Below are positions 1-39,526 of a stretch of DNA of 39,526 nucleotides, one piece after another; within the stretch, counting starts at the first letter, position 1, and the number at the start of each line of letters is the position of its first letter. The stretch spans positions 1-39,526 of the forward strand of contig JAFQOJ010000059.1 in the NCBI GenBank assembly GCA_017403265.1, given 5' to 3'. The DNA is from Clostridia bacterium. GTDB lineage: Bacteria; Bacillota; Clostridia; Oscillospirales; Acutalibacteraceae. A program made the translations under genes and the position numbers. The notes beneath the pieces were generated by a model. That model made no database searches and was not told where the DNA came from. It worked only from the letters and a program-made list of their open reading frames with translations.

Positions 1-63
1 AATTTTAAGCGATTCAGAAACCGTATTTTACATATATTTTCTCATCAACAACTAAAAACGCAA

Positions 64-91
64 CAAGCAGTCGCCTAAACGCGACTGCTTG
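64..91. terminator. GC-rich hairpin, probable terminator of a gene outside the window
   Basis: An 11-bp perfect inverted repeat (arms 64-74 and 81-91, six-base loop) is followed on the plus strand by a T-rich stretch. It has a T5 run a few bases away on the minus strand as well. It probably terminates a transcript arriving from the left of the window. No gene was seen in 1-142 otherwise. Confidence 0.5.
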
Positions 92-142
92 CATAAAACT
101 TTTTCATTTTAACTCTTTACCCCAACTATTGACAAAGAGCCT

Positions 143-174
143 AAAAAGAAAAGAACCGACTAAAAGTCAGTTCT
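143..174 (-). terminator. Rho-independent terminator of tRNA-Leu
   Basis: Inverted repeat with arms 151-160 and 165-174, one mismatch, four-base loop. Read on the minus strand it is followed by a T-rich run (150-142). It lies six bases beyond the CCA end of the tRNA. Confidence 0.75.
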
Positions 175-179
175 TACTA

Positions 180-263
180 TGGTGCGAGTGATGGGACTTG
201 AACCCATACGTCGTTGACACACGCCCCTCAAACGTGCCTGTCTGCCTATTCCAGCACACTCGC
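180..263 (-). tRNA. tRNA-Leu, anticodon GAG
   Basis: Read on the minus strand, a 7-bp acceptor stem (GCGAGTG with CACTCGC) encloses a D arm, an anticodon arm with loop TTGAGGG (anticodon GAG), a long variable arm as expected for a class II tRNA, and a T arm with TTCAAGT. Discriminator A and an encoded CCA follow. The GAG anticodon reads CTT/CTC leucine codons. The long variable arm allows only Leu, Ser or Tyr, and the anticodon decides Leu. It has its own promoter and terminator. Confidence 0.95.
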
Positions 264-293
264 ATATCCATATTCAATTTAAGGTACTGAAGT

Positions 294-322
294 ATTATAT
301 CAAATAGAACTTTACTTGTCAA
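294..322 (-). promoter_or_regulatory. Sigma-A promoter of tRNA-Leu
   Basis: On the minus strand, TTGACA (322-317), a 17-base spacer and TATAAT (299-294): a perfect consensus about 30 bases upstream of the tRNA. Confidence 0.85.
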
Positions 323-368
323 CTATAATTTTTAAAAAATAAATATTTTTCAAAAATGAATCATAACT

Positions 369-403
369 ATCCGCAATACCGTTGTTTTAACGGTATTGCG
401 GAT
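369..403 (-). terminator. Hairpin terminator downstream of the ATPase-like gene
   Basis: A perfect 14-bp inverted repeat (369-382 and 390-403, seven-base loop) starts 10 bases past the stop of the minus-strand gene ending at 413. The following T run is weak on this strand, so the hairpin may also act as an mRNA 3'-end stabiliser. Confidence 0.65.
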
Positions 404-412
404 AAGAGCACG

Positions 413-1486
413 CTATTCTTCGTAGAGCATTTTGCAAAAGTTATTTGTATAAGCTTCTAATTCGCTATAGTTCATAAGGCTTATATATTGCTTCTCTAAT
501 TTATCGTGGACTGCTTTTGCTTCGCTTAGCGTCTGGGTGGCAGTGGTGATTAGACTGTTTATAATTTTGCGGTTTAACTTTAGACGGCAAGCCGAATTAT
601 GAAGCTGTTTATTGCTTGTGAAACGGCGTGAGTGTATACGGCGTGCAGGGGTTGCAAATAAAAGGTTATTGTCTTCGGTTACAAAGGCAATGCTTAACTC
701 GGGGATTATAATATGGTCTGTAATAACCGAAGGCAAAAACGGATTTTTAAGGGTTATAATCTCGTAACCATTTATAAGGCAGAAACTTCTGATTTCGTTC
801 ATAATAATATTAGAGCAAGCGCGGTATTTATCTGAAATAACGATTATGTTTTCGCACTGTTCGGTTACGGTTTCGGGATATGATATAATGCCTTCGGGGG
901 TGATGCCTTCAATAAAACGTACCCATTCGTAAGGGGTACCGTTTTTGTGGGGGATATGTTTTTTTATTAGTTTATCGGCAAAGGATTTCACTTCTAATTT
1001 TTTGGTATAAGACAACGCGATTTTATAGCTATCAAGCATAATCTGCCCTGCGGCATTTAAGTATTTAGAAACGCTTCTGTGTAGGGCTTTATTTTGGTCA
1101 GTAATATCTATTATTTGGTTATTCTTTCCGATTTTACTGCTATCCCAAAACTGACCAAAGTTTAAAATTTCTTCGCATACGGCAGGGTATATAGGGTCTA
1201 TTGTATGCGGTGCAGTACCGTCTAAAATCACGGTTTTTTTATTGGGCAAAATTACTGCATCTAAAGATTGCGGGTCAGAGCTACAAGGGCATAAAATATA
1301 TTTTTCATTTTTACTTGCGGCATATTTGGCTATCTTTTTCATAAATGAAGATTTACCTGTTCCCGGTCCGCCTTTGATAATATAACACCGCCAATTATCT
1401 TTTGGATTATAACAACTGCCGAAAAAACTTAGAAATCCTTCACATGAATTTGCGGCCAAAAAATATTTTGAATCACAATTTTTCAT
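413..1486 (-). CDS. P-loop ATPase-like protein (PRK06851-type)
   Basis: The 357-residue protein has a clear Walker A motif, GGPGTGKSS, in its first quarter. The family resemblance is to the clostridial P-loop proteins annotated as PRK06851, which are made of two repeated NTPase-like halves; the function of that family is not established. The second half repeats the layout of the first (ENIIVIS, then a helix, then a hydrophobic strand), but the position matching Walker A reads SDKYRACSN and lacks the Gly-Lys-Ser core, so only the N-terminal half should bind nucleotide. The start is placed at 1486 because GGAGGG lies seven to twelve bases upstream; an in-frame ATG 51 bases further upstream has no such site. 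The gene is monocistronic, divergent from rnpB, and ends at a hairpin. The ATPase fold is confident; the family name is moderately sure. Confidence 0.75.
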   Translation of the reverse strand: MKNCDSKYFLAANSCEGFLSFFGSCYNPKDNWRCYIIKGGPGTGKSSFMKKIAKYAASKNEKYILCPCSSDPQSLDAVILPNKKTVILDGTAPHTIDPIYPAVCEEILNFGQFWDSSKIGKNNQIIDITDQNKALHRSVSKYLNAAGQIMLDSYKIALSYTKKLEVKSFADKLIKKHIPHKNGTPYEWVRFIEGITPEGIISYPETVTEQCENIIVISDKYRACSNIIMNEIRSFCLINGYEIITLKNPFLPSVITDHIIIPELSIAFVTEDNNLLFATPARRIHSRRFTSNKQLHNSACRLKLNRKIINSLITTATQTLSEAKAVHDKLEKQYISLMNYSELEAYTNNFCKMLYEE

Positions 1487-1530
1487 AAAACACCCTCCAA
1501 ACACTAATATTTTATGTGATAAAATAGGTT

Positions 1531-1559
1531 TTGACACAAAGGGCGAAATATGTTAAAAT
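1531..1559 (+). promoter_or_regulatory. Sigma-A promoter of rnpB
   Basis: TTGACA (1531-1536), 17-base spacer, TAAAAT (1554-1559). The predicted transcription start, about seven bases on, coincides with the first base of RNase P helix P1 near 1567. Confidence 0.85.
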
Positions 1560-1566
1560 GTCTTTT

Positions 1567-1929
1567 GGAGTCGGTTAGACGGTTGCGGATAGAAATATCT
1601 GAGGAAAGTCCGAGCCCCGCAGGGCAGAATAGCGGCTAACGGCCGCCGAGGGTGACCTTAGGGAAAGTGCAACAGAGATATACCGCCTGTAGCTTTGTCG
1701 CAAGACATTGAATCGGCTTTGCCGTGCCTGCAGGTAAGGGTGGAAAGGCGAGGTAAGAGCTCACCGGTTTCACGGGAACGTCGAAACCCTGTAAACCCTA
1801 TTTGGAGCAACGCTAAGTGTGGCTATACATTTGCCCGATGTGCCACGAAAAGCGGCTTGAGCGGTGAGAGCAATCTCCCGTCGAGATAGATGACCGTCCA
1901 CGACAGAACTCGGCTTATCGACCGACTCC
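1567..1929 (+). ncRNA. rnpB: RNase P RNA (M1 RNA), bacterial type A-like
   Basis: The catalytic RNA of RNase P removes 5' leaders from pre-tRNAs. It is recognised by the near-universal core blocks GAGGAAAGTCCGAGC around 1600 and ACAGAACTCGGCTTATCG near 1903-1920, whose complementary parts form helix P4. Terminal helix P1 is formed by GGAGTCGGT (1567-1575) and ACCGACTCC (1921-1929). The length of about 363 bases fits a bacterial RNase P RNA. A consensus promoter lies upstream and a strong terminator about 55 bases downstream. Open frames that cross this region on either strand are not real genes. Confidence 0.95.
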
Positions 1930-1982
1930 TCATAAGCCGCAGACGTATGCAATAAAATATTTGTAAATTTATATATCAATGG

Positions 1983-2013
1983 AAAACACCATCCTTTTGG
2001 GATGGTGTTTTTT
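1983..2013 (+). terminator. Rho-independent terminator of rnpB (copy 1 of a repeated hairpin)
   Basis: Twelve-bp stem (1983-1994 with 2000-2011) containing CACCATCC/GGATGGTG, loop TTTTG, then a T run to 2013. The same hairpin recurs almost identically at 2981-3011. Confidence 0.9.
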
Positions 2014-2029
2014 AAGTTTTGATTGTGGT

Positions 2030-2317
2030 TCAATCGATGATTTCATAAGTGAAATCAGGTAAATTCATATCTTTATGGAATTTAACGTTTCTTTCTAAAA
2101 TTTCGTGTATCTTAGGTAAGAACACTTTTAATTCGTCGGGCAATTGATTTTCACCATTGATTATAACCTTTTCTGCATCACACTCGCTCCAAAGCAAATC
2201 CCAAAAGGCACTCCAATATTTTCCGTACCATTCAGGAAAATCAAATGCAACTTTTATTTTTTCGTGCAAATCATATAAATATTTGCAACCGCTGAAATCT
2301 AATTCAATTATTTTCAT
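2030..2317 (-). CDS. Barstar-family ribonuclease inhibitor (immunity protein)
   Basis: The 95-residue protein matches barstar in length and in the inhibitory helix region: WYGKYWSAFWDLL corresponds to YYGENLDALWDCL of Bacillus barstar. The aspartate equivalent to barstar D39 is kept, while the one at D35 is a serine. Barstars bind and block the active site of barnase-type RNases in the cytoplasm. The gene lies 11 bases downstream of a barnase-type toxin gene, and its ribosome-binding site (AGGAG) overlaps the toxin stop region, so toxin and inhibitor are made from one mRNA. It ends just before the rnpB terminator, which is on the opposite strand. Confident, given sequence and partner. Confidence 0.9.
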   Translation of the reverse strand: MKIIELDFSGCKYLYDLHEKIKVAFDFPEWYGKYWSAFWDLLWSECDAEKVIINGENQLPDELKVFLPKIHEILERNVKFHKDMNLPDFTYEIID

Positions 2318-2328
2318 TATTAACGCTC

Positions 2329-2895
2329 CTATACAACTTCGAAAAATGTTTCATAATGGTCATAAGTTACAAAAATCAAACCGTCATTTGACCATAGGAT
2401 TCGTTGTGTATTTCTTTTTCCGCTTTTGTAATTAATATCAGCTTCGTACCAAATTCTTCCTTCGTGTTGTGGTAAATGTCCATTATCGTTGTGAAATTCA
2501 CCGCCAATAATCATTTTATTTGGAATAAAATTTGACAGCCATTTGCCGGGTTTCCAACCGCTTTGTATAGCTTTGGATTTTTCGATATAATATTCAGGTA
2601 ATTTTGATTCGTGTTTTAATGACCAATCTGCACCGTCAAATCCGTCTATTGTAGCCGTTCCGGATTTTACTGTTTCCATTACAGGTATACTACATCTACA
2701 ATAAAAATGTAGCGGCGGCTCTTTTTCTACAATTTCGTTTATAAGAAAAATTGTGCCATGGTTGCTTCTGCATTTAGGACAAGTTCTCGGATCGAGAATT
2801 GCAATCCAATTTTTGTACTTAGTACTTTTGTTAAATACTGGTTTCCAATTTTTACCGTTAACTTGTTGTAATAATAGTTTTACAAAAAAATCCAT
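2329..2895 (-). CDS. MuF-like minor head domain fused to a barnase-type RNase toxin
   Basis: The 188-residue protein has two parts. Residues about 30-70 carry DPRTCPKCRSNHG followed by LHFYCRC, the paired-cysteine and HxxCRC signature seen at the end of phage Mu F/SPP1 gp7-type minor head proteins. Residues about 95-188 are a complete barnase-type domain: IEKSKA holds the K27 equivalent, YEADINY the catalytic glutamate, QRILWSND the catalytic arginine and TYDHYETF the catalytic histidine, so the RNase should be active. Known MuF polymorphic toxins carry such RNase domains at their C-terminus; here only a short MuF remnant remains. The start at 2895 is chosen from AAGGAGGT with good spacing; an upstream in-frame ATG at 2943 has none. 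A hairpin buries this ribosome-binding site. The barstar gene follows immediately. Confidence 0.85.
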   Translation of the reverse strand: MDFFVKLLLQQVNGKNWKPVFNKSTKYKNWIAILDPRTCPKCRSNHGTIFLINEIVEKEPPLHFYCRCSIPVMETVKSGTATIDGFDGADWSLKHESKLPEYYIEKSKAIQSGWKPGKWLSNFIPNKMIIGGEFHNDNGHLPQHEGRIWYEADINYKSGKRNTQRILWSNDGLIFVTYDHYETFFEVV

Positions 2896-2925
2896 ATATA
2901 ATACCTCCTTTTGGGGTATTATATA
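2895..2925 (-). promoter_or_regulatory. Inverted repeat covering the toxin ribosome-binding site
   Basis: An 11-bp inverted repeat (2895-2905 with 2915-2925) lies just upstream of, and touches, the toxin start codon. In the mRNA the AAGGAGGT lies in the loop and 3' arm and could pair with the upstream ACCCC, which would limit toxin translation. The structure is visible in the sequence; the regulatory role is inferred. Confidence 0.5.
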
Positions 2926-2980
2926 GTATAAATAGGCCGACATTCACCGACATCTTTCAACTAAAATTGTTTATGGTATG

Positions 2981-3011
2981 AAAACACCATCCTTTTGGGA
3001 TGGTGCTTTTT
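2981..3011. terminator. Bidirectional hairpin terminator (copy 2 of the rnpB terminator hairpin)
   Basis: Repeats the hairpin at 1983-2013 with identical arms and loop; the 26-base identical block starts one base upstream, and copy 2 has C for T at the start of the T run. It sits three bases beyond the stop of the minus-strand gene ending at 3014 and can serve it. The two copies bracket the toxin-immunity pair. Confidence 0.75.
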
Positions 3012-3013
3012 GT

Positions 3014-3625
3014 TTAAGACTCAGCTATGATTTTTAAAACATCATTTAAAGCTTCTTTAGTTTCAATAGGTGTTAAGCCTTCGCTTAAATCGCCTATAGC
3101 CAAACTGAGTAAATCAAACTTTTGCTCGCTCATTGGTTGCGTAGCCTTTAAATCGTCATACATTTTTTCGTAAAAGGCAATAAGCTTTCGGTTAGTTTCT
3201 TCTCTCGAATCCACAACATGAGCAATAGCGTCAGCAAGGTCTGCTGTGCCAACATCCCCAGGTCCCTTTGATTCCAACTTGCTTAATTTTTGTAAAGCGG
3301 CGGTTAGGTGCGCTTGGTCTTTGGAAATGTTTTCAAGCATTAAGAGAATGTAATCAACAGTAAATTTCGTTGGTTTTTTGGGTATTTCGGGGGTTTGTGG
3401 CTTTGGTTGATTATTTTGTACTTTATTTTCTGACATTTTATTGTCCTCCAATTCATTTTTTGGCGGACACGCAAGGCATATTGTGTTTTCATTTATGAAG
3501 CGTGCCCTGCCGGTTTTGACTAAGCCCTTAGCCCGTTTTGGGTAGGTAGCCTCATATTTATTGCCATTTTCATCTACAACAATAATGTTTTTTTCGATGG
3601 GTATCGTCCCCTTTGCTGTGAACAT
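3014..3625 (-). CDS. Protein of unknown function with RRXRR-like N-terminus
   Basis: The 203-residue protein has three visible parts. Residues about 12-52 form a compact segment with YEATYPKRAKGLVKTGRAR and a hydrophobic end, resembling the RRXRR pattern (P-x-RA-x-x-L-x-x-G-x-A-x-V ... I-x-L) found at the start of some nuclease-related proteins; this likeness is weak and inferred. A Pro/Lys/Gln-rich linker with PKPQTPEIPKKPTK follows at about 68-88. The rest is predicted helical and charged, without catalytic motifs. There is no signal peptide or membrane segment. The start at 3625 lacks a good ribosome-binding site, but no better in-frame start exists. A consensus promoter lies about 55 bases upstream. 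Function not recognised. Confidence 0.7.
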   Translation of the reverse strand: MFTAKGTIPIEKNIIVVDENGNKYEATYPKRAKGLVKTGRARFINENTICLACPPKNELEDNKMSENKVQNNQPKPQTPEIPKKPTKFTVDYILLMLENISKDQAHLTAALQKLSKLESKGPGDVGTADLADAIAHVVDSREETNRKLIAFYEKMYDDLKATQPMSEQKFDLLSLAIGDLSEGLTPIETKEALNDVLKIIAES

Positions 3626-3678
3626 TAAGTTTTGTAAAGCTGTTTTTTGTTATGGGTGCCATCCCCGTTTACTGGTAT

Positions 3679-3707
3679 ATTATAGCACATTTGTTTTATG
3701 GTTGCAA
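3679..3707 (-). promoter_or_regulatory. Promoter of the unknown-function gene at 3014-3625
   Basis: On the minus strand TTGCAA (3707-3702), 17-base spacer, TATAAT (3684-3679). The -10 is perfect and the -35 partial. Confidence 0.7.
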
Positions 3708-3738
3708 GAGAAATCACGCTTATGAGCGGGATTTTTTA

Positions 3739-3780
3739 GTGAAGAGTTAAAGTGAAGGTGTGCCTTCGGCGCTATAAATG
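3739..3780. repeat. Dispersed intergenic repeat, family A copy 1
   Basis: The segment beginning AGTGAAGAGTTAAAGTGAA and containing a small GCC-TTC-GGC hairpin resembles 5956-6000. Both copies are non-coding and AT-rich around a short GC hairpin. Together with the family B repeat at 3801 it fills the 222-base gap between 3626 and 3848. Confidence 0.5.
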
Positions 3781-3800
3781 TAATAAGTGGATTTTACACG

Positions 3801-3847
3801 CGAAGCGTGGCCGGGTTGAGGGGTACCCATTCAAAATCTTTGATTTT
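3801..3847. repeat. Dispersed intergenic repeat, family B copy 1
   Basis: Roughly three quarters identical by eye to 5041-5087; the shared core is AAGCGTGGC and the end is AAAATCTTTGATTT. It ends at the stop codon of the ribbon-helix-helix gene. Confidence 0.5.
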
Positions 3848-3848
3848 G

Positions 3849-4034
3849 CTATTGTATTATTTCGAGATTTTCAATACCATATTGTAATATTAAGTTGATT
3901 AATTCGTTTCTCGAATAATTGCTCTCTTTGGATATTCTATCTAATTCATTTAAAATATCTTCTCTTATTCGTACAGAAATAATTTTATTGCCGTCTTCTC
4001 CGCGTTTCTTTATTTTAAGCGGTTCTTTATTCAT
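3849..4034 (-). CDS. Ribbon-helix-helix (CopG/Arc-type) DNA-binding protein
   Basis: The 61-residue protein has the form of a ribbon-helix-helix dimer: a basic arm (residues 1-16), a strand KIISVRIRE, helix DILNELDRISKES, the turn N-Y-S-R and helix NELINLILQYGIEN. Such proteins bind short palindromic operators as dimers, and many are antitoxins or autorepressors. No toxin gene is adjacent. The divergent neighbour encodes a lipoprotein, and a palindrome overlaps that neighbour's -10 element, so repression of it (and possibly of this gene) is a reasonable inference. GGGGTGA lies six bases before the ATG. Confidence 0.8.
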   Translation of the reverse strand: MNKEPLKIKKRGEDGNKIISVRIREDILNELDRISKESNYSRNELINLILQYGIENLEIIQ

Positions 4035-4062
4035 TATATATCACCCCGATTACATTTTAATA

Positions 4063-4091
4063 TTGACAAAAACTAAAAAATATAATACAAT
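4063..4091 (+). promoter_or_regulatory. Promoter of the lipoprotein gene
   Basis: TTGACA (4063-4068), 17-base spacer, TACAAT (4086-4091). A nearer TATAAT at 4081 gives only a 12-base spacer and is not used. Confidence 0.75.
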
Positions 4092-4104
4092 GTGATATAC
4101 ATTG
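4088..4104. promoter_or_regulatory. Palindrome, possible operator of the ribbon-helix-helix protein
   Basis: CAATGT, five bases, ACATTG: a perfect dyad overlapping the lipoprotein -10 element and lying about 55 bases upstream of the divergent regulator's ATG. The link to that regulator is inferred from position. Confidence 0.4.
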
Positions 4105-4138
4105 GTAATACACCGAGAAATTTAAAGGGGATAAAAAT

Positions 4139-5008
4139 ATGATTAAAAGAATAATTTACTGCTTTTTGAGTTGTATTTTGATTTTTTGTTTTGTTTCCTG
4201 TGGGCGATATAACGAAGATGAGCATTTTTATCAACAAAAAGAAGATACTATAAAAATAGAAGAAGATAAACCTAATAAGAATTCCAGTATCACTCAAAAA
4301 GCAAGTAATGTAGATTTTGATAATACATATTGGAAATTAACTTTTGGACAAACGACGGGGACACAATATATTGCATGTTTCTATTCTGACGGAACAATTC
4401 TTGCACTTTGCTCTGGAAGTGGACAATTCTCAAATGGTACATACAAATATACCAACGGAAAGTTGACAGTAAGCATAGAATCATATAAAAACATTAAGTT
4501 TAATCAAATGGCAGAAGAGTTTCAATCGGTTCAAAAATACAAGATGCAAGTCGGAGAAAACTATTATAAAATTTCGCAGACTGATGGTTCGTACTTCTTA
4601 GAACAATATAAAAAAGCTCAACAAGAAGAAAAATTAAAGGATGTTCGAAAAGCATTTCCTAATTGTTATAAACCCACAAAAAAATTCGAAACAAACAATA
4701 CTATCAAAACAGGAAAATACGAAGGTTTTTGGGTTGGCGTAAATAGCAGCCGTTCTTATATTACTCTCCGCAATGACGGAACCTTTTATATTGAAACAAA
4801 TGTAGATCATGATAATCACAGTCTTATATCTCCTGTTTCGTTTGAGGGAAAATATGTTGTGTATAAACGCACAGTTACATATTCGGATAATTCTACGGAA
4901 TGTAATACAGCTTTAATTCTTTATTTCAAAGATTATGTGCTCGCGTGGTTTGAAGTTGGTGATAATTATTTTGGTGATCAATCTAGCGGATATAACTATA
5001 TTGGTTGA
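4139..5008 (+). CDS. Putative lipoprotein of unknown function
   Basis: The 289-residue protein starts with a basic n-region (MIKR), a hydrophobic core and a lipobox VSC-G, so it should be lipidated at Cys21 and anchored outside the membrane. A polar linker (about 24-55) leads to two parts that look alike: about 59-150 (NTYWKLTFG ... SDGTILALCSG ... SNGTYKYTNGKLTV) and about 200-289 (GFWVGVNSS ... NDGTFYIETN ... FEGKYVVYKRTVTY). Each has a W, an 'xDGTF/I' turn and a 'GxYxxxxxxxT' strand, suggesting two related beta-rich domains of lipocalin/META-like appearance. No catalytic motif is recognised. GGGG lies eleven bases upstream of the ATG. It has its own promoter with an overlapping palindrome. 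Confidence 0.8.
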   Translation: MIKRIIYCFLSCILIFCFVSCGRYNEDEHFYQQKEDTIKIEEDKPNKNSSITQKASNVDFDNTYWKLTFGQTTGTQYIACFYSDGTILALCSGSGQFSNGTYKYTNGKLTVSIESYKNIKFNQMAEEFQSVQKYKMQVGENYYKISQTDGSYFLEQYKKAQQEEKLKDVRKAFPNCYKPTKKFETNNTIKTGKYEGFWVGVNSSRSYITLRNDGTFYIETNVDHDNHSLISPVSFEGKYVVYKRTVTYSDNSTECNTALILYFKDYVLAWFEVGDNYFGDQSSGYNYIG

Positions 5009-5040
5009 TAATAATTACAAGCTCAATAATCTTTTTCACA

Positions 5041-5087
5041 TGCAAGCGTGGCAAAGTTATCGGGTATCTATTTAAAATCTTTGATTT
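5041..5087. repeat. Dispersed intergenic repeat, family B copy 2
   Basis: Counterpart of 3801-3847 (shared AAGCGTGGC core and AAAATCTTTGATTT end). It directly precedes an AbrB/SpoVT-type relic. The 361-base gap 5009-5369 holds this repeat and the relic; the remaining 5281-5369 shows no certain element. Confidence 0.5.
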
Positions 5088-5107
5088 GTTAATGGGGTAA
5101 GGTCGTT

Positions 5108-5280
5108 ATGAAAGCAACAGGAATAGTTCGAAAGATGATTTAGGCAGGGTTGTTATTCCTAACGAAATTTGCCGTATTATGCGAATCATAGAGGGAGGTC
5201 CTGTACATAACTCATTGATACCTTTCGATAGGTTTTGCTGGGCGATACATAGTGCGATAGAAGGAACAAAAGCGTGGTGA
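5108..5280 (+). pseudogene. Frameshifted AbrB/SpoVT-type transcription factor relic
   Basis: Translation from ATG 5108 gives MKATGIVRK, the classic start of SpoVT/AbrB swapped-hairpin regulators, and then runs into a stop at 5141. Shifting frame at 5134 continues with DDLGRVVIPNEICRIMRI-EG, the rest of the AbrB DNA-binding fold, before sequence similarity fades and a stop occurs at 5278-5280. The join lacks the Ile expected between RK and DDLG, so a small deletion broke the frame. Even repaired, the protein would lack the C-terminal sensor domain of SpoVT. A GGGGTAAGG stretch before the ATG could have been its ribosome-binding site. Confidence 0.8.
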
Positions 5281-5369
5281 AATTCATTTCACTGTTGATA
5301 GCATTTATTATTTGTACGTGTTATACTTTTATTAGAAATTAAATTTTTGTATAGATAGGGGAAATAAAT

Positions 5370-5819
5370 ATGTTCAAAAATATAGGCGGAAAAATAAAAA
5401 AGTTATCCGAAATTGTCACTTGGATGGGTATTATAACCTCTGTAATTCTAGGAATAATTATAATGTCACCTGGTGACACTATGATTCTAGCTGGGTTGAT
5501 AGTAATAGTGTTAGGATGTTTTGCATCTTGGACTAGTTCGTTCCTTTTGTACGGCTATGGTCAGTTGATAGAGAATACGGACAGGTTGTTACTATTGCAT
5601 ATCGGTGAAAATGATAAGAATGAACCCGACTTAGAGCAAATAGAAGAAACGCACAAATCATCAGTACATACAACTAAGGCTCCTTCAAAAGTTGGCAAAT
5701 GCGATATTTGTGGAAAAGAAAGCACGCCAGTTTTTTATTGCACCATCAAAGATGATCTAGGTACTAGATATAGAAATATGTGTACAGAGTGTATGCAGAA
5801 TTGGGATATTAAAAAGTAA
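5370..5819 (+). CDS. Small membrane protein with C-terminal zinc-ribbon-like motif
   Basis: The 149-residue protein has an N-terminal amphipathic stretch, two adjacent membrane helices (about 17-35 and 38-63), a charged linker (about 75-105) and a C-terminal four-cysteine motif: CDIC, about 10 residues, a single Cys, then CTEC. The CxxC pairs suggest a structural zinc site on the cytoplasmic side. No enzyme motif is seen and I do not recognise the family. GGGG lies ten bases before the ATG. The gene stands alone between an AbrB-type relic and a second relic start, in a stretch rich in repeats, so it may belong to an acquired segment. Confidence 0.75.
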   Translation: MFKNIGGKIKKLSEIVTWMGIITSVILGIIIMSPGDTMILAGLIVIVLGCFASWTSSFLLYGYGQLIENTDRLLLLHIGENDKNEPDLEQIEETHKSSVHTTKAPSKVGKCDICGKESTPVFYCTIKDDLGTRYRNMCTECMQNWDIKK

Positions 5820-5903
5820 GCAATTTAATAATTTCAAAACGATTTTATTTTAAGTATAAATCTCCCTGCTTTACAAATAATAGTATCACTATTACTACAA
5901 CAA

Positions 5904-5934
5904 GGAGATTGATTTATATATGAAAGCAACAGGA
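5904..5934 (+). pseudogene. 5' remnant of a second AbrB/SpoVT-type gene
   Basis: AAGGAGATT (ribosome-binding site) and ATG at 5920 are followed by the codons for MKATG, identical to the start of the relic at 5108. Similarity then stops abruptly where repeat-like sequence begins (5935). An upstream AATCTCC (5859-5865) could pair with GGAGATT (5904-5910), around a perfect 7-bp hairpin at 5878-5894. Confidence 0.5.
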
Positions 5935-5955
5935 ACGCAAGGCGAAGCATTGCGA

Positions 5956-6000
5956 GTGAAGAGTAAAAAGTGAATATGGTGCCTCCGGCACAAATTATAA
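5956..6000. repeat. Dispersed intergenic repeat, family A copy 2
   Basis: Resembles 3739-3780: GTGAAGAGTAAAAAGTGAA, then a GTGCC-TCC-GGCAC hairpin and an AT-rich tail. It begins about 20 bases after the truncated AbrB-type start, which suggests that the repeat or its neighbourhood replaced the rest of that gene. Confidence 0.5.
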
Positions 6001-6002
6001 AT

Positions 6003-6029
6003 CCCACCGTCTGTCAAACAAACGGTGGG
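6003..6029. terminator. Hairpin terminator after the DUF1287 gene
   Basis: CCCACCGT (6003-6010) pairs with ACGGTGGG (6022-6029). It lies just beyond the minus-strand stop at 6036; a T run also follows on the plus strand, so it may act in both directions. Confidence 0.7.
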
Positions 6030-6035
6030 TGATTT

Positions 6036-6686
6036 TTATGATACCCTATAATGCCCTATAATATCATCGCGAAATTCTAAAATATCTTCTTCGTAATATT
6101 TTTGATAGGGGTTGGCGTGGTGGATTACGAACGGCACACCGTTTTTGTTTCTTCTGTTAGACACAACACCTATATGCTTTTTAAAAACTACAATGTCGCC
6201 GCCTTGCCATTCGGCAATTTTGGTTATATCGGTAGTAAGCGTAATGGCGGTATCGCTAAAGTAAACATTCAGGTTGCGAACTCGCCTAAAGTCGATATTT
6301 TTATCAATTATTTCAATATCATATTTATCGCGGTTTAATCTAATGTGTTTGTCGACTAATTCCATTAAATCGTAGCCCGCGCCTTTAAGTCCATTTGCTA
6401 CAACATCGGTACATACACCGTATTGGTCGTTTGGGTAGCCTGTATTATAGTACTTACTTTTATATTGAGGATTTTTCGCTATATAATTTCTAACATTCTC
6501 TAAAATATCGGTTTGGTCGTCTATACCGTCATTGTCCTTATCAATCTGACTTTTATAGGTTTCAATATTAAAATCTTCATTTGTATATTTTCTATGCGGT
6601 AAATAGTTGAAGTAATATAACAAATAAGCAGTAACCGATAACAGAACAATAAATAAAGCACAAAAAAGTATAATTCTTTTTTTCAT
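6036..6686 (-). CDS. DUF1287 family protein, membrane-anchored
   Basis: The 216-residue protein has an N-terminal membrane helix (residues 5-27), so the rest is probably outside the cell membrane. Its core matches DUF1287, a family related to NlpC/P60-like cysteine hydrolases: GVCTDVVANGLKGAGYDL holds the likely catalytic cysteine (C92) and FKKHIGVVS the histidine (H171). No substrate is established for the family; cell-wall peptides are a guess from the fold. Before the core, DKDNDGIDDQTD (49-60) resembles a calcium-binding loop. The ATG follows the prfC stop by two bases and its ribosome-binding site lies within the last prfC codons, so the two are co-transcribed. Confidence 0.85.
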   Translation of the reverse strand: MKKRIILFCALFIVLLSVTAYLLYYFNYLPHRKYTNEDFNIETYKSQIDKDNDGIDDQTDILENVRNYIAKNPQYKSKYYNTGYPNDQYGVCTDVVANGLKGAGYDLMELVDKHIRLNRDKYDIEIIDKNIDFRRVRNLNVYFSDTAITLTTDITKIAEWQGGDIVVFKKHIGVVSNRRNKNGVPFVIHHANPYQKYYEEDILEFRDDIIGHYRVS

Positions 6687-6688
6687 AT

Positions 6689-8281
6689 TTAGTTCCTATT
6701 AAAATCTTCTAAAATTAAGCCTTCGTTTTTGTCAATCGCCCAGTTTATATTCCATTCGCTTGTGAAAATAAGGATGTTATTTCCCTTGAAGTCCTGTACC
6801 CACTTAGTGTCTGAAGTAAGGTTGAGCTTTTTAATATCAACATCCTTGTTTTTAACCCAACGGATATATGAATAAGGTAGGTCATTACGGATAACATCAA
6901 CATTATATTCGTTTTTAAGTCGATGCTCCAATACTTCAAACTGAAGCACACCAACAACGCCAACTATTACGCGTTCCATACCCGAGTTAGGCTCGTGGAA
7001 AATCTGAATAGCGCCTTCCTGAGCTATTTGCTCAACACCTTTTACAAACTGCTTACGCTTCAAGGAGTCCTTTTGCTCAATCATTGAAAAATGTTCGGGT
7101 GCAAAGGTGGGTATACCTTCAAACTGCACCTTGTTTTTAGGTGAGCATACAGTATCACCGATTGAGTAAATACCAGGGTCGAAAACACCGATAATATCTC
7201 CAGCGTAGGCTTCGTTTATAATTTGGCGTTCTTCTGCCATCATTTGCTGTGGCTGAGAAAGGCGAATCATTTTGCCCTGTTGCATATGGAAGTAATCGGC
7301 ACCGCGTTCAAATTTACCCGAGCATATACGGAAGAAGGTAATGCGGTCGCGGTGGTTCTTATTCATATTTGCCTGAATCTTAAAGGCAAAAGCCGAAAAG
7401 TTTTCGTCAAAGGGAGAAATTTCCTTATCGCCCGAGAGTCTTGGAAGCGGGGGTGTGGTCATTTTAAGGAAATTCTCTAAAAATGGTTCAACACCGAAGT
7501 TCGTAAGCGCGGAGCCAAAGAATACGGGGGTAAGCTCACCCTTGCGGACCTTTTCTAAATCAAACTCATAGCTTGCGCCGTCTAAAAGCTCAATTTGGTC
7601 AACAAGCTCGGCACGTTGGTATTCGCCTATAAGCTCATCCATTTTTTCTATATCTGTAATGTCGCAGGGGGTGGGTTTTATTTTATCCTGACCTCTGTGC
7701 ATTTCCGAAAAAGACAAAATTTCACGCTTATCGCGGTCAAAAACACCCTTAAAGCTTACACCGCAGCCGATAGGCCAGTTTACAGGATAGGTACCTATAC
7801 CGAATTCCTTTTCTAACTGGTCGAGTAGCTCAAATGGGTCACGCGCTTCGCGGTCAAGCTTATTTATAAATGTGAAAATCGGGATATGGCGCATAGCACA
7901 AACCTTAAAAAGCTTACGGGTTTGAGCTTCTATACCCTTTGCCGCGTCAATAACCATTACCACGCTGTCTGCCGCCATAAGTGTACGGTAGGTATCTTCA
8001 GAGAAGTCTTGGTGGCCTGGGGTATCGAGTATGTTTATGCAGTATCCGTCATATTCAAACTGCATTACCGAAGAAGTTATTGAAATACCGCGCTGCTTTT
8101 CAAGCTCCATCCAGTCACTTACGGCGTGCTTTGCGGTCGCCTTGCCTTTAACCGAGCCTGCAGTTTGTATAGCTCCGCCGTAGAGCAAGAATTTTTCGGT
8201 TAGTGTTGTTTTACCTGCGTCAGGGTGGGAAATAATAGCAAAGGTGCGTCTTCTGCCTATTTCTTTTTGTAATTCAGTCAC
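6689..8281 (-). CDS. prfC: Peptide chain release factor 3
   Basis: RF3 is a GTPase that recycles RF1/RF2 from the ribosome after termination. The 530-residue length and motifs fit the family: SHPDAGKTTLTEK (G1 loop), QRGISITSS (switch I), DTPGHQDF (G3), NKLDREARDP (G4), then the beta-barrel and C-terminal domains. The serine and extended AKHAVSDWMELE segment separate it from EF-G. The start is GTG at 8281, with AGGAG at 8288-8292. The promoter is TTGCTA-17-TAATAT. The DUF1287 gene is its only partner and a terminator follows. RF3 is not universal in Firmicutes, but nothing here suggests recent transfer. Confidence 0.96.
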   Translation of the reverse strand: MTELQKEIGRRRTFAIISHPDAGKTTLTEKFLLYGGAIQTAGSVKGKATAKHAVSDWMELEKQRGISITSSVMQFEYDGYCINILDTPGHQDFSEDTYRTLMAADSVVMVIDAAKGIEAQTRKLFKVCAMRHIPIFTFINKLDREARDPFELLDQLEKEFGIGTYPVNWPIGCGVSFKGVFDRDKREILSFSEMHRGQDKIKPTPCDITDIEKMDELIGEYQRAELVDQIELLDGASYEFDLEKVRKGELTPVFFGSALTNFGVEPFLENFLKMTTPPLPRLSGDKEISPFDENFSAFAFKIQANMNKNHRDRITFFRICSGKFERGADYFHMQQGKMIRLSQPQQMMAEERQIINEAYAGDIIGVFDPGIYSIGDTVCSPKNKVQFEGIPTFAPEHFSMIEQKDSLKRKQFVKGVEQIAQEGAIQIFHEPNSGMERVIVGVVGVLQFEVLEHRLKNEYNVDVIRNDLPYSYIRWVKNKDVDIKKLNLTSDTKWVQDFKGNNILIFTSEWNINWAIDKNEGLILEDFNRN

Positions 8282-8324
8282 GAAAATTCTCCTAAAAATG
8301 ATTTAACTTGTATTCAACTGATAT

Positions 8325-8353
8325 ATATTACCACATTAGTTTTATTTTAGCAA
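8325..8353 (-). promoter_or_regulatory. Promoter of prfC
   Basis: On the minus strand TTGCTA (8353-8348), 17-base spacer, TAATAT (8330-8325); each box is four of six to consensus. Confidence 0.55.
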
Positions 8354-8392
8354 TAAAAAATTGTAAAACTGCGTAAATACAGTAAAAAATGC

Positions 8393-8421
8393 TTGACTAT
8401 GAGGTGTTAGTGTGTTATAAT
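8393..8421 (+). promoter_or_regulatory. Sigma-A promoter of the rpmG-secE-nusG-rplKA operon
   Basis: TTGACT (8393-8398), 17-base spacer, TATAAT (8416-8421). It is divergent from the prfC promoter about 40 bases away. Confidence 0.85.
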
Positions 8422-8427
8422 ACCCTT

Positions 8428-8614
8428 ACCTCTTTATGGGTTCTTTTTTTTTGCAATAAGAGCCTGTTTGTCAAAGGTACAACATATCGCATTGTGCTTT
8501 TCGTTAAGCCGCAAAATGTGGTGTAACGTGTGGTATTTGTCCTCGACCGAGGGAGGCGTTTACTTTTACAAAGGTAAAAGCGAAAAATATTTCCGTAAAG
8601 CGGGAGGTGCCGTT
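8428..8614 (+). other. Long 5' leader of the rpmG operon
   Basis: About 190 untranslated bases separate the predicted start of transcription from rpmG. They contain a T8 run near 8445-8452, a CCTC/GAGG hairpin near 8545, and a CTTTTAC/GTAAAAG hairpin around 8562-8580, followed by the rpmG ribosome-binding site. No family of regulatory RNA is recognised. Open frames across it lack ribosome-binding sites. Confidence 0.5.
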
Positions 8615-8764
8615 ATGAGAGTTAAAATCACACTCGCTTGCACAGAATGCAAGCAACGCAATTACAACACAATGAAGAACAAGAAAAACGATCCTGACAG
8701 ACTCGAAATGAACAAGTATTGTAGATTCTGTAAAAAGCACACCCTACACAAGGAAACAAAGTAG
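8615..8764 (+). CDS. rpmG: Ribosomal protein bL33
   Basis: The 49-residue protein of the large ribosomal subunit is recognised by [17 protein letters not shown] and the C-terminal [17 protein letters not shown]. Its two CxxC pairs mark the zinc-binding (C+) form of bL33. The start is the ATG at 8615 behind GGGAGGTG; a longer open frame from 8468 has no ribosome-binding site and extends beyond the known size. First gene of the operon; secE follows after 13 bases. rpmG-secE-nusG is the usual order in Firmicutes. Confidence 0.96.
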
Positions 8765-8777
8765 GGAGGATGACTAA

Positions 8778-9461
8778 ATGAAAATTTTAAACAAAATTTC
8801 TCAAATTTTAAGCGTAGTTTTCGCTGCAGCTTCACTTGTGTTGTTCTTCTTACCGTTTGCAAATGTTATGACAAACGGTATCGTAGCCAGCCCTGTCGGT
8901 ACACAGTTGGCATTCGGTGGAACTGTTGCAGTTGGTGAGTCAACTGTAAACTTAGCCATGTCAGCACACATCTTGTTTGTATTTATAATTGCAGTAATCG
9001 GTTTGATTATGAGCATTTTTGCATTCAAGAAAAAAGGTCTTCGCTACAGCTCATCAGTTTTTGCTTTAATTTCCGCAGTTTATATGTGGGTTATCGCATT
9101 AAGTAAGGATTCAAGATTTGTTGATACTCGTCCTTTAGAAAAGGTTACAAGCATCACTCACACAAGCTTTGTACTTTACTTAGTAATTGCATTAACACTT
9201 TTTGCAGTGTTTGCTATTGCATATTTGTTTATTGATGACTATATCGAAGCAAAGGCTTCTAAGGACAAGAAAACCATTTTACAAAGAGTTGTTCTTTTCT
9301 TACGCGACAACAAGAGCGAAGTTAAGAAAATTGTTTGGCCCGGTTTTCACGATGTAGTGAAGAACACAGTAACAGTTCTTGTTATGTGCCTTATAATCGG
9401 TTTACTGATTTGGGGTATCGACTTAGGTCTTGGTAAGCTATTGGATTTCATCTTAAAGTAA
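8778..9461 (+). CDS. secE: Preprotein translocase subunit SecE with long N-terminal membrane extension
   Basis: SecE clamps SecY in the protein-export channel. Residues 170-227 are a normal single-span bacterial SecE: FLRDNKSEVKKIVWPGFHDV, the conserved amphipathic helix and hinge, followed by a membrane helix. The preceding 165 residues are not part of the usual Firmicute SecE (about 60-75 residues in all): they hold four more hydrophobic helices at about 8-31, 64-82, 92-109 and 128-153, giving five in total. The ribosome-binding site GGGAGGATG and the position between rpmG and nusG show that the extension is translated. Its role is unknown. The SecE call rests on the C-terminal domain and the gene order. 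Confidence 0.93.
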   Translation: MKILNKISQILSVVFAAASLVLFFLPFANVMTNGIVASPVGTQLAFGGTVAVGESTVNLAMSAHILFVFIIAVIGLIMSIFAFKKKGLRYSSSVFALISAVYMWVIALSKDSRFVDTRPLEKVTSITHTSFVLYLVIALTLFAVFAIAYLFIDDYIEAKASKDKKTILQRVVLFLRDNKSEVKKIVWPGFHDVVKNTVTVLVMCLIIGLLIWGIDLGLGKLLDFILK

Positions 9462-9476
9462 TAAACGGAGGTAACT

Positions 9477-10004
9477 ATGGCTGAAACACAAGAAGCAAGA
9501 TGGTATGTCGTTCACACTTATTCAGGATATGAAAATAAAGTAGCAACCGACTTAGCCACAATGGTAGAAAGCCGCGGTATGCAGGATTTAATACACGATA
9601 TTAAAATCCCTACCGAAATTGTTACAGAAGTAAAGGAAGACAAAAAACGCGAGATAGAGCGTAAAATCTTCCCCGGATATGTCCTTATTAAGATGATTGT
9701 CACCGATGACAGTTGGTATGTTGTAAGAAACATACGTGGTTGCACAGGCTTTGTTGGTCCGGCTTCTAAACCCGTACCACTAACTGATGCAGAGGTAATC
9801 GCACTCGGCGTAGAAAAGCACAGCGTTGAAGTGGGTTACAAGGAAGGCGATAATGTTAAAATTATCAGCGGTCCTTTGGAAGGATACTCAGGTACTGTTA
9901 AAACGGTTGATACCGAAAATAACAGCGTTTGTGTTGTTCTTTCTATGTTCGGTAGAGAAACTCCTGTTGAGCTCGAGCTTGACCAGATTTCTATCGAAGA
10001 CTAA
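9477..10004 (+). CDS. nusG: Transcription termination/antitermination factor NusG
   Basis: NusG binds RNA polymerase and couples it to ribosomes or termination signals. The 175-residue length and domain order are standard: an NGN domain with ARWYVVHTYSGYENKV at the start and RKIFPGYVLIKM and VRNIRGCTGFVG later, then a KOW domain with EGDNVKIISGPLEGYSGTV. The start ATG lies six bases after GGAGGT. It lies 15 bases behind secE and is followed by the r-protein leader and rplK. Confidence 0.97.
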   Translation: MAETQEARWYVVHTYSGYENKVATDLATMVESRGMQDLIHDIKIPTEIVTEVKEDKKREIERKIFPGYVLIKMIVTDDSWYVVRNIRGCTGFVGPASKPVPLTDAEVIALGVEKHSVEVGYKEGDNVKIISGPLEGYSGTVKTVDTENNSVCVVLSMFGRETPVELELDQISIED

Positions 10005-10025
10005 ATTTAAAAGCAATTAAGTCCC

Positions 10026-10101
10026 GACACACAAGGATGTGTCACGGTGGGAGGGACGGAATATGACCGTTCCGCCAAGTGTAAAAAAACACTGTTACCA
10101 C
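10026..10101 (+). promoter_or_regulatory. Structured leader before rplK, possible L1 autoregulatory site
   Basis: Hairpin GACACA/TGTGTC (10026-10043) is followed by a structure closed by GTGG (10047-10050) and CCAC (10098-10101). It encloses CGGAA/TTCCG and AGTGT/ACACT hairpins. The GTGGGAGG...ACCAC frame recurs before rplA. Ribosomal protein L1 is known to repress this operon by binding an mRNA site that mimics its 23S rRNA site; assigning these elements to L1 is an inference. Confidence 0.5.
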
Positions 10102-10123
10102 GAATAATGGAGGTGCAAATAAA

Positions 10124-10549
10124 ATGGCTCAAAAAATTTCCGGTTACATTAAATTGCAAATTCCCGCAGGTAAGGCCACACCGGCTCCCCCTGTAGGTCC
10201 TGCTCTTGGTCAGCATGGTGTTAACATCATGGCGTTTACTAAAGAGTTCAATGAAAGAACTAAGAATGATGCAGGTCTTATCATTCCTGTAGTTATTACA
10301 GTTTACGCTGACCGCTCTTTCAGTTTCATCACAAAAACTCCGCCTGCTGCTGTTCTTATTAAGAAGGCTTGCGGTATTGAAACTGCATCAGGTACACCTA
10401 ATAAGACTAAGGTTGCCAAAATCACAAGAGAGCAAATTCAGAAAATCGCTGAAACCAAAATGCCCGATTTAAATGCCGCTAATATTGAATCTGCTATGAG
10501 TATGATAGCAGGTACTGCTCGCAGCATGGGTGTTGAAGTAGTAGATTAA
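10124..10549 (+). CDS. rplK: Ribosomal protein uL11
   Basis: Large-subunit stalk-base protein that binds 23S rRNA in the GTPase centre. The 141-residue length and motifs are typical: [21 protein letters not shown], the proline-rich hinge, then the RNA-binding domain with [14 protein letters not shown] and the end [20 protein letters not shown] lies nine bases before the ATG. It lies between nusG and rplA in the standard order, with structured leaders on both sides. Confidence 0.97.
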
Positions 10550-10559
10550 GTTCTCTCGC

Positions 10560-10585
10560 GTGGGAGGAGAATTCCGATTAACCAC
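10560..10585 (+). promoter_or_regulatory. Intercistronic L1-site-like structure before rplA
   Basis: GTGGGAGG (10560-10567) and ACCAC (10581-10585) can close a short helix around GGA/TCC, repeating the frame of the leader before rplK. It stands just ahead of the rplA ribosome-binding site, the right place to control L1 synthesis. Role inferred. Confidence 0.45.
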
Positions 10586-10598
10586 TTGGAGGTAAAAA

Positions 10599-11294
10599 AT
10601 GAAACACGGTAAAAAGTATAATGATAGCGCAAAGCTTATCGAAGTAGGTAAGTTTTACGACGCTAATGAAGCAGTTGATCTTGCAGTAAAAACTGCTACT
10701 GCAAAATTTGATGAAACAGTTGAAATTCATGTTCGCTTGGGTGTTGACTCACGTCACGCTGACCAACAGGTTCGCGGTGCTGTAGTTCTTCCCAACGGTA
10801 CAGGTAAAACTGTTCGTGCTCTTGTTATCGCTAAGGGTGACAAGGCTGACGCAGCTACTGCTGCAGGTGCTGATTATGTTGGCGCCGAAGAAATGATTGC
10901 TAAAATCCAGAATGAAAACTGGTTAGATTTCGACGTTGTAATTGCAACACCCGATATGATGGGTCTTGTTGGTCGTTTAGGTAAAGTTTTAGGCCCTCGC
11001 GGTCTTATGCCTACTCCTAAGGCTGGTACAGTTACACCTGATGTTGCACGCGCTGTAACCGAAGCAAAAGCAGGTAAGATTGAATACCGTCTTGACAAAA
11101 CTAACATCATCCACTGCCCAATTGGTAAGGTTTCCTTTGGCCCTGAAAAGCTTCAAGAAAACTTTGACACCATTATGGGTGCAATCATCAAGGCAAAGCC
11201 GGCTGCTACAAAGGGTCAGTACATTAAGTCTTGCGTTCTCGCAACAACAATGGGCCCTGGCATTAAACTTAACGTAGCTAAGTTCGGTAACTAA
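10599..11294 (+). CDS. rplA: Ribosomal protein uL1
   Basis: uL1 builds the mobile L1 stalk and acts as a translational repressor of its own operon. The 231-residue length and signatures fit: [20 protein letters not shown] near residue 40, the [20 protein letters not shown] hinge motif, and [27 protein letters not shown] precedes the ATG. It is the last gene of this unit: a terminator follows, so the usual rplJ-rplL pair is not attached here. Confidence 0.97.
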
Positions 11295-11302
11295 TATGAT
11301 TT

Positions 11303-11334
11303 AAAGAGCATTGCAATCGCAGTGCTCTTTTATT
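11303..11334 (+). terminator. Rho-independent terminator of the rpmG-rplA operon
   Basis: Twelve-bp stem (11303-11314 with 11319-11330, one G-U pair) ending in GCTCTTTT. Confidence 0.85.
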
Positions 11335-11345
11335 GTATAACGAAA

Positions 11346-11386
11346 ATGCGGTAGAAGTAAATTTTTACTTCTACCGCATAATTTTT
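11346..11386. terminator. Bidirectional terminator between rplA and aspS
   Basis: Perfect 16-bp inverted repeat (11346-11361 with 11364-11379). A T7 run follows on the plus strand and TTTT on the minus strand, where it ends the aspS transcript. Confidence 0.85.
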
Positions 11387-13171
11387 TTATTCTTTATCTC
11401 CCATTAAAGAGATTGCAAGGTCATTTAATTGCGCATTATCAACAATTGACGGTGCACCTGACATAAGCTCGCTGGAATTGGAAACCTTGGGGAAGGCAAT
11501 TACATCACGAAGTGAGTCACAGCCCGCCATAATCATACAAAGTCTGTCAAGACCAATACCCATACCACCGTGTGGTGGAGCGCCAAAGCGGAAAGCATCG
11601 GTCAAGAAGCCGAACTTTTCGTGAGCTTCTTCGTCGCTAAGACCTAAAGCTTTGAACATTTTAGCCTGTAGCTCTGGGTCGGTAATACGGATAGAACCGC
11701 TTGATAATTCAACACCGTTAAGTACTAAGTCGTAAGCCTTTGCAAATACCTTTTCGGGATCAGTATCAAGGTACTCGATACATTCGTCAAGTGGGGAAGT
11801 GAATGGGTGGTGCATAGCATCCCAATTATTTGTTTCTTCGTTGTATTCAAAGAACGGGAATTCAGTAATCCAAAGGAAATTAAAGGTGTTAGGAATAATA
11901 TTAAGACGCTTTGCAACAGTAAGACGGAGCGCGCCCAAAACTGAAAGCGCAATATTCTTGCGGTCAGCTACGATAAGTACAACGTCGCCCTTTTCGGCGC
12001 CTGTACGTTCTAATATATCCTGCATTTCGTCATCAGTCATAAATTTTTGGAATGAGCAGGTTGGTGCATCTTCAACCCAACGGATAAATGCAAGACCCTT
12101 AGCGCCAATGCCCTTAGCTTCTTCGGTAAGTTTATCAATTTCCTTACGGGTGTAGGTGGCGGCAGCATTCTTAGCAGTAATTGCTCTTACAGTACCGCCA
12201 TTTTTAACGGTATCTGCAAAAACCGAGAACCCGCAGTTTTCGACAATATCCGACAAATCCTTTATCTTCATTTCAAAACGGGTATCAGGCTTGTCGGAGC
12301 CATAGTCGTTCATAGCGTCAGTATAGGTTAAGCGGGGGATGGGTGTATTTATTTCAACATCCAAAACATCCTTAAACAAGCGCTTAATATAACCTTCACC
12401 AATACTTAAAACATCTTCCATTTCTACAAAAGACATTTCAAGGTCAATTTGTGTAAACTCAGGCTGACGGTCGGCGCGCAAATCTTCGTCGCGGTAGCAA
12501 CGTGCAATTTGCATATATCTATCAAAGCCTGAAAGCATAAGTAACTGCTTATAAAGCTGAGGTGACTGAGGCAGTGCAAAAAAGCTGCCCTTATGAATAC
12601 GCGATGGAACTAAGTAGTCACGTGCACCCTCTGGTGTGGATTTAATAAGGGTTGGGGTTTCAATTTCAATAAAACCGTTTTCGTCAAAGTAGTCACGTGT
12701 AACCTTTGCAACCTTATGGCGCATCATAATATTATTTTGTAAATTGTTACGTCGAAGGTCAAGATAACGGTATTTAAGGCGCAGCTCCTCGTTTGCCTTA
12801 GTATCGTTAAGTATTTCGAAAGGCGGGGTTTCGCTTTTGCCTAAAACCTTAAGGCAAGTAACTTCGATTTCAATATCGCCTGTAGGAATTTCTTTGTTGA
12901 TAGAAGAACGCATACGAACAATACCCTCTGCCATTACAACATACTCACTGCGAATGGCAAAAGCTTTTTCAAAAATAGCTTTGTCGGTATTGTCGTCAAA
13001 AGCTAGTTGAACAAGCCCTGTTCTGTCACGAAGGTCTATAAAGATAAGTCCACCAAGGTCGCGCTGGCGTTGCACCCAACCGCAAACGGTTACCTTTTCA
13101 CCGATATTTTCTTTTCTTAGCGTTACGCAATAGTGGGTACGCTTTTGTCCGTTCATTTTGTCGAGTTTCAA
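11387..13171 (-). CDS. aspS: Aspartate--tRNA ligase (first AspRS)
   Basis: Charges tRNA with aspartate. The 594-residue protein has the full bacterial AspRS layout: an OB-fold anticodon-binding domain (VCGWVQRQRDLGGLIFIDLRDR), class II motif 1 with TPTLIKSTPEGARDYLVPSR, motif 2 with CYRDEDLRADRQPEFTQID, the GAD insertion, and motif 3 with GMGIGLDRLCMI. The start is TTG at 13171 behind AAGGAG; an ATG five codons later has no such site. It overlaps hisS by four bases. A second AspRS, fused to GatC, lies at 25812, so this copy probably serves tRNA-Asp. Confidence 0.95.
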   Translation of the reverse strand: MKLDKMNGQKRTHYCVTLRKENIGEKVTVCGWVQRQRDLGGLIFIDLRDRTGLVQLAFDDNTDKAIFEKAFAIRSEYVVMAEGIVRMRSSINKEIPTGDIEIEVTCLKVLGKSETPPFEILNDTKANEELRLKYRYLDLRRNNLQNNIMMRHKVAKVTRDYFDENGFIEIETPTLIKSTPEGARDYLVPSRIHKGSFFALPQSPQLYKQLLMLSGFDRYMQIARCYRDEDLRADRQPEFTQIDLEMSFVEMEDVLSIGEGYIKRLFKDVLDVEINTPIPRLTYTDAMNDYGSDKPDTRFEMKIKDLSDIVENCGFSVFADTVKNGGTVRAITAKNAAATYTRKEIDKLTEEAKGIGAKGLAFIRWVEDAPTCSFQKFMTDDEMQDILERTGAEKGDVVLIVADRKNIALSVLGALRLTVAKRLNIIPNTFNFLWITEFPFFEYNEETNNWDAMHHPFTSPLDECIEYLDTDPEKVFAKAYDLVLNGVELSSGSIRITDPELQAKMFKALGLSDEEAHEKFGFLTDAFRFGAPPHGGMGIGLDRLCMIMAGCDSLRDVIAFPKVSNSSELMSGAPSIVDNAQLNDLAISLMGDKE

Positions 13172-14487
13172 AATAACTGCTCCTTAGAAATAGTATCTGT
13201 CAAAGTGTTTAGTGCTTCTTGATTTAATGCTGAAAGTAATGCATCAGATAAATTATCAAGATTTATTTCATTCTCTTCACCCGATTGCATATTTTTAAGC
13301 CTTGCTTTATTATCATCTAATTCTTGGTCGCCCAAAACCATAGAGTATTTAGCGCCGATTTTATTTGCAAACTTCATCTGTGCTTTAAGGCCGCGTGCGC
13401 TAATATCGGTTTGCACCGAAAAGCCGTCTTCACGCAGTTTATGGCAAAGAGCGGTTGCTTTTAGCGAAGCGTTTTCGCTCATTGATGCGATATAAAGGTC
13501 AGGCATAGCGGCAGTAGGAAGCACGGCATTCTGGCTTTCTAATACCATCATAAGCCTTTCAATACCCATAGCAAAGCCTAAGGATGGGGTAGGCTTACCG
13601 CCCATTTGGGAAATAAGGCCGTCATATCTGCCACCGCCACAAACTGTGCTTTGTGCACCAATGTCGCCTGAAACAAATTCAAATACTGTACGGGTATAAT
13701 AGTCAAGACCACGCACAATATGGGGGTTGATGGTATATTCAATGCCTGCGGCATCTAAATGCTTTTTAACTGCAGAAAAATGATTTTCACATTCTTCGCA
13801 TAAGTAGTCTATAACCACAGGTGCGTTTTTGCAAATATCCTTACAAACGGGGGATTTACAGTCCAAAATACGCATGGGGTTACGTTCTAAACGGTCTTTA
13901 CAGGTGTCGCAAAGACTATCTAAGTTTGCTTTAAAATAATCTTTTAAAGCTTGTTGATAATTTTTACGGCATTCGGGACAGCCGATTGAGTTTATTTCAA
14001 GCGCAATTCTTTGTATTCCTATATTATTAAGCACTTGTTTTGCAAGAGAAATAAGCTCGGCATCGGCGTTGGGTTCTGCAGCACCAATACACTCTACACC
14101 GAATTGGTGAAACTCTCTAAGTCTGCCTGCTTGCGGTTTTTCGTAGCGGTAGCAACCGCCTACATAACAAACCTTTAAAGGCAACGGGCCATTAGTAAGA
14201 CCGTTTTCCAAAACCGAGCGTATAACACCAGCAGTAAGTTCTGGGCGCAAAGTTATAGAACGGCCGCCCTTATCGTCAAAGGTGTACATTTCCTTTTGTA
14301 CAACATCGGTAGTGTCGCCTACGCTTCTTTTAAAAACTTCGGTATGCTCAAAAACAGGAACACGTATTTCCGAAAAGCCAAAAAGGCGCGCAGTATCAAG
14401 CATTTTCGATTCTACAAACTGCCATTTGTGAACATTGTTGGGTAAAATATCGTTAGTGCCCTTTACGGCACGGTTAATTTCTGCCAT
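13168..14487 (-). CDS. hisS: Histidine--tRNA ligase
   Basis: Class II synthetase for tRNA-His. The 439 residues show motif 1 near FGFSEIRVPVFEHTEVF, motif 2 with YRYEKPQAGRLREFHQFG, and the HisRS signature RGLDYYTRTVFEF and GGGRYDGL. A cysteine-rich insertion (about residues 170-235) contains CPEC, CDTC and CEEC pairs and may bind zinc. The ATG follows TTGGAG. It overlaps aspS by four bases, a hisS-aspS pair common in Firmicutes, and follows mgsA after 19 bases. Confidence 0.96.
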   Translation of the reverse strand: MAEINRAVKGTNDILPNNVHKWQFVESKMLDTARLFGFSEIRVPVFEHTEVFKRSVGDTTDVVQKEMYTFDDKGGRSITLRPELTAGVIRSVLENGLTNGPLPLKVCYVGGCYRYEKPQAGRLREFHQFGVECIGAAEPNADAELISLAKQVLNNIGIQRIALEINSIGCPECRKNYQQALKDYFKANLDSLCDTCKDRLERNPMRILDCKSPVCKDICKNAPVVIDYLCEECENHFSAVKKHLDAAGIEYTINPHIVRGLDYYTRTVFEFVSGDIGAQSTVCGGGRYDGLISQMGGKPTPSLGFAMGIERLMMVLESQNAVLPTAAMPDLYIASMSENASLKATALCHKLREDGFSVQTDISARGLKAQMKFANKIGAKYSMVLGDQELDDNKARLKNMQSGEENEINLDNLSDALLSALNQEALNTLTDTISKEQLF

Positions 14488-14506
14488 AGTATTACTCCAA
14501 GGGATA

Positions 14507-14911
14507 TTAGTGATTGGATTTTACAATTTCGCGCCAGTCCATATCGCCGCGTTCAAGACCGTGGATAAGAACCTCCGCTGTAGCGATATTGGTAGCTACG
14601 GGGATATTGTGAACATCACAAAGGCGCAATAAAGCCTGTTCATCAGGCTCGTGCGGTTTGGGGGTTAAAGGGTCACGGAACATTAAAAGCATATCAATTT
14701 CATCGCAACCGATGCGCGAAGCAATTTGCTGAGAGCCGCCTTGCGAACCGCTTAAAAAACTGGTTATATTAAGACCGGTAGCTTCTGCCACAGTTTTGCC
14801 TGTAGTACCTGTAGCAATAAGGTTATGTTTACTTAAAATGCCACAATAAGCAATGCAAAACTGTGTCATAAGTTCTTTTTTTGTATCGTGTGCTATTAGT
14901 GCGATTGTCAT
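14507..14911 (-). CDS. mgsA: Methylglyoxal synthase-like protein
   Basis: Methylglyoxal synthase converts dihydroxyacetone phosphate to methylglyoxal and phosphate. The 134-residue protein matches the family along its length: [19 protein letters not shown] (phosphate binding), [14 protein letters not shown] and [14 protein letters not shown]. In the E. coli enzyme, D71 of the GGDQQ motif is the catalytic base; here that motif reads GGSQQ, so the residue is Ser. The residues matching D20, D91, H98 and D101 remain. Activity therefore needs testing. AAAGGAA precedes the ATG. It lies between minD and hisS; mgsA next to the mre-min cluster is a known clostridial arrangement. Confidence 0.88.
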
Positions 14912-14924
14912 TTTAATATTCCTT

Positions 14925-15656
14925 TCAAATTTTTTTAAGCTTTGGTAAAAGAATATTCTCTCCCAAAAGGCGTTTGGCTATTCTTGCAAAAGCCAGCATA
15001 GCCTTACCACCACTTTTTAATTTATGTTTAACCGCCAACAAAGATAATTCTTTGCTTCGCGGTACAATACCTAAAAGCTGTAAATTCGCTTTATCTATAA
15101 TATCATCAATATTATTGTAAATTTTACGTTTTGTAAGTGTATAATCAAAGCCGTTTATAATAAGCTTTGATGAAAGACCGATTTTTTCAAGCCTTTCTGA
15201 TACTACCGATGCATCACGCAAGGTGACAGGGTCAGGAAAAGCGACCGTTAAAAACAATGTGTTATTTGGGAGTGAGGCATAAAGTGAAAAATCAATCCCT
15301 GCGGGGAAGTCGAAAATCACAACATCATAAAATGGGTGTATTTTTTCGGTAAACTCCTGCAACTGCTGGGAATTAATTTTGCCAAGCTCGCAAGGGGCGG
15401 GGATAAGGTGCAAAAGTGGATTTTGCTCACTATAGTAAATACTGTTTGAAATATCACCGCCTGAAAGGATGTCTGAAAGGTCGAAAACAACCTTTTCGTC
15501 AAGACCTAACATAACATCCAAGCAACGCAGACCCTCGTCCATATCAATTAGTAAAACATTTTTTCCCATTTTAGTAAAGGCTAGAGAAAGACCAACCGAA
15601 ACGGTGGATTTTCCTACACCGCCTTTACCAGATGTGACAGCAAAAATTTTTCCCAT
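14925..15656 (-). CDS. minD: MinD/ParA-type ATPase
   Basis: MinD places the division site by recruiting MinC to the membrane. The 243 residues show the deviant Walker [30 protein letters not shown] with the MinD-type 'D-x-LR-x-LD' signature, and Walker [11 protein letters not shown]. The last 30 residues include basic amphipathic sequence ([11 protein letters not shown]) that could be the membrane-targeting helix. The start is set at 15656 because GAGGTG lies four bases upstream; an earlier ATG at 15668 overlaps that site. No minC or minE lies beside it, unlike the usual mre-min clusters, so its partner is uncertain. A consensus promoter precedes the gene. Confidence 0.85.
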
Positions 15657-15679
15657 AGAACACCTCATATTTAAGGGTT

Positions 15680-15708
15680 ATTTTACCATAATAGAGCTAT
15701 TTTGTCAA
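15680..15708 (-). promoter_or_regulatory. Internal promoter before minD
   Basis: On the minus strand TTGACA (15708-15703), 17-base spacer, TAAAAT (15685-15680), in the 55-base gap after mrdA. It would drive minD-mgsA-hisS-aspS independently of the upstream shape genes. Confidence 0.75.
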
Positions 15709-15711
15709 ATT

Positions 15712-17691
15712 TTAATCCAAAACCACAAAGGATTTATCTTCAGTCACATTTGCGTGGTCGGCAAAGAAGTATGCATCAAGCATATCGCGCACAATCGAGC
15801 CTGCTGCAAAGCCTGAAGCGCCGTTTTCAAGCACAACCGAAATTGCGATTTTGGGATTATCGAAAGGAGCAAATGCAATAAATATGCTATGGTCTGCGGC
15901 ATTGTTTACCTGAGAAGTACCTGTTTTACCGCCAACCTTTATTGGATAGTCGCCCAAAGCGGCGCGGCCTGTACCGTCTTCAGTAACCGAAAGCATACCT
16001 TCCTTTACGGCATCGAGTGTGCTTTCTTTTATTTTGATTTTATTAACTACTTCGGGTTCTATAACCTTATAAATTTCACCGATATCGTAGGATACAATCT
16101 GATTAATAAGGCTTGCGCGGTAGTGAGTACCGCCGTTTGCCAAGGTTGCGACATAGTTGGCTGCCTGTAATGGTGTAAAAGCATTCATTTGACCGATAGA
16201 TATTTGCAAGGTTGTACCACCTACATTGTCGCTTTCGGGGTCGATTAAAATACCCTTACTATCATCAACCTCAACCCCTGTTTTAACACCCAAGCCAAAT
16301 TGCTTGAAGTAATCGGTAAGGGTGGTAGCGCCCACTCTTTTACCCATTTCAAAGAAGAAGTAGTTACAGCTTTTTGCCAGTGCATTTTTAAGCGACATAG
16401 GACCGTGGAAATGCATACATCTGGGCGTGTAATCCTCAAAATGCTTATAAACCTGAACGCAGTTTACGGTTTCACCCTTGCTATAGTGGTTATTCTCTAT
16501 TGCCGCTACGGCAACCGCCGGTTTAATTGTAGAGCCTATAGGATATACACCGTGAAAAGCGCGATTGGTTAAAGGCTTTGCGGGGTCTGACTGAAGCTTG
16601 TTGTAGTTTTTATTCATTGTAGCTAAATCGTATGAGGGATAATTTGCCGCGGCTAAAACCTTGCCGGTATCTATATCTATCGCAACGGCACATGCCGCTT
16701 TACAGGAGCCACCCTGACTTTGTAGGGATTTGACCTTTTGTGCAAGGGATTTTTGTGTTTTCTTTTGCAAATTTTTATCAAGTGAAAGCATAACGGTTTT
16801 ACCTGCAATAGGTTCTTTTGTTACTTCACTTGAAATGATTTTGCCATTTGCATCAAGGTAATAGGTGATTTCGCCGTCGGTACCGCGAAGATATTCTTCT
16901 GCCCATTTTTCAATACCGCTTTTACCCACCTTGTCATTATACGAGTAGCCTTTAGCTTTGTATTCTTGCCAGTCTTCTTCAAAAATAGGGCCTACGGTGC
17001 CTATAAGGTTTACTGCGAGAGTGGTGTCGGCATATTCTCTAAAAGGTACAACCTCAACCGAAACCCCTTCTAAAAGATAGGAACATTCAGATATTTTACG
17101 CATAAATTCGGTTGAAACATCTTCTGCAAGGGTAAATGGGTAGGAAATAGAAAAATCGGAAATTTGCATACTGTAGCGAACGCCCATAATTTTACGCTGC
17201 TCGCTTTTGGTGTATTTTTCGAGCTCATATTCCTTTACCATAGCGTCAAAGCAGTTCTGCGCAGTAGCATAATGCGCAAGCTTTAAGGTTTTAAGCAGCT
17301 TATCTGTAGACTCACCCTTTTTAAAATTGTAAGGCGATTTTGCCGACATCGGAAGCTCGTCCACCCATTCGGCATCGTACTGTTTACAAAGCTTTAAAAG
17401 CAATAAAATGGTATCATTAAGATTATCGCCTATATAAGCTTTATTAAAAACTATATTATATCCGTCGCGGTTAATTGCTATTTGTCTGCCGTGGCAGTCA
17501 AGTATCTCACCGCGCGGCGCTTTCAAAACGGCGGTGCGGGTAGATGCTGCGCCAAATAAATTTTTGCTTTTTTCTTCCTTGTTTTTGACTACCTGCATTG
17601 AATATGCACGAACAGAAAACAGTAACAGAGCAATTATTGAGATAACAGATAAAAATGTTGTTACAAAATTGTTCTTTTTTTGAAAAGGCAC
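15712..17691 (-). CDS. mrdA: Penicillin-binding protein 2 (class B transpeptidase)
   Basis: The elongasome transpeptidase cross-links peptidoglycan during side-wall growth. The 659 residues begin with one membrane anchor (9-30), then the class B pedestal with APRGEILDCHGRQIAINRDGY and GKSGIEKWAEEYLRG, and the transpeptidase domain with the catalytic motifs STIK (SxxK), SCN (SxN) and KTGTS. The start is GTG at 17691 with AAGGAA upstream, overlapping the end of mreD. Its place directly after mreBCD identifies it as the PBP2/MrdA type rather than the division-specific FtsI. No rodA lies beside it. Confidence 0.94.
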   Translation of the reverse strand: MPFQKKNNFVTTFLSVISIIALLLFSVRAYSMQVVKNKEEKSKNLFGAASTRTAVLKAPRGEILDCHGRQIAINRDGYNIVFNKAYIGDNLNDTILLLLKLCKQYDAEWVDELPMSAKSPYNFKKGESTDKLLKTLKLAHYATAQNCFDAMVKEYELEKYTKSEQRKIMGVRYSMQISDFSISYPFTLAEDVSTEFMRKISECSYLLEGVSVEVVPFREYADTTLAVNLIGTVGPIFEEDWQEYKAKGYSYNDKVGKSGIEKWAEEYLRGTDGEITYYLDANGKIISSEVTKEPIAGKTVMLSLDKNLQKKTQKSLAQKVKSLQSQGGSCKAACAVAIDIDTGKVLAAANYPSYDLATMNKNYNKLQSDPAKPLTNRAFHGVYPIGSTIKPAVAVAAIENNHYSKGETVNCVQVYKHFEDYTPRCMHFHGPMSLKNALAKSCNYFFFEMGKRVGATTLTDYFKQFGLGVKTGVEVDDSKGILIDPESDNVGGTTLQISIGQMNAFTPLQAANYVATLANGGTHYRASLINQIVSYDIGEIYKVIEPEVVNKIKIKESTLDAVKEGMLSVTEDGTGRAALGDYPIKVGGKTGTSQVNNAADHSIFIAFAPFDNPKIAISVVLENGASGFAAGSIVRDMLDAYFFADHANVTEDKSFVVLD

Positions 17692-17693
17692 TT

Positions 17694-18203
17694 TTATGAT
17701 TCCTTTCTTCTTTCAAAATAACGGTATAAATAATAAAAAGGAATAATAAATACCGCGCTGTAAACTGCTGTTGGAAAAGCATATTTTAAAAGATAAGTTA
17801 AACTGTCGTTTATGGTTATATTATCGGTTTCAAAAACCGCCCATTGTAAAACAAAATAAAAAACTGCGACAACTAAAGATAAAACCATAGCCGAAAATAT
17901 ATTTTTATTAAAAAGATTATTAGAGCTAACCGCTACAAAAGTCCCCAAAATAACAAGCACAATTGCATTGAAGCAATAAGAGTTTAGCGCATTACAGTCC
18001 ATAAAAACACCGCACAAAAGACCTGTAATTGCCGATGTGAGCGGTGAATTAAAAATTGAAAAAGCCGTTAGGATGGGCAAAATAAGTAACGGTGTTATAC
18101 CCTTTATACTAAGCGGTAAAATACCTGTATAATAAAAAAGCAAGCTTATAAAAAATATAAGTATATTAAGTATTGTTATTAAAGGATGTTTAGTTTTACT
18201 CAT
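17694..18203 (-). CDS. mreD: Rod shape-determining protein MreD
   Basis: Integral membrane protein of the rod-shape complex. The 169-residue protein is hydrophobic throughout, with about five membrane helices and the family feature GLLCGVFMDCNALNSYCFNA in the middle. Identification rests on this pattern and on its place between mreC (one base upstream) and mrdA (two bases downstream). AGAGGA precedes the ATG. Confidence 0.9.
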   Translation of the reverse strand: MSKTKHPLITILNILIFFISLLFYYTGILPLSIKGITPLLILPILTAFSIFNSPLTSAITGLLCGVFMDCNALNSYCFNAIVLVILGTFVAVSSNNLFNKNIFSAMVLSLVVAVFYFVLQWAVFETDNITINDSLTYLLKYAFPTAVYSAVFIIPFYYLYRYFERRKES

Positions 18204-18204
18204 A

Positions 18205-19065
18205 CTATTTATCCTCTTTGCTTAAAATACTGCCCTGACCTTCGAAATCGGTTATAACCATAACGTCTCGCAGTTCGGAAAAATCCACAAACGGTTTGAC
18301 GCTGGCATAAAGGGATGTGTTGTATTTATCGTTAGATATGGTTTCAATACTGCCTACAAGAAGCCCTTTTGGGAAAATACCCTCGCCTGAGGTTACAACA
18401 TAGTCACCCACTGCAACGCTGCAAGAACGCGATAGGTTTTCAAGCTTGGTGTAGCCTTTTTCGTTTAATTCCAATGAGCCTTTTATTATACCTGAGTCAC
18501 TTGTACGATTGTCAAGGGCGCCCAAGGTTAAGTCGGGGCTTAAAACGGTTACAACCTTAGAAGTGGTAAGGCCTACATCGCTTATAAAGCCCACAACACC
18601 TGCATCGGTTATAACGGGGTCGTGTGCTGAAATACCGTCTGTAGAGCCTTTGTTTATTATAAAGCCGCCAAAAGGGTCCGATGTATCGTGTGAAATAACG
18701 GTAGACGGGGCAAACTCAAAATCGGGGTTTTGGTCCTTAATTTCAAGGTAGTTTTTATAAAACTCATTCTCTTTTGAAATTTTTTCATAATCGGCAAGCT
18801 CTTCTCTGAGGGTGTTAAGCTGTTCTTTTAACTCGGCGTTTTCAAGCATAACCTCGTTACCGCCCGAGAGTGCTTCCTTAAAATCGTTAATGCCGTTTTT
18901 TATAGCGGTCAGTGTCGAGCGAAAGGGTGCTGTTAGGGTACCCACAATATCAGATTGCGGGGAGATAACGCTACCTATTACTCCAAAAATGATAGAAACA
19001 GCTATAAGCGATATTAAAATTGTTAAAATGATTTTAAACTGTTTACTGCGAAAGAAAAAACGCAT
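18205..19065 (-). CDS. mreC: Rod shape-determining protein MreC
   Basis: MreC spans the membrane once and activates the PBP2/RodA synthase. The 286 residues show a cytoplasmic basic start, a membrane helix (11-33), a coiled coil (about 68-105, ENAELKEQLNTLREEL) and the two beta-barrel lobes with VISHDTSDPFGGFIINKGS, VVGFISDVG and VVTSGEGIFPKGLLVGSI. GGAG precedes the ATG. It lies between mreB and mreD. Confidence 0.94.
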   Translation of the reverse strand: MRFFFRSKQFKIILTILISLIAVSIIFGVIGSVISPQSDIVGTLTAPFRSTLTAIKNGINDFKEALSGGNEVMLENAELKEQLNTLREELADYEKISKENEFYKNYLEIKDQNPDFEFAPSTVISHDTSDPFGGFIINKGSTDGISAHDPVITDAGVVGFISDVGLTTSKVVTVLSPDLTLGALDNRTSDSGIIKGSLELNEKGYTKLENLSRSCSVAVGDYVVTSGEGIFPKGLLVGSIETISNDKYNTSLYASVKPFVDFSELRDVMVITDFEGQGSILSKEDK

Positions 19066-19092
19066 TTATTTTCTCCTGTTTTTTAAAAAACT

Positions 19093-20112
19093 TTATCTAA
19101 ATCTTTTTCCTCTGCGGAAGGTGTAGTTGTCAAACGCGCTGTCGGCTTCAAGATGCTTGGCAGTACCTAAAACTACACAGTCAAGTGGATTTGCCGCAAC
19201 GGTTACGGCTATGCCTGTTTCTTCGGCAATAAGCTCTGCAAGGCCGCGAAGTAATGCGCCGCCGCCTGTAAGGGTGATGCCGCGGTCAATAATATCTGCC
19301 GCAAGCTCAGGTGGGGTTTTTTCAAGTGTTAGGCGAATGGTATCAATAATCTGATAAACGGTATCTGCCATAGCAATGCGTACTTCTTCAGATGAAATAA
19401 CAACGTTTTTAGGAAGTCCATCTACTTGGTTTCTACCCTTAATTTCTATAGTTGTTTCGCCTTCATAAGGCTTTGCAGAGCCTATTTCAATTTTAATTTG
19501 CTCTGCGGTTCGTTCACCTATTAAAAGATTGTGCTTTCGGCGAATGTAGTTAATAATAGCTTCGTCCAAATCGTCGCCGGCAGTACGAATGGACTGCGCG
19601 GTAACAATATCACCTAAAGAAATTACGGCAACCTCACTTGTACCGCCGCCGATATCCACTACCATATTGCCTGTAGCATCGTGTACGGGAAGACCTGCAC
19701 CCACAGCGGCAGCCATAGGTTCTTCTACAAGCACAACTTCCATAGCGCCAGCTTGCCTGGCGGCATCGTGCACAGCGCGGCTTTCAACCTCTGTAACGCC
19801 TGCAGGTATACAAATTACCATACGTACACGCGAAACAAATGAGCCCTTAAGCGCTAGCTTTACAAAACGCTTAAGCATTGCCGAAGTAACATCAAAATCG
19901 GCAATAACGCCGTTCTTTAAGGGGCGAACAGCTACAATAGAGCCAGGTGTTCTGCCTATCATTTCTTTAGCCTCTCTACCTACTGCTCTTACGGCATCGT
20001 TTCTTATATCATAAGCCACAACCGAAGGCTCTCTCATAATAATTCCTTTGCCTTTAAGACAAACTAATGTATTTGCGGTGCCTAGGTCGACTCCTATATC
20101 TCTTGTAAACAT
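19093..20112 (-). CDS. mreB: Rod shape-determining protein MreB (actin homologue)
   Basis: MreB filaments guide side-wall synthesis. The 339-residue length and actin-fold motifs fit: phosphate 1 DIGVDLGTANTLVCLKGKG, the MreB stretch KRFVKLALKGSF, phosphate 2 MVVDIGGGTSEVAVISLG and the adenosine motif TGGGALLRGL. GGAG lies eight bases before the ATG. It is separated by 27 bases from the lipid-kinase gene upstream and by 27 from mreC, with no terminator in either gap, so it probably belongs to the long polA-led transcription unit. Confidence 0.97.
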   Translation of the reverse strand: MFTRDIGVDLGTANTLVCLKGKGIIMREPSVVAYDIRNDAVRAVGREAKEMIGRTPGSIVAVRPLKNGVIADFDVTSAMLKRFVKLALKGSFVSRVRMVICIPAGVTEVESRAVHDAARQAGAMEVVLVEEPMAAAVGAGLPVHDATGNMVVDIGGGTSEVAVISLGDIVTAQSIRTAGDDLDEAIINYIRRKHNLLIGERTAEQIKIEIGSAKPYEGETTIEIKGRNQVDGLPKNVVISSEEVRIAMADTVYQIIDTIRLTLEKTPPELAADIIDRGITLTGGGALLRGLAELIAEETGIAVTVAANPLDCVVLGTAKHLEADSAFDNYTFRRGKRFR

Positions 20113-20139
20113 AAATTTTCTCCGTTCCTTTATTTGAAA

Positions 20140-21033
20140 TTAGGGTATTAAAAATGTAATTGCGTTGTGAATATTAGTTATATCAAGTGTGCCGTTTGTT
20201 TCGGCAAATTCGCCGTCAAGTGTCCAAGAAACAGGCTCACTGCTTTCTACGGTTAAGGCTTTTGTTTTGAAAAACTCAAAACCCTCACCGCTAAAGTCTC
20301 TTTTTAAAATTCCGTCTATAAGCGGTTGAAGCTTTAAAATATTATCGGGGGTTTTTATAAGCAAAACCTCAAATTCACCATCATTAAGAACAACAGAGCC
20401 TTCGTCGTACTTAACAATACCGCCCACCGACAGTGAGTTTGAAATGGCGCCGAATAGATAGTCACCCTCCCTTTGAGTGCCGTCGTGGGTGAATTTTAAG
20501 TGAATTGACTTAATATTGCCGAGACTTTTCATCCCTTCAAAGAAGTATGCAGCCTGACCCAAAACATTTTTAACGCTTTGCGGTGCCGAATAGGAAGCCG
20601 ATGTAAAGGCACCGAAGGAGGCAGTATAGGAAAAGTATTTTTCCCCAAATTTACCTATATCAAGCATTGTTTTGTGGCTTTTGGTAATGTCCTTGGCGGC
20701 AGATTCAATATTTCTTGAAATTTTAAGACCGCTTGACCACTCGTTAAGTGTGCCCGACGGTATATACCCCAGTGGAGTAGAAAGCTTTGCTGACATAATG
20801 CCTGTAATAACTTCGTTAAGGGTACCGTCACCACCGCAAACAACTATGGTGGAGTAGTTGCCATTAGAAAGGTTTGAAATATATTCGGTAGCATCGCCCT
20901 TGCATTTTGTGGGGTATACTGTTACTGCATAGTTAGCATGTGAAAGTATTTCTACAACTTTTAAAAGTTCGGTATACATTTTAGCACGGCCCGAGCAGGG
21001 ATTTACTATTAAAAGAAGCTTTTTTTGTGTCAT
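20140..21033 (-). CDS. Diacylglycerol/sphingosine kinase-like lipid kinase
   Basis: The 297-residue protein belongs to the DagK/YegS/LCB5 lipid kinase family, which phosphorylates diacylglycerol or related lipids at the membrane and feeds phosphatidic acid back to phospholipid synthesis. Seen: LLIVNPCSGRAK at the start, the nucleotide-binding VVCGGDGTLNEVI, GYIPSGTLNEWS (usually PxGTxND; here Asn-Glu), and the C-terminal beta domain with SWTLDGEFAE. The exact lipid is unknown. AGGAG lies inside the last codons of tsaD, two bases upstream, so translation is coupled. Confidence 0.88.
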   Translation of the reverse strand: MTQKKLLLIVNPCSGRAKMYTELLKVVEILSHANYAVTVYPTKCKGDATEYISNLSNGNYSTIVVCGGDGTLNEVITGIMSAKLSTPLGYIPSGTLNEWSSGLKISRNIESAAKDITKSHKTMLDIGKFGEKYFSYTASFGAFTSASYSAPQSVKNVLGQAAYFFEGMKSLGNIKSIHLKFTHDGTQREGDYLFGAISNSLSVGGIVKYDEGSVVLNDGEFEVLLIKTPDNILKLQPLIDGILKRDFSGEGFEFFKTKALTVESSEPVSWTLDGEFAETNGTLDITNIHNAITFLIP

Positions 21034-21035
21034 AA

Positions 21036-22046
21036 TTAACTCCTGTAGTCTATCGGTAAAGTGGCTATAGCATTAAGCGAGGAATCGCTTACATTACCGC
21101 TTTCGTATTCGTATATTGCCTGTGCGCCCACCATAGCGGCATTATCGGTACAGTATTTAAGCGGTGGGCAGTAAAGCTTAATATCTAATCTTTTACATTC
21201 GCTTTCCATACGCGAACGAAGCTCGCTATTAGCTGAAACACCGCCTGCTAAAACAATACTTTTGTGACCGAATTCCTTTGCGGCATTTATAGTGTTATTT
21301 ATAAGCATATCGCATACCCTTTGGCGTATTGTAGCGCAAACTACGGGGATATCGATTTCTTCACCCTTTTGTTTTGCGTTATGCACAAGGTTTAAAACTG
21401 CAGTTTTAAGACCTGAAAAACTAAAATCATATTTACCTGTGCTTACCTTGGGATACGGCAACGGATATTTTTTATTATCTGCCAAAGTGGCGATTTTATC
21501 AAGATTAACACCGCCTGGGTAGTTAAGTCCCATACAGCGAGCCGCTTTATCAAGACATTCGCCCGCCGCATCGTCCAAAGTACCGCCTATTATTTTAAAG
21601 CTTGTGTAGTCGGCAACTTCGGCAATAACGGTGTTACCGCCCGAAACCAAAAGACATAAAAAGGGCGGTTTTAAATCTGGTGTATCAATATAGTTTGCCG
21701 CTATATGCGAACGCAGATGATGAACAGGAATAAGCGGAACATCCAAACTTAAGGCTAAGCCCTTTGCAAAGTTTACACCTACCAAAAGCGCACCAATAAG
21801 ACCGGGCGCAAAGGTAACTGCAACAGCTTCAATGTCGCTATAAGCAAGACCTGCTTGCTTTAGCGCTTCCGCACATACTTGTGAGATTGCTTCGGTATGG
21901 CGGCGGGAAGCAATTTCGGGCACTACGCCACCGTATATTTTATGTTCTTCTATTTGTGTTGAAGTAACATTGGAAAGCACTGTGCGGTCTTCGACTATTG
22001 CAACCGAAGTTTCGTCACAGGAGGTTTCTATACTAAGTATCTTCAA
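21036..22046 (-). CDS. tsaD: tRNA threonylcarbamoyladenosine transferase TsaD
   Basis: TsaD transfers threonylcarbamoyl to A37 of ANN-reading tRNAs, working with TsaB and TsaE. The 336-residue protein begins ILSIETSCDETSVAIVED, has APGLIGALLVG, the iron-binding histidines in PVHHLRSHIAA, and LVSGGNT and AGGVSANSELR of the ASKHA fold. The start is placed at TTG 22046, ten bases after AGAAGG; an earlier TTG at 22055 is too close to that site. It follows the phosphatase-RimI fusion at once. tsaB and tsaE, often neighbours of rimI-tsaD, are not in this cluster. Confidence 0.94.
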   Translation of the reverse strand: MKILSIETSCDETSVAIVEDRTVLSNVTSTQIEEHKIYGGVVPEIASRRHTEAISQVCAEALKQAGLAYSDIEAVAVTFAPGLIGALLVGVNFAKGLALSLDVPLIPVHHLRSHIAANYIDTPDLKPPFLCLLVSGGNTVIAEVADYTSFKIIGGTLDDAAGECLDKAARCMGLNYPGGVNLDKIATLADNKKYPLPYPKVSTGKYDFSFSGLKTAVLNLVHNAKQKGEEIDIPVVCATIRQRVCDMLINNTINAAKEFGHKSIVLAGGVSANSELRSRMESECKRLDIKLYCPPLKYCTDNAAMVGAQAIYEYESGNVSDSSLNAIATLPIDYRS

Positions 22047-22047
22047 A

Positions 22048-22869
22048 TCAATCAAACCTTCTTGTCATAATAAGTGCATCTTCTTGGGGGTATGTGTAAA
22101 AGTTTTTACGCTTGCCCTCTACAGCAAATCCAAATTTCTCATAAAGCGATATTGCAGTGGTATTACTTTCTCTTACTTCAAGCGAAATAAATGAAAGCGC
22201 CTCTGCTTTCGCAAATTTTTCTAAATGCGAAAGCAATGCCGAAGCAACACCATTTTTTCTATGCGCGGGAAAAACAGCAATATTGGTAATGTACCCCTCG
22301 TCTAAAATCGCCGAAATACCAACATAGCCTAAAACATTTCCGTTTTGCTCGCACACAAAAAAGCGTGTGCCTGCTTTAAAGGACTCTAAAATACCTTGTT
22401 CTGTCCAAGGGGTAGTAAAACAAACCTTTTCGAGCTTTGCAATATCTTTAATGTGGTAGTAGTCCATAGGAATAATCGAAAAGCTACAAAAAAGCTTATC
22501 AATTTCTTTTATAATTTCGTCACGGCATAAGCTATAAGCATTTAAATTCATACCATAAGGGTCTGAAATTCCTTTGCCTAAAACTTCTGCTTTTACGCCA
22601 ATAGATGCTAACATTTCTTTGTGGGACTCGGACATACAAATTATTTTATCCGCCCAGTGTATAAGCTCATTTGAAATAGGGGTAGATAAATGAGCGCTTA
22701 TATCTATCCCAATTTCACGCATAGCATTTGCGGAATTTTTCGATATGGGTGAGCCGTCGGCGTAAATGCCACAGCTTTTGGCGGTGATATTATTAAATTT
22801 ATTATTTACATAACCTTCTGCCATAGGGCTTCTACAGGTGTTACCTGTACAAACAAATAAAATATTCAT
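22048..22869 (-). CDS. LMW protein phosphatase fused to RimI-type N-acetyltransferase
   Basis: One 273-residue chain has two domains. Residues 1-125 are a low-molecular-weight phosphatase: FVCTGNTCRSPMAEGY is the C-x5-R active-site loop, and the aspartate in ISDPYG is the general acid. The Thr in CTGNTCRS is the form seen in the protein-arginine phosphatase YwlE rather than the Ile of tyrosine phosphatases. Residues about 130-273 are a GNAT acetyltransferase of RimI type (IPMDYYHIKDI, NIAVFPAHRKNGVASALL, VRESNTTAISLYEKFGF), which acetylates the N-terminus of ribosomal protein bS18. Its ATG overlaps the polA stop (TAATG) and tsaD follows, the usual partner of rimI. There is no stop or frameshift between the domains, so this is a true fusion. 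Confidence 0.9.
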   Translation of the reverse strand: MNILFVCTGNTCRSPMAEGYVNNKFNNITAKSCGIYADGSPISKNSANAMREIGIDISAHLSTPISNELIHWADKIICMSESHKEMLASIGVKAEVLGKGISDPYGMNLNAYSLCRDEIIKEIDKLFCSFSIIPMDYYHIKDIAKLEKVCFTTPWTEQGILESFKAGTRFFVCEQNGNVLGYVGISAILDEGYITNIAVFPAHRKNGVASALLSHLEKFAKAEALSFISLEVRESNTTAISLYEKFGFAVEGKRKNFYTYPQEDALIMTRRFD

Positions 22870-25391
22870 TACTGTTTACTTTCTAACCAATTTTTGCCGT
22901 AGCCAGCATCGGAGGTAAGTGTAACGCGCAAGCTTGCCGCATTTTGCATCTCGGTTTCGAGTAACCGAGAAACCTTTTGTGCATCAGCTTCATTACATTC
23001 TACAATAAGCTCATCATGTACTTGAAGTATAAGCCTTGCTGACGGTACTTCTTTTTTAAGAGATTCAAAAACGCGAATCATAGCAAGCTTTATAATATCT
23101 GCGGCGGTGCCTTGGATGGGGGCGTTTCTTGCTGCCCTTTCACCGAAAGCACGAAGCATTCCGTTAGAGCTTGAAAGCTCGGGTAAATAACGTCTTCTGC
23201 CAAAGAGAGTAGAAACATAGCCGTTAAGTTTTGCTTCTTTTATAGTGGCTTCCATAAATTCTGCTACTTTAGAGTAAGATGCCAAATACGCTTTAATATA
23301 GTTATCGGCTTCTTTACGGGTAACACCAATATCCTTTGAAAGCGAAAATGCACCTATGCCGTAAACAATACCGAAGTTTACCGCTTTGGCGCGGCTGCGC
23401 ATAACAGGAGTCACCATATCTATTGGCATACCGAATACCTGTGAAGCGGTAGCGGTATGAATATCGGTGCCGTTTTCAAAAGCGGAAATCATATTCGGGT
23501 CGTTTGCCATACTCGCAAGCACGCGAAGTTCAATTTGCGAATAGTCGGCATCAACCAAAACCTTGCCGTCTTCAGCAACAAAGAATTCGCGAAGTCGTTT
23601 GCCTTCATTTGTTCTTACTGGAATATTTTGTAAATTAGGCTCAAGCGAGCTTATTCTGCCTGTTCTCGCTTCGGTTTGGTTAAAGGTTGTGTGAATTCTG
23701 CCGTCAGGTGCTATACAGCTTTGTAAACCGTCGGTATAAGTTGACTTAAGCTTTGCTAATTGACGGTATTCAAGAAGAAGCGAAACCGCAGGATGAATAT
23801 CCTTTAATTCTTCTAAAACTTCTGCATTGGTACTGTAGCCGCTTTTGGTTTTCTTTTTGGCGGGAAGACCTAATTTTTCAAATAGCGCTACACCTAACTG
23901 CTTGGGCGAGTTAAGGTTGAATTCATATCCTACAAGTGAATAAATTTCACTGCTTATTTTGTCTATTCGTACTGCTAACTCATCGGACATATTTTTAAGT
24001 CCTGTGCTATCAACCTTAAAGCCTATAAGCTCCATATCACCTAAAACCTTAGCTAATGGTAGTTCAATAGTTTCAAATAATTCTAGCTGATTTGTGTTTT
24101 TAAGCTCGTTTTTAAGGTTTTTGCAAACATCAAAAAATTTGCAGGCATTTTGGGTAAGACTGTCGGCTTCACCCTCTATTTCGGGTAAAGCGGCGCCGTA
24201 TTCTGCAAAAAGGCGGTCGGGCGCATAGGACGAAGCGGCAGGATTACAAATATACCCTGCAAGCATAGCGTCGAATACAACATTTTTTATATTTGGGTTT
24301 TCTTTGTAAATGTTTTTATAATCGTAAACCGATTTCTTTATATCGGCATTGTTGTAAATTTCTTTTACAGTGTTGTAATCACACTTAAAAGCATAGTTTC
24401 CGCTTATAACAACGTATTCATTGTTTTCGCAGTAGATAGTAGCCGAGTCGGTTAGGGTGTGGAAGTCGGTTACGGTTATTTTTTCGCGCTCGCTTGCGGT
24501 ACAAACGGGGGCAGAATTATCTGCTTTTAACCCCATTTTTTCGAGCATCTTAAAGAACTCAAGCTTTGTCATGAGGCGGCAAAGCTCTGGTTCATTTATA
24601 GGTCTGCTTTTATAGCTTTCAATGTTTGTATCTATGGGAGCGGTTTTACAAATTGTGCCAAGCTGACGGCTTAAAAATGCCGACTCTTTGCCCGCAATCA
24701 ATTTATTTCTAACCGAATCCTTTATATCGAGAGTATCAATATTATCGTAAATGTAATCAATATTGTGAAAGCGTGTAACAAGGTCGGTAGCGGTTTTTTC
24801 GCCTACACCTGCAACACCAGGGATATTATCGGAAGAGTCGCCCATTAAAGCCTTAAGCTCTATCATTTCACAGGGGGTTAGTCCGTATTTTTCAAAAAGT
24901 GCTTCTTTGTCGTAGTTTATAATTTCGGGCTTGCCCATTTTTGTGGCGGCAAGCAGTACACGGGTTTTATCTGATATAAGCTGTAGTGAGTCGCGGTCAC
25001 CTGTAGAGATTACACATTCGTTACCGCTTTTCTCACAGAAATTTGCTAATGTGCCTAAAATATCGTCTGCTTCGTAGCCTTCACACTCAATAGGTGTATA
25101 GCCTGCAAGGGTGAGCCACTCTTTTAAAATAGGCATCTGACTGTGTAATTCTTCGGGCATGCCTTTTCTGCCTGCTTTATAAGCGTCATACATCTTATGG
25201 CGGAAGGTGGGAGCTTTAAGGTCAAACGCAACAACAACACCATCAGGACTCTCAAGCTCTTCTAAACGGTGTAAAATATTTATAAAGCCGTATATAGCGT
25301 TGGTATACTGACCGTCTTTTGTGGTTAAAAGCTTTATACCGTAAAAAGCACGATTTATTATGCTGTTACCGTCAATTACAAGTAGCTTCAA
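22869..25391 (-). CDS. polA: DNA polymerase I
   Basis: Fills gaps and removes RNA primers during replication and repair. The roughly 840-residue protein has the 5'-3' exonuclease (LLVIDGNSIINRAFYG, EADDILGTLA, GDSSDNIPGVAGVGEKTA), a central 3'-5' exonuclease-like domain that lacks the DxE metal ligands and should be inactive, as in Bacillus PolA, and a complete polymerase domain (DADYSQIELRVLA, RSRAKAVNFGIVYG, QVHDELIVE). The start is placed at TTG 25391, eight bases after GGGGG; the first possible TTG at 25406 lies within or upstream of that site. It is the first gene of the long minus-strand unit. Confidence 0.95.
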   Translation of the reverse strand: MKLLVIDGNSIINRAFYGIKLLTTKDGQYTNAIYGFINILHRLEELESPDGVVVAFDLKAPTFRHKMYDAYKAGRKGMPEELHSQMPILKEWLTLAGYTPIECEGYEADDILGTLANFCEKSGNECVISTGDRDSLQLISDKTRVLLAATKMGKPEIINYDKEALFEKYGLTPCEMIELKALMGDSSDNIPGVAGVGEKTATDLVTRFHNIDYIYDNIDTLDIKDSVRNKLIAGKESAFLSRQLGTICKTAPIDTNIESYKSRPINEPELCRLMTKLEFFKMLEKMGLKADNSAPVCTASEREKITVTDFHTLTDSATIYCENNEYVVISGNYAFKCDYNTVKEIYNNADIKKSVYDYKNIYKENPNIKNVVFDAMLAGYICNPAASSYAPDRLFAEYGAALPEIEGEADSLTQNACKFFDVCKNLKNELKNTNQLELFETIELPLAKVLGDMELIGFKVDSTGLKNMSDELAVRIDKISSEIYSLVGYEFNLNSPKQLGVALFEKLGLPAKKKTKSGYSTNAEVLEELKDIHPAVSLLLEYRQLAKLKSTYTDGLQSCIAPDGRIHTTFNQTEARTGRISSLEPNLQNIPVRTNEGKRLREFFVAEDGKVLVDADYSQIELRVLASMANDPNMISAFENGTDIHTATASQVFGMPIDMVTPVMRSRAKAVNFGIVYGIGAFSLSKDIGVTRKEADNYIKAYLASYSKVAEFMEATIKEAKLNGYVSTLFGRRRYLPELSSSNGMLRAFGERAARNAPIQGTAADIIKLAMIRVFESLKKEVPSARLILQVHDELIVECNEADAQKVSRLLETEMQNAASLRVTLTSDAGYGKNWLESKQ

Positions 25392-25438
25392 AACCTTATC
25401 CCCCAATAATATATTATATAAATAGCAATATATAATAA

Positions 25439-25467
25439 ATTATACCACTAAAGATGTGATATGTCAC
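25439..25467 (-). promoter_or_regulatory. Promoter of the polA-mre transcription unit
   Basis: On the minus strand GTGACA (25467-25462), 17-base spacer, TATAAT (25444-25439). Confidence 0.75.
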
Positions 25468-25525
25468 CATATTTTTGTAAATTTTTTAATATTTTTCCAG
25501 AAACACTTGAATCTCAAAAAAAATA

Positions 25526-25554
25526 TTGACAAAATAATTTTAAGTGGATATAAT
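25526..25554 (+). promoter_or_regulatory. Sigma-A promoter of the aspS-gatC/gatA/gatB operon
   Basis: TTGACA (25526-25531), 17-base spacer, TATAAT (25549-25554): perfect consensus. Transcription should begin right at stem I of the T-box. Confidence 0.88.
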
Positions 25555-25560
25555 ATTGTG

Positions 25561-25768
25561 TGAAGACTCGGCTTTTATGGAAAGTCTGTCAGGGAGAATG
25601 TGTCATGGACTGAAAGCACATTTGAGATGAGTAGTAAGCTTGGGAACACTTCAACGGCAAACCCTAAAATTTAATATTTTAAAGTGGATGCTATGCATCA
25701 AAACGGGTGGCACCGCGGGTAAAATTGTTTTTCTCGCCCCGAAAATTCGCAAGAATTTTCGGGGTGTT
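25561..25768 (+). promoter_or_regulatory. T-box riboswitch, probably sensing tRNA-Asn
   Basis: Uncharged tRNA stabilises an antiterminator and turns on the genes downstream. The T-box proper, GGGTGGCACCGCGGG, is at 25704-25718. A terminator follows (CCCCGAAAATTC 25736-25747 with its complement 25752-25763, then a T run). Stem I is closed by TGAAG (25561-25565) with CTTCA (25649-25653); the apical part is ATGTG/CACAT with a GGGAGA bulge. In the specifier position, just before the 3' arm, the triplet AAC (25645-25647) is followed by A, as the T-box rule expects, and is an Asn codon. The acceptor-pairing motif is TGGC, whose C matches a G73 discriminator, as in tRNA-Asn. Both features agree with the operon's job. 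Confidence 0.88.
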
Positions 25769-25811
25769 TTTGTTTTTGTATTAGGGTATACTTTTTATAG
25801 GAGGAACGGAT

Positions 25812-27929
25812 ATGTACAGAACACATCATTGTAATGACATTAGCGAGGCTTTTGTCGGAAAGGAAGTAGAGCTTGCAGGCTGGATTCAGTCCAAGCGTGA
25901 CCACGGCGGAGTTTTGTTTGTAGACCTTCGTGATAGCACAGGCGTGGCACAGTTGGTTGTAAACGACCCCGAAACTATTGAAAAGCTTGATTCTAACAAA
26001 ATTGAAACCGTAATTTCGGCTAAGGGTGTAGTATCGCTTCGCGACGAGGAAACTGTAAATGAAAATATTGCAACGGGTAAGGTAGAGCTTATTGTTGATA
26101 AGTTTGAGGTTTTAGGTAAATGTACCAAGAATTTGCCTTTTGAAATTCTTACTTCTAAATCTTCAAACGAAAACTTAAGACTTAAAAACCGCTTTTTAGA
26201 CCTTAGAAATCCTAAGGTTTCTTCAAGCATTTATAAGCGTTCGCAAATTATAAAATATATGCGTGAACTTATGGAAAACGAAGGCTTTTTGGAAATTCAA
26301 ACCCCAATTTTAACAGCATCTTCTCCTGAAGGTGCGCGTGACTTTTTGGTGCCTTCAAGAAAGCATATTGGTGAATTTTATGCCCTTCCTCAAGCACCGC
26401 AGCAGTTTAAGCAATTACTTATGGTTTCGGGCTTTGACAGATACTTCCAAATAGCGCCCTGCTTTAGAGATGAGGATGCCCGTGCTGACCGATCCCCAGG
26501 TGAATTTTATCAGCTAGACTTTGAAATGGCTTTTGCTACCCAAGAAGAAGTCTTGGCTGTTTGTGAGCGTGTTATTCGCGCTATATTTACAAAATTCCAA
26601 GGTGACCACAAGCCCGTAAATAAAGAGCCTTTCAGACACATTACCTTTAAAGAGGCTATGCTTAAATACGGTAGCGATAAGCCTGATTTACGCAACCCCA
26701 TTGAAATTTGTGATTTAACCGAATTCTTTAAAAATGTTAATTTCCCTGTTTTCAAAAATAAGGTTGTAAGAGCAATGGTCGCTCCCTGTAAAAATGAGCG
26801 TTGGTTTTTTGATAAATCATTAGCCTTTGCTACAAAAGAGGTTGGGATGCAGGGGCTTGCGCACATTACCCTTTTGGATGAAAGTAAATGCGAATTTAAG
26901 GACGACCCAATTGTTAAAAAACTAAGTGATGAGCAGAAAAAGGATATTATCGATCTTACAGGTGTCCGCAACGGCGAAACAGTATTCTTTGTATCCGATA
27001 TGGTTGAAGAAATTGCTGCTAAGAATGCAGGTATTGTTCGTAACTGGCTTGGTAAGGAATGTGACCTTATTGATAATAAGAGCTTTGAATTCTGCTTTAT
27101 TGTTGATTTCCCAATGTATGAGCATGACGAAAGCACAGATAAAATTATCTTTACACATAACCCGTTCTCTATGCCACAAGGCGGTTTGGATGCACTTTTA
27201 AATAAAGAACCCACCGAGATTTTGGCTTATCAGTACGACTTAGTATGTAACGGTATTGAATTAGCATCGGGTGCGGTTAGAAACCACGATATTGAAATTA
27301 TGCGTAAAGCATTTGAAATTGCAGGCTACACCGAACAAGAATTGGCTTCTCGCTTTAGCGCTTTGTATGAAGCATTCCAATACGGTGCACCGCCACATGC
27401 TGGTATGGCTCCCGGTGTTGACCGAATGATAATGCTTTTAGAAGATACCGAAACCATCCGCGATGTAATTGTATTCCCGCTTGATGGTAATGCTCGCGAC
27501 CAGATGTTAGGTGCGCCAAGCCCTGTTAGCGAAATGCAACTCTTTGAAGCAAATATCGCGGTTAGAGGAACCGAGGGTGCAAGAGCTTCCCTTGGCGGAG
27601 GTAGTGCTACCATCGAGGCGGGCGTTACTAAAGTTGTGGCCGAAATGTCCCAAGACGATAAGCTTAAAGCTTTAGAGAGTGTAAACGAAATTAAGCTTAC
27701 CGATAGTGAAAAACCCACTATGAAAAACATTTTCGATAGTATGAAATCTGCTGAAAAAGCATTGACCGCTATTGATACCGAGAACGTAGAGCCTATGGTT
27801 TACGTGGCTCCTCGCTTTAATGTTTTCCGTAACGATATTCGCGTACAAAACTTTGACAGAAGCGCTCTTTTAAAGGGTGCGCCTGACAAAAATGAAGACA
27901 GTTGGATTGTTCCAAAGGTTGTGAAATAG
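25812..27929 (+). CDS. Aspartate--tRNA ligase fused to amidotransferase subunit GatC
   Basis: This 705-residue protein combines two steps of tRNA-dependent asparagine formation. Residues 1 to about 590 are an AspRS: OB-fold anticodon domain (LAGWIQSKRDHGGVLFVDLRD), class II motif 2 with CFRDEDARADRSPGEFYQLD, motif 3 with GMAPGVDRMIML. Residues about 615-705 are a complete GatC: DKLKALESVNEIKLTD, a helical hairpin, NVEPMVYVAPRFNVFRND and LLKGAPDKNEDSWIVP. No separate gatC is present, and gatA and gatB follow. I infer that this AspRS is non-discriminating and misacylates tRNA-Asn, the ordinary aspS at 11387 serving tRNA-Asp. AGGAGG precedes the ATG, and expression is set by the T-box. Confidence 0.93.
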   Translation: MYRTHHCNDISEAFVGKEVELAGWIQSKRDHGGVLFVDLRDSTGVAQLVVNDPETIEKLDSNKIETVISAKGVVSLRDEETVNENIATGKVELIVDKFEVLGKCTKNLPFEILTSKSSNENLRLKNRFLDLRNPKVSSSIYKRSQIIKYMRELMENEGFLEIQTPILTASSPEGARDFLVPSRKHIGEFYALPQAPQQFKQLLMVSGFDRYFQIAPCFRDEDARADRSPGEFYQLDFEMAFATQEEVLAVCERVIRAIFTKFQGDHKPVNKEPFRHITFKEAMLKYGSDKPDLRNPIEICDLTEFFKNVNFPVFKNKVVRAMVAPCKNERWFFDKSLAFATKEVGMQGLAHITLLDESKCEFKDDPIVKKLSDEQKKDIIDLTGVRNGETVFFVSDMVEEIAAKNAGIVRNWLGKECDLIDNKSFEFCFIVDFPMYEHDESTDKIIFTHNPFSMPQGGLDALLNKEPTEILAYQYDLVCNGIELASGAVRNHDIEIMRKAFEIAGYTEQELASRFSALYEAFQYGAPPHAGMAPGVDRMIMLLEDTETIRDVIVFPLDGNARDQMLGAPSPVSEMQLFEANIAVRGTEGARASLGGGSATIEAGVTKVVAEMSQDDKLKALESVNEIKLTDSEKPTMKNIFDSMKSAEKALTAIDTENVEPMVYVAPRFNVFRNDIRVQNFDRSALLKGAPDKNEDSWIVPKVVK

Positions 27930-27940
27930 AGGTGTTTAAG

Positions 27941-29122
27941 TTGAAATATATAAGTGTTATGGATAAAAAAGGCAATATAGCCGTTGACGATAACATTCTG
28001 GTTAAAGATGTTTTGTCAACTGCTGGCTCACATATTTTGGATGGATTTACCCCACTTTTTAGTGCTGAAGCAGTGACAAGGCTTGAAAATAAGGGTTATA
28101 AAATTTCGGGTAAGGCTAATGTGGGCGAGTTTGGACTTGATTTATTAGGTGAAACCTCGTATTACGGCGCTTTAGCAGAGGACGGCAAAATAAAAAATGC
28201 CGCAGCCCAAGTAGTAGCATCGGGTGAAGTGGAAGCCGCATTGTGTGTTGATTTGGGCGGCTCTCCCAGACGCGCCGCTGCAGTAGAAAATGTAACATTT
28301 TTAAAGCCTACCTACAGTACTGTTTCGCGCTATGGCGTAATAGCTTGTATGTGCTCGGCTGAGCAGATAGGCGTTATGGCAAAGGATGCTAAAAAGGTTG
28401 CCGAAGTTATGTCGGTAATAGCAGGACATGACGATAAAGACGGCACAAGCGACCCGAAAGAAGCTTATGATTACTCTCTTACAGAAGATATTAAGGGTAA
28501 AAAAGCCTGCATCATAAAAGAACTTTTAGACGCTGCTGATGATGCGGTTAAGGTAAAGGTTTTGGCTTATAAGAAAAAACTTGAAGCCTTAGGCATCACT
28601 GTAGAGGAAGTTTCTTTCGGCTTAATTCCTGCCGCACAGTCAGCTTGGCAGATTCTTTTATCGGCTGAAACCTGTAATAACCTTTCTAAGTTTGACGGTG
28701 TTAAGTACGGCTACCGTACTTCTAACTTTAAAAATATTGACGATATTTACGTTAACACAAGAACCGAAGGCTTAGGGTTACTTGCAAAGAGTGTTATACT
28801 TTACGGCTCGGATGTTTTATCTAAGGGTAGATATGAAGTTTGTTACGATAAGGCTATGCGAGTGCGCAGAGTGGTAACAGAAAGCTTTAAGAAGATTTTT
28901 GAAAATTATGATTTAGTTCTTAGCCCTGCTACAAGTACTGATTCATACGCTCAGTACGATTTAAACGATGCTTTCGATAAGGTATTTTCTGAAAGTAAAT
29001 ACACCGTTTTAGCCTCTTTGTCAGGTACACCTGCATTAGTGACTTCGGGCATACAGCTTTTAGCAGACGCATTTAATGAGAACATTCTTTTGAGTGCAGC
29101 AAACGCAGTAGAGGAGGTATAA
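27941..29122 (+). CDS. gatA: Divergent, short amidotransferase subunit GatA
   Basis: GatA normally hydrolyses glutamine and sends ammonia to GatB. This protein of about 393 residues (usual length about 480) is placed by ILVKDVLSTAGSHILDGF (the catalytic-Lys region), KPTYSTVSRYGVIA, the C-terminal end and gene order. Three things are odd. About 60 N-terminal residues are missing. The amidase-signature GGSSGGSAAA, which carries the cis-serine of the Lys-Ser-Ser triad, is replaced by EDGKIKNAAA. The nucleophile motif DTGGSIR reads DLGGSPR, keeping the Ser. The arginine-bearing EVKRR stretch that helps to bind glutamine is not evident. It may be a weak or non-glutaminase subunit, or use another ammonia source. 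The start is TTG 27941 after GAGGTG. Confidence 0.82.
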   Translation: MKYISVMDKKGNIAVDDNILVKDVLSTAGSHILDGFTPLFSAEAVTRLENKGYKISGKANVGEFGLDLLGETSYYGALAEDGKIKNAAAQVVASGEVEAALCVDLGGSPRRAAAVENVTFLKPTYSTVSRYGVIACMCSAEQIGVMAKDAKKVAEVMSVIAGHDDKDGTSDPKEAYDYSLTEDIKGKKACIIKELLDAADDAVKVKVLAYKKKLEALGITVEEVSFGLIPAAQSAWQILLSAETCNNLSKFDGVKYGYRTSNFKNIDDIYVNTRTEGLGLLAKSVILYGSDVLSKGRYEVCYDKAMRVRRVVTESFKKIFENYDLVLSPATSTDSYAQYDLNDAFDKVFSESKYTVLASLSGTPALVTSGIQLLADAFNENILLSAANAVEEV

Positions 29123-29124
29123 CA

Positions 29125-30546
29125 ATGGCTTACGAAATAGTAATTGGTCTTGAAACACACGTTGAGCTTTCAACTAAGTCAAAGCTTTTCTGCTCCTGCG
29201 GTGGTCACTCCGAAGCTAACGAGCCTAACGATTGCGTATGCCCCGCTTGTTGTGGTATGCCGGGTATGCTTCCTGTAGTTAATAAGCAGGCTATCGAGCT
29301 TGCAGTAAAGGCTGGCTTAATGCTTAACTGTAAAATTAATCAGTACACTACCTTTGATAAAAAGAGCTACTATTATCCCGACCTTCCTGCCGCTTATCAA
29401 ACAACACAGTGGTTTAATCCGATTTGTGTTGAAGGTTTAGTAGATGTTGAAACATCTATTGGTATTAGTAAAATCGGAATCAAGCAAATCCACGTTGAAG
29501 AAGATGCGGGTAAATTAGTGCATACAAACGATTCTTCACTTGTTGACTACAACCGCACAAGCGTACCGCTTATTGAGATTGTTACAAAGCCTGATTTCAG
29601 AAGCGCCGAAGAGGTTATAAGTTATCTTAAAACGTTAAAAAGCAAGCTACAGTTTGCGGGAATTTCAGAATGTGAAGAAGGCGCAATGCGTTGTGATATT
29701 AATATTTCGGTTCGTCCTGAAGGCAGTGATATTTTAGGTGTTAGAACCGAAATTAAGAATATGAGTTCGCTTACATCTATTGAAGAAGCTATAAATAAAG
29801 AAGCTATTCGCCATATAGATGCGCTTGAAAGAAGAACCGAAGTTTTAGTACAGGAAACTCGCCGTTGGGACGATGTTAAAAAACGCACCTTCCCAATGAG
29901 AAATAAGGAAACTGCGGCAGATTACCGCTACTTCCCTGACCCGAATGTAATGCCGGTAGTTATTGATGATAAATGGCTACAGGAAATTAAGGACAGTATG
30001 CCAAAAACCATTGATGAACAGGTAGAGAGATATATGGCTTTGGGTCTTTCTCAAAGAGAGGCTGCTGCCATCGTTTCAGAGCCGATTTTAATTGAACTTT
30101 TGGATGATATGGTTTCAAAAGATATAGATGTTAAAGCGGCTGCAGGTTGGATTTTGACTGACTACCTTGGTATCCTTAAAAAGAATAATATTCAGGCAAA
30201 GGACATTGCACTTGACGGCGAGAAGCTTGCTTGGATTATTAAGACCGCCCAAAGCGGAGAAATCACAAGAAATACAGGTAAAACCGTGCTTTCTGCAGTT
30301 ATTTTAGAGAATGCAGATCCCAAGACTTACTGCGAACAAAATAACCTTATGGTTAAAACCGATTTGGATTTAATTAAAAAGGTTGTAGTTAAAGCAATTG
30401 AAGCAAATCCAAAGGCAGTAGAAGATTATAAAGCAGGTAAAGAAAAGGCATTACTCGCTATTTTCGGCTTTGCTATGCGAGAACTTCGCGGAGCAGGCTC
30501 ACCTGATTTAATTAGACAAATATTACTTGAAAGTTTAGCTGAGTAA
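29125..30546 (+). CDS. gatB: Asp-tRNA(Asn)/Glu-tRNA(Gln) amidotransferase subunit B
   Basis: GatB activates the misacylated tRNA's side-chain carboxylate with ATP and amidates it. The 473-residue length is normal. Seen: VIGLETHVEL at the start, the zinc-binding cysteines (LFCSCGG ... DCVCPACCGMPGMLPV), KSYYYPDLPAAYQTTQ (usually DLPKxYQ, here Ala), HVEEDAGKL, NRTSVPLIEIVTKPDF and the C-terminal YqeY/GatB tail domain for tRNA binding. Unlike GatA it is well conserved. Its ribosome-binding site GAGGAGGT lies within the last codons of gatA, so translation is coupled. A strong terminator follows. Confidence 0.96.
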   Translation: MAYEIVIGLETHVELSTKSKLFCSCGGHSEANEPNDCVCPACCGMPGMLPVVNKQAIELAVKAGLMLNCKINQYTTFDKKSYYYPDLPAAYQTTQWFNPICVEGLVDVETSIGISKIGIKQIHVEEDAGKLVHTNDSSLVDYNRTSVPLIEIVTKPDFRSAEEVISYLKTLKSKLQFAGISECEEGAMRCDINISVRPEGSDILGVRTEIKNMSSLTSIEEAINKEAIRHIDALERRTEVLVQETRRWDDVKKRTFPMRNKETAADYRYFPDPNVMPVVIDDKWLQEIKDSMPKTIDEQVERYMALGLSQREAAAIVSEPILIELLDDMVSKDIDVKAAAGWILTDYLGILKKNNIQAKDIALDGEKLAWIIKTAQSGEITRNTGKTVLSAVILENADPKTYCEQNNLMVKTDLDLIKKVVVKAIEANPKAVEDYKAGKEKALLAIFGFAMRELRGAGSPDLIRQILLESLAE

Positions 30547-30594
30547 AAACAAACCATCCCCAAAACGTGAGTTTTGGGGATGGTTTGTTTTTAG
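30546..30594. terminator. Bidirectional terminator between gatB and the asparaginase gene
   Basis: Perfect 21-bp inverted repeat (30546-30566 with 30571-30591), four-base loop GTGA, T runs on both strands. The two genes converge on it. Confidence 0.92.
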
Positions 30595-31754
30595 GTGAAT
30601 TCATTATTTATTTCAAGTTGCATATACTCGGTTATTTGTTCATTTGTTAAGCTGCAGGAAAGCGCTAAAATAAGCTTTGCATAGGCAGATTCTGTAGTCA
30701 TATTTAAAAGTTTTGCATGGGTGTTATCACAGACTGCGTTCATAGTTTCGTATTGGTCGCTTCCTAAGAAAGATGGGGCTATGAATACAGGAACACTTTT
30801 TTGTTTGCACAAATCGGTTAAATAACGCACCGAATACTTTGATAATGCTTCTTTTTCACTTAAAGCTTCAAGTTTTTTCGCTTCTTCTAATTTGCCTTGT
30901 TTTCTAAATTCTTCGGCTTCGGCTTTTAGCACTAAACCAGGGTAAGAAACAGTGCCCGAATGGTACGTGCCGTGCACTACTGCCTTAAAATGCTCTATGG
31001 TGTTGAAACAACCATCATAAACCGAATAATCGAGCCCTGTATACGGTTTTATTAGTAAAACCTTTTGGGATAAAGCAGTTATATTTTGGGGATTTATAGG
31101 AGCAAAATCTACTCGTTTTTGTGAAAACTCTAAGCATTTTTTAAGTGCTGTATTTTTTTGCTTTTCATTTGATAAAATAAAACTTTTACCGTTAGGACTA
31201 CGAAAATTGTCTGAGTAATTTTCACTTTGCATAATACTGCTTGCTAAATATAATCGCATAATGTTATCGGTATTGCGGTAGGTTACATAAACATTAGGGG
31301 CTATACCGCTCCAAATAAGCTCTATAGCGGTAGTAAAGTTTGCATTAGCATTAGAAAGCTTATCGTGCGGTGGTCGGTTGCCCGATACTAAAAATATAGG
31401 AATCTCGGTTTTCGCAAAAGCAAATGAAAGCAACGAAGCGGTATAAGCTAATGTATCGGTGCCGTGCAAAATTATTAATCCGTCATATAAAGAAAGATTC
31501 AGTGAGCCTATATATTTTATAAGCTCGCTTAATTTTTTTAAAGTCATACTCTCGCTTAAGGTTGTGTTTTGCCAAGGGTAATCGCCGGGTGAGAGCATAC
31601 TGTTATACTTTGCAAATTTTGATTTGCTTTTTGCAAAATTTTCTATTAAAAGCCGCCTTGTTTTAGCGGCGGTTTTCTTGTTCATCTCGCGCGCGTTTTC
31701 TTGCGGAAAAGAGCCTATAGTACCGCCTGTATGAATTATTAAAATTTCTTTCAT
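30591..31754 (-). CDS. ansA: Type I (cytoplasmic) L-asparaginase
   Basis: Hydrolyses asparagine to aspartate and ammonia. The 387-residue protein has both asparaginase threonine motifs: IIHTGGTIGS at the N-terminus and LHGTDTLAYTASLLS near residue 100. GNRPPHDKLSNANANF and the C-terminal MTTESAYAKLILAL are also family features. No signal peptide, so it acts in the cytoplasm. It is longer than the usual 330-340 residues, with an extra N-terminal stretch (residues 20-60) and a charged insertion around 285-310. AAGGTGAT precedes the ATG and it has its own promoter. It lies convergent to the Asn-tRNA operon, so the two may together balance Asn and Asp. Confidence 0.88.
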   Translation of the reverse strand: MKEILIIHTGGTIGSFPQENAREMNKKTAAKTRRLLIENFAKSKSKFAKYNSMLSPGDYPWQNTTLSESMTLKKLSELIKYIGSLNLSLYDGLIILHGTDTLAYTASLLSFAFAKTEIPIFLVSGNRPPHDKLSNANANFTTAIELIWSGIAPNVYVTYRNTDNIMRLYLASSIMQSENYSDNFRSPNGKSFILSNEKQKNTALKKCLEFSQKRVDFAPINPQNITALSQKVLLIKPYTGLDYSVYDGCFNTIEHFKAVVHGTYHSGTVSYPGLVLKAEAEEFRKQGKLEEAKKLEALSEKEALSKYSVRYLTDLCKQKSVPVFIAPSFLGSDQYETMNAVCDNTHAKLLNMTTESAYAKLILALSCSLTNEQITEYMQLEINNEFT

Positions 31755-31774
31755 TAACTATCACCTTGCTTCAA

Positions 31775-31803
31775 AGTCTAACATTTTTATGCTCTTTAGT
31801 CAA
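31775..31803 (-). promoter_or_regulatory. Promoter of the asparaginase gene
   Basis: On the minus strand TTGACT (31803-31798), 17-base spacer, TAGACT (31780-31775). Confidence 0.65.
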
Positions 31804-31810
31804 GACAGGT

Positions 31811-31863
31811 AAAGTATAAACCTGCCAAGCATCCCTATAAGAAGTGTGGCAGGTTTATACTTT
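31811..31863. terminator. Long hairpin between asparaginase and XRE genes
   Basis: Perfect 17-bp inverted repeat (31811-31827 with 31847-31863) and a 19-base loop. A T6 run follows on the plus strand. On the minus strand it follows the XRE gene and only TTT comes after, so it may act as that gene's terminator. Confidence 0.65.
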
Positions 31864-31869
31864 TTTATT

Positions 31870-32112
31870 TTAAAATATTTCTTGCTCAAGGCTATCAAAT
31901 TCGGGCGTGTTGAAAAATTCACCTAAACTAATTTCTAATCCGTCACAGAATTTTTTAATTGTAGAAATTGAAATGTCACGCCTGTTTTCATCCATCATAC
32001 TATAGGCTGTTGACGGTGTAACACCTGATAAATTGGCTAGTTCATTAATTTTAATTTTACGCTCATCACATAATTGCTTAAATCTTTTTGCTACCATATC
32101 TTTAACTTTCAA
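31870..32112 (-). CDS. XRE-family helix-turn-helix regulator
   Basis: The 80-residue protein is little more than one Cro/CI-type DNA-binding domain: KRFKQLCDERKIKINELANLSGVTPSTAYSMMDENRRDISISTIKKFCDGLEISLGEFF, with the recognition helix at TPSTAYSMM, then a short acidic tail. The start is uncertain: TTG 32112 lies four bases after GGGGTGA, whereas the GTG at 32121 overlaps that site. It is divergent from spoIIID; a perfect palindrome lies about 40-50 bases upstream and may be its own operator. No ligand domain, so it is a simple repressor or a housekeeping phage-type regulator; target unknown. Confidence 0.8.
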   Translation of the reverse strand: MKVKDMVAKRFKQLCDERKIKINELANLSGVTPSTAYSMMDENRRDISISTIKKFCDGLEISLGEFFNTPEFDSLEQEIF

Positions 32113-32152
32113 ATTACTCACCCCAACTATATTTTAGAGGAAATTACATTTA

Positions 32153-32164
32153 TGCGTATACGCA
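32153..32164. promoter_or_regulatory. Perfect palindrome TGCGTATACGCA, candidate operator
   Basis: A 12-bp perfect dyad in the divergent XRE/spoIIID intergenic region, followed by a half-site-like TTGCGTA. The position fits autoregulation by the XRE protein. A second perfect inverted repeat (32196-32205 with 32210-32219) lies nearer spoIIID. Confidence 0.4.
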
Positions 32165-32227
32165 CTTGCGTAAAAATGTTCGACAGTGAAAAGATAAAAG
32201 TTTTTACATAAAAACTTTTAGGCACAT

Positions 32228-32252
32228 AATTTATAAATTTTTCTCATACAAT
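32228..32252 (+). promoter_or_regulatory. Sigma-E-like promoter of spoIIID
   Basis: CATACAAT (32245-32252) is an exact match to the sigma-E -10 consensus CATACAnT. ATAATTT lies upstream at approximately the right distance for the loosely conserved -35. spoIIID is a sigma-E target in Bacillus, which supports the assignment. Confidence 0.6.
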
Positions 32253-32279
32253 TAAGTAGTCCTTTTAGGAGTTGATTGT

Positions 32280-32528
32280 ATGGGTAATGCAGTTCCGCAA
32301 AGATCGGTAATTTTAGGCGAGCATATTTTAGATACTGGGGATACGGTGCGAGCTACTGCAAAGGTTTTCAAAATTTCAAAATCTACGGTACATAAGGATG
32401 TTACCGAAAGGCTATCACACGATAATCCGCAGCTTTATCGCCTTGTTAAAGAGGTGCTTGAAAAAAACAAGCAAGAACGGCATATTCGCGGAGGCTTGGC
32501 AACGCGAAAAAAATACAAGGGTGAATAA
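32280..32528 (+). CDS. spoIIID: Sporulation transcription factor SpoIIID
   Basis: SpoIIID is a small mother-cell regulator that switches the sigma-E regulon during engulfment. The 82-residue protein matches along its whole length: ILGEHILDTGDTVRATAK, the helix-turn-helix with FKISKSTVHKDVTERL, and the basic tail RHIRGGLATRKKYKGE. AGGAG lies eight bases upstream of the ATG. Monocistronic, with a sigma-E-like promoter and a terminator. It shows that the organism is, or descends from, an endospore former. Confidence 0.96.
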   Translation: MGNAVPQRSVILGEHILDTGDTVRATAKVFKISKSTVHKDVTERLSHDNPQLYRLVKEVLEKNKQERHIRGGLATRKKYKGE

Positions 32529-32544
32529 AGAATACATAATATTA

Positions 32545-32580
32545 AAAAAGCATTCAATCGGTTTTGATTGGATGCTTTTT
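32545..32580. terminator. Terminator of spoIIID, shared with the convergent gene
   Basis: Fifteen-bp stem (32545-32559 with 32566-32580, one G-U pair) with A5 before and T5 after, so it can act on both strands. Confidence 0.85.
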
Positions 32581-32584
32581 GCGT

Positions 32585-34033
32585 TTATTTTTCTATAAAG
32601 TTTTGTTTATAGTATTTCGAGCTTTTATTAAGAGATGAATTTAGCTTTTTAAGGGTTATCTCTTCGGCTAAGGTTTTAGAGTCTGAAAAAAGATTTGTAC
32701 CAAGACCTAAACGGTCGTTTTCAATCTCGCAACCGAGAGCGGCTAGTGTGGTTGGGAAAATATCCATGGGGGTAAATGTGCGATTTTTCGCGTTTTTTGC
32801 TGTGACGCGAGAATTTATAAAGCAGTTATAAACCCGTCTGGTGTAGTTATTATCTACATTATTTGTAAAAAATTGTTGGTCCATACTGTGATGGTCGCCG
32901 ATTAAAACAATGGTTGTATTTTCATAAAACGGTTGAGCCTTTATCCAATCTACGAACTCGCTTATTTGTTTTGAACTGCAACGCAAAACATTCTCGTACT
33001 GACTGTCAAAATTGTCTTCGCACAAATCACATTTATATCCTGAAATATGGTGTGTGTCAGCAGTAAGCATTGTAAAATTAAAGGGTTTATCGCCTTTTGA
33101 GAGAGCGGTTAATTCCCGTTTTGCATATTCTATAAGCTTATGGTCTTCCATACCCCACCAAACGAAATAATCTTTATCGATAATTCCGTCGGTTATGGCA
33201 GTATTGTAATCTAAAATTTTATCAACGCTGTGTTGCTTAAAATAGTTTTCTTTACCGCCGTAGGAGGCTTTCGAGCCAAACATTACTGTTTGGGTATATC
33301 CGTTTTGGTGTAAAATATCGTTTAAGGTTGTTATACCCGGTAGCAGATTAGTATCTTTTTTTGGAACAGTGTTAAGAAGCGGAAGTGTTAGCGGAACACC
33401 TGCGGTTTGAGCTACTATTGCAGCCGAAGTCCAGCTGGTATTTGTTACAAACTCCCATCCGCCAACGTCACTGGAATGCGAAAAGTTAATATTGTTTTTG
33501 GCTAAATTATAAAGCTCGGGTATAACGTTCTCTTTGAGTCCGCCGCCTTCTTCAAAACTTAGGTAGGTGGTTTCCATAGATTCTAAATAAATATATATAA
33601 GGTTTTGTTTTTGTTTTGGGAATGCGATTTTTTGAAGCTTCGGTGAGCGGTACTCGGTATCGTAAATTTGGGTTTTTGTTATCATACCGCTTATAAGCAG
33701 TGGAATTTCGGTAACAACTATGCCGTGTGCCCAAAGGCAAAGACAAACAATAATACAAACCGCCTTTTTAAGAGTTACCTTTATATTAAACCTTAAAAAG
33801 TAAAATAGGCATAAAAGTACAGTACATATTGCTGTTGGTAAAAGTCCCTTTAAAAGCCAGTCGTAAACAATTCCGCTGGCGGTACCCTCCATAGAGGAAA
33901 ACAGTGTAAATATTATTGCTCTAAATCCTATTGTTCCAAATATATTTACATACCACTGTGCTGAAAAAAACGCTAAGAAGCTTAGGAAAAAAGCAAATAC
34001 TATTGCGGTGCTTTTAATGTGTTTTTTAATCAT
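32585..34033 (-). CDS. OpgB/MdoB-like phosphoglycerol transferase (LTA synthase superfamily)
   Basis: Enzymes of this sulfatase-fold superfamily transfer glycerol phosphate from phosphatidylglycerol to glycans or lipoteichoic acid outside the membrane. The 482-residue protein has about three to four membrane helices in residues 8-115 and an extracellular catalytic domain. Seen: IYIYLESMETTY (metal-binding Glu), TNTSWTSAAIVAQTAGVPL with the catalytic-Thr region in the form found in OpgB rather than LtaS, WWGMEDHKL, TADTHHISGY and LIGDHHSMDQQF (metal ligands). The acceptor is unknown. It begins directly after the stop of the TIM-barrel gene, so the two are translated together. A terminator follows. 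Confidence 0.87.
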   Translation of the reverse strand: MIKKHIKSTAIVFAFFLSFLAFFSAQWYVNIFGTIGFRAIIFTLFSSMEGTASGIVYDWLLKGLLPTAICTVLLCLFYFLRFNIKVTLKKAVCIIVCLCLWAHGIVVTEIPLLISGMITKTQIYDTEYRSPKLQKIAFPKQKQNLIYIYLESMETTYLSFEEGGGLKENVIPELYNLAKNNINFSHSSDVGGWEFVTNTSWTSAAIVAQTAGVPLTLPLLNTVPKKDTNLLPGITTLNDILHQNGYTQTVMFGSKASYGGKENYFKQHSVDKILDYNTAITDGIIDKDYFVWWGMEDHKLIEYAKRELTALSKGDKPFNFTMLTADTHHISGYKCDLCEDNFDSQYENVLRCSSKQISEFVDWIKAQPFYENTTIVLIGDHHSMDQQFFTNNVDNNYTRRVYNCFINSRVTAKNAKNRTFTPMDIFPTTLAALGCEIENDRLGLGTNLFSDSKTLAEEITLKKLNSSLNKSSKYYKQNFIEK

Positions 34034-34825
34034 TTAGTCGCCTTCATTCAATAAATCACGCACTTTTTCTATGCTTTTGTACGCTCTTGTGAGAAAATCT
34101 AAGGGTGAAATGCCGTTATACATTTCATTCTTTGCAAAAACTTCAAGCATTAAAGGACCTGTGAAGCTGGTTGCTTTAAGGTTTTTAATTGAAGATTTAT
34201 AATCAATTTTTCCGTCAAAAGGGATAAGGTGTAAATCTCCGCCCTTTTCACAGTTATTATCGTGAATGTGGGTGCAAAGAAGCTTATCACCGTATATTTT
34301 TAAATATTCTATATCTTCGGTAAAGCAGTTTTCATGGCCAACATCCCAACAAAAGCCTACATTACTGTACTCCTTAAAGGTGTTCATAGCCCACTCAAGA
34401 TATGGGAAATTTCTAAGATTTTCAAAAGCAATTTTTACATTTCTGTCTTTAGCGTACCCTACTATATTTTTAAAGCGGGTTTTGCCGAGCTCGGTCATAG
34501 GGGGCGGGTTAAAGCCGGAAGAAATGTGAACTACTGCAATAGGCACATCTGCTTTTTCACAAATGGAGATACAAGACAGAATGCTTTCATACATCTTGTC
34601 ACCTTTTTCACCTTCTTGCCATAGACTGTAAGTGCCCATATAGGGAGCGTGAATAAAGGAATATTCTAAACCGTATTCTTTACAAAGGGCAGCAATTTCT
34701 TGCGGGCAATCGCAGGTTGTCATATCTGAAAATACAGCGGTGAAGCCCAATTCTTTAGCTGCTTTTATATAATCACGGTAGGAAAAACCATCTACAGCAT
34801 CAAGATTTATTCCTAATTTTTGCAT
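34034..34825 (-). CDS. Sugar phosphate isomerase/epimerase-like TIM-barrel protein
   Basis: The 263-residue protein belongs to the xylose-isomerase-like TIM-barrel (AP endonuclease 2) superfamily: FIHAPYMG, VVHISSG, the metal-binding Glu in KIAFENLRN, FCWDVGHENCF (Asp/His), CTHIHDNN (His/Asp) and the final Glu in MLEVFAKNE. Members isomerise or epimerise sugars, and the substrate cannot be read from sequence. AGAGGC precedes the ATG, with a consensus promoter about 30 bases before that. It is the first gene of a two-gene operon with an OpgB-like transferase, so a role in envelope sugar metabolism is possible but unproven. Confidence 0.85.
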   Translation of the reverse strand: MQKLGINLDAVDGFSYRDYIKAAKELGFTAVFSDMTTCDCPQEIAALCKEYGLEYSFIHAPYMGTYSLWQEGEKGDKMYESILSCISICEKADVPIAVVHISSGFNPPPMTELGKTRFKNIVGYAKDRNVKIAFENLRNFPYLEWAMNTFKEYSNVGFCWDVGHENCFTEDIEYLKIYGDKLLCTHIHDNNCEKGGDLHLIPFDGKIDYKSSIKNLKATSFTGPLMLEVFAKNEMYNGISPLDFLTRAYKSIEKVRDLLNEGD

Positions 34826-34857
34826 TTTTTAGCCTCTTTTAATCATTGATTTTAAAA

Positions 34858-34886
34858 ATTATACAATTTTTATTAAAAAAAGTCAA
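34858..34886 (-). promoter_or_regulatory. Promoter of the TIM-barrel/OpgB-like operon
   Basis: On the minus strand TTGACT (34886-34881), 17-base spacer, TATAAT (34863-34858). Confidence 0.8.
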
Positions 34887-34894
34887 CAAAATGA

Positions 34895-34923
34895 TTGACA
34901 AATGGAATTTTGAGTGATATAAT
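34895..34923 (+). promoter_or_regulatory. Sigma-A promoter of the first T-box/acyl-CoA synthetase gene
   Basis: TTGACA (34895-34900), 17-base spacer, TATAAT (34918-34923): perfect consensus, divergent from the promoter at 34858. Confidence 0.88.
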
Positions 34924-34929
34924 GTTTCA

Positions 34930-35196
34930 CATCTTAAAAAAGCTTTGACGAAGACGGTTTGGATAACAAACTTTGCAGAGAGTCGGCGGTTGGTGAAAGC
35001 CGATAGTGAGTGTCCTTACAACCCATCCCTTCCGAGCTGAAAGGCTGAACAGTTTTAGTAGGTCTTTTCGTGATTGCTGCGTAAATGCATAGGAATTGTT
35101 GGATTCCAAGAGTGGCAGGTTTACTGCAATTTGAGTGGTACCGCGAGTGTAAATTCACACCCGTCTCAAAGAAATTTGAGATGGGTGTTTTTTATT
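34930..35196 (+). promoter_or_regulatory. T-box riboswitch before acyl-CoA synthetase 1 (A73 tRNA)
   Basis: T-box sequence GAGTGGTACCGCG (35133-35145) and a strong terminator (35157-35170 with 35175-35188, then T run). Stem I has an AGAGAG bulge (from about 34976) and a GTCGGC/GCCGAT apical stem around CGGTTGGTGAAA, and a lower stem GAAG (34950-34953) with CTTC (35029-35032), then CGAGC. The acceptor motif is TGGT: its U fits a tRNA with A73 and argues against Ser (G73) or Cys (U73). The specifier is not certain. Aligned with the second leader on the CTTC block it is ATC (Ile, 35025-35027); by the following-purine rule it could be CCC (Pro, 35022-35024). Confidence 0.88.
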
Positions 35197-35228
35197 TTAA
35201 TACTATTATATGAAAGGGAGTAATCAAT

Positions 35229-37496
35229 TTGACTACCAACACCGCAAAAGAACAGTTAATGGAAATCGCATCGCGAATAAAGGAGTTGCGCGAGATTATG
35301 GGTTGGACTACTGCCCAAATGGCAGAGAAGACCGAAGTGAGTGAAGAAAAGTATATTATATTTGAAAGCGCAAATGCAGATATTCCCTTTTCGTTTATTC
35401 ACAAGTGCGCTGTAGCATTTGATGTTGAAATGACCGAATTGCTAGAAGGTAGAACCGCAAAGCTTTCTACCTATACAGTAACCCGTAAGGGTAAAGGACA
35501 AAAAACTGCTAAGGAAGACGGAATTGATATTACTAACCTAGCGCCTAAGTTCCGTGATAAAATTGCTGAGCCTTATTTTGTGCGCTATGAATACTCGGCT
35601 TCACAGCAAAATAAACCTATACATCTTTCTACCCACTCTGGACAGGAGTTTGACTTTATTTTAAGCGGCTCTTTAAAGGTACAGGTAGGCGAGCATACAG
35701 AAGTTTTACACGAAGGCGATAGCATTTACTATAATTCTTCAGTGCCCCACGGTATGATAGCTGTTGATGGGGAAGACTGTGTTTTCTGTGCAGTTGTTTT
35801 ACCAGGTGAAGAGGTTAAGGAAGAAACCGTACGAAAAAGCATTGCTTCCGCTAAAAATTCGGAAAAGCTTGTTTGCGAAAAATTTGTAGACACTGTAGAA
35901 GACGAAAACGGTTGTTTAAAGGATATTAAATTCAAAAATACCGATGTATTTAACTTCGGTTTTGATATTGTTGACGGTATTGCAAACAAATATCCCGAAA
36001 AGCTTGCTATGCTTCATGTTGACAAAAATAAAACAGAGCACCGCTTTACCTTTAAGGATATGAAACGCGCGTCTAATCAATGCGCAAATTATTTTACATC
36101 CTTAGGTATTAAGCGCGGCGACAAGGTAATGCTTGTGCTTAAACGCCATTATCAGTTCTGGTTTGCTATGGTAGCGCTTCATAAAATCGGTGCAGTAGCA
36201 ATTCCTGCTACAAATCAGCTTAAAGACCACGATTTTGAGTATAGATATAAAGCCGCAGGCGTTAGCGCTTTAATTTGTACCGCCGATGGCGATACTGCCC
36301 AAATTGCAGAACGCGCCGCAAAGAACTGCGACTGCGTAAAACAGCTTATAATGGTTGGTGGCAAGCGTGACGGCTGGCACGATTTCGATAACGAATATAA
36401 GCTTTATTCAGGTAAGTTTGACCGCCCCAAAGATGCTTCTGCAGGTGATGAAGCAGCGCTTATGTTCTTTACTTCAGGTACAACAGGTAATCCCAAAATG
36501 GCGGCTCATAAGCATACCTATGCTTTAGGTCATTTTGTGACTGCTAAATATTGGCATTGCTGTGAGCGTGATGGCTTGCACCTTACCATTTCTGATACAG
36601 GTTGGGGTAAATCACTTTGGGGTAAGCTTTACGGTCAGTGGCTATGCGAAGGTGCGGTATTTGTTTACGACTTTGATAAGTTTGATGCAGACGATATTTT
36701 ACCAATGTTTGCTAAGTATAACATAACTACCTTCTGTGCACCGCCTACAATGCTTCGTATGCTTGTAAAGAGCGACCTTTCTAAGTACGATTTATCATCA
36801 ATTCACCATATGACTACTGCAGGTGAAGCGCTTAATCCTGAAGTTTTCCGCCAGTTTGAAGAAGCAACAGGACTTCAGATAATGGAAGGCTTCGGTCAGA
36901 CCGAAACCACTCTTACAATTGCTAACCTTTACGGTACAACACCAAAGATCGGCGCTATGGGTAAGGCTTCTCCGCAATATGATGTGGATATAGTAGACCC
37001 TGACGGTAACTCGGTGGCTGACGGTGAAGTTGGTGAAATTGTTGTAAGAACAAGTGAGACTGTTCCTTGCGGACTCTTTAGAGAATATTATCTTGATGAT
37101 GAAAAAACAAGCGAAGCTTGGTATGACGGTATGTATCACACAGGCGATACTGCTTGGCGTGATGAAGACGGTTACTTCTGGTATGTAAGCCGTATTGATG
37201 ATGTTATTAAGTCTTCAGGCTACCGTATAGGACCGTTCGAAATTGAAAGCGTAATTATGGAATTGCCGTATGTATTAGAATGCGGTGTTTCTGCCGCTCC
37301 TGATGAGGTTCGCGGTCAGGTTGTTAAGGCAAGTATAGTGCTTACAAAGGGTACAAAGCCTTCTGAAGAACTTAAAAAAGAAATCCAAAATTATGTTAAA
37401 ACTCATACTGCGCCTTATAAATATCCGCGCGTTGTAGTTTTCCGTGATGAATTGCCGAAGACTATAAGCGGTAAGATTCAGCGTAATAAATTATAA
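35229..37496 (+). CDS. XRE-HTH + cupin + acyl-CoA synthetase fusion, copy 1
   Basis: A 755-residue, three-domain protein. Residues about 14-72 are an XRE helix-turn-helix (IKELREIMGWTTAQMAEKTEVSEE). Residues about 115-195 are a cupin with HSGQEFDFILSGSLKVQVG and GDSIYYNSSVPHGMIA (likely ligands H136, E140, H174). Residues about 245-755 are an AMP-forming acyl-CoA synthetase: FFTSGTTGNPK (415-423), EGFGQTETT, YHTGDTAWRDEDGYFWYVSRIDD and the catalytic Lys in PKTISGKIQ (K749). It should activate a carboxylic acid to its CoA thioester; the acid is not known. HTH-cupin pairs usually sense small ligands and repress transcription. The start is TTG 35229 after GGGAG. T-box control suggests an acid derived from, or needed for, an amino acid. 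Confidence 0.9.
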   Translation: MTTNTAKEQLMEIASRIKELREIMGWTTAQMAEKTEVSEEKYIIFESANADIPFSFIHKCAVAFDVEMTELLEGRTAKLSTYTVTRKGKGQKTAKEDGIDITNLAPKFRDKIAEPYFVRYEYSASQQNKPIHLSTHSGQEFDFILSGSLKVQVGEHTEVLHEGDSIYYNSSVPHGMIAVDGEDCVFCAVVLPGEEVKEETVRKSIASAKNSEKLVCEKFVDTVEDENGCLKDIKFKNTDVFNFGFDIVDGIANKYPEKLAMLHVDKNKTEHRFTFKDMKRASNQCANYFTSLGIKRGDKVMLVLKRHYQFWFAMVALHKIGAVAIPATNQLKDHDFEYRYKAAGVSALICTADGDTAQIAERAAKNCDCVKQLIMVGGKRDGWHDFDNEYKLYSGKFDRPKDASAGDEAALMFFTSGTTGNPKMAAHKHTYALGHFVTAKYWHCCERDGLHLTISDTGWGKSLWGKLYGQWLCEGAVFVYDFDKFDADDILPMFAKYNITTFCAPPTMLRMLVKSDLSKYDLSSIHHMTTAGEALNPEVFRQFEEATGLQIMEGFGQTETTLTIANLYGTTPKIGAMGKASPQYDVDIVDPDGNSVADGEVGEIVVRTSETVPCGLFREYYLDDEKTSEAWYDGMYHTGDTAWRDEDGYFWYVSRIDDVIKSSGYRIGPFEIESVIMELPYVLECGVSAAPDEVRGQVVKASIVLTKGTKPSEELKKEIQNYVKTHTAPYKYPRVVVFRDELPKTISGKIQRNKL

Positions 37497-37522
37497 GGTA
37501 TAAGCTATTTTACACTTTAATA

Positions 37523-37551
37523 TTGACAATTTTCCAATGTTGTGATATACT
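37523..37551 (+). promoter_or_regulatory. Sigma-A promoter of the second T-box/acyl-CoA synthetase gene
   Basis: TTGACA (37523-37528), 17-base spacer, TATACT (37546-37551). No terminator separates it from copy 1, so some read-through is possible. Confidence 0.82.
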
Positions 37552-37557
37552 CTTACA

Positions 37558-37825
37558 GTAAAGGCTTTGACGGAGAGTATGCAAAAATTTGTATATTAGA
37601 GAAGTGACGGTTGGTGCAAGTCATTTATGCGGTTTTTGTGTTGTAACTTCTGAGCTGAGGGGAAGAAAGTCTAAGACAAGTAGAACCCCTTCGTGATTGC
37701 TGCGTAAACGCATAGGAATTGTTGGATTCCAAGAGTGGCAGGTTTTCCTGCAATTTGAGTGGTACCGCGGGTATAGATAATTAATCAATGCTCGTCTCAA
37801 AGTCATAACTTTGGGACGGGTTTTA
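37558..37825 (+). promoter_or_regulatory. T-box riboswitch before acyl-CoA synthetase 2 (A73 tRNA)
   Basis: T-box GAGTGGTACCGCGGG (37757-37771) and terminator (37791-37802 with 37809-37820, then T run). Its central part, GTGATTGCTGCGTAAACGCA onward through the antiterminator, is nearly identical to the first leader, but stem I differs. Lower stem GGAG (37572-37575) with CTTC (37647-37650), the S-turn AGTA at 37576, and an upper stem CAAAAA/TTTTTG leave a short specifier loop. There GTA (Val, 37643-37645), followed by A, is the best triplet. TGT (Cys) is also followed by A, but the TGGT acceptor motif demands A73, which speaks against Cys. Confidence 0.88.
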
Positions 37826-37864
37826 TTATTGTTAGAATCTGTCCTACATTGACGGAGGAGAATT

Positions 37865-39526
37865 ATGGAACAAATAAAGGAACTTGATTTTAAAATTAAG
37901 GAAATTGCTGGGCGTATTAGAGAACTGCGCGAAATTGAAAATTTATCGGTTGCCGATATGGCTACAAGAACGGGTGTTAGTGAAGAAGAATATCTAGCTT
38001 GTGAAAAAGGCGAAAGTGATTTACACTTTGCCTTTATTTACCGATGTGCCAATGCATTTAATGTTGACGTTACCGATATTATCGAAGGTTATAGTCCTAG
38101 GCTTAAATCATTTACTGTAACCCGTAAGGGTGAAGGTCAGCGCATAGAAAAAGCACACGGTATGACCTATTATAACTTAGCTTCAGCTTTTAAAAACAGA
38201 ATAGCCGAGCCGCTTTATGTAAAAAGCGTTTATAGCGAAGAGGCTCAAACCAAGGAAATAGAGCTTACAACCCACTCAGGTCAAGAATGCGACCTTATTA
38301 TTTCAGGTCACTTAAAGGTACAGGTTGGTAACCATACCGAAGTTTTAGGTCCTGGGGATAGCATTTATTTTGACTCTAATACACCCCACGGTATGATTGC
38401 CGTAAACGGTGAAGACTGTACCTTCTACGCTATTGTTCTTAACCCAACAGGTGAGCCTATCCCTGAATTAGAGCCTGATAAGACGATTGACGGTAAGGTA
38501 TCAACCCGTATTCGTAAGGACCGCAAGGAGCGCATTTATAGCAAGTATATCGATGTTGAAGAAAACGAAAACGGCACACCTACTTCTATAAGTTTCAAGA
38601 ATACCGAAAAGTTTAACTTCGCTTTCGATTTAGTAGATGCTTTGGCTGAAAAAGAGCCTGAAAAGCTTGCTATGTTACATATCTCGCGCGACGGTACAGA
38701 ACGTCGCTTTACCTTTAAGGATATTAAAAAGGCGTCTAACCAATGCGCTAATTATTTTAAGTCCTTAGGCATTAAAAAAGGCGATAGGGTAATGCTGGTT
38801 CTTAAAAGGCATTATCAGTTCTGGTACTGTATGATGGCGCTTAACAAGCTTGGCGCGGTTGTTATTCCCGCTACAAATCAGTTGCAAGAGCACGATTTCG
38901 AGTACCGCTTTAAGTCGGCAGGGGTGACCGCTATTGTTTGTACTGCTGATGGCGACACCGCCGCTCAGGTTGATTTAGCTGCCCAAAAATGCCCCGAGTT
39001 AAAGCATAAAATGATAGTTAACGGCAAGCGTGACGGTTGGCGCACATTTGATGAAGAATATCCCCTTTATTCAACCCGCTTCAAGCGTACCGAGGATTCA
39101 CCCTGCGGTGAAGATTTAATGCTTATGTACTTTACTTCTGGTACAAGCGGTTATCCGAAAATCGCAGCACACAACTATAAATACCCGCTCGGTCATTTCC
39201 ATACTGCAAAGTATTGGCACGATGTTGACCCCGAAGGCTTACATTTTACCATTTCTGATACAGGTTGGGCGAAGGCTATGTGGGGTAAATTATACGGTCA
39301 ATGGTTAGCAGAAGCTGCAATCTTTGTGTATGATTTTGACCGTTTTGATGCGGCAGAAATTTTACCGATGTTTGCAAAGCATCAAATTACTACCTTCTGT
39401 GCACCGCCTACAATGCTTCGTATGCTTATTAAACAGGATATTTCCAAATATGATTTATCGTCAGTAAAGCATATGACTACTGCGGGTGAGGCACTTAATC
39501 CCGAAGTTTACCGTCAGTTTGAAAAA
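37865..39526 (+). CDS. XRE-HTH + cupin + acyl-CoA synthetase fusion, copy 2 (cut by window end)
   Basis: Open from ATG 37865 (GGAGGAG seven bases upstream) to the last base of the window, 554 codons without a stop. It is a full-length-type paralogue of the gene at 35229: HTH with IRELREIENLSVADMATRTG, cupin with THSGQECDLIISGHLKVQVG and GDSIYFDSNTPHGMIAV, and the synthetase domain through YFTSGTSGYPK, TISDTGWAKAMWGKLYGQWL and TTAGEALNPE. The missing end should hold the GFGQTE and C-terminal lysine motifs. The acid-pocket region is similar but not identical (KYWHDVDPEG versus KYWHCCERDG), so the two may favour different acids, as their leaders may favour different tRNAs. Confidence 0.9.
   Translation, partial: MEQIKELDFKIKEIAGRIRELREIENLSVADMATRTGVSEEEYLACEKGESDLHFAFIYRCANAFNVDVTDIIEGYSPRLKSFTVTRKGEGQRIEKAHGMTYYNLASAFKNRIAEPLYVKSVYSEEAQTKEIELTTHSGQECDLIISGHLKVQVGNHTEVLGPGDSIYFDSNTPHGMIAVNGEDCTFYAIVLNPTGEPIPELEPDKTIDGKVSTRIRKDRKERIYSKYIDVEENENGTPTSISFKNTEKFNFAFDLVDALAEKEPEKLAMLHISRDGTERRFTFKDIKKASNQCANYFKSLGIKKGDRVMLVLKRHYQFWYCMMALNKLGAVVIPATNQLQEHDFEYRFKSAGVTAIVCTADGDTAAQVDLAAQKCPELKHKMIVNGKRDGWRTFDEEYPLYSTRFKRTEDSPCGEDLMLMYFTSGTSGYPKIAAHNYKYPLGHFHTAKYWHDVDPEGLHFTISDTGWAKAMWGKLYGQWLAEAAIFVYDFDRFDAAEILPMFAKHQITTFCAPPTMLRMLIKQDISKYDLSSVKHMTTAGEALNPEVYRQFEK

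Follow-up and report, generated by a model that had tools for sequence, protein, structure and literature searches.

Tandem T-box-preceded fusions of an HTH-cupin module with an acyl-CoA synthetase, predicted to salvage branched acids for isoleucine and valine

Why a gene for an acyl-CoA synthetase should be placed under a leader that reads tRNA charging is a question raised by two adjacent paralogous genes at the end of a 39,526-nucleotide stretch of DNA (the window) from a Clostridia bacterium. In the initial annotation, it was claimed that each gene has its own sigma-A promoter, T-box leader, and terminator, and that each encodes an HTH, a cupin, and an AMP-forming acyl-CoA synthetase in one chain. 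Both claims were borne out by the features listed below.

34895-34923, + strand: sigma-A promoter of gene 1 (TTGACA-17-TATAAT, 12/12 matches, TG before the -10)
34936-35171, + strand: T-box leader 1 (RF00230, 101.8 bits, E 1.9e-22)
35025-35027, + strand: specifier codon ATC (isoleucine) of leader 1, from the Rfam alignment, 6 nt 5' of the GAG at the base of Stem I
35136-35139, + strand: TGGT antiterminator bulge of T-box 1
35157-35188, + strand: terminator hairpin of leader 1 (14 pairs), then a T run
35229-37496, + strand: gene 1 (A type), 755 aa, TTG start; HTH at about 15-74, cupin 134-189, AMP-binding 252-621, AMP-binding_C 671-749; predicted, by its inferred substrate, to be a 2-methylbutyryl-CoA synthetase
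36606-36608, + strand: codon of Gly460 (GWGK) in gene 1, acyl-pocket candidate
37523-37551, + strand: sigma-A promoter of gene 2 (TTGACA-17-TATACT, 11/12 matches, TG before the -10)
37558-37802, + strand: T-box leader 2 (RF00230, 92.9 bits, E 3.9e-20)
37643-37645, + strand: specifier codon GTA (valine) of leader 2
37760-37763, + strand: TGGT antiterminator bulge of T-box 2
37790-37821, + strand: terminator hairpin of leader 2 (14 pairs), then a T run
37865-39526, + strand: gene 2 (B type), cut by the contig end with 554 aa kept (HTH, cupin, and most of AMP-binding); predicted, likewise by inferred substrate, to be an isobutyryl-CoA synthetase
39269-39271, + strand: codon of Ala469 (GWAK) in gene 2, equivalent of Gly460

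In Pfam analyses, Cupin_2 and AMP-binding scored above cut-off in both genes, and HTH_19 scored above its cut-off of 30.2 bits in gene 2 (35.2 bits) and below it in gene 1 (25.6 bits). The ligase domains of gene 1 matched PF00501 at 229 bits and PF13193 at 76.5 bits; gene 2 stops short of the C-terminal ligase domain at the contig end. Lys749, which we take to be the catalytic lysine of AMP-forming acyl-CoA synthetases, was conserved in 79/79 A copies and in the 50/50 B copies that cover the position. Because the HTH-cupin-ligase fusion recurred in one unbroken frame at 80/80 retrieved related loci (at L093, where the A copy itself is broken, the B copy was counted), an assembly artefact as its source, a concern raised by the initial annotation, was ruled out. 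As judged from sequence, gene 1 and gene 2 are a paralogous pair encoding an HTH-cupin fused to a Macs/MbcS-like AMP-forming acyl-CoA synthetase.

The T-boxes were confirmed by covariance search with RF00230, whose gathering score is 93; T-box 1 scored above this value and T-box 2 fell 0.1 bit below it. Despite this shortfall, Stem I, the specifier, the TGGT bulge, and the terminator are all present in leader 2. Among related loci, the A-type specifier was ATC (Ile) in 79/79 readable leaders, and the B-type specifier encoded Val, as GTA in 53/55 leaders and GTC in 2/55. There were two exceptions to the T-box preceding the fusion: none was found at locus L139, and the L146 B copy, 64 nt behind its A copy, had no T-box of its own. 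TGGT was present in 135/135 A and B leaders, a core that was itself the search pattern. The L067 A copy, whose contig begins at the gene, and the L032 A leader, of which 27 nt are kept, were left out of the leader counts. Specifiers of L046 and L070 were taken at the second pattern match, and that of L081 was read by eye. In the further copies, visual reading served for L107 and L125 and the Rfam alignment for L147 A, and the match at GAG was used in leaders with two pattern matches. As controls, T-boxes of the same genome were read in the same register, giving UUC before pheS-pheT, AUC before ileS, and UGG before trpB; these read Phe, Ile, and Trp, respectively, and all three T-boxes scored above family cut-offs. 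Scans of the window returned 10 promoter-like and 5 terminator-like sites, compared with 7.0 and 2.3 in shuffled sequence, so that it is only quality and placement that support the promoters and terminators listed above. A promoter match was present in 54/55 B leaders and in 73/80 A leaders, some of the latter (L032, L035, L041) looking false. Going by the codons, gene 1 is apparently switched on by isoleucine lack and gene 2 by valine lack.

The best solved match of the gene 1 ligase part was 3etc (622 bits), which we take to be Macs of Methanosarcina acetivorans, the entry being titled only AMP-binding protein. The 580-aa chain of 3etc aligns from query residue 231 onward and thus is without the HTH-cupin. 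At position 460, Gly was found in 80/80 A copies and in 3etc, and Ala in 54/54 B copies covering the site; this Gly460/Ala469 position is probably in the acyl pocket. In further fused copies, Gly or Ala at 460 tracked the specifier codon in 17/17 and 5/5 cases. This codon-residue match may stem from one duplication: in a FastTree analysis of the ligase part, the A copies formed one clade (support 0.90), and monophyly of B was not resolved with the 51/55 B copies that passed the length filter. Trp442, kept in 80/80 A and 55/55 B copies, would be equivalent to Macs Trp259 if, as we assume, the two numberings differ by one. Macs thus resembles the enzymes here in its ligase sequence, GWGK, and this tryptophan, and differs in having no HTH-cupin and, from the gene 2 type, in having Gly where that type has Ala. 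The nearest NCBIfam model was MbcS (NF047394), with P0001 scoring 440.8 bits, far below the equivalog cut-off of 850. Macs has been reported to prefer 2-methylbutyrate (excerpt of PMC10455477), and MbcS of S. aureus to act on both 2-methylbutyrate and isobutyrate (excerpt of PMC10026030). As described there, MbcS differs in serving lipid synthesis and in being a single enzyme for both acids.

The genes that accompany the pair were examined in relatives, where a P-loop ATPase, VorB, beta and gamma oxidoreductase subunits, and often IlvE follow in a row. By tblastn, VorB of a 2-ketoisovalerate:ferredoxin oxidoreductase was downstream in 43/44 of the tandem loci that had 2.8 kb or more of DNA on that side and in 53/64 loci overall; it was absent from the examined flank of 1/44 tandem and 10/20 single-copy loci. 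These values supersede an ORF-based count of 48/64, in which opposite-strand frames masked genes. One VorB representative scored above its family cut-off; the beta and gamma subunits encoded after it scored below theirs. In the window's own genome, which is 87% complete and whose contig ends within gene 2, VorB and IlvE were not found, and neither ilvC nor ilvD was matched.

When 60 genomes, including that of the window, were compared, 41 had the fusion and 19 did not. The ilvC gene was present in 2/41 genomes with the fusion versus 14/19 without it (Fisher p 6.5e-8), and ilvD occurred in the identical 16 genomes, so that both were missing in 39/41 fusion genomes. VorB was found in 38/41 genomes with the fusion versus 7/19 without it. 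G037, G040, G050, and G056 were classed as not fused, having separate frames (L098, L102, L100, and L099, respectively); when recounted as fused, the values became 3/45 versus 13/15 (p 1.0e-8). Genomes G007 and G049 carry the fusion alongside ilvC and ilvD.

We consider it highly probable that the pair activates branched acids and that the tRNA switching each gene belongs to the amino acid into which the activated acid is converted. This reading is the best one because the specifiers encode Ile and Val, VorB and IlvE are neighbours in relatives, ilvC and ilvD are lost, and the enzymes are akin to Macs and MbcS. The proposal that the enzymes act on acids tied to amino-acid supply, for example branched ones, was thereby supported and sharpened to 2-methylbutyrate for Ile and isobutyrate for Val. 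Uncharged tRNA-Ile would allow read-through of leader 1, so that enzyme A would activate 2-methylbutyrate; uncharged tRNA-Val would do the same at leader 2, and enzyme B would activate isobutyrate. VOR would then reductively carboxylate the acyl-CoAs to 3-methyl-2-oxovalerate and 2-oxoisovalerate, and IlvE would aminate these to Ile and Val.

That isobutyrate and 2-methylbutyrate serve rumen anaerobes as precursors of amino acids is long-established knowledge; in our judgement, the activating enzymes for these acids and their control have so far been hard to name. For rumen fermentation, an excerpt of PMC7356843 gives 2-methylbutyrate as the precursor of Ile and isobutyrate as that of Val, the same conversions as proposed here, and for M. 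ruminantium reductive carboxylation is given as the probable route to Ile (PMC2812497, likewise an excerpt). The difference lies in the dedicated genes and amino-acid-specific leaders found here, none of which appears in these excerpts. With the pair, from a gut bacterium, the use of branched acids by rumen microbes would gain a genetic basis. Moreover, the leader codon would predict the acid of each enzyme, making substrate, regulation, and pathway testable with one gene pair. The system would also offer a genome-based way to tell which gut bacteria may depend on their neighbours' branched acids.

T-box control of branched-chain amino-acid synthesis has been described in Bacillales and Clostridia (excerpt of PMC2494555). 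The RF00230 leaders of those systems have in common with the present ones Stem I, the specifier, the TGGN bulge, the terminator, and Ile/Val codons. The targets differ: here they are acyl-CoA synthetases, on a carboxylation route apparently replacing ilvC and ilvD, and T-box control would thus be extended to that route. Within the searches made, no relevant paper joined the T-box with an acyl-CoA synthetase, 2-methylbutyrate, a ferredoxin oxidoreductase, or XRE; the main text of Wels 2008 contains no word starting with "acyl" or "CoA", and that of TBDB none starting with "acyl" or "ligase".

It had also been claimed that sensing takes place at two levels, and here the results were divided: the T-box level is real in the sequence, and a DNA-binding role of the HTH-cupin was not supported. 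If the module were a DNA-binding autoregulator, ligand control at the promoter would add to tRNA control at the leader, an arrangement compatible with branched-acid salvage. This is suggested by the HTH matches in Pfam, by the annotated HTH_3 regulator 1y9q as the closest solved relative of the module, and by 25 examined relatives in which a separate HTH-cupin gene sits immediately before the ligase gene. However, the enzyme HppE scored nearly as well as 1y9q, the fold matches to HppE (1zz6 and others) and 1y9q having an E of 3e-13 at about 20% identity, and TM-scores over the module of 0.40-0.47, perhaps low from uncertain domain orientation. Both relatives share with the module an HTH plus cupin in a single chain, and differ in that the module here is joined to a ligase. 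Furthermore, helices 2 and 3 of the HTH have a net negative charge (mean net charge of residues 28-46, -4.1 in 79 A and -3.6 in 55 B copies). When the 73 A and 54 B promoter matches were searched for an operator in the region around the -10, no shared palindrome appeared, and only the extended -10 (TGTG before TATAAT) was conserved. We therefore regard an autoregulator as unlikely, and favour an allosteric or structural role of the HTH-cupin within the enzyme over DNA-binding regulation. Among positions conserved in both groups, those separating A from B numbered 16/87 in the module versus 7/298 in the ligase (Fisher p 9e-7, linker 196-215 left out), a rate about eight times higher, as expected if the module recognises different things in A and B. 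His136, Glu140, and His174 of the module are invariant and, we assume, resemble the His-Glu-His metal site of HppE. Tentatively, the module could be an amino-acid or acyl-CoA sensor rather than a transcription factor, perhaps with an HppE-like metal site, giving each synthetase its own feedback control. If so, the same amino acid would tune one protein twice, through tRNA charging at the leader and as a ligand at the enzyme.

Branched-acid salvage was also weighed against lipid synthesis, in which the enzymes would supply branched acyl-CoA primers for membrane lipids and the T-boxes would merely report scarcity of branched carbon. MbcS, the nearest curated family, does provide primers for FabH in S. 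aureus (PMC10026030, in the excerpted text). Nevertheless, two different amino-acid codons on the two genes, VorB and IlvE downstream in relatives, and the loss of ilvC and ilvD in fusion-bearing genomes all argue against this explanation, which we judge quite improbable.

Since AMP-forming synthetases normally consume ATP, T-box induction under amino-acid shortage fits synthesis, and ilvC and ilvD are lost, we judge very improbable the catabolic direction, in which VOR would oxidise 2-oxoacids and the synthetases would run in reverse to gain ATP. The precedent for it, as excerpted from PMC3942289, is in Pyrococcus furiosus, where NDP-dependent acyl-CoA synthetases convert acyl-CoA to acid and conserve ATP.

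Among the 25 split gene pairs, 23 were scanned with Rfam, over at most about 1.5 kb of DNA before the match; in L102 and L117 only the core motif was looked for. One T-box was found, between the two genes of L125. Its codon, read by eye, is for Ile, yet the ligase of L125 has Ala at the pocket position.

At the 3' end of the window, contig C56 of this genome, lies a tandem pair of paralogous genes, each encoding a helix-turn-helix (HTH)-cupin module fused to an AMP-forming acyl-CoA synthetase, and the pair reaches the end of the contig.

35229..37496, plus strand: gene 1, type A
37865..39526, plus strand: gene 2, type B, truncated by the contig end

Upstream of each gene are a sigma-A promoter close to consensus, its -10 of the extended type, and a leader containing a T-box and a terminator. 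T-box 1 scored 101.8 bits, and T-box 2 scored 92.9 bits, just under the RF00230 gathering score of 93. The gene 1 product (755 aa) comprises HTH, Cupin_2, AMP-binding and AMP-binding_C domains; that of gene 2 has the same domain order and ends, by truncation, at residue 554. The HTH was above the Pfam cut-off in gene 2 and below it in gene 1. Back to back with gene 1 is a xylose-isomerase-like TIM barrel gene (34034-34825, minus strand), whose Pfam domain was also found fused to a ligase on contig C38 of the same genome.

Relatives came from one scan of genome contigs that confirmed at least 552 stretches, of which the top 80 form the set; many of these loci are from bins of ruminant or rabbit gut, named as Clostridia or Oscillospiraceae. 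Their identity in the best segment was 72-93% and, being picked for likeness to gene 1, they are close kin. The fusion proposed in the initial annotation proved not to be an assembly artefact, as the fused frame ran without a break in 80/80 related loci. When copies were assigned to type A or B by protein identity to gene 1 above or below 70%, without using the leader, a T-box core was found at most 500 nt upstream of 80 A and 55 B copies (window counted). The sole copy without one among the 80 loci and the window was the A copy of locus L067, which starts at a contig end.

The specifier codon was read 6 nt 5' of the GAG at the base of Stem I in the Rfam alignment. The specifier was ATC in 79/79 readable A leaders (76 read by pattern, two at a second match and one by eye; one truncated leader was excluded). 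Among the B leaders it was GTA in 53/55 and GTC in 2/55, a silent change that strengthens the valine reading. In same-genome controls, the same register gave UUC upstream of pheS-pheT, AUC upstream of ileS and UGG upstream of trpB, all genes above family cut-offs (TIGR00468, 374 bits; TIGR00472, 800; TIGR00392, 966; TIGR00263, 510). Taken together, these data predict that the leader of gene 1 responds to tRNA-Ile and that of gene 2 to tRNA-Val.

The closest solved chain to the gene 1 product was 3etc (622 bits), which we take to be Macs of Methanosarcina acetivorans. When 80 A and 55 B proteins were compared, position 460 in the GWGK motif was Gly in 80/80 A and Ala in all 54 B proteins covering it; the corresponding residue of 3etc is Gly. 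In acetyl-CoA synthetase a pocket valine aligns with this position, and by this analogy Gly, Ala and Val would match C5, C4 and C2 acids, respectively. Macs favours 2-methylbutyrate (PMC10455477). The nearest NCBIfam model was MbcS, with a score far under its cut-off; substrates of Staphylococcus aureus MbcS include 2-methylbutyrate and isobutyrate (PMC10026030).

The codon-residue match was also examined in 25 further fused copies, none of them 97% or more alike over 1 kb to the 80 loci. Gly was present at position 460 in 17/17 copies with ATC, and Ala in 5/5 covering copies among the six with GTA or GTC; a standalone ligase (locus L120) likewise combined ATC with Gly. The exception was L125, a split pair with Ala despite an Ile T-box (codon read by eye). 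In L146 (3440-3520), the B gene lies 64 nt 3' of A with no T-box of its own, and both may be under the Ile leader.

In the relatives, clustering and family searches placed a P-loop ATPase, VorB and two subunits, beta and gamma, of a 2-oxoacid:ferredoxin oxidoreductase 3' of the tandem, frequently with IlvE as well; a small ferredoxin lies within the row in L104 and L101, the two loci listed for short frames. Single representatives of VorB (567 bits vs a cut-off of 399) and type II IlvE (478.6 vs 307) exceeded their cut-offs, whereas those of the beta and gamma subunits fell below theirs. Of the 44 tandem loci whose 3' flank extended for 2.8 kb or more, 43 had VorB there by tblastn, as did 10/20 single-copy loci; IlvE was 3' in 25 of the same 64 loci, a count constrained by flank length. 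In a set of 60 genomes that included the own one, each with a completeness of at least 85, ilvC was present in 2/41 genomes with the fusion vs 14/19 without (Fisher p 6.5e-8; the genomes share kinship, and p-values exaggerate their independence), and ilvD occurred in the same 16 genomes. Within the genus the ilvC counts were 1/32 and 5/5, respectively, and the ilvC and ilvD family models both matched in 14/14 control genomes. VorB was found in 38/41 genomes with the fusion vs 7/19 without. In the own genome (74 contigs, 87% complete), neither ilvC nor ilvD was found, nor were VorB and IlvE, whose absence we assume to reflect the contig break and the incompleteness. Overall, the most likely reading is that type A activates 2-methylbutyrate for Ile and type B isobutyrate for Val, through reductive carboxylation. 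Earlier reports already describe T-box control of branched-chain amino-acid synthesis (PMC2494555) and rumen use of branched acids as amino-acid precursors (PMC7356843, PMC2812497); our partial literature search found no paper linking T-boxes with acyl-CoA synthetases or reductive carboxylation.

The fused module had been suggested to act as a DNA-binding regulator as well. Its predicted model, taken alone, was fairly confident (mean pLDDT 83, pTM 0.55), and its top fold matches, with which sequence search concurred, were 1y9q, an annotated regulator, and the HppE epoxidase. H136, E140 and H174, a pattern that we take to resemble the HppE metal site, were invariant across 80 A and 55 B copies. 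Residues 28-46 carry a negative net charge (mean -4.1 in A, -3.6 in B), and no conserved operator was found around the -10 of A or B promoters, so DNA binding is not favoured. Positions separating A from B numbered 16/87 in the module vs 7/298 in the ligase, an excess that fits ligand recognition differing between the types.

Among 398 genomes drawn from the phylum, a Macs-like ligase was present in 74, and a stop-free match over the whole protein in six, own included (two candidates scored per genome). In 25 of 30 non-fused loci (up to L136) a separate HTH-cupin gene lay 5' of the ligase gene; none was seen in the surrounding DNA of L103, L120, L121, L135 and L130, the last beginning at a contig edge. 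The split pair of L101 comes after VorBAC-like genes. A T-box preceded 23/25 further fused copies vs 1/23 split pairs scanned; L139 is a fusion without one.

Further candidate arms were seen in the own genome. On C38 (L013:3437-10612), a T-box whose specifier is CUC, a Leu codon, lies 5' of a LeuA-like gene that scored below every isopropylmalate synthase cut-off shown; next come an 828-aa xylose-isomerase-like TIM barrel-AMP-forming ligase fusion, an amidohydrolase, MetY and MetA. This row may be a third, leucine arm. Genes of its first three clusters lie directly 5' of the tandem in several relatives, and CUC also occurs in T-boxes of L059 (48-285) and L085 (1436-1689). On C37 (L017:1426-6824), a PaaK-like ligase (497 of 646 bits) forms a row with IorA and IorB, both above cut-off, and another AMP-forming ligase adjoins them; this is probably the aryl-acid arm of the same chemistry. 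On C12 (6.5 kb; L015:1197-2769), the gene behind a T-box with the Trp codon UGG encodes tryptophan synthase beta (TIGR00263 above cut-off); it stands alone, with no second trp gene among the six long frames of the contig, which may point to indole salvage. Elsewhere in the window, the T-box model matched weakly (43 bits) upstream of a 705-aa AspS-GatC fusion, after which come GatA and GatB (25554-30546), and a class A RNase P RNA (264 bits) is at 1567-1933.
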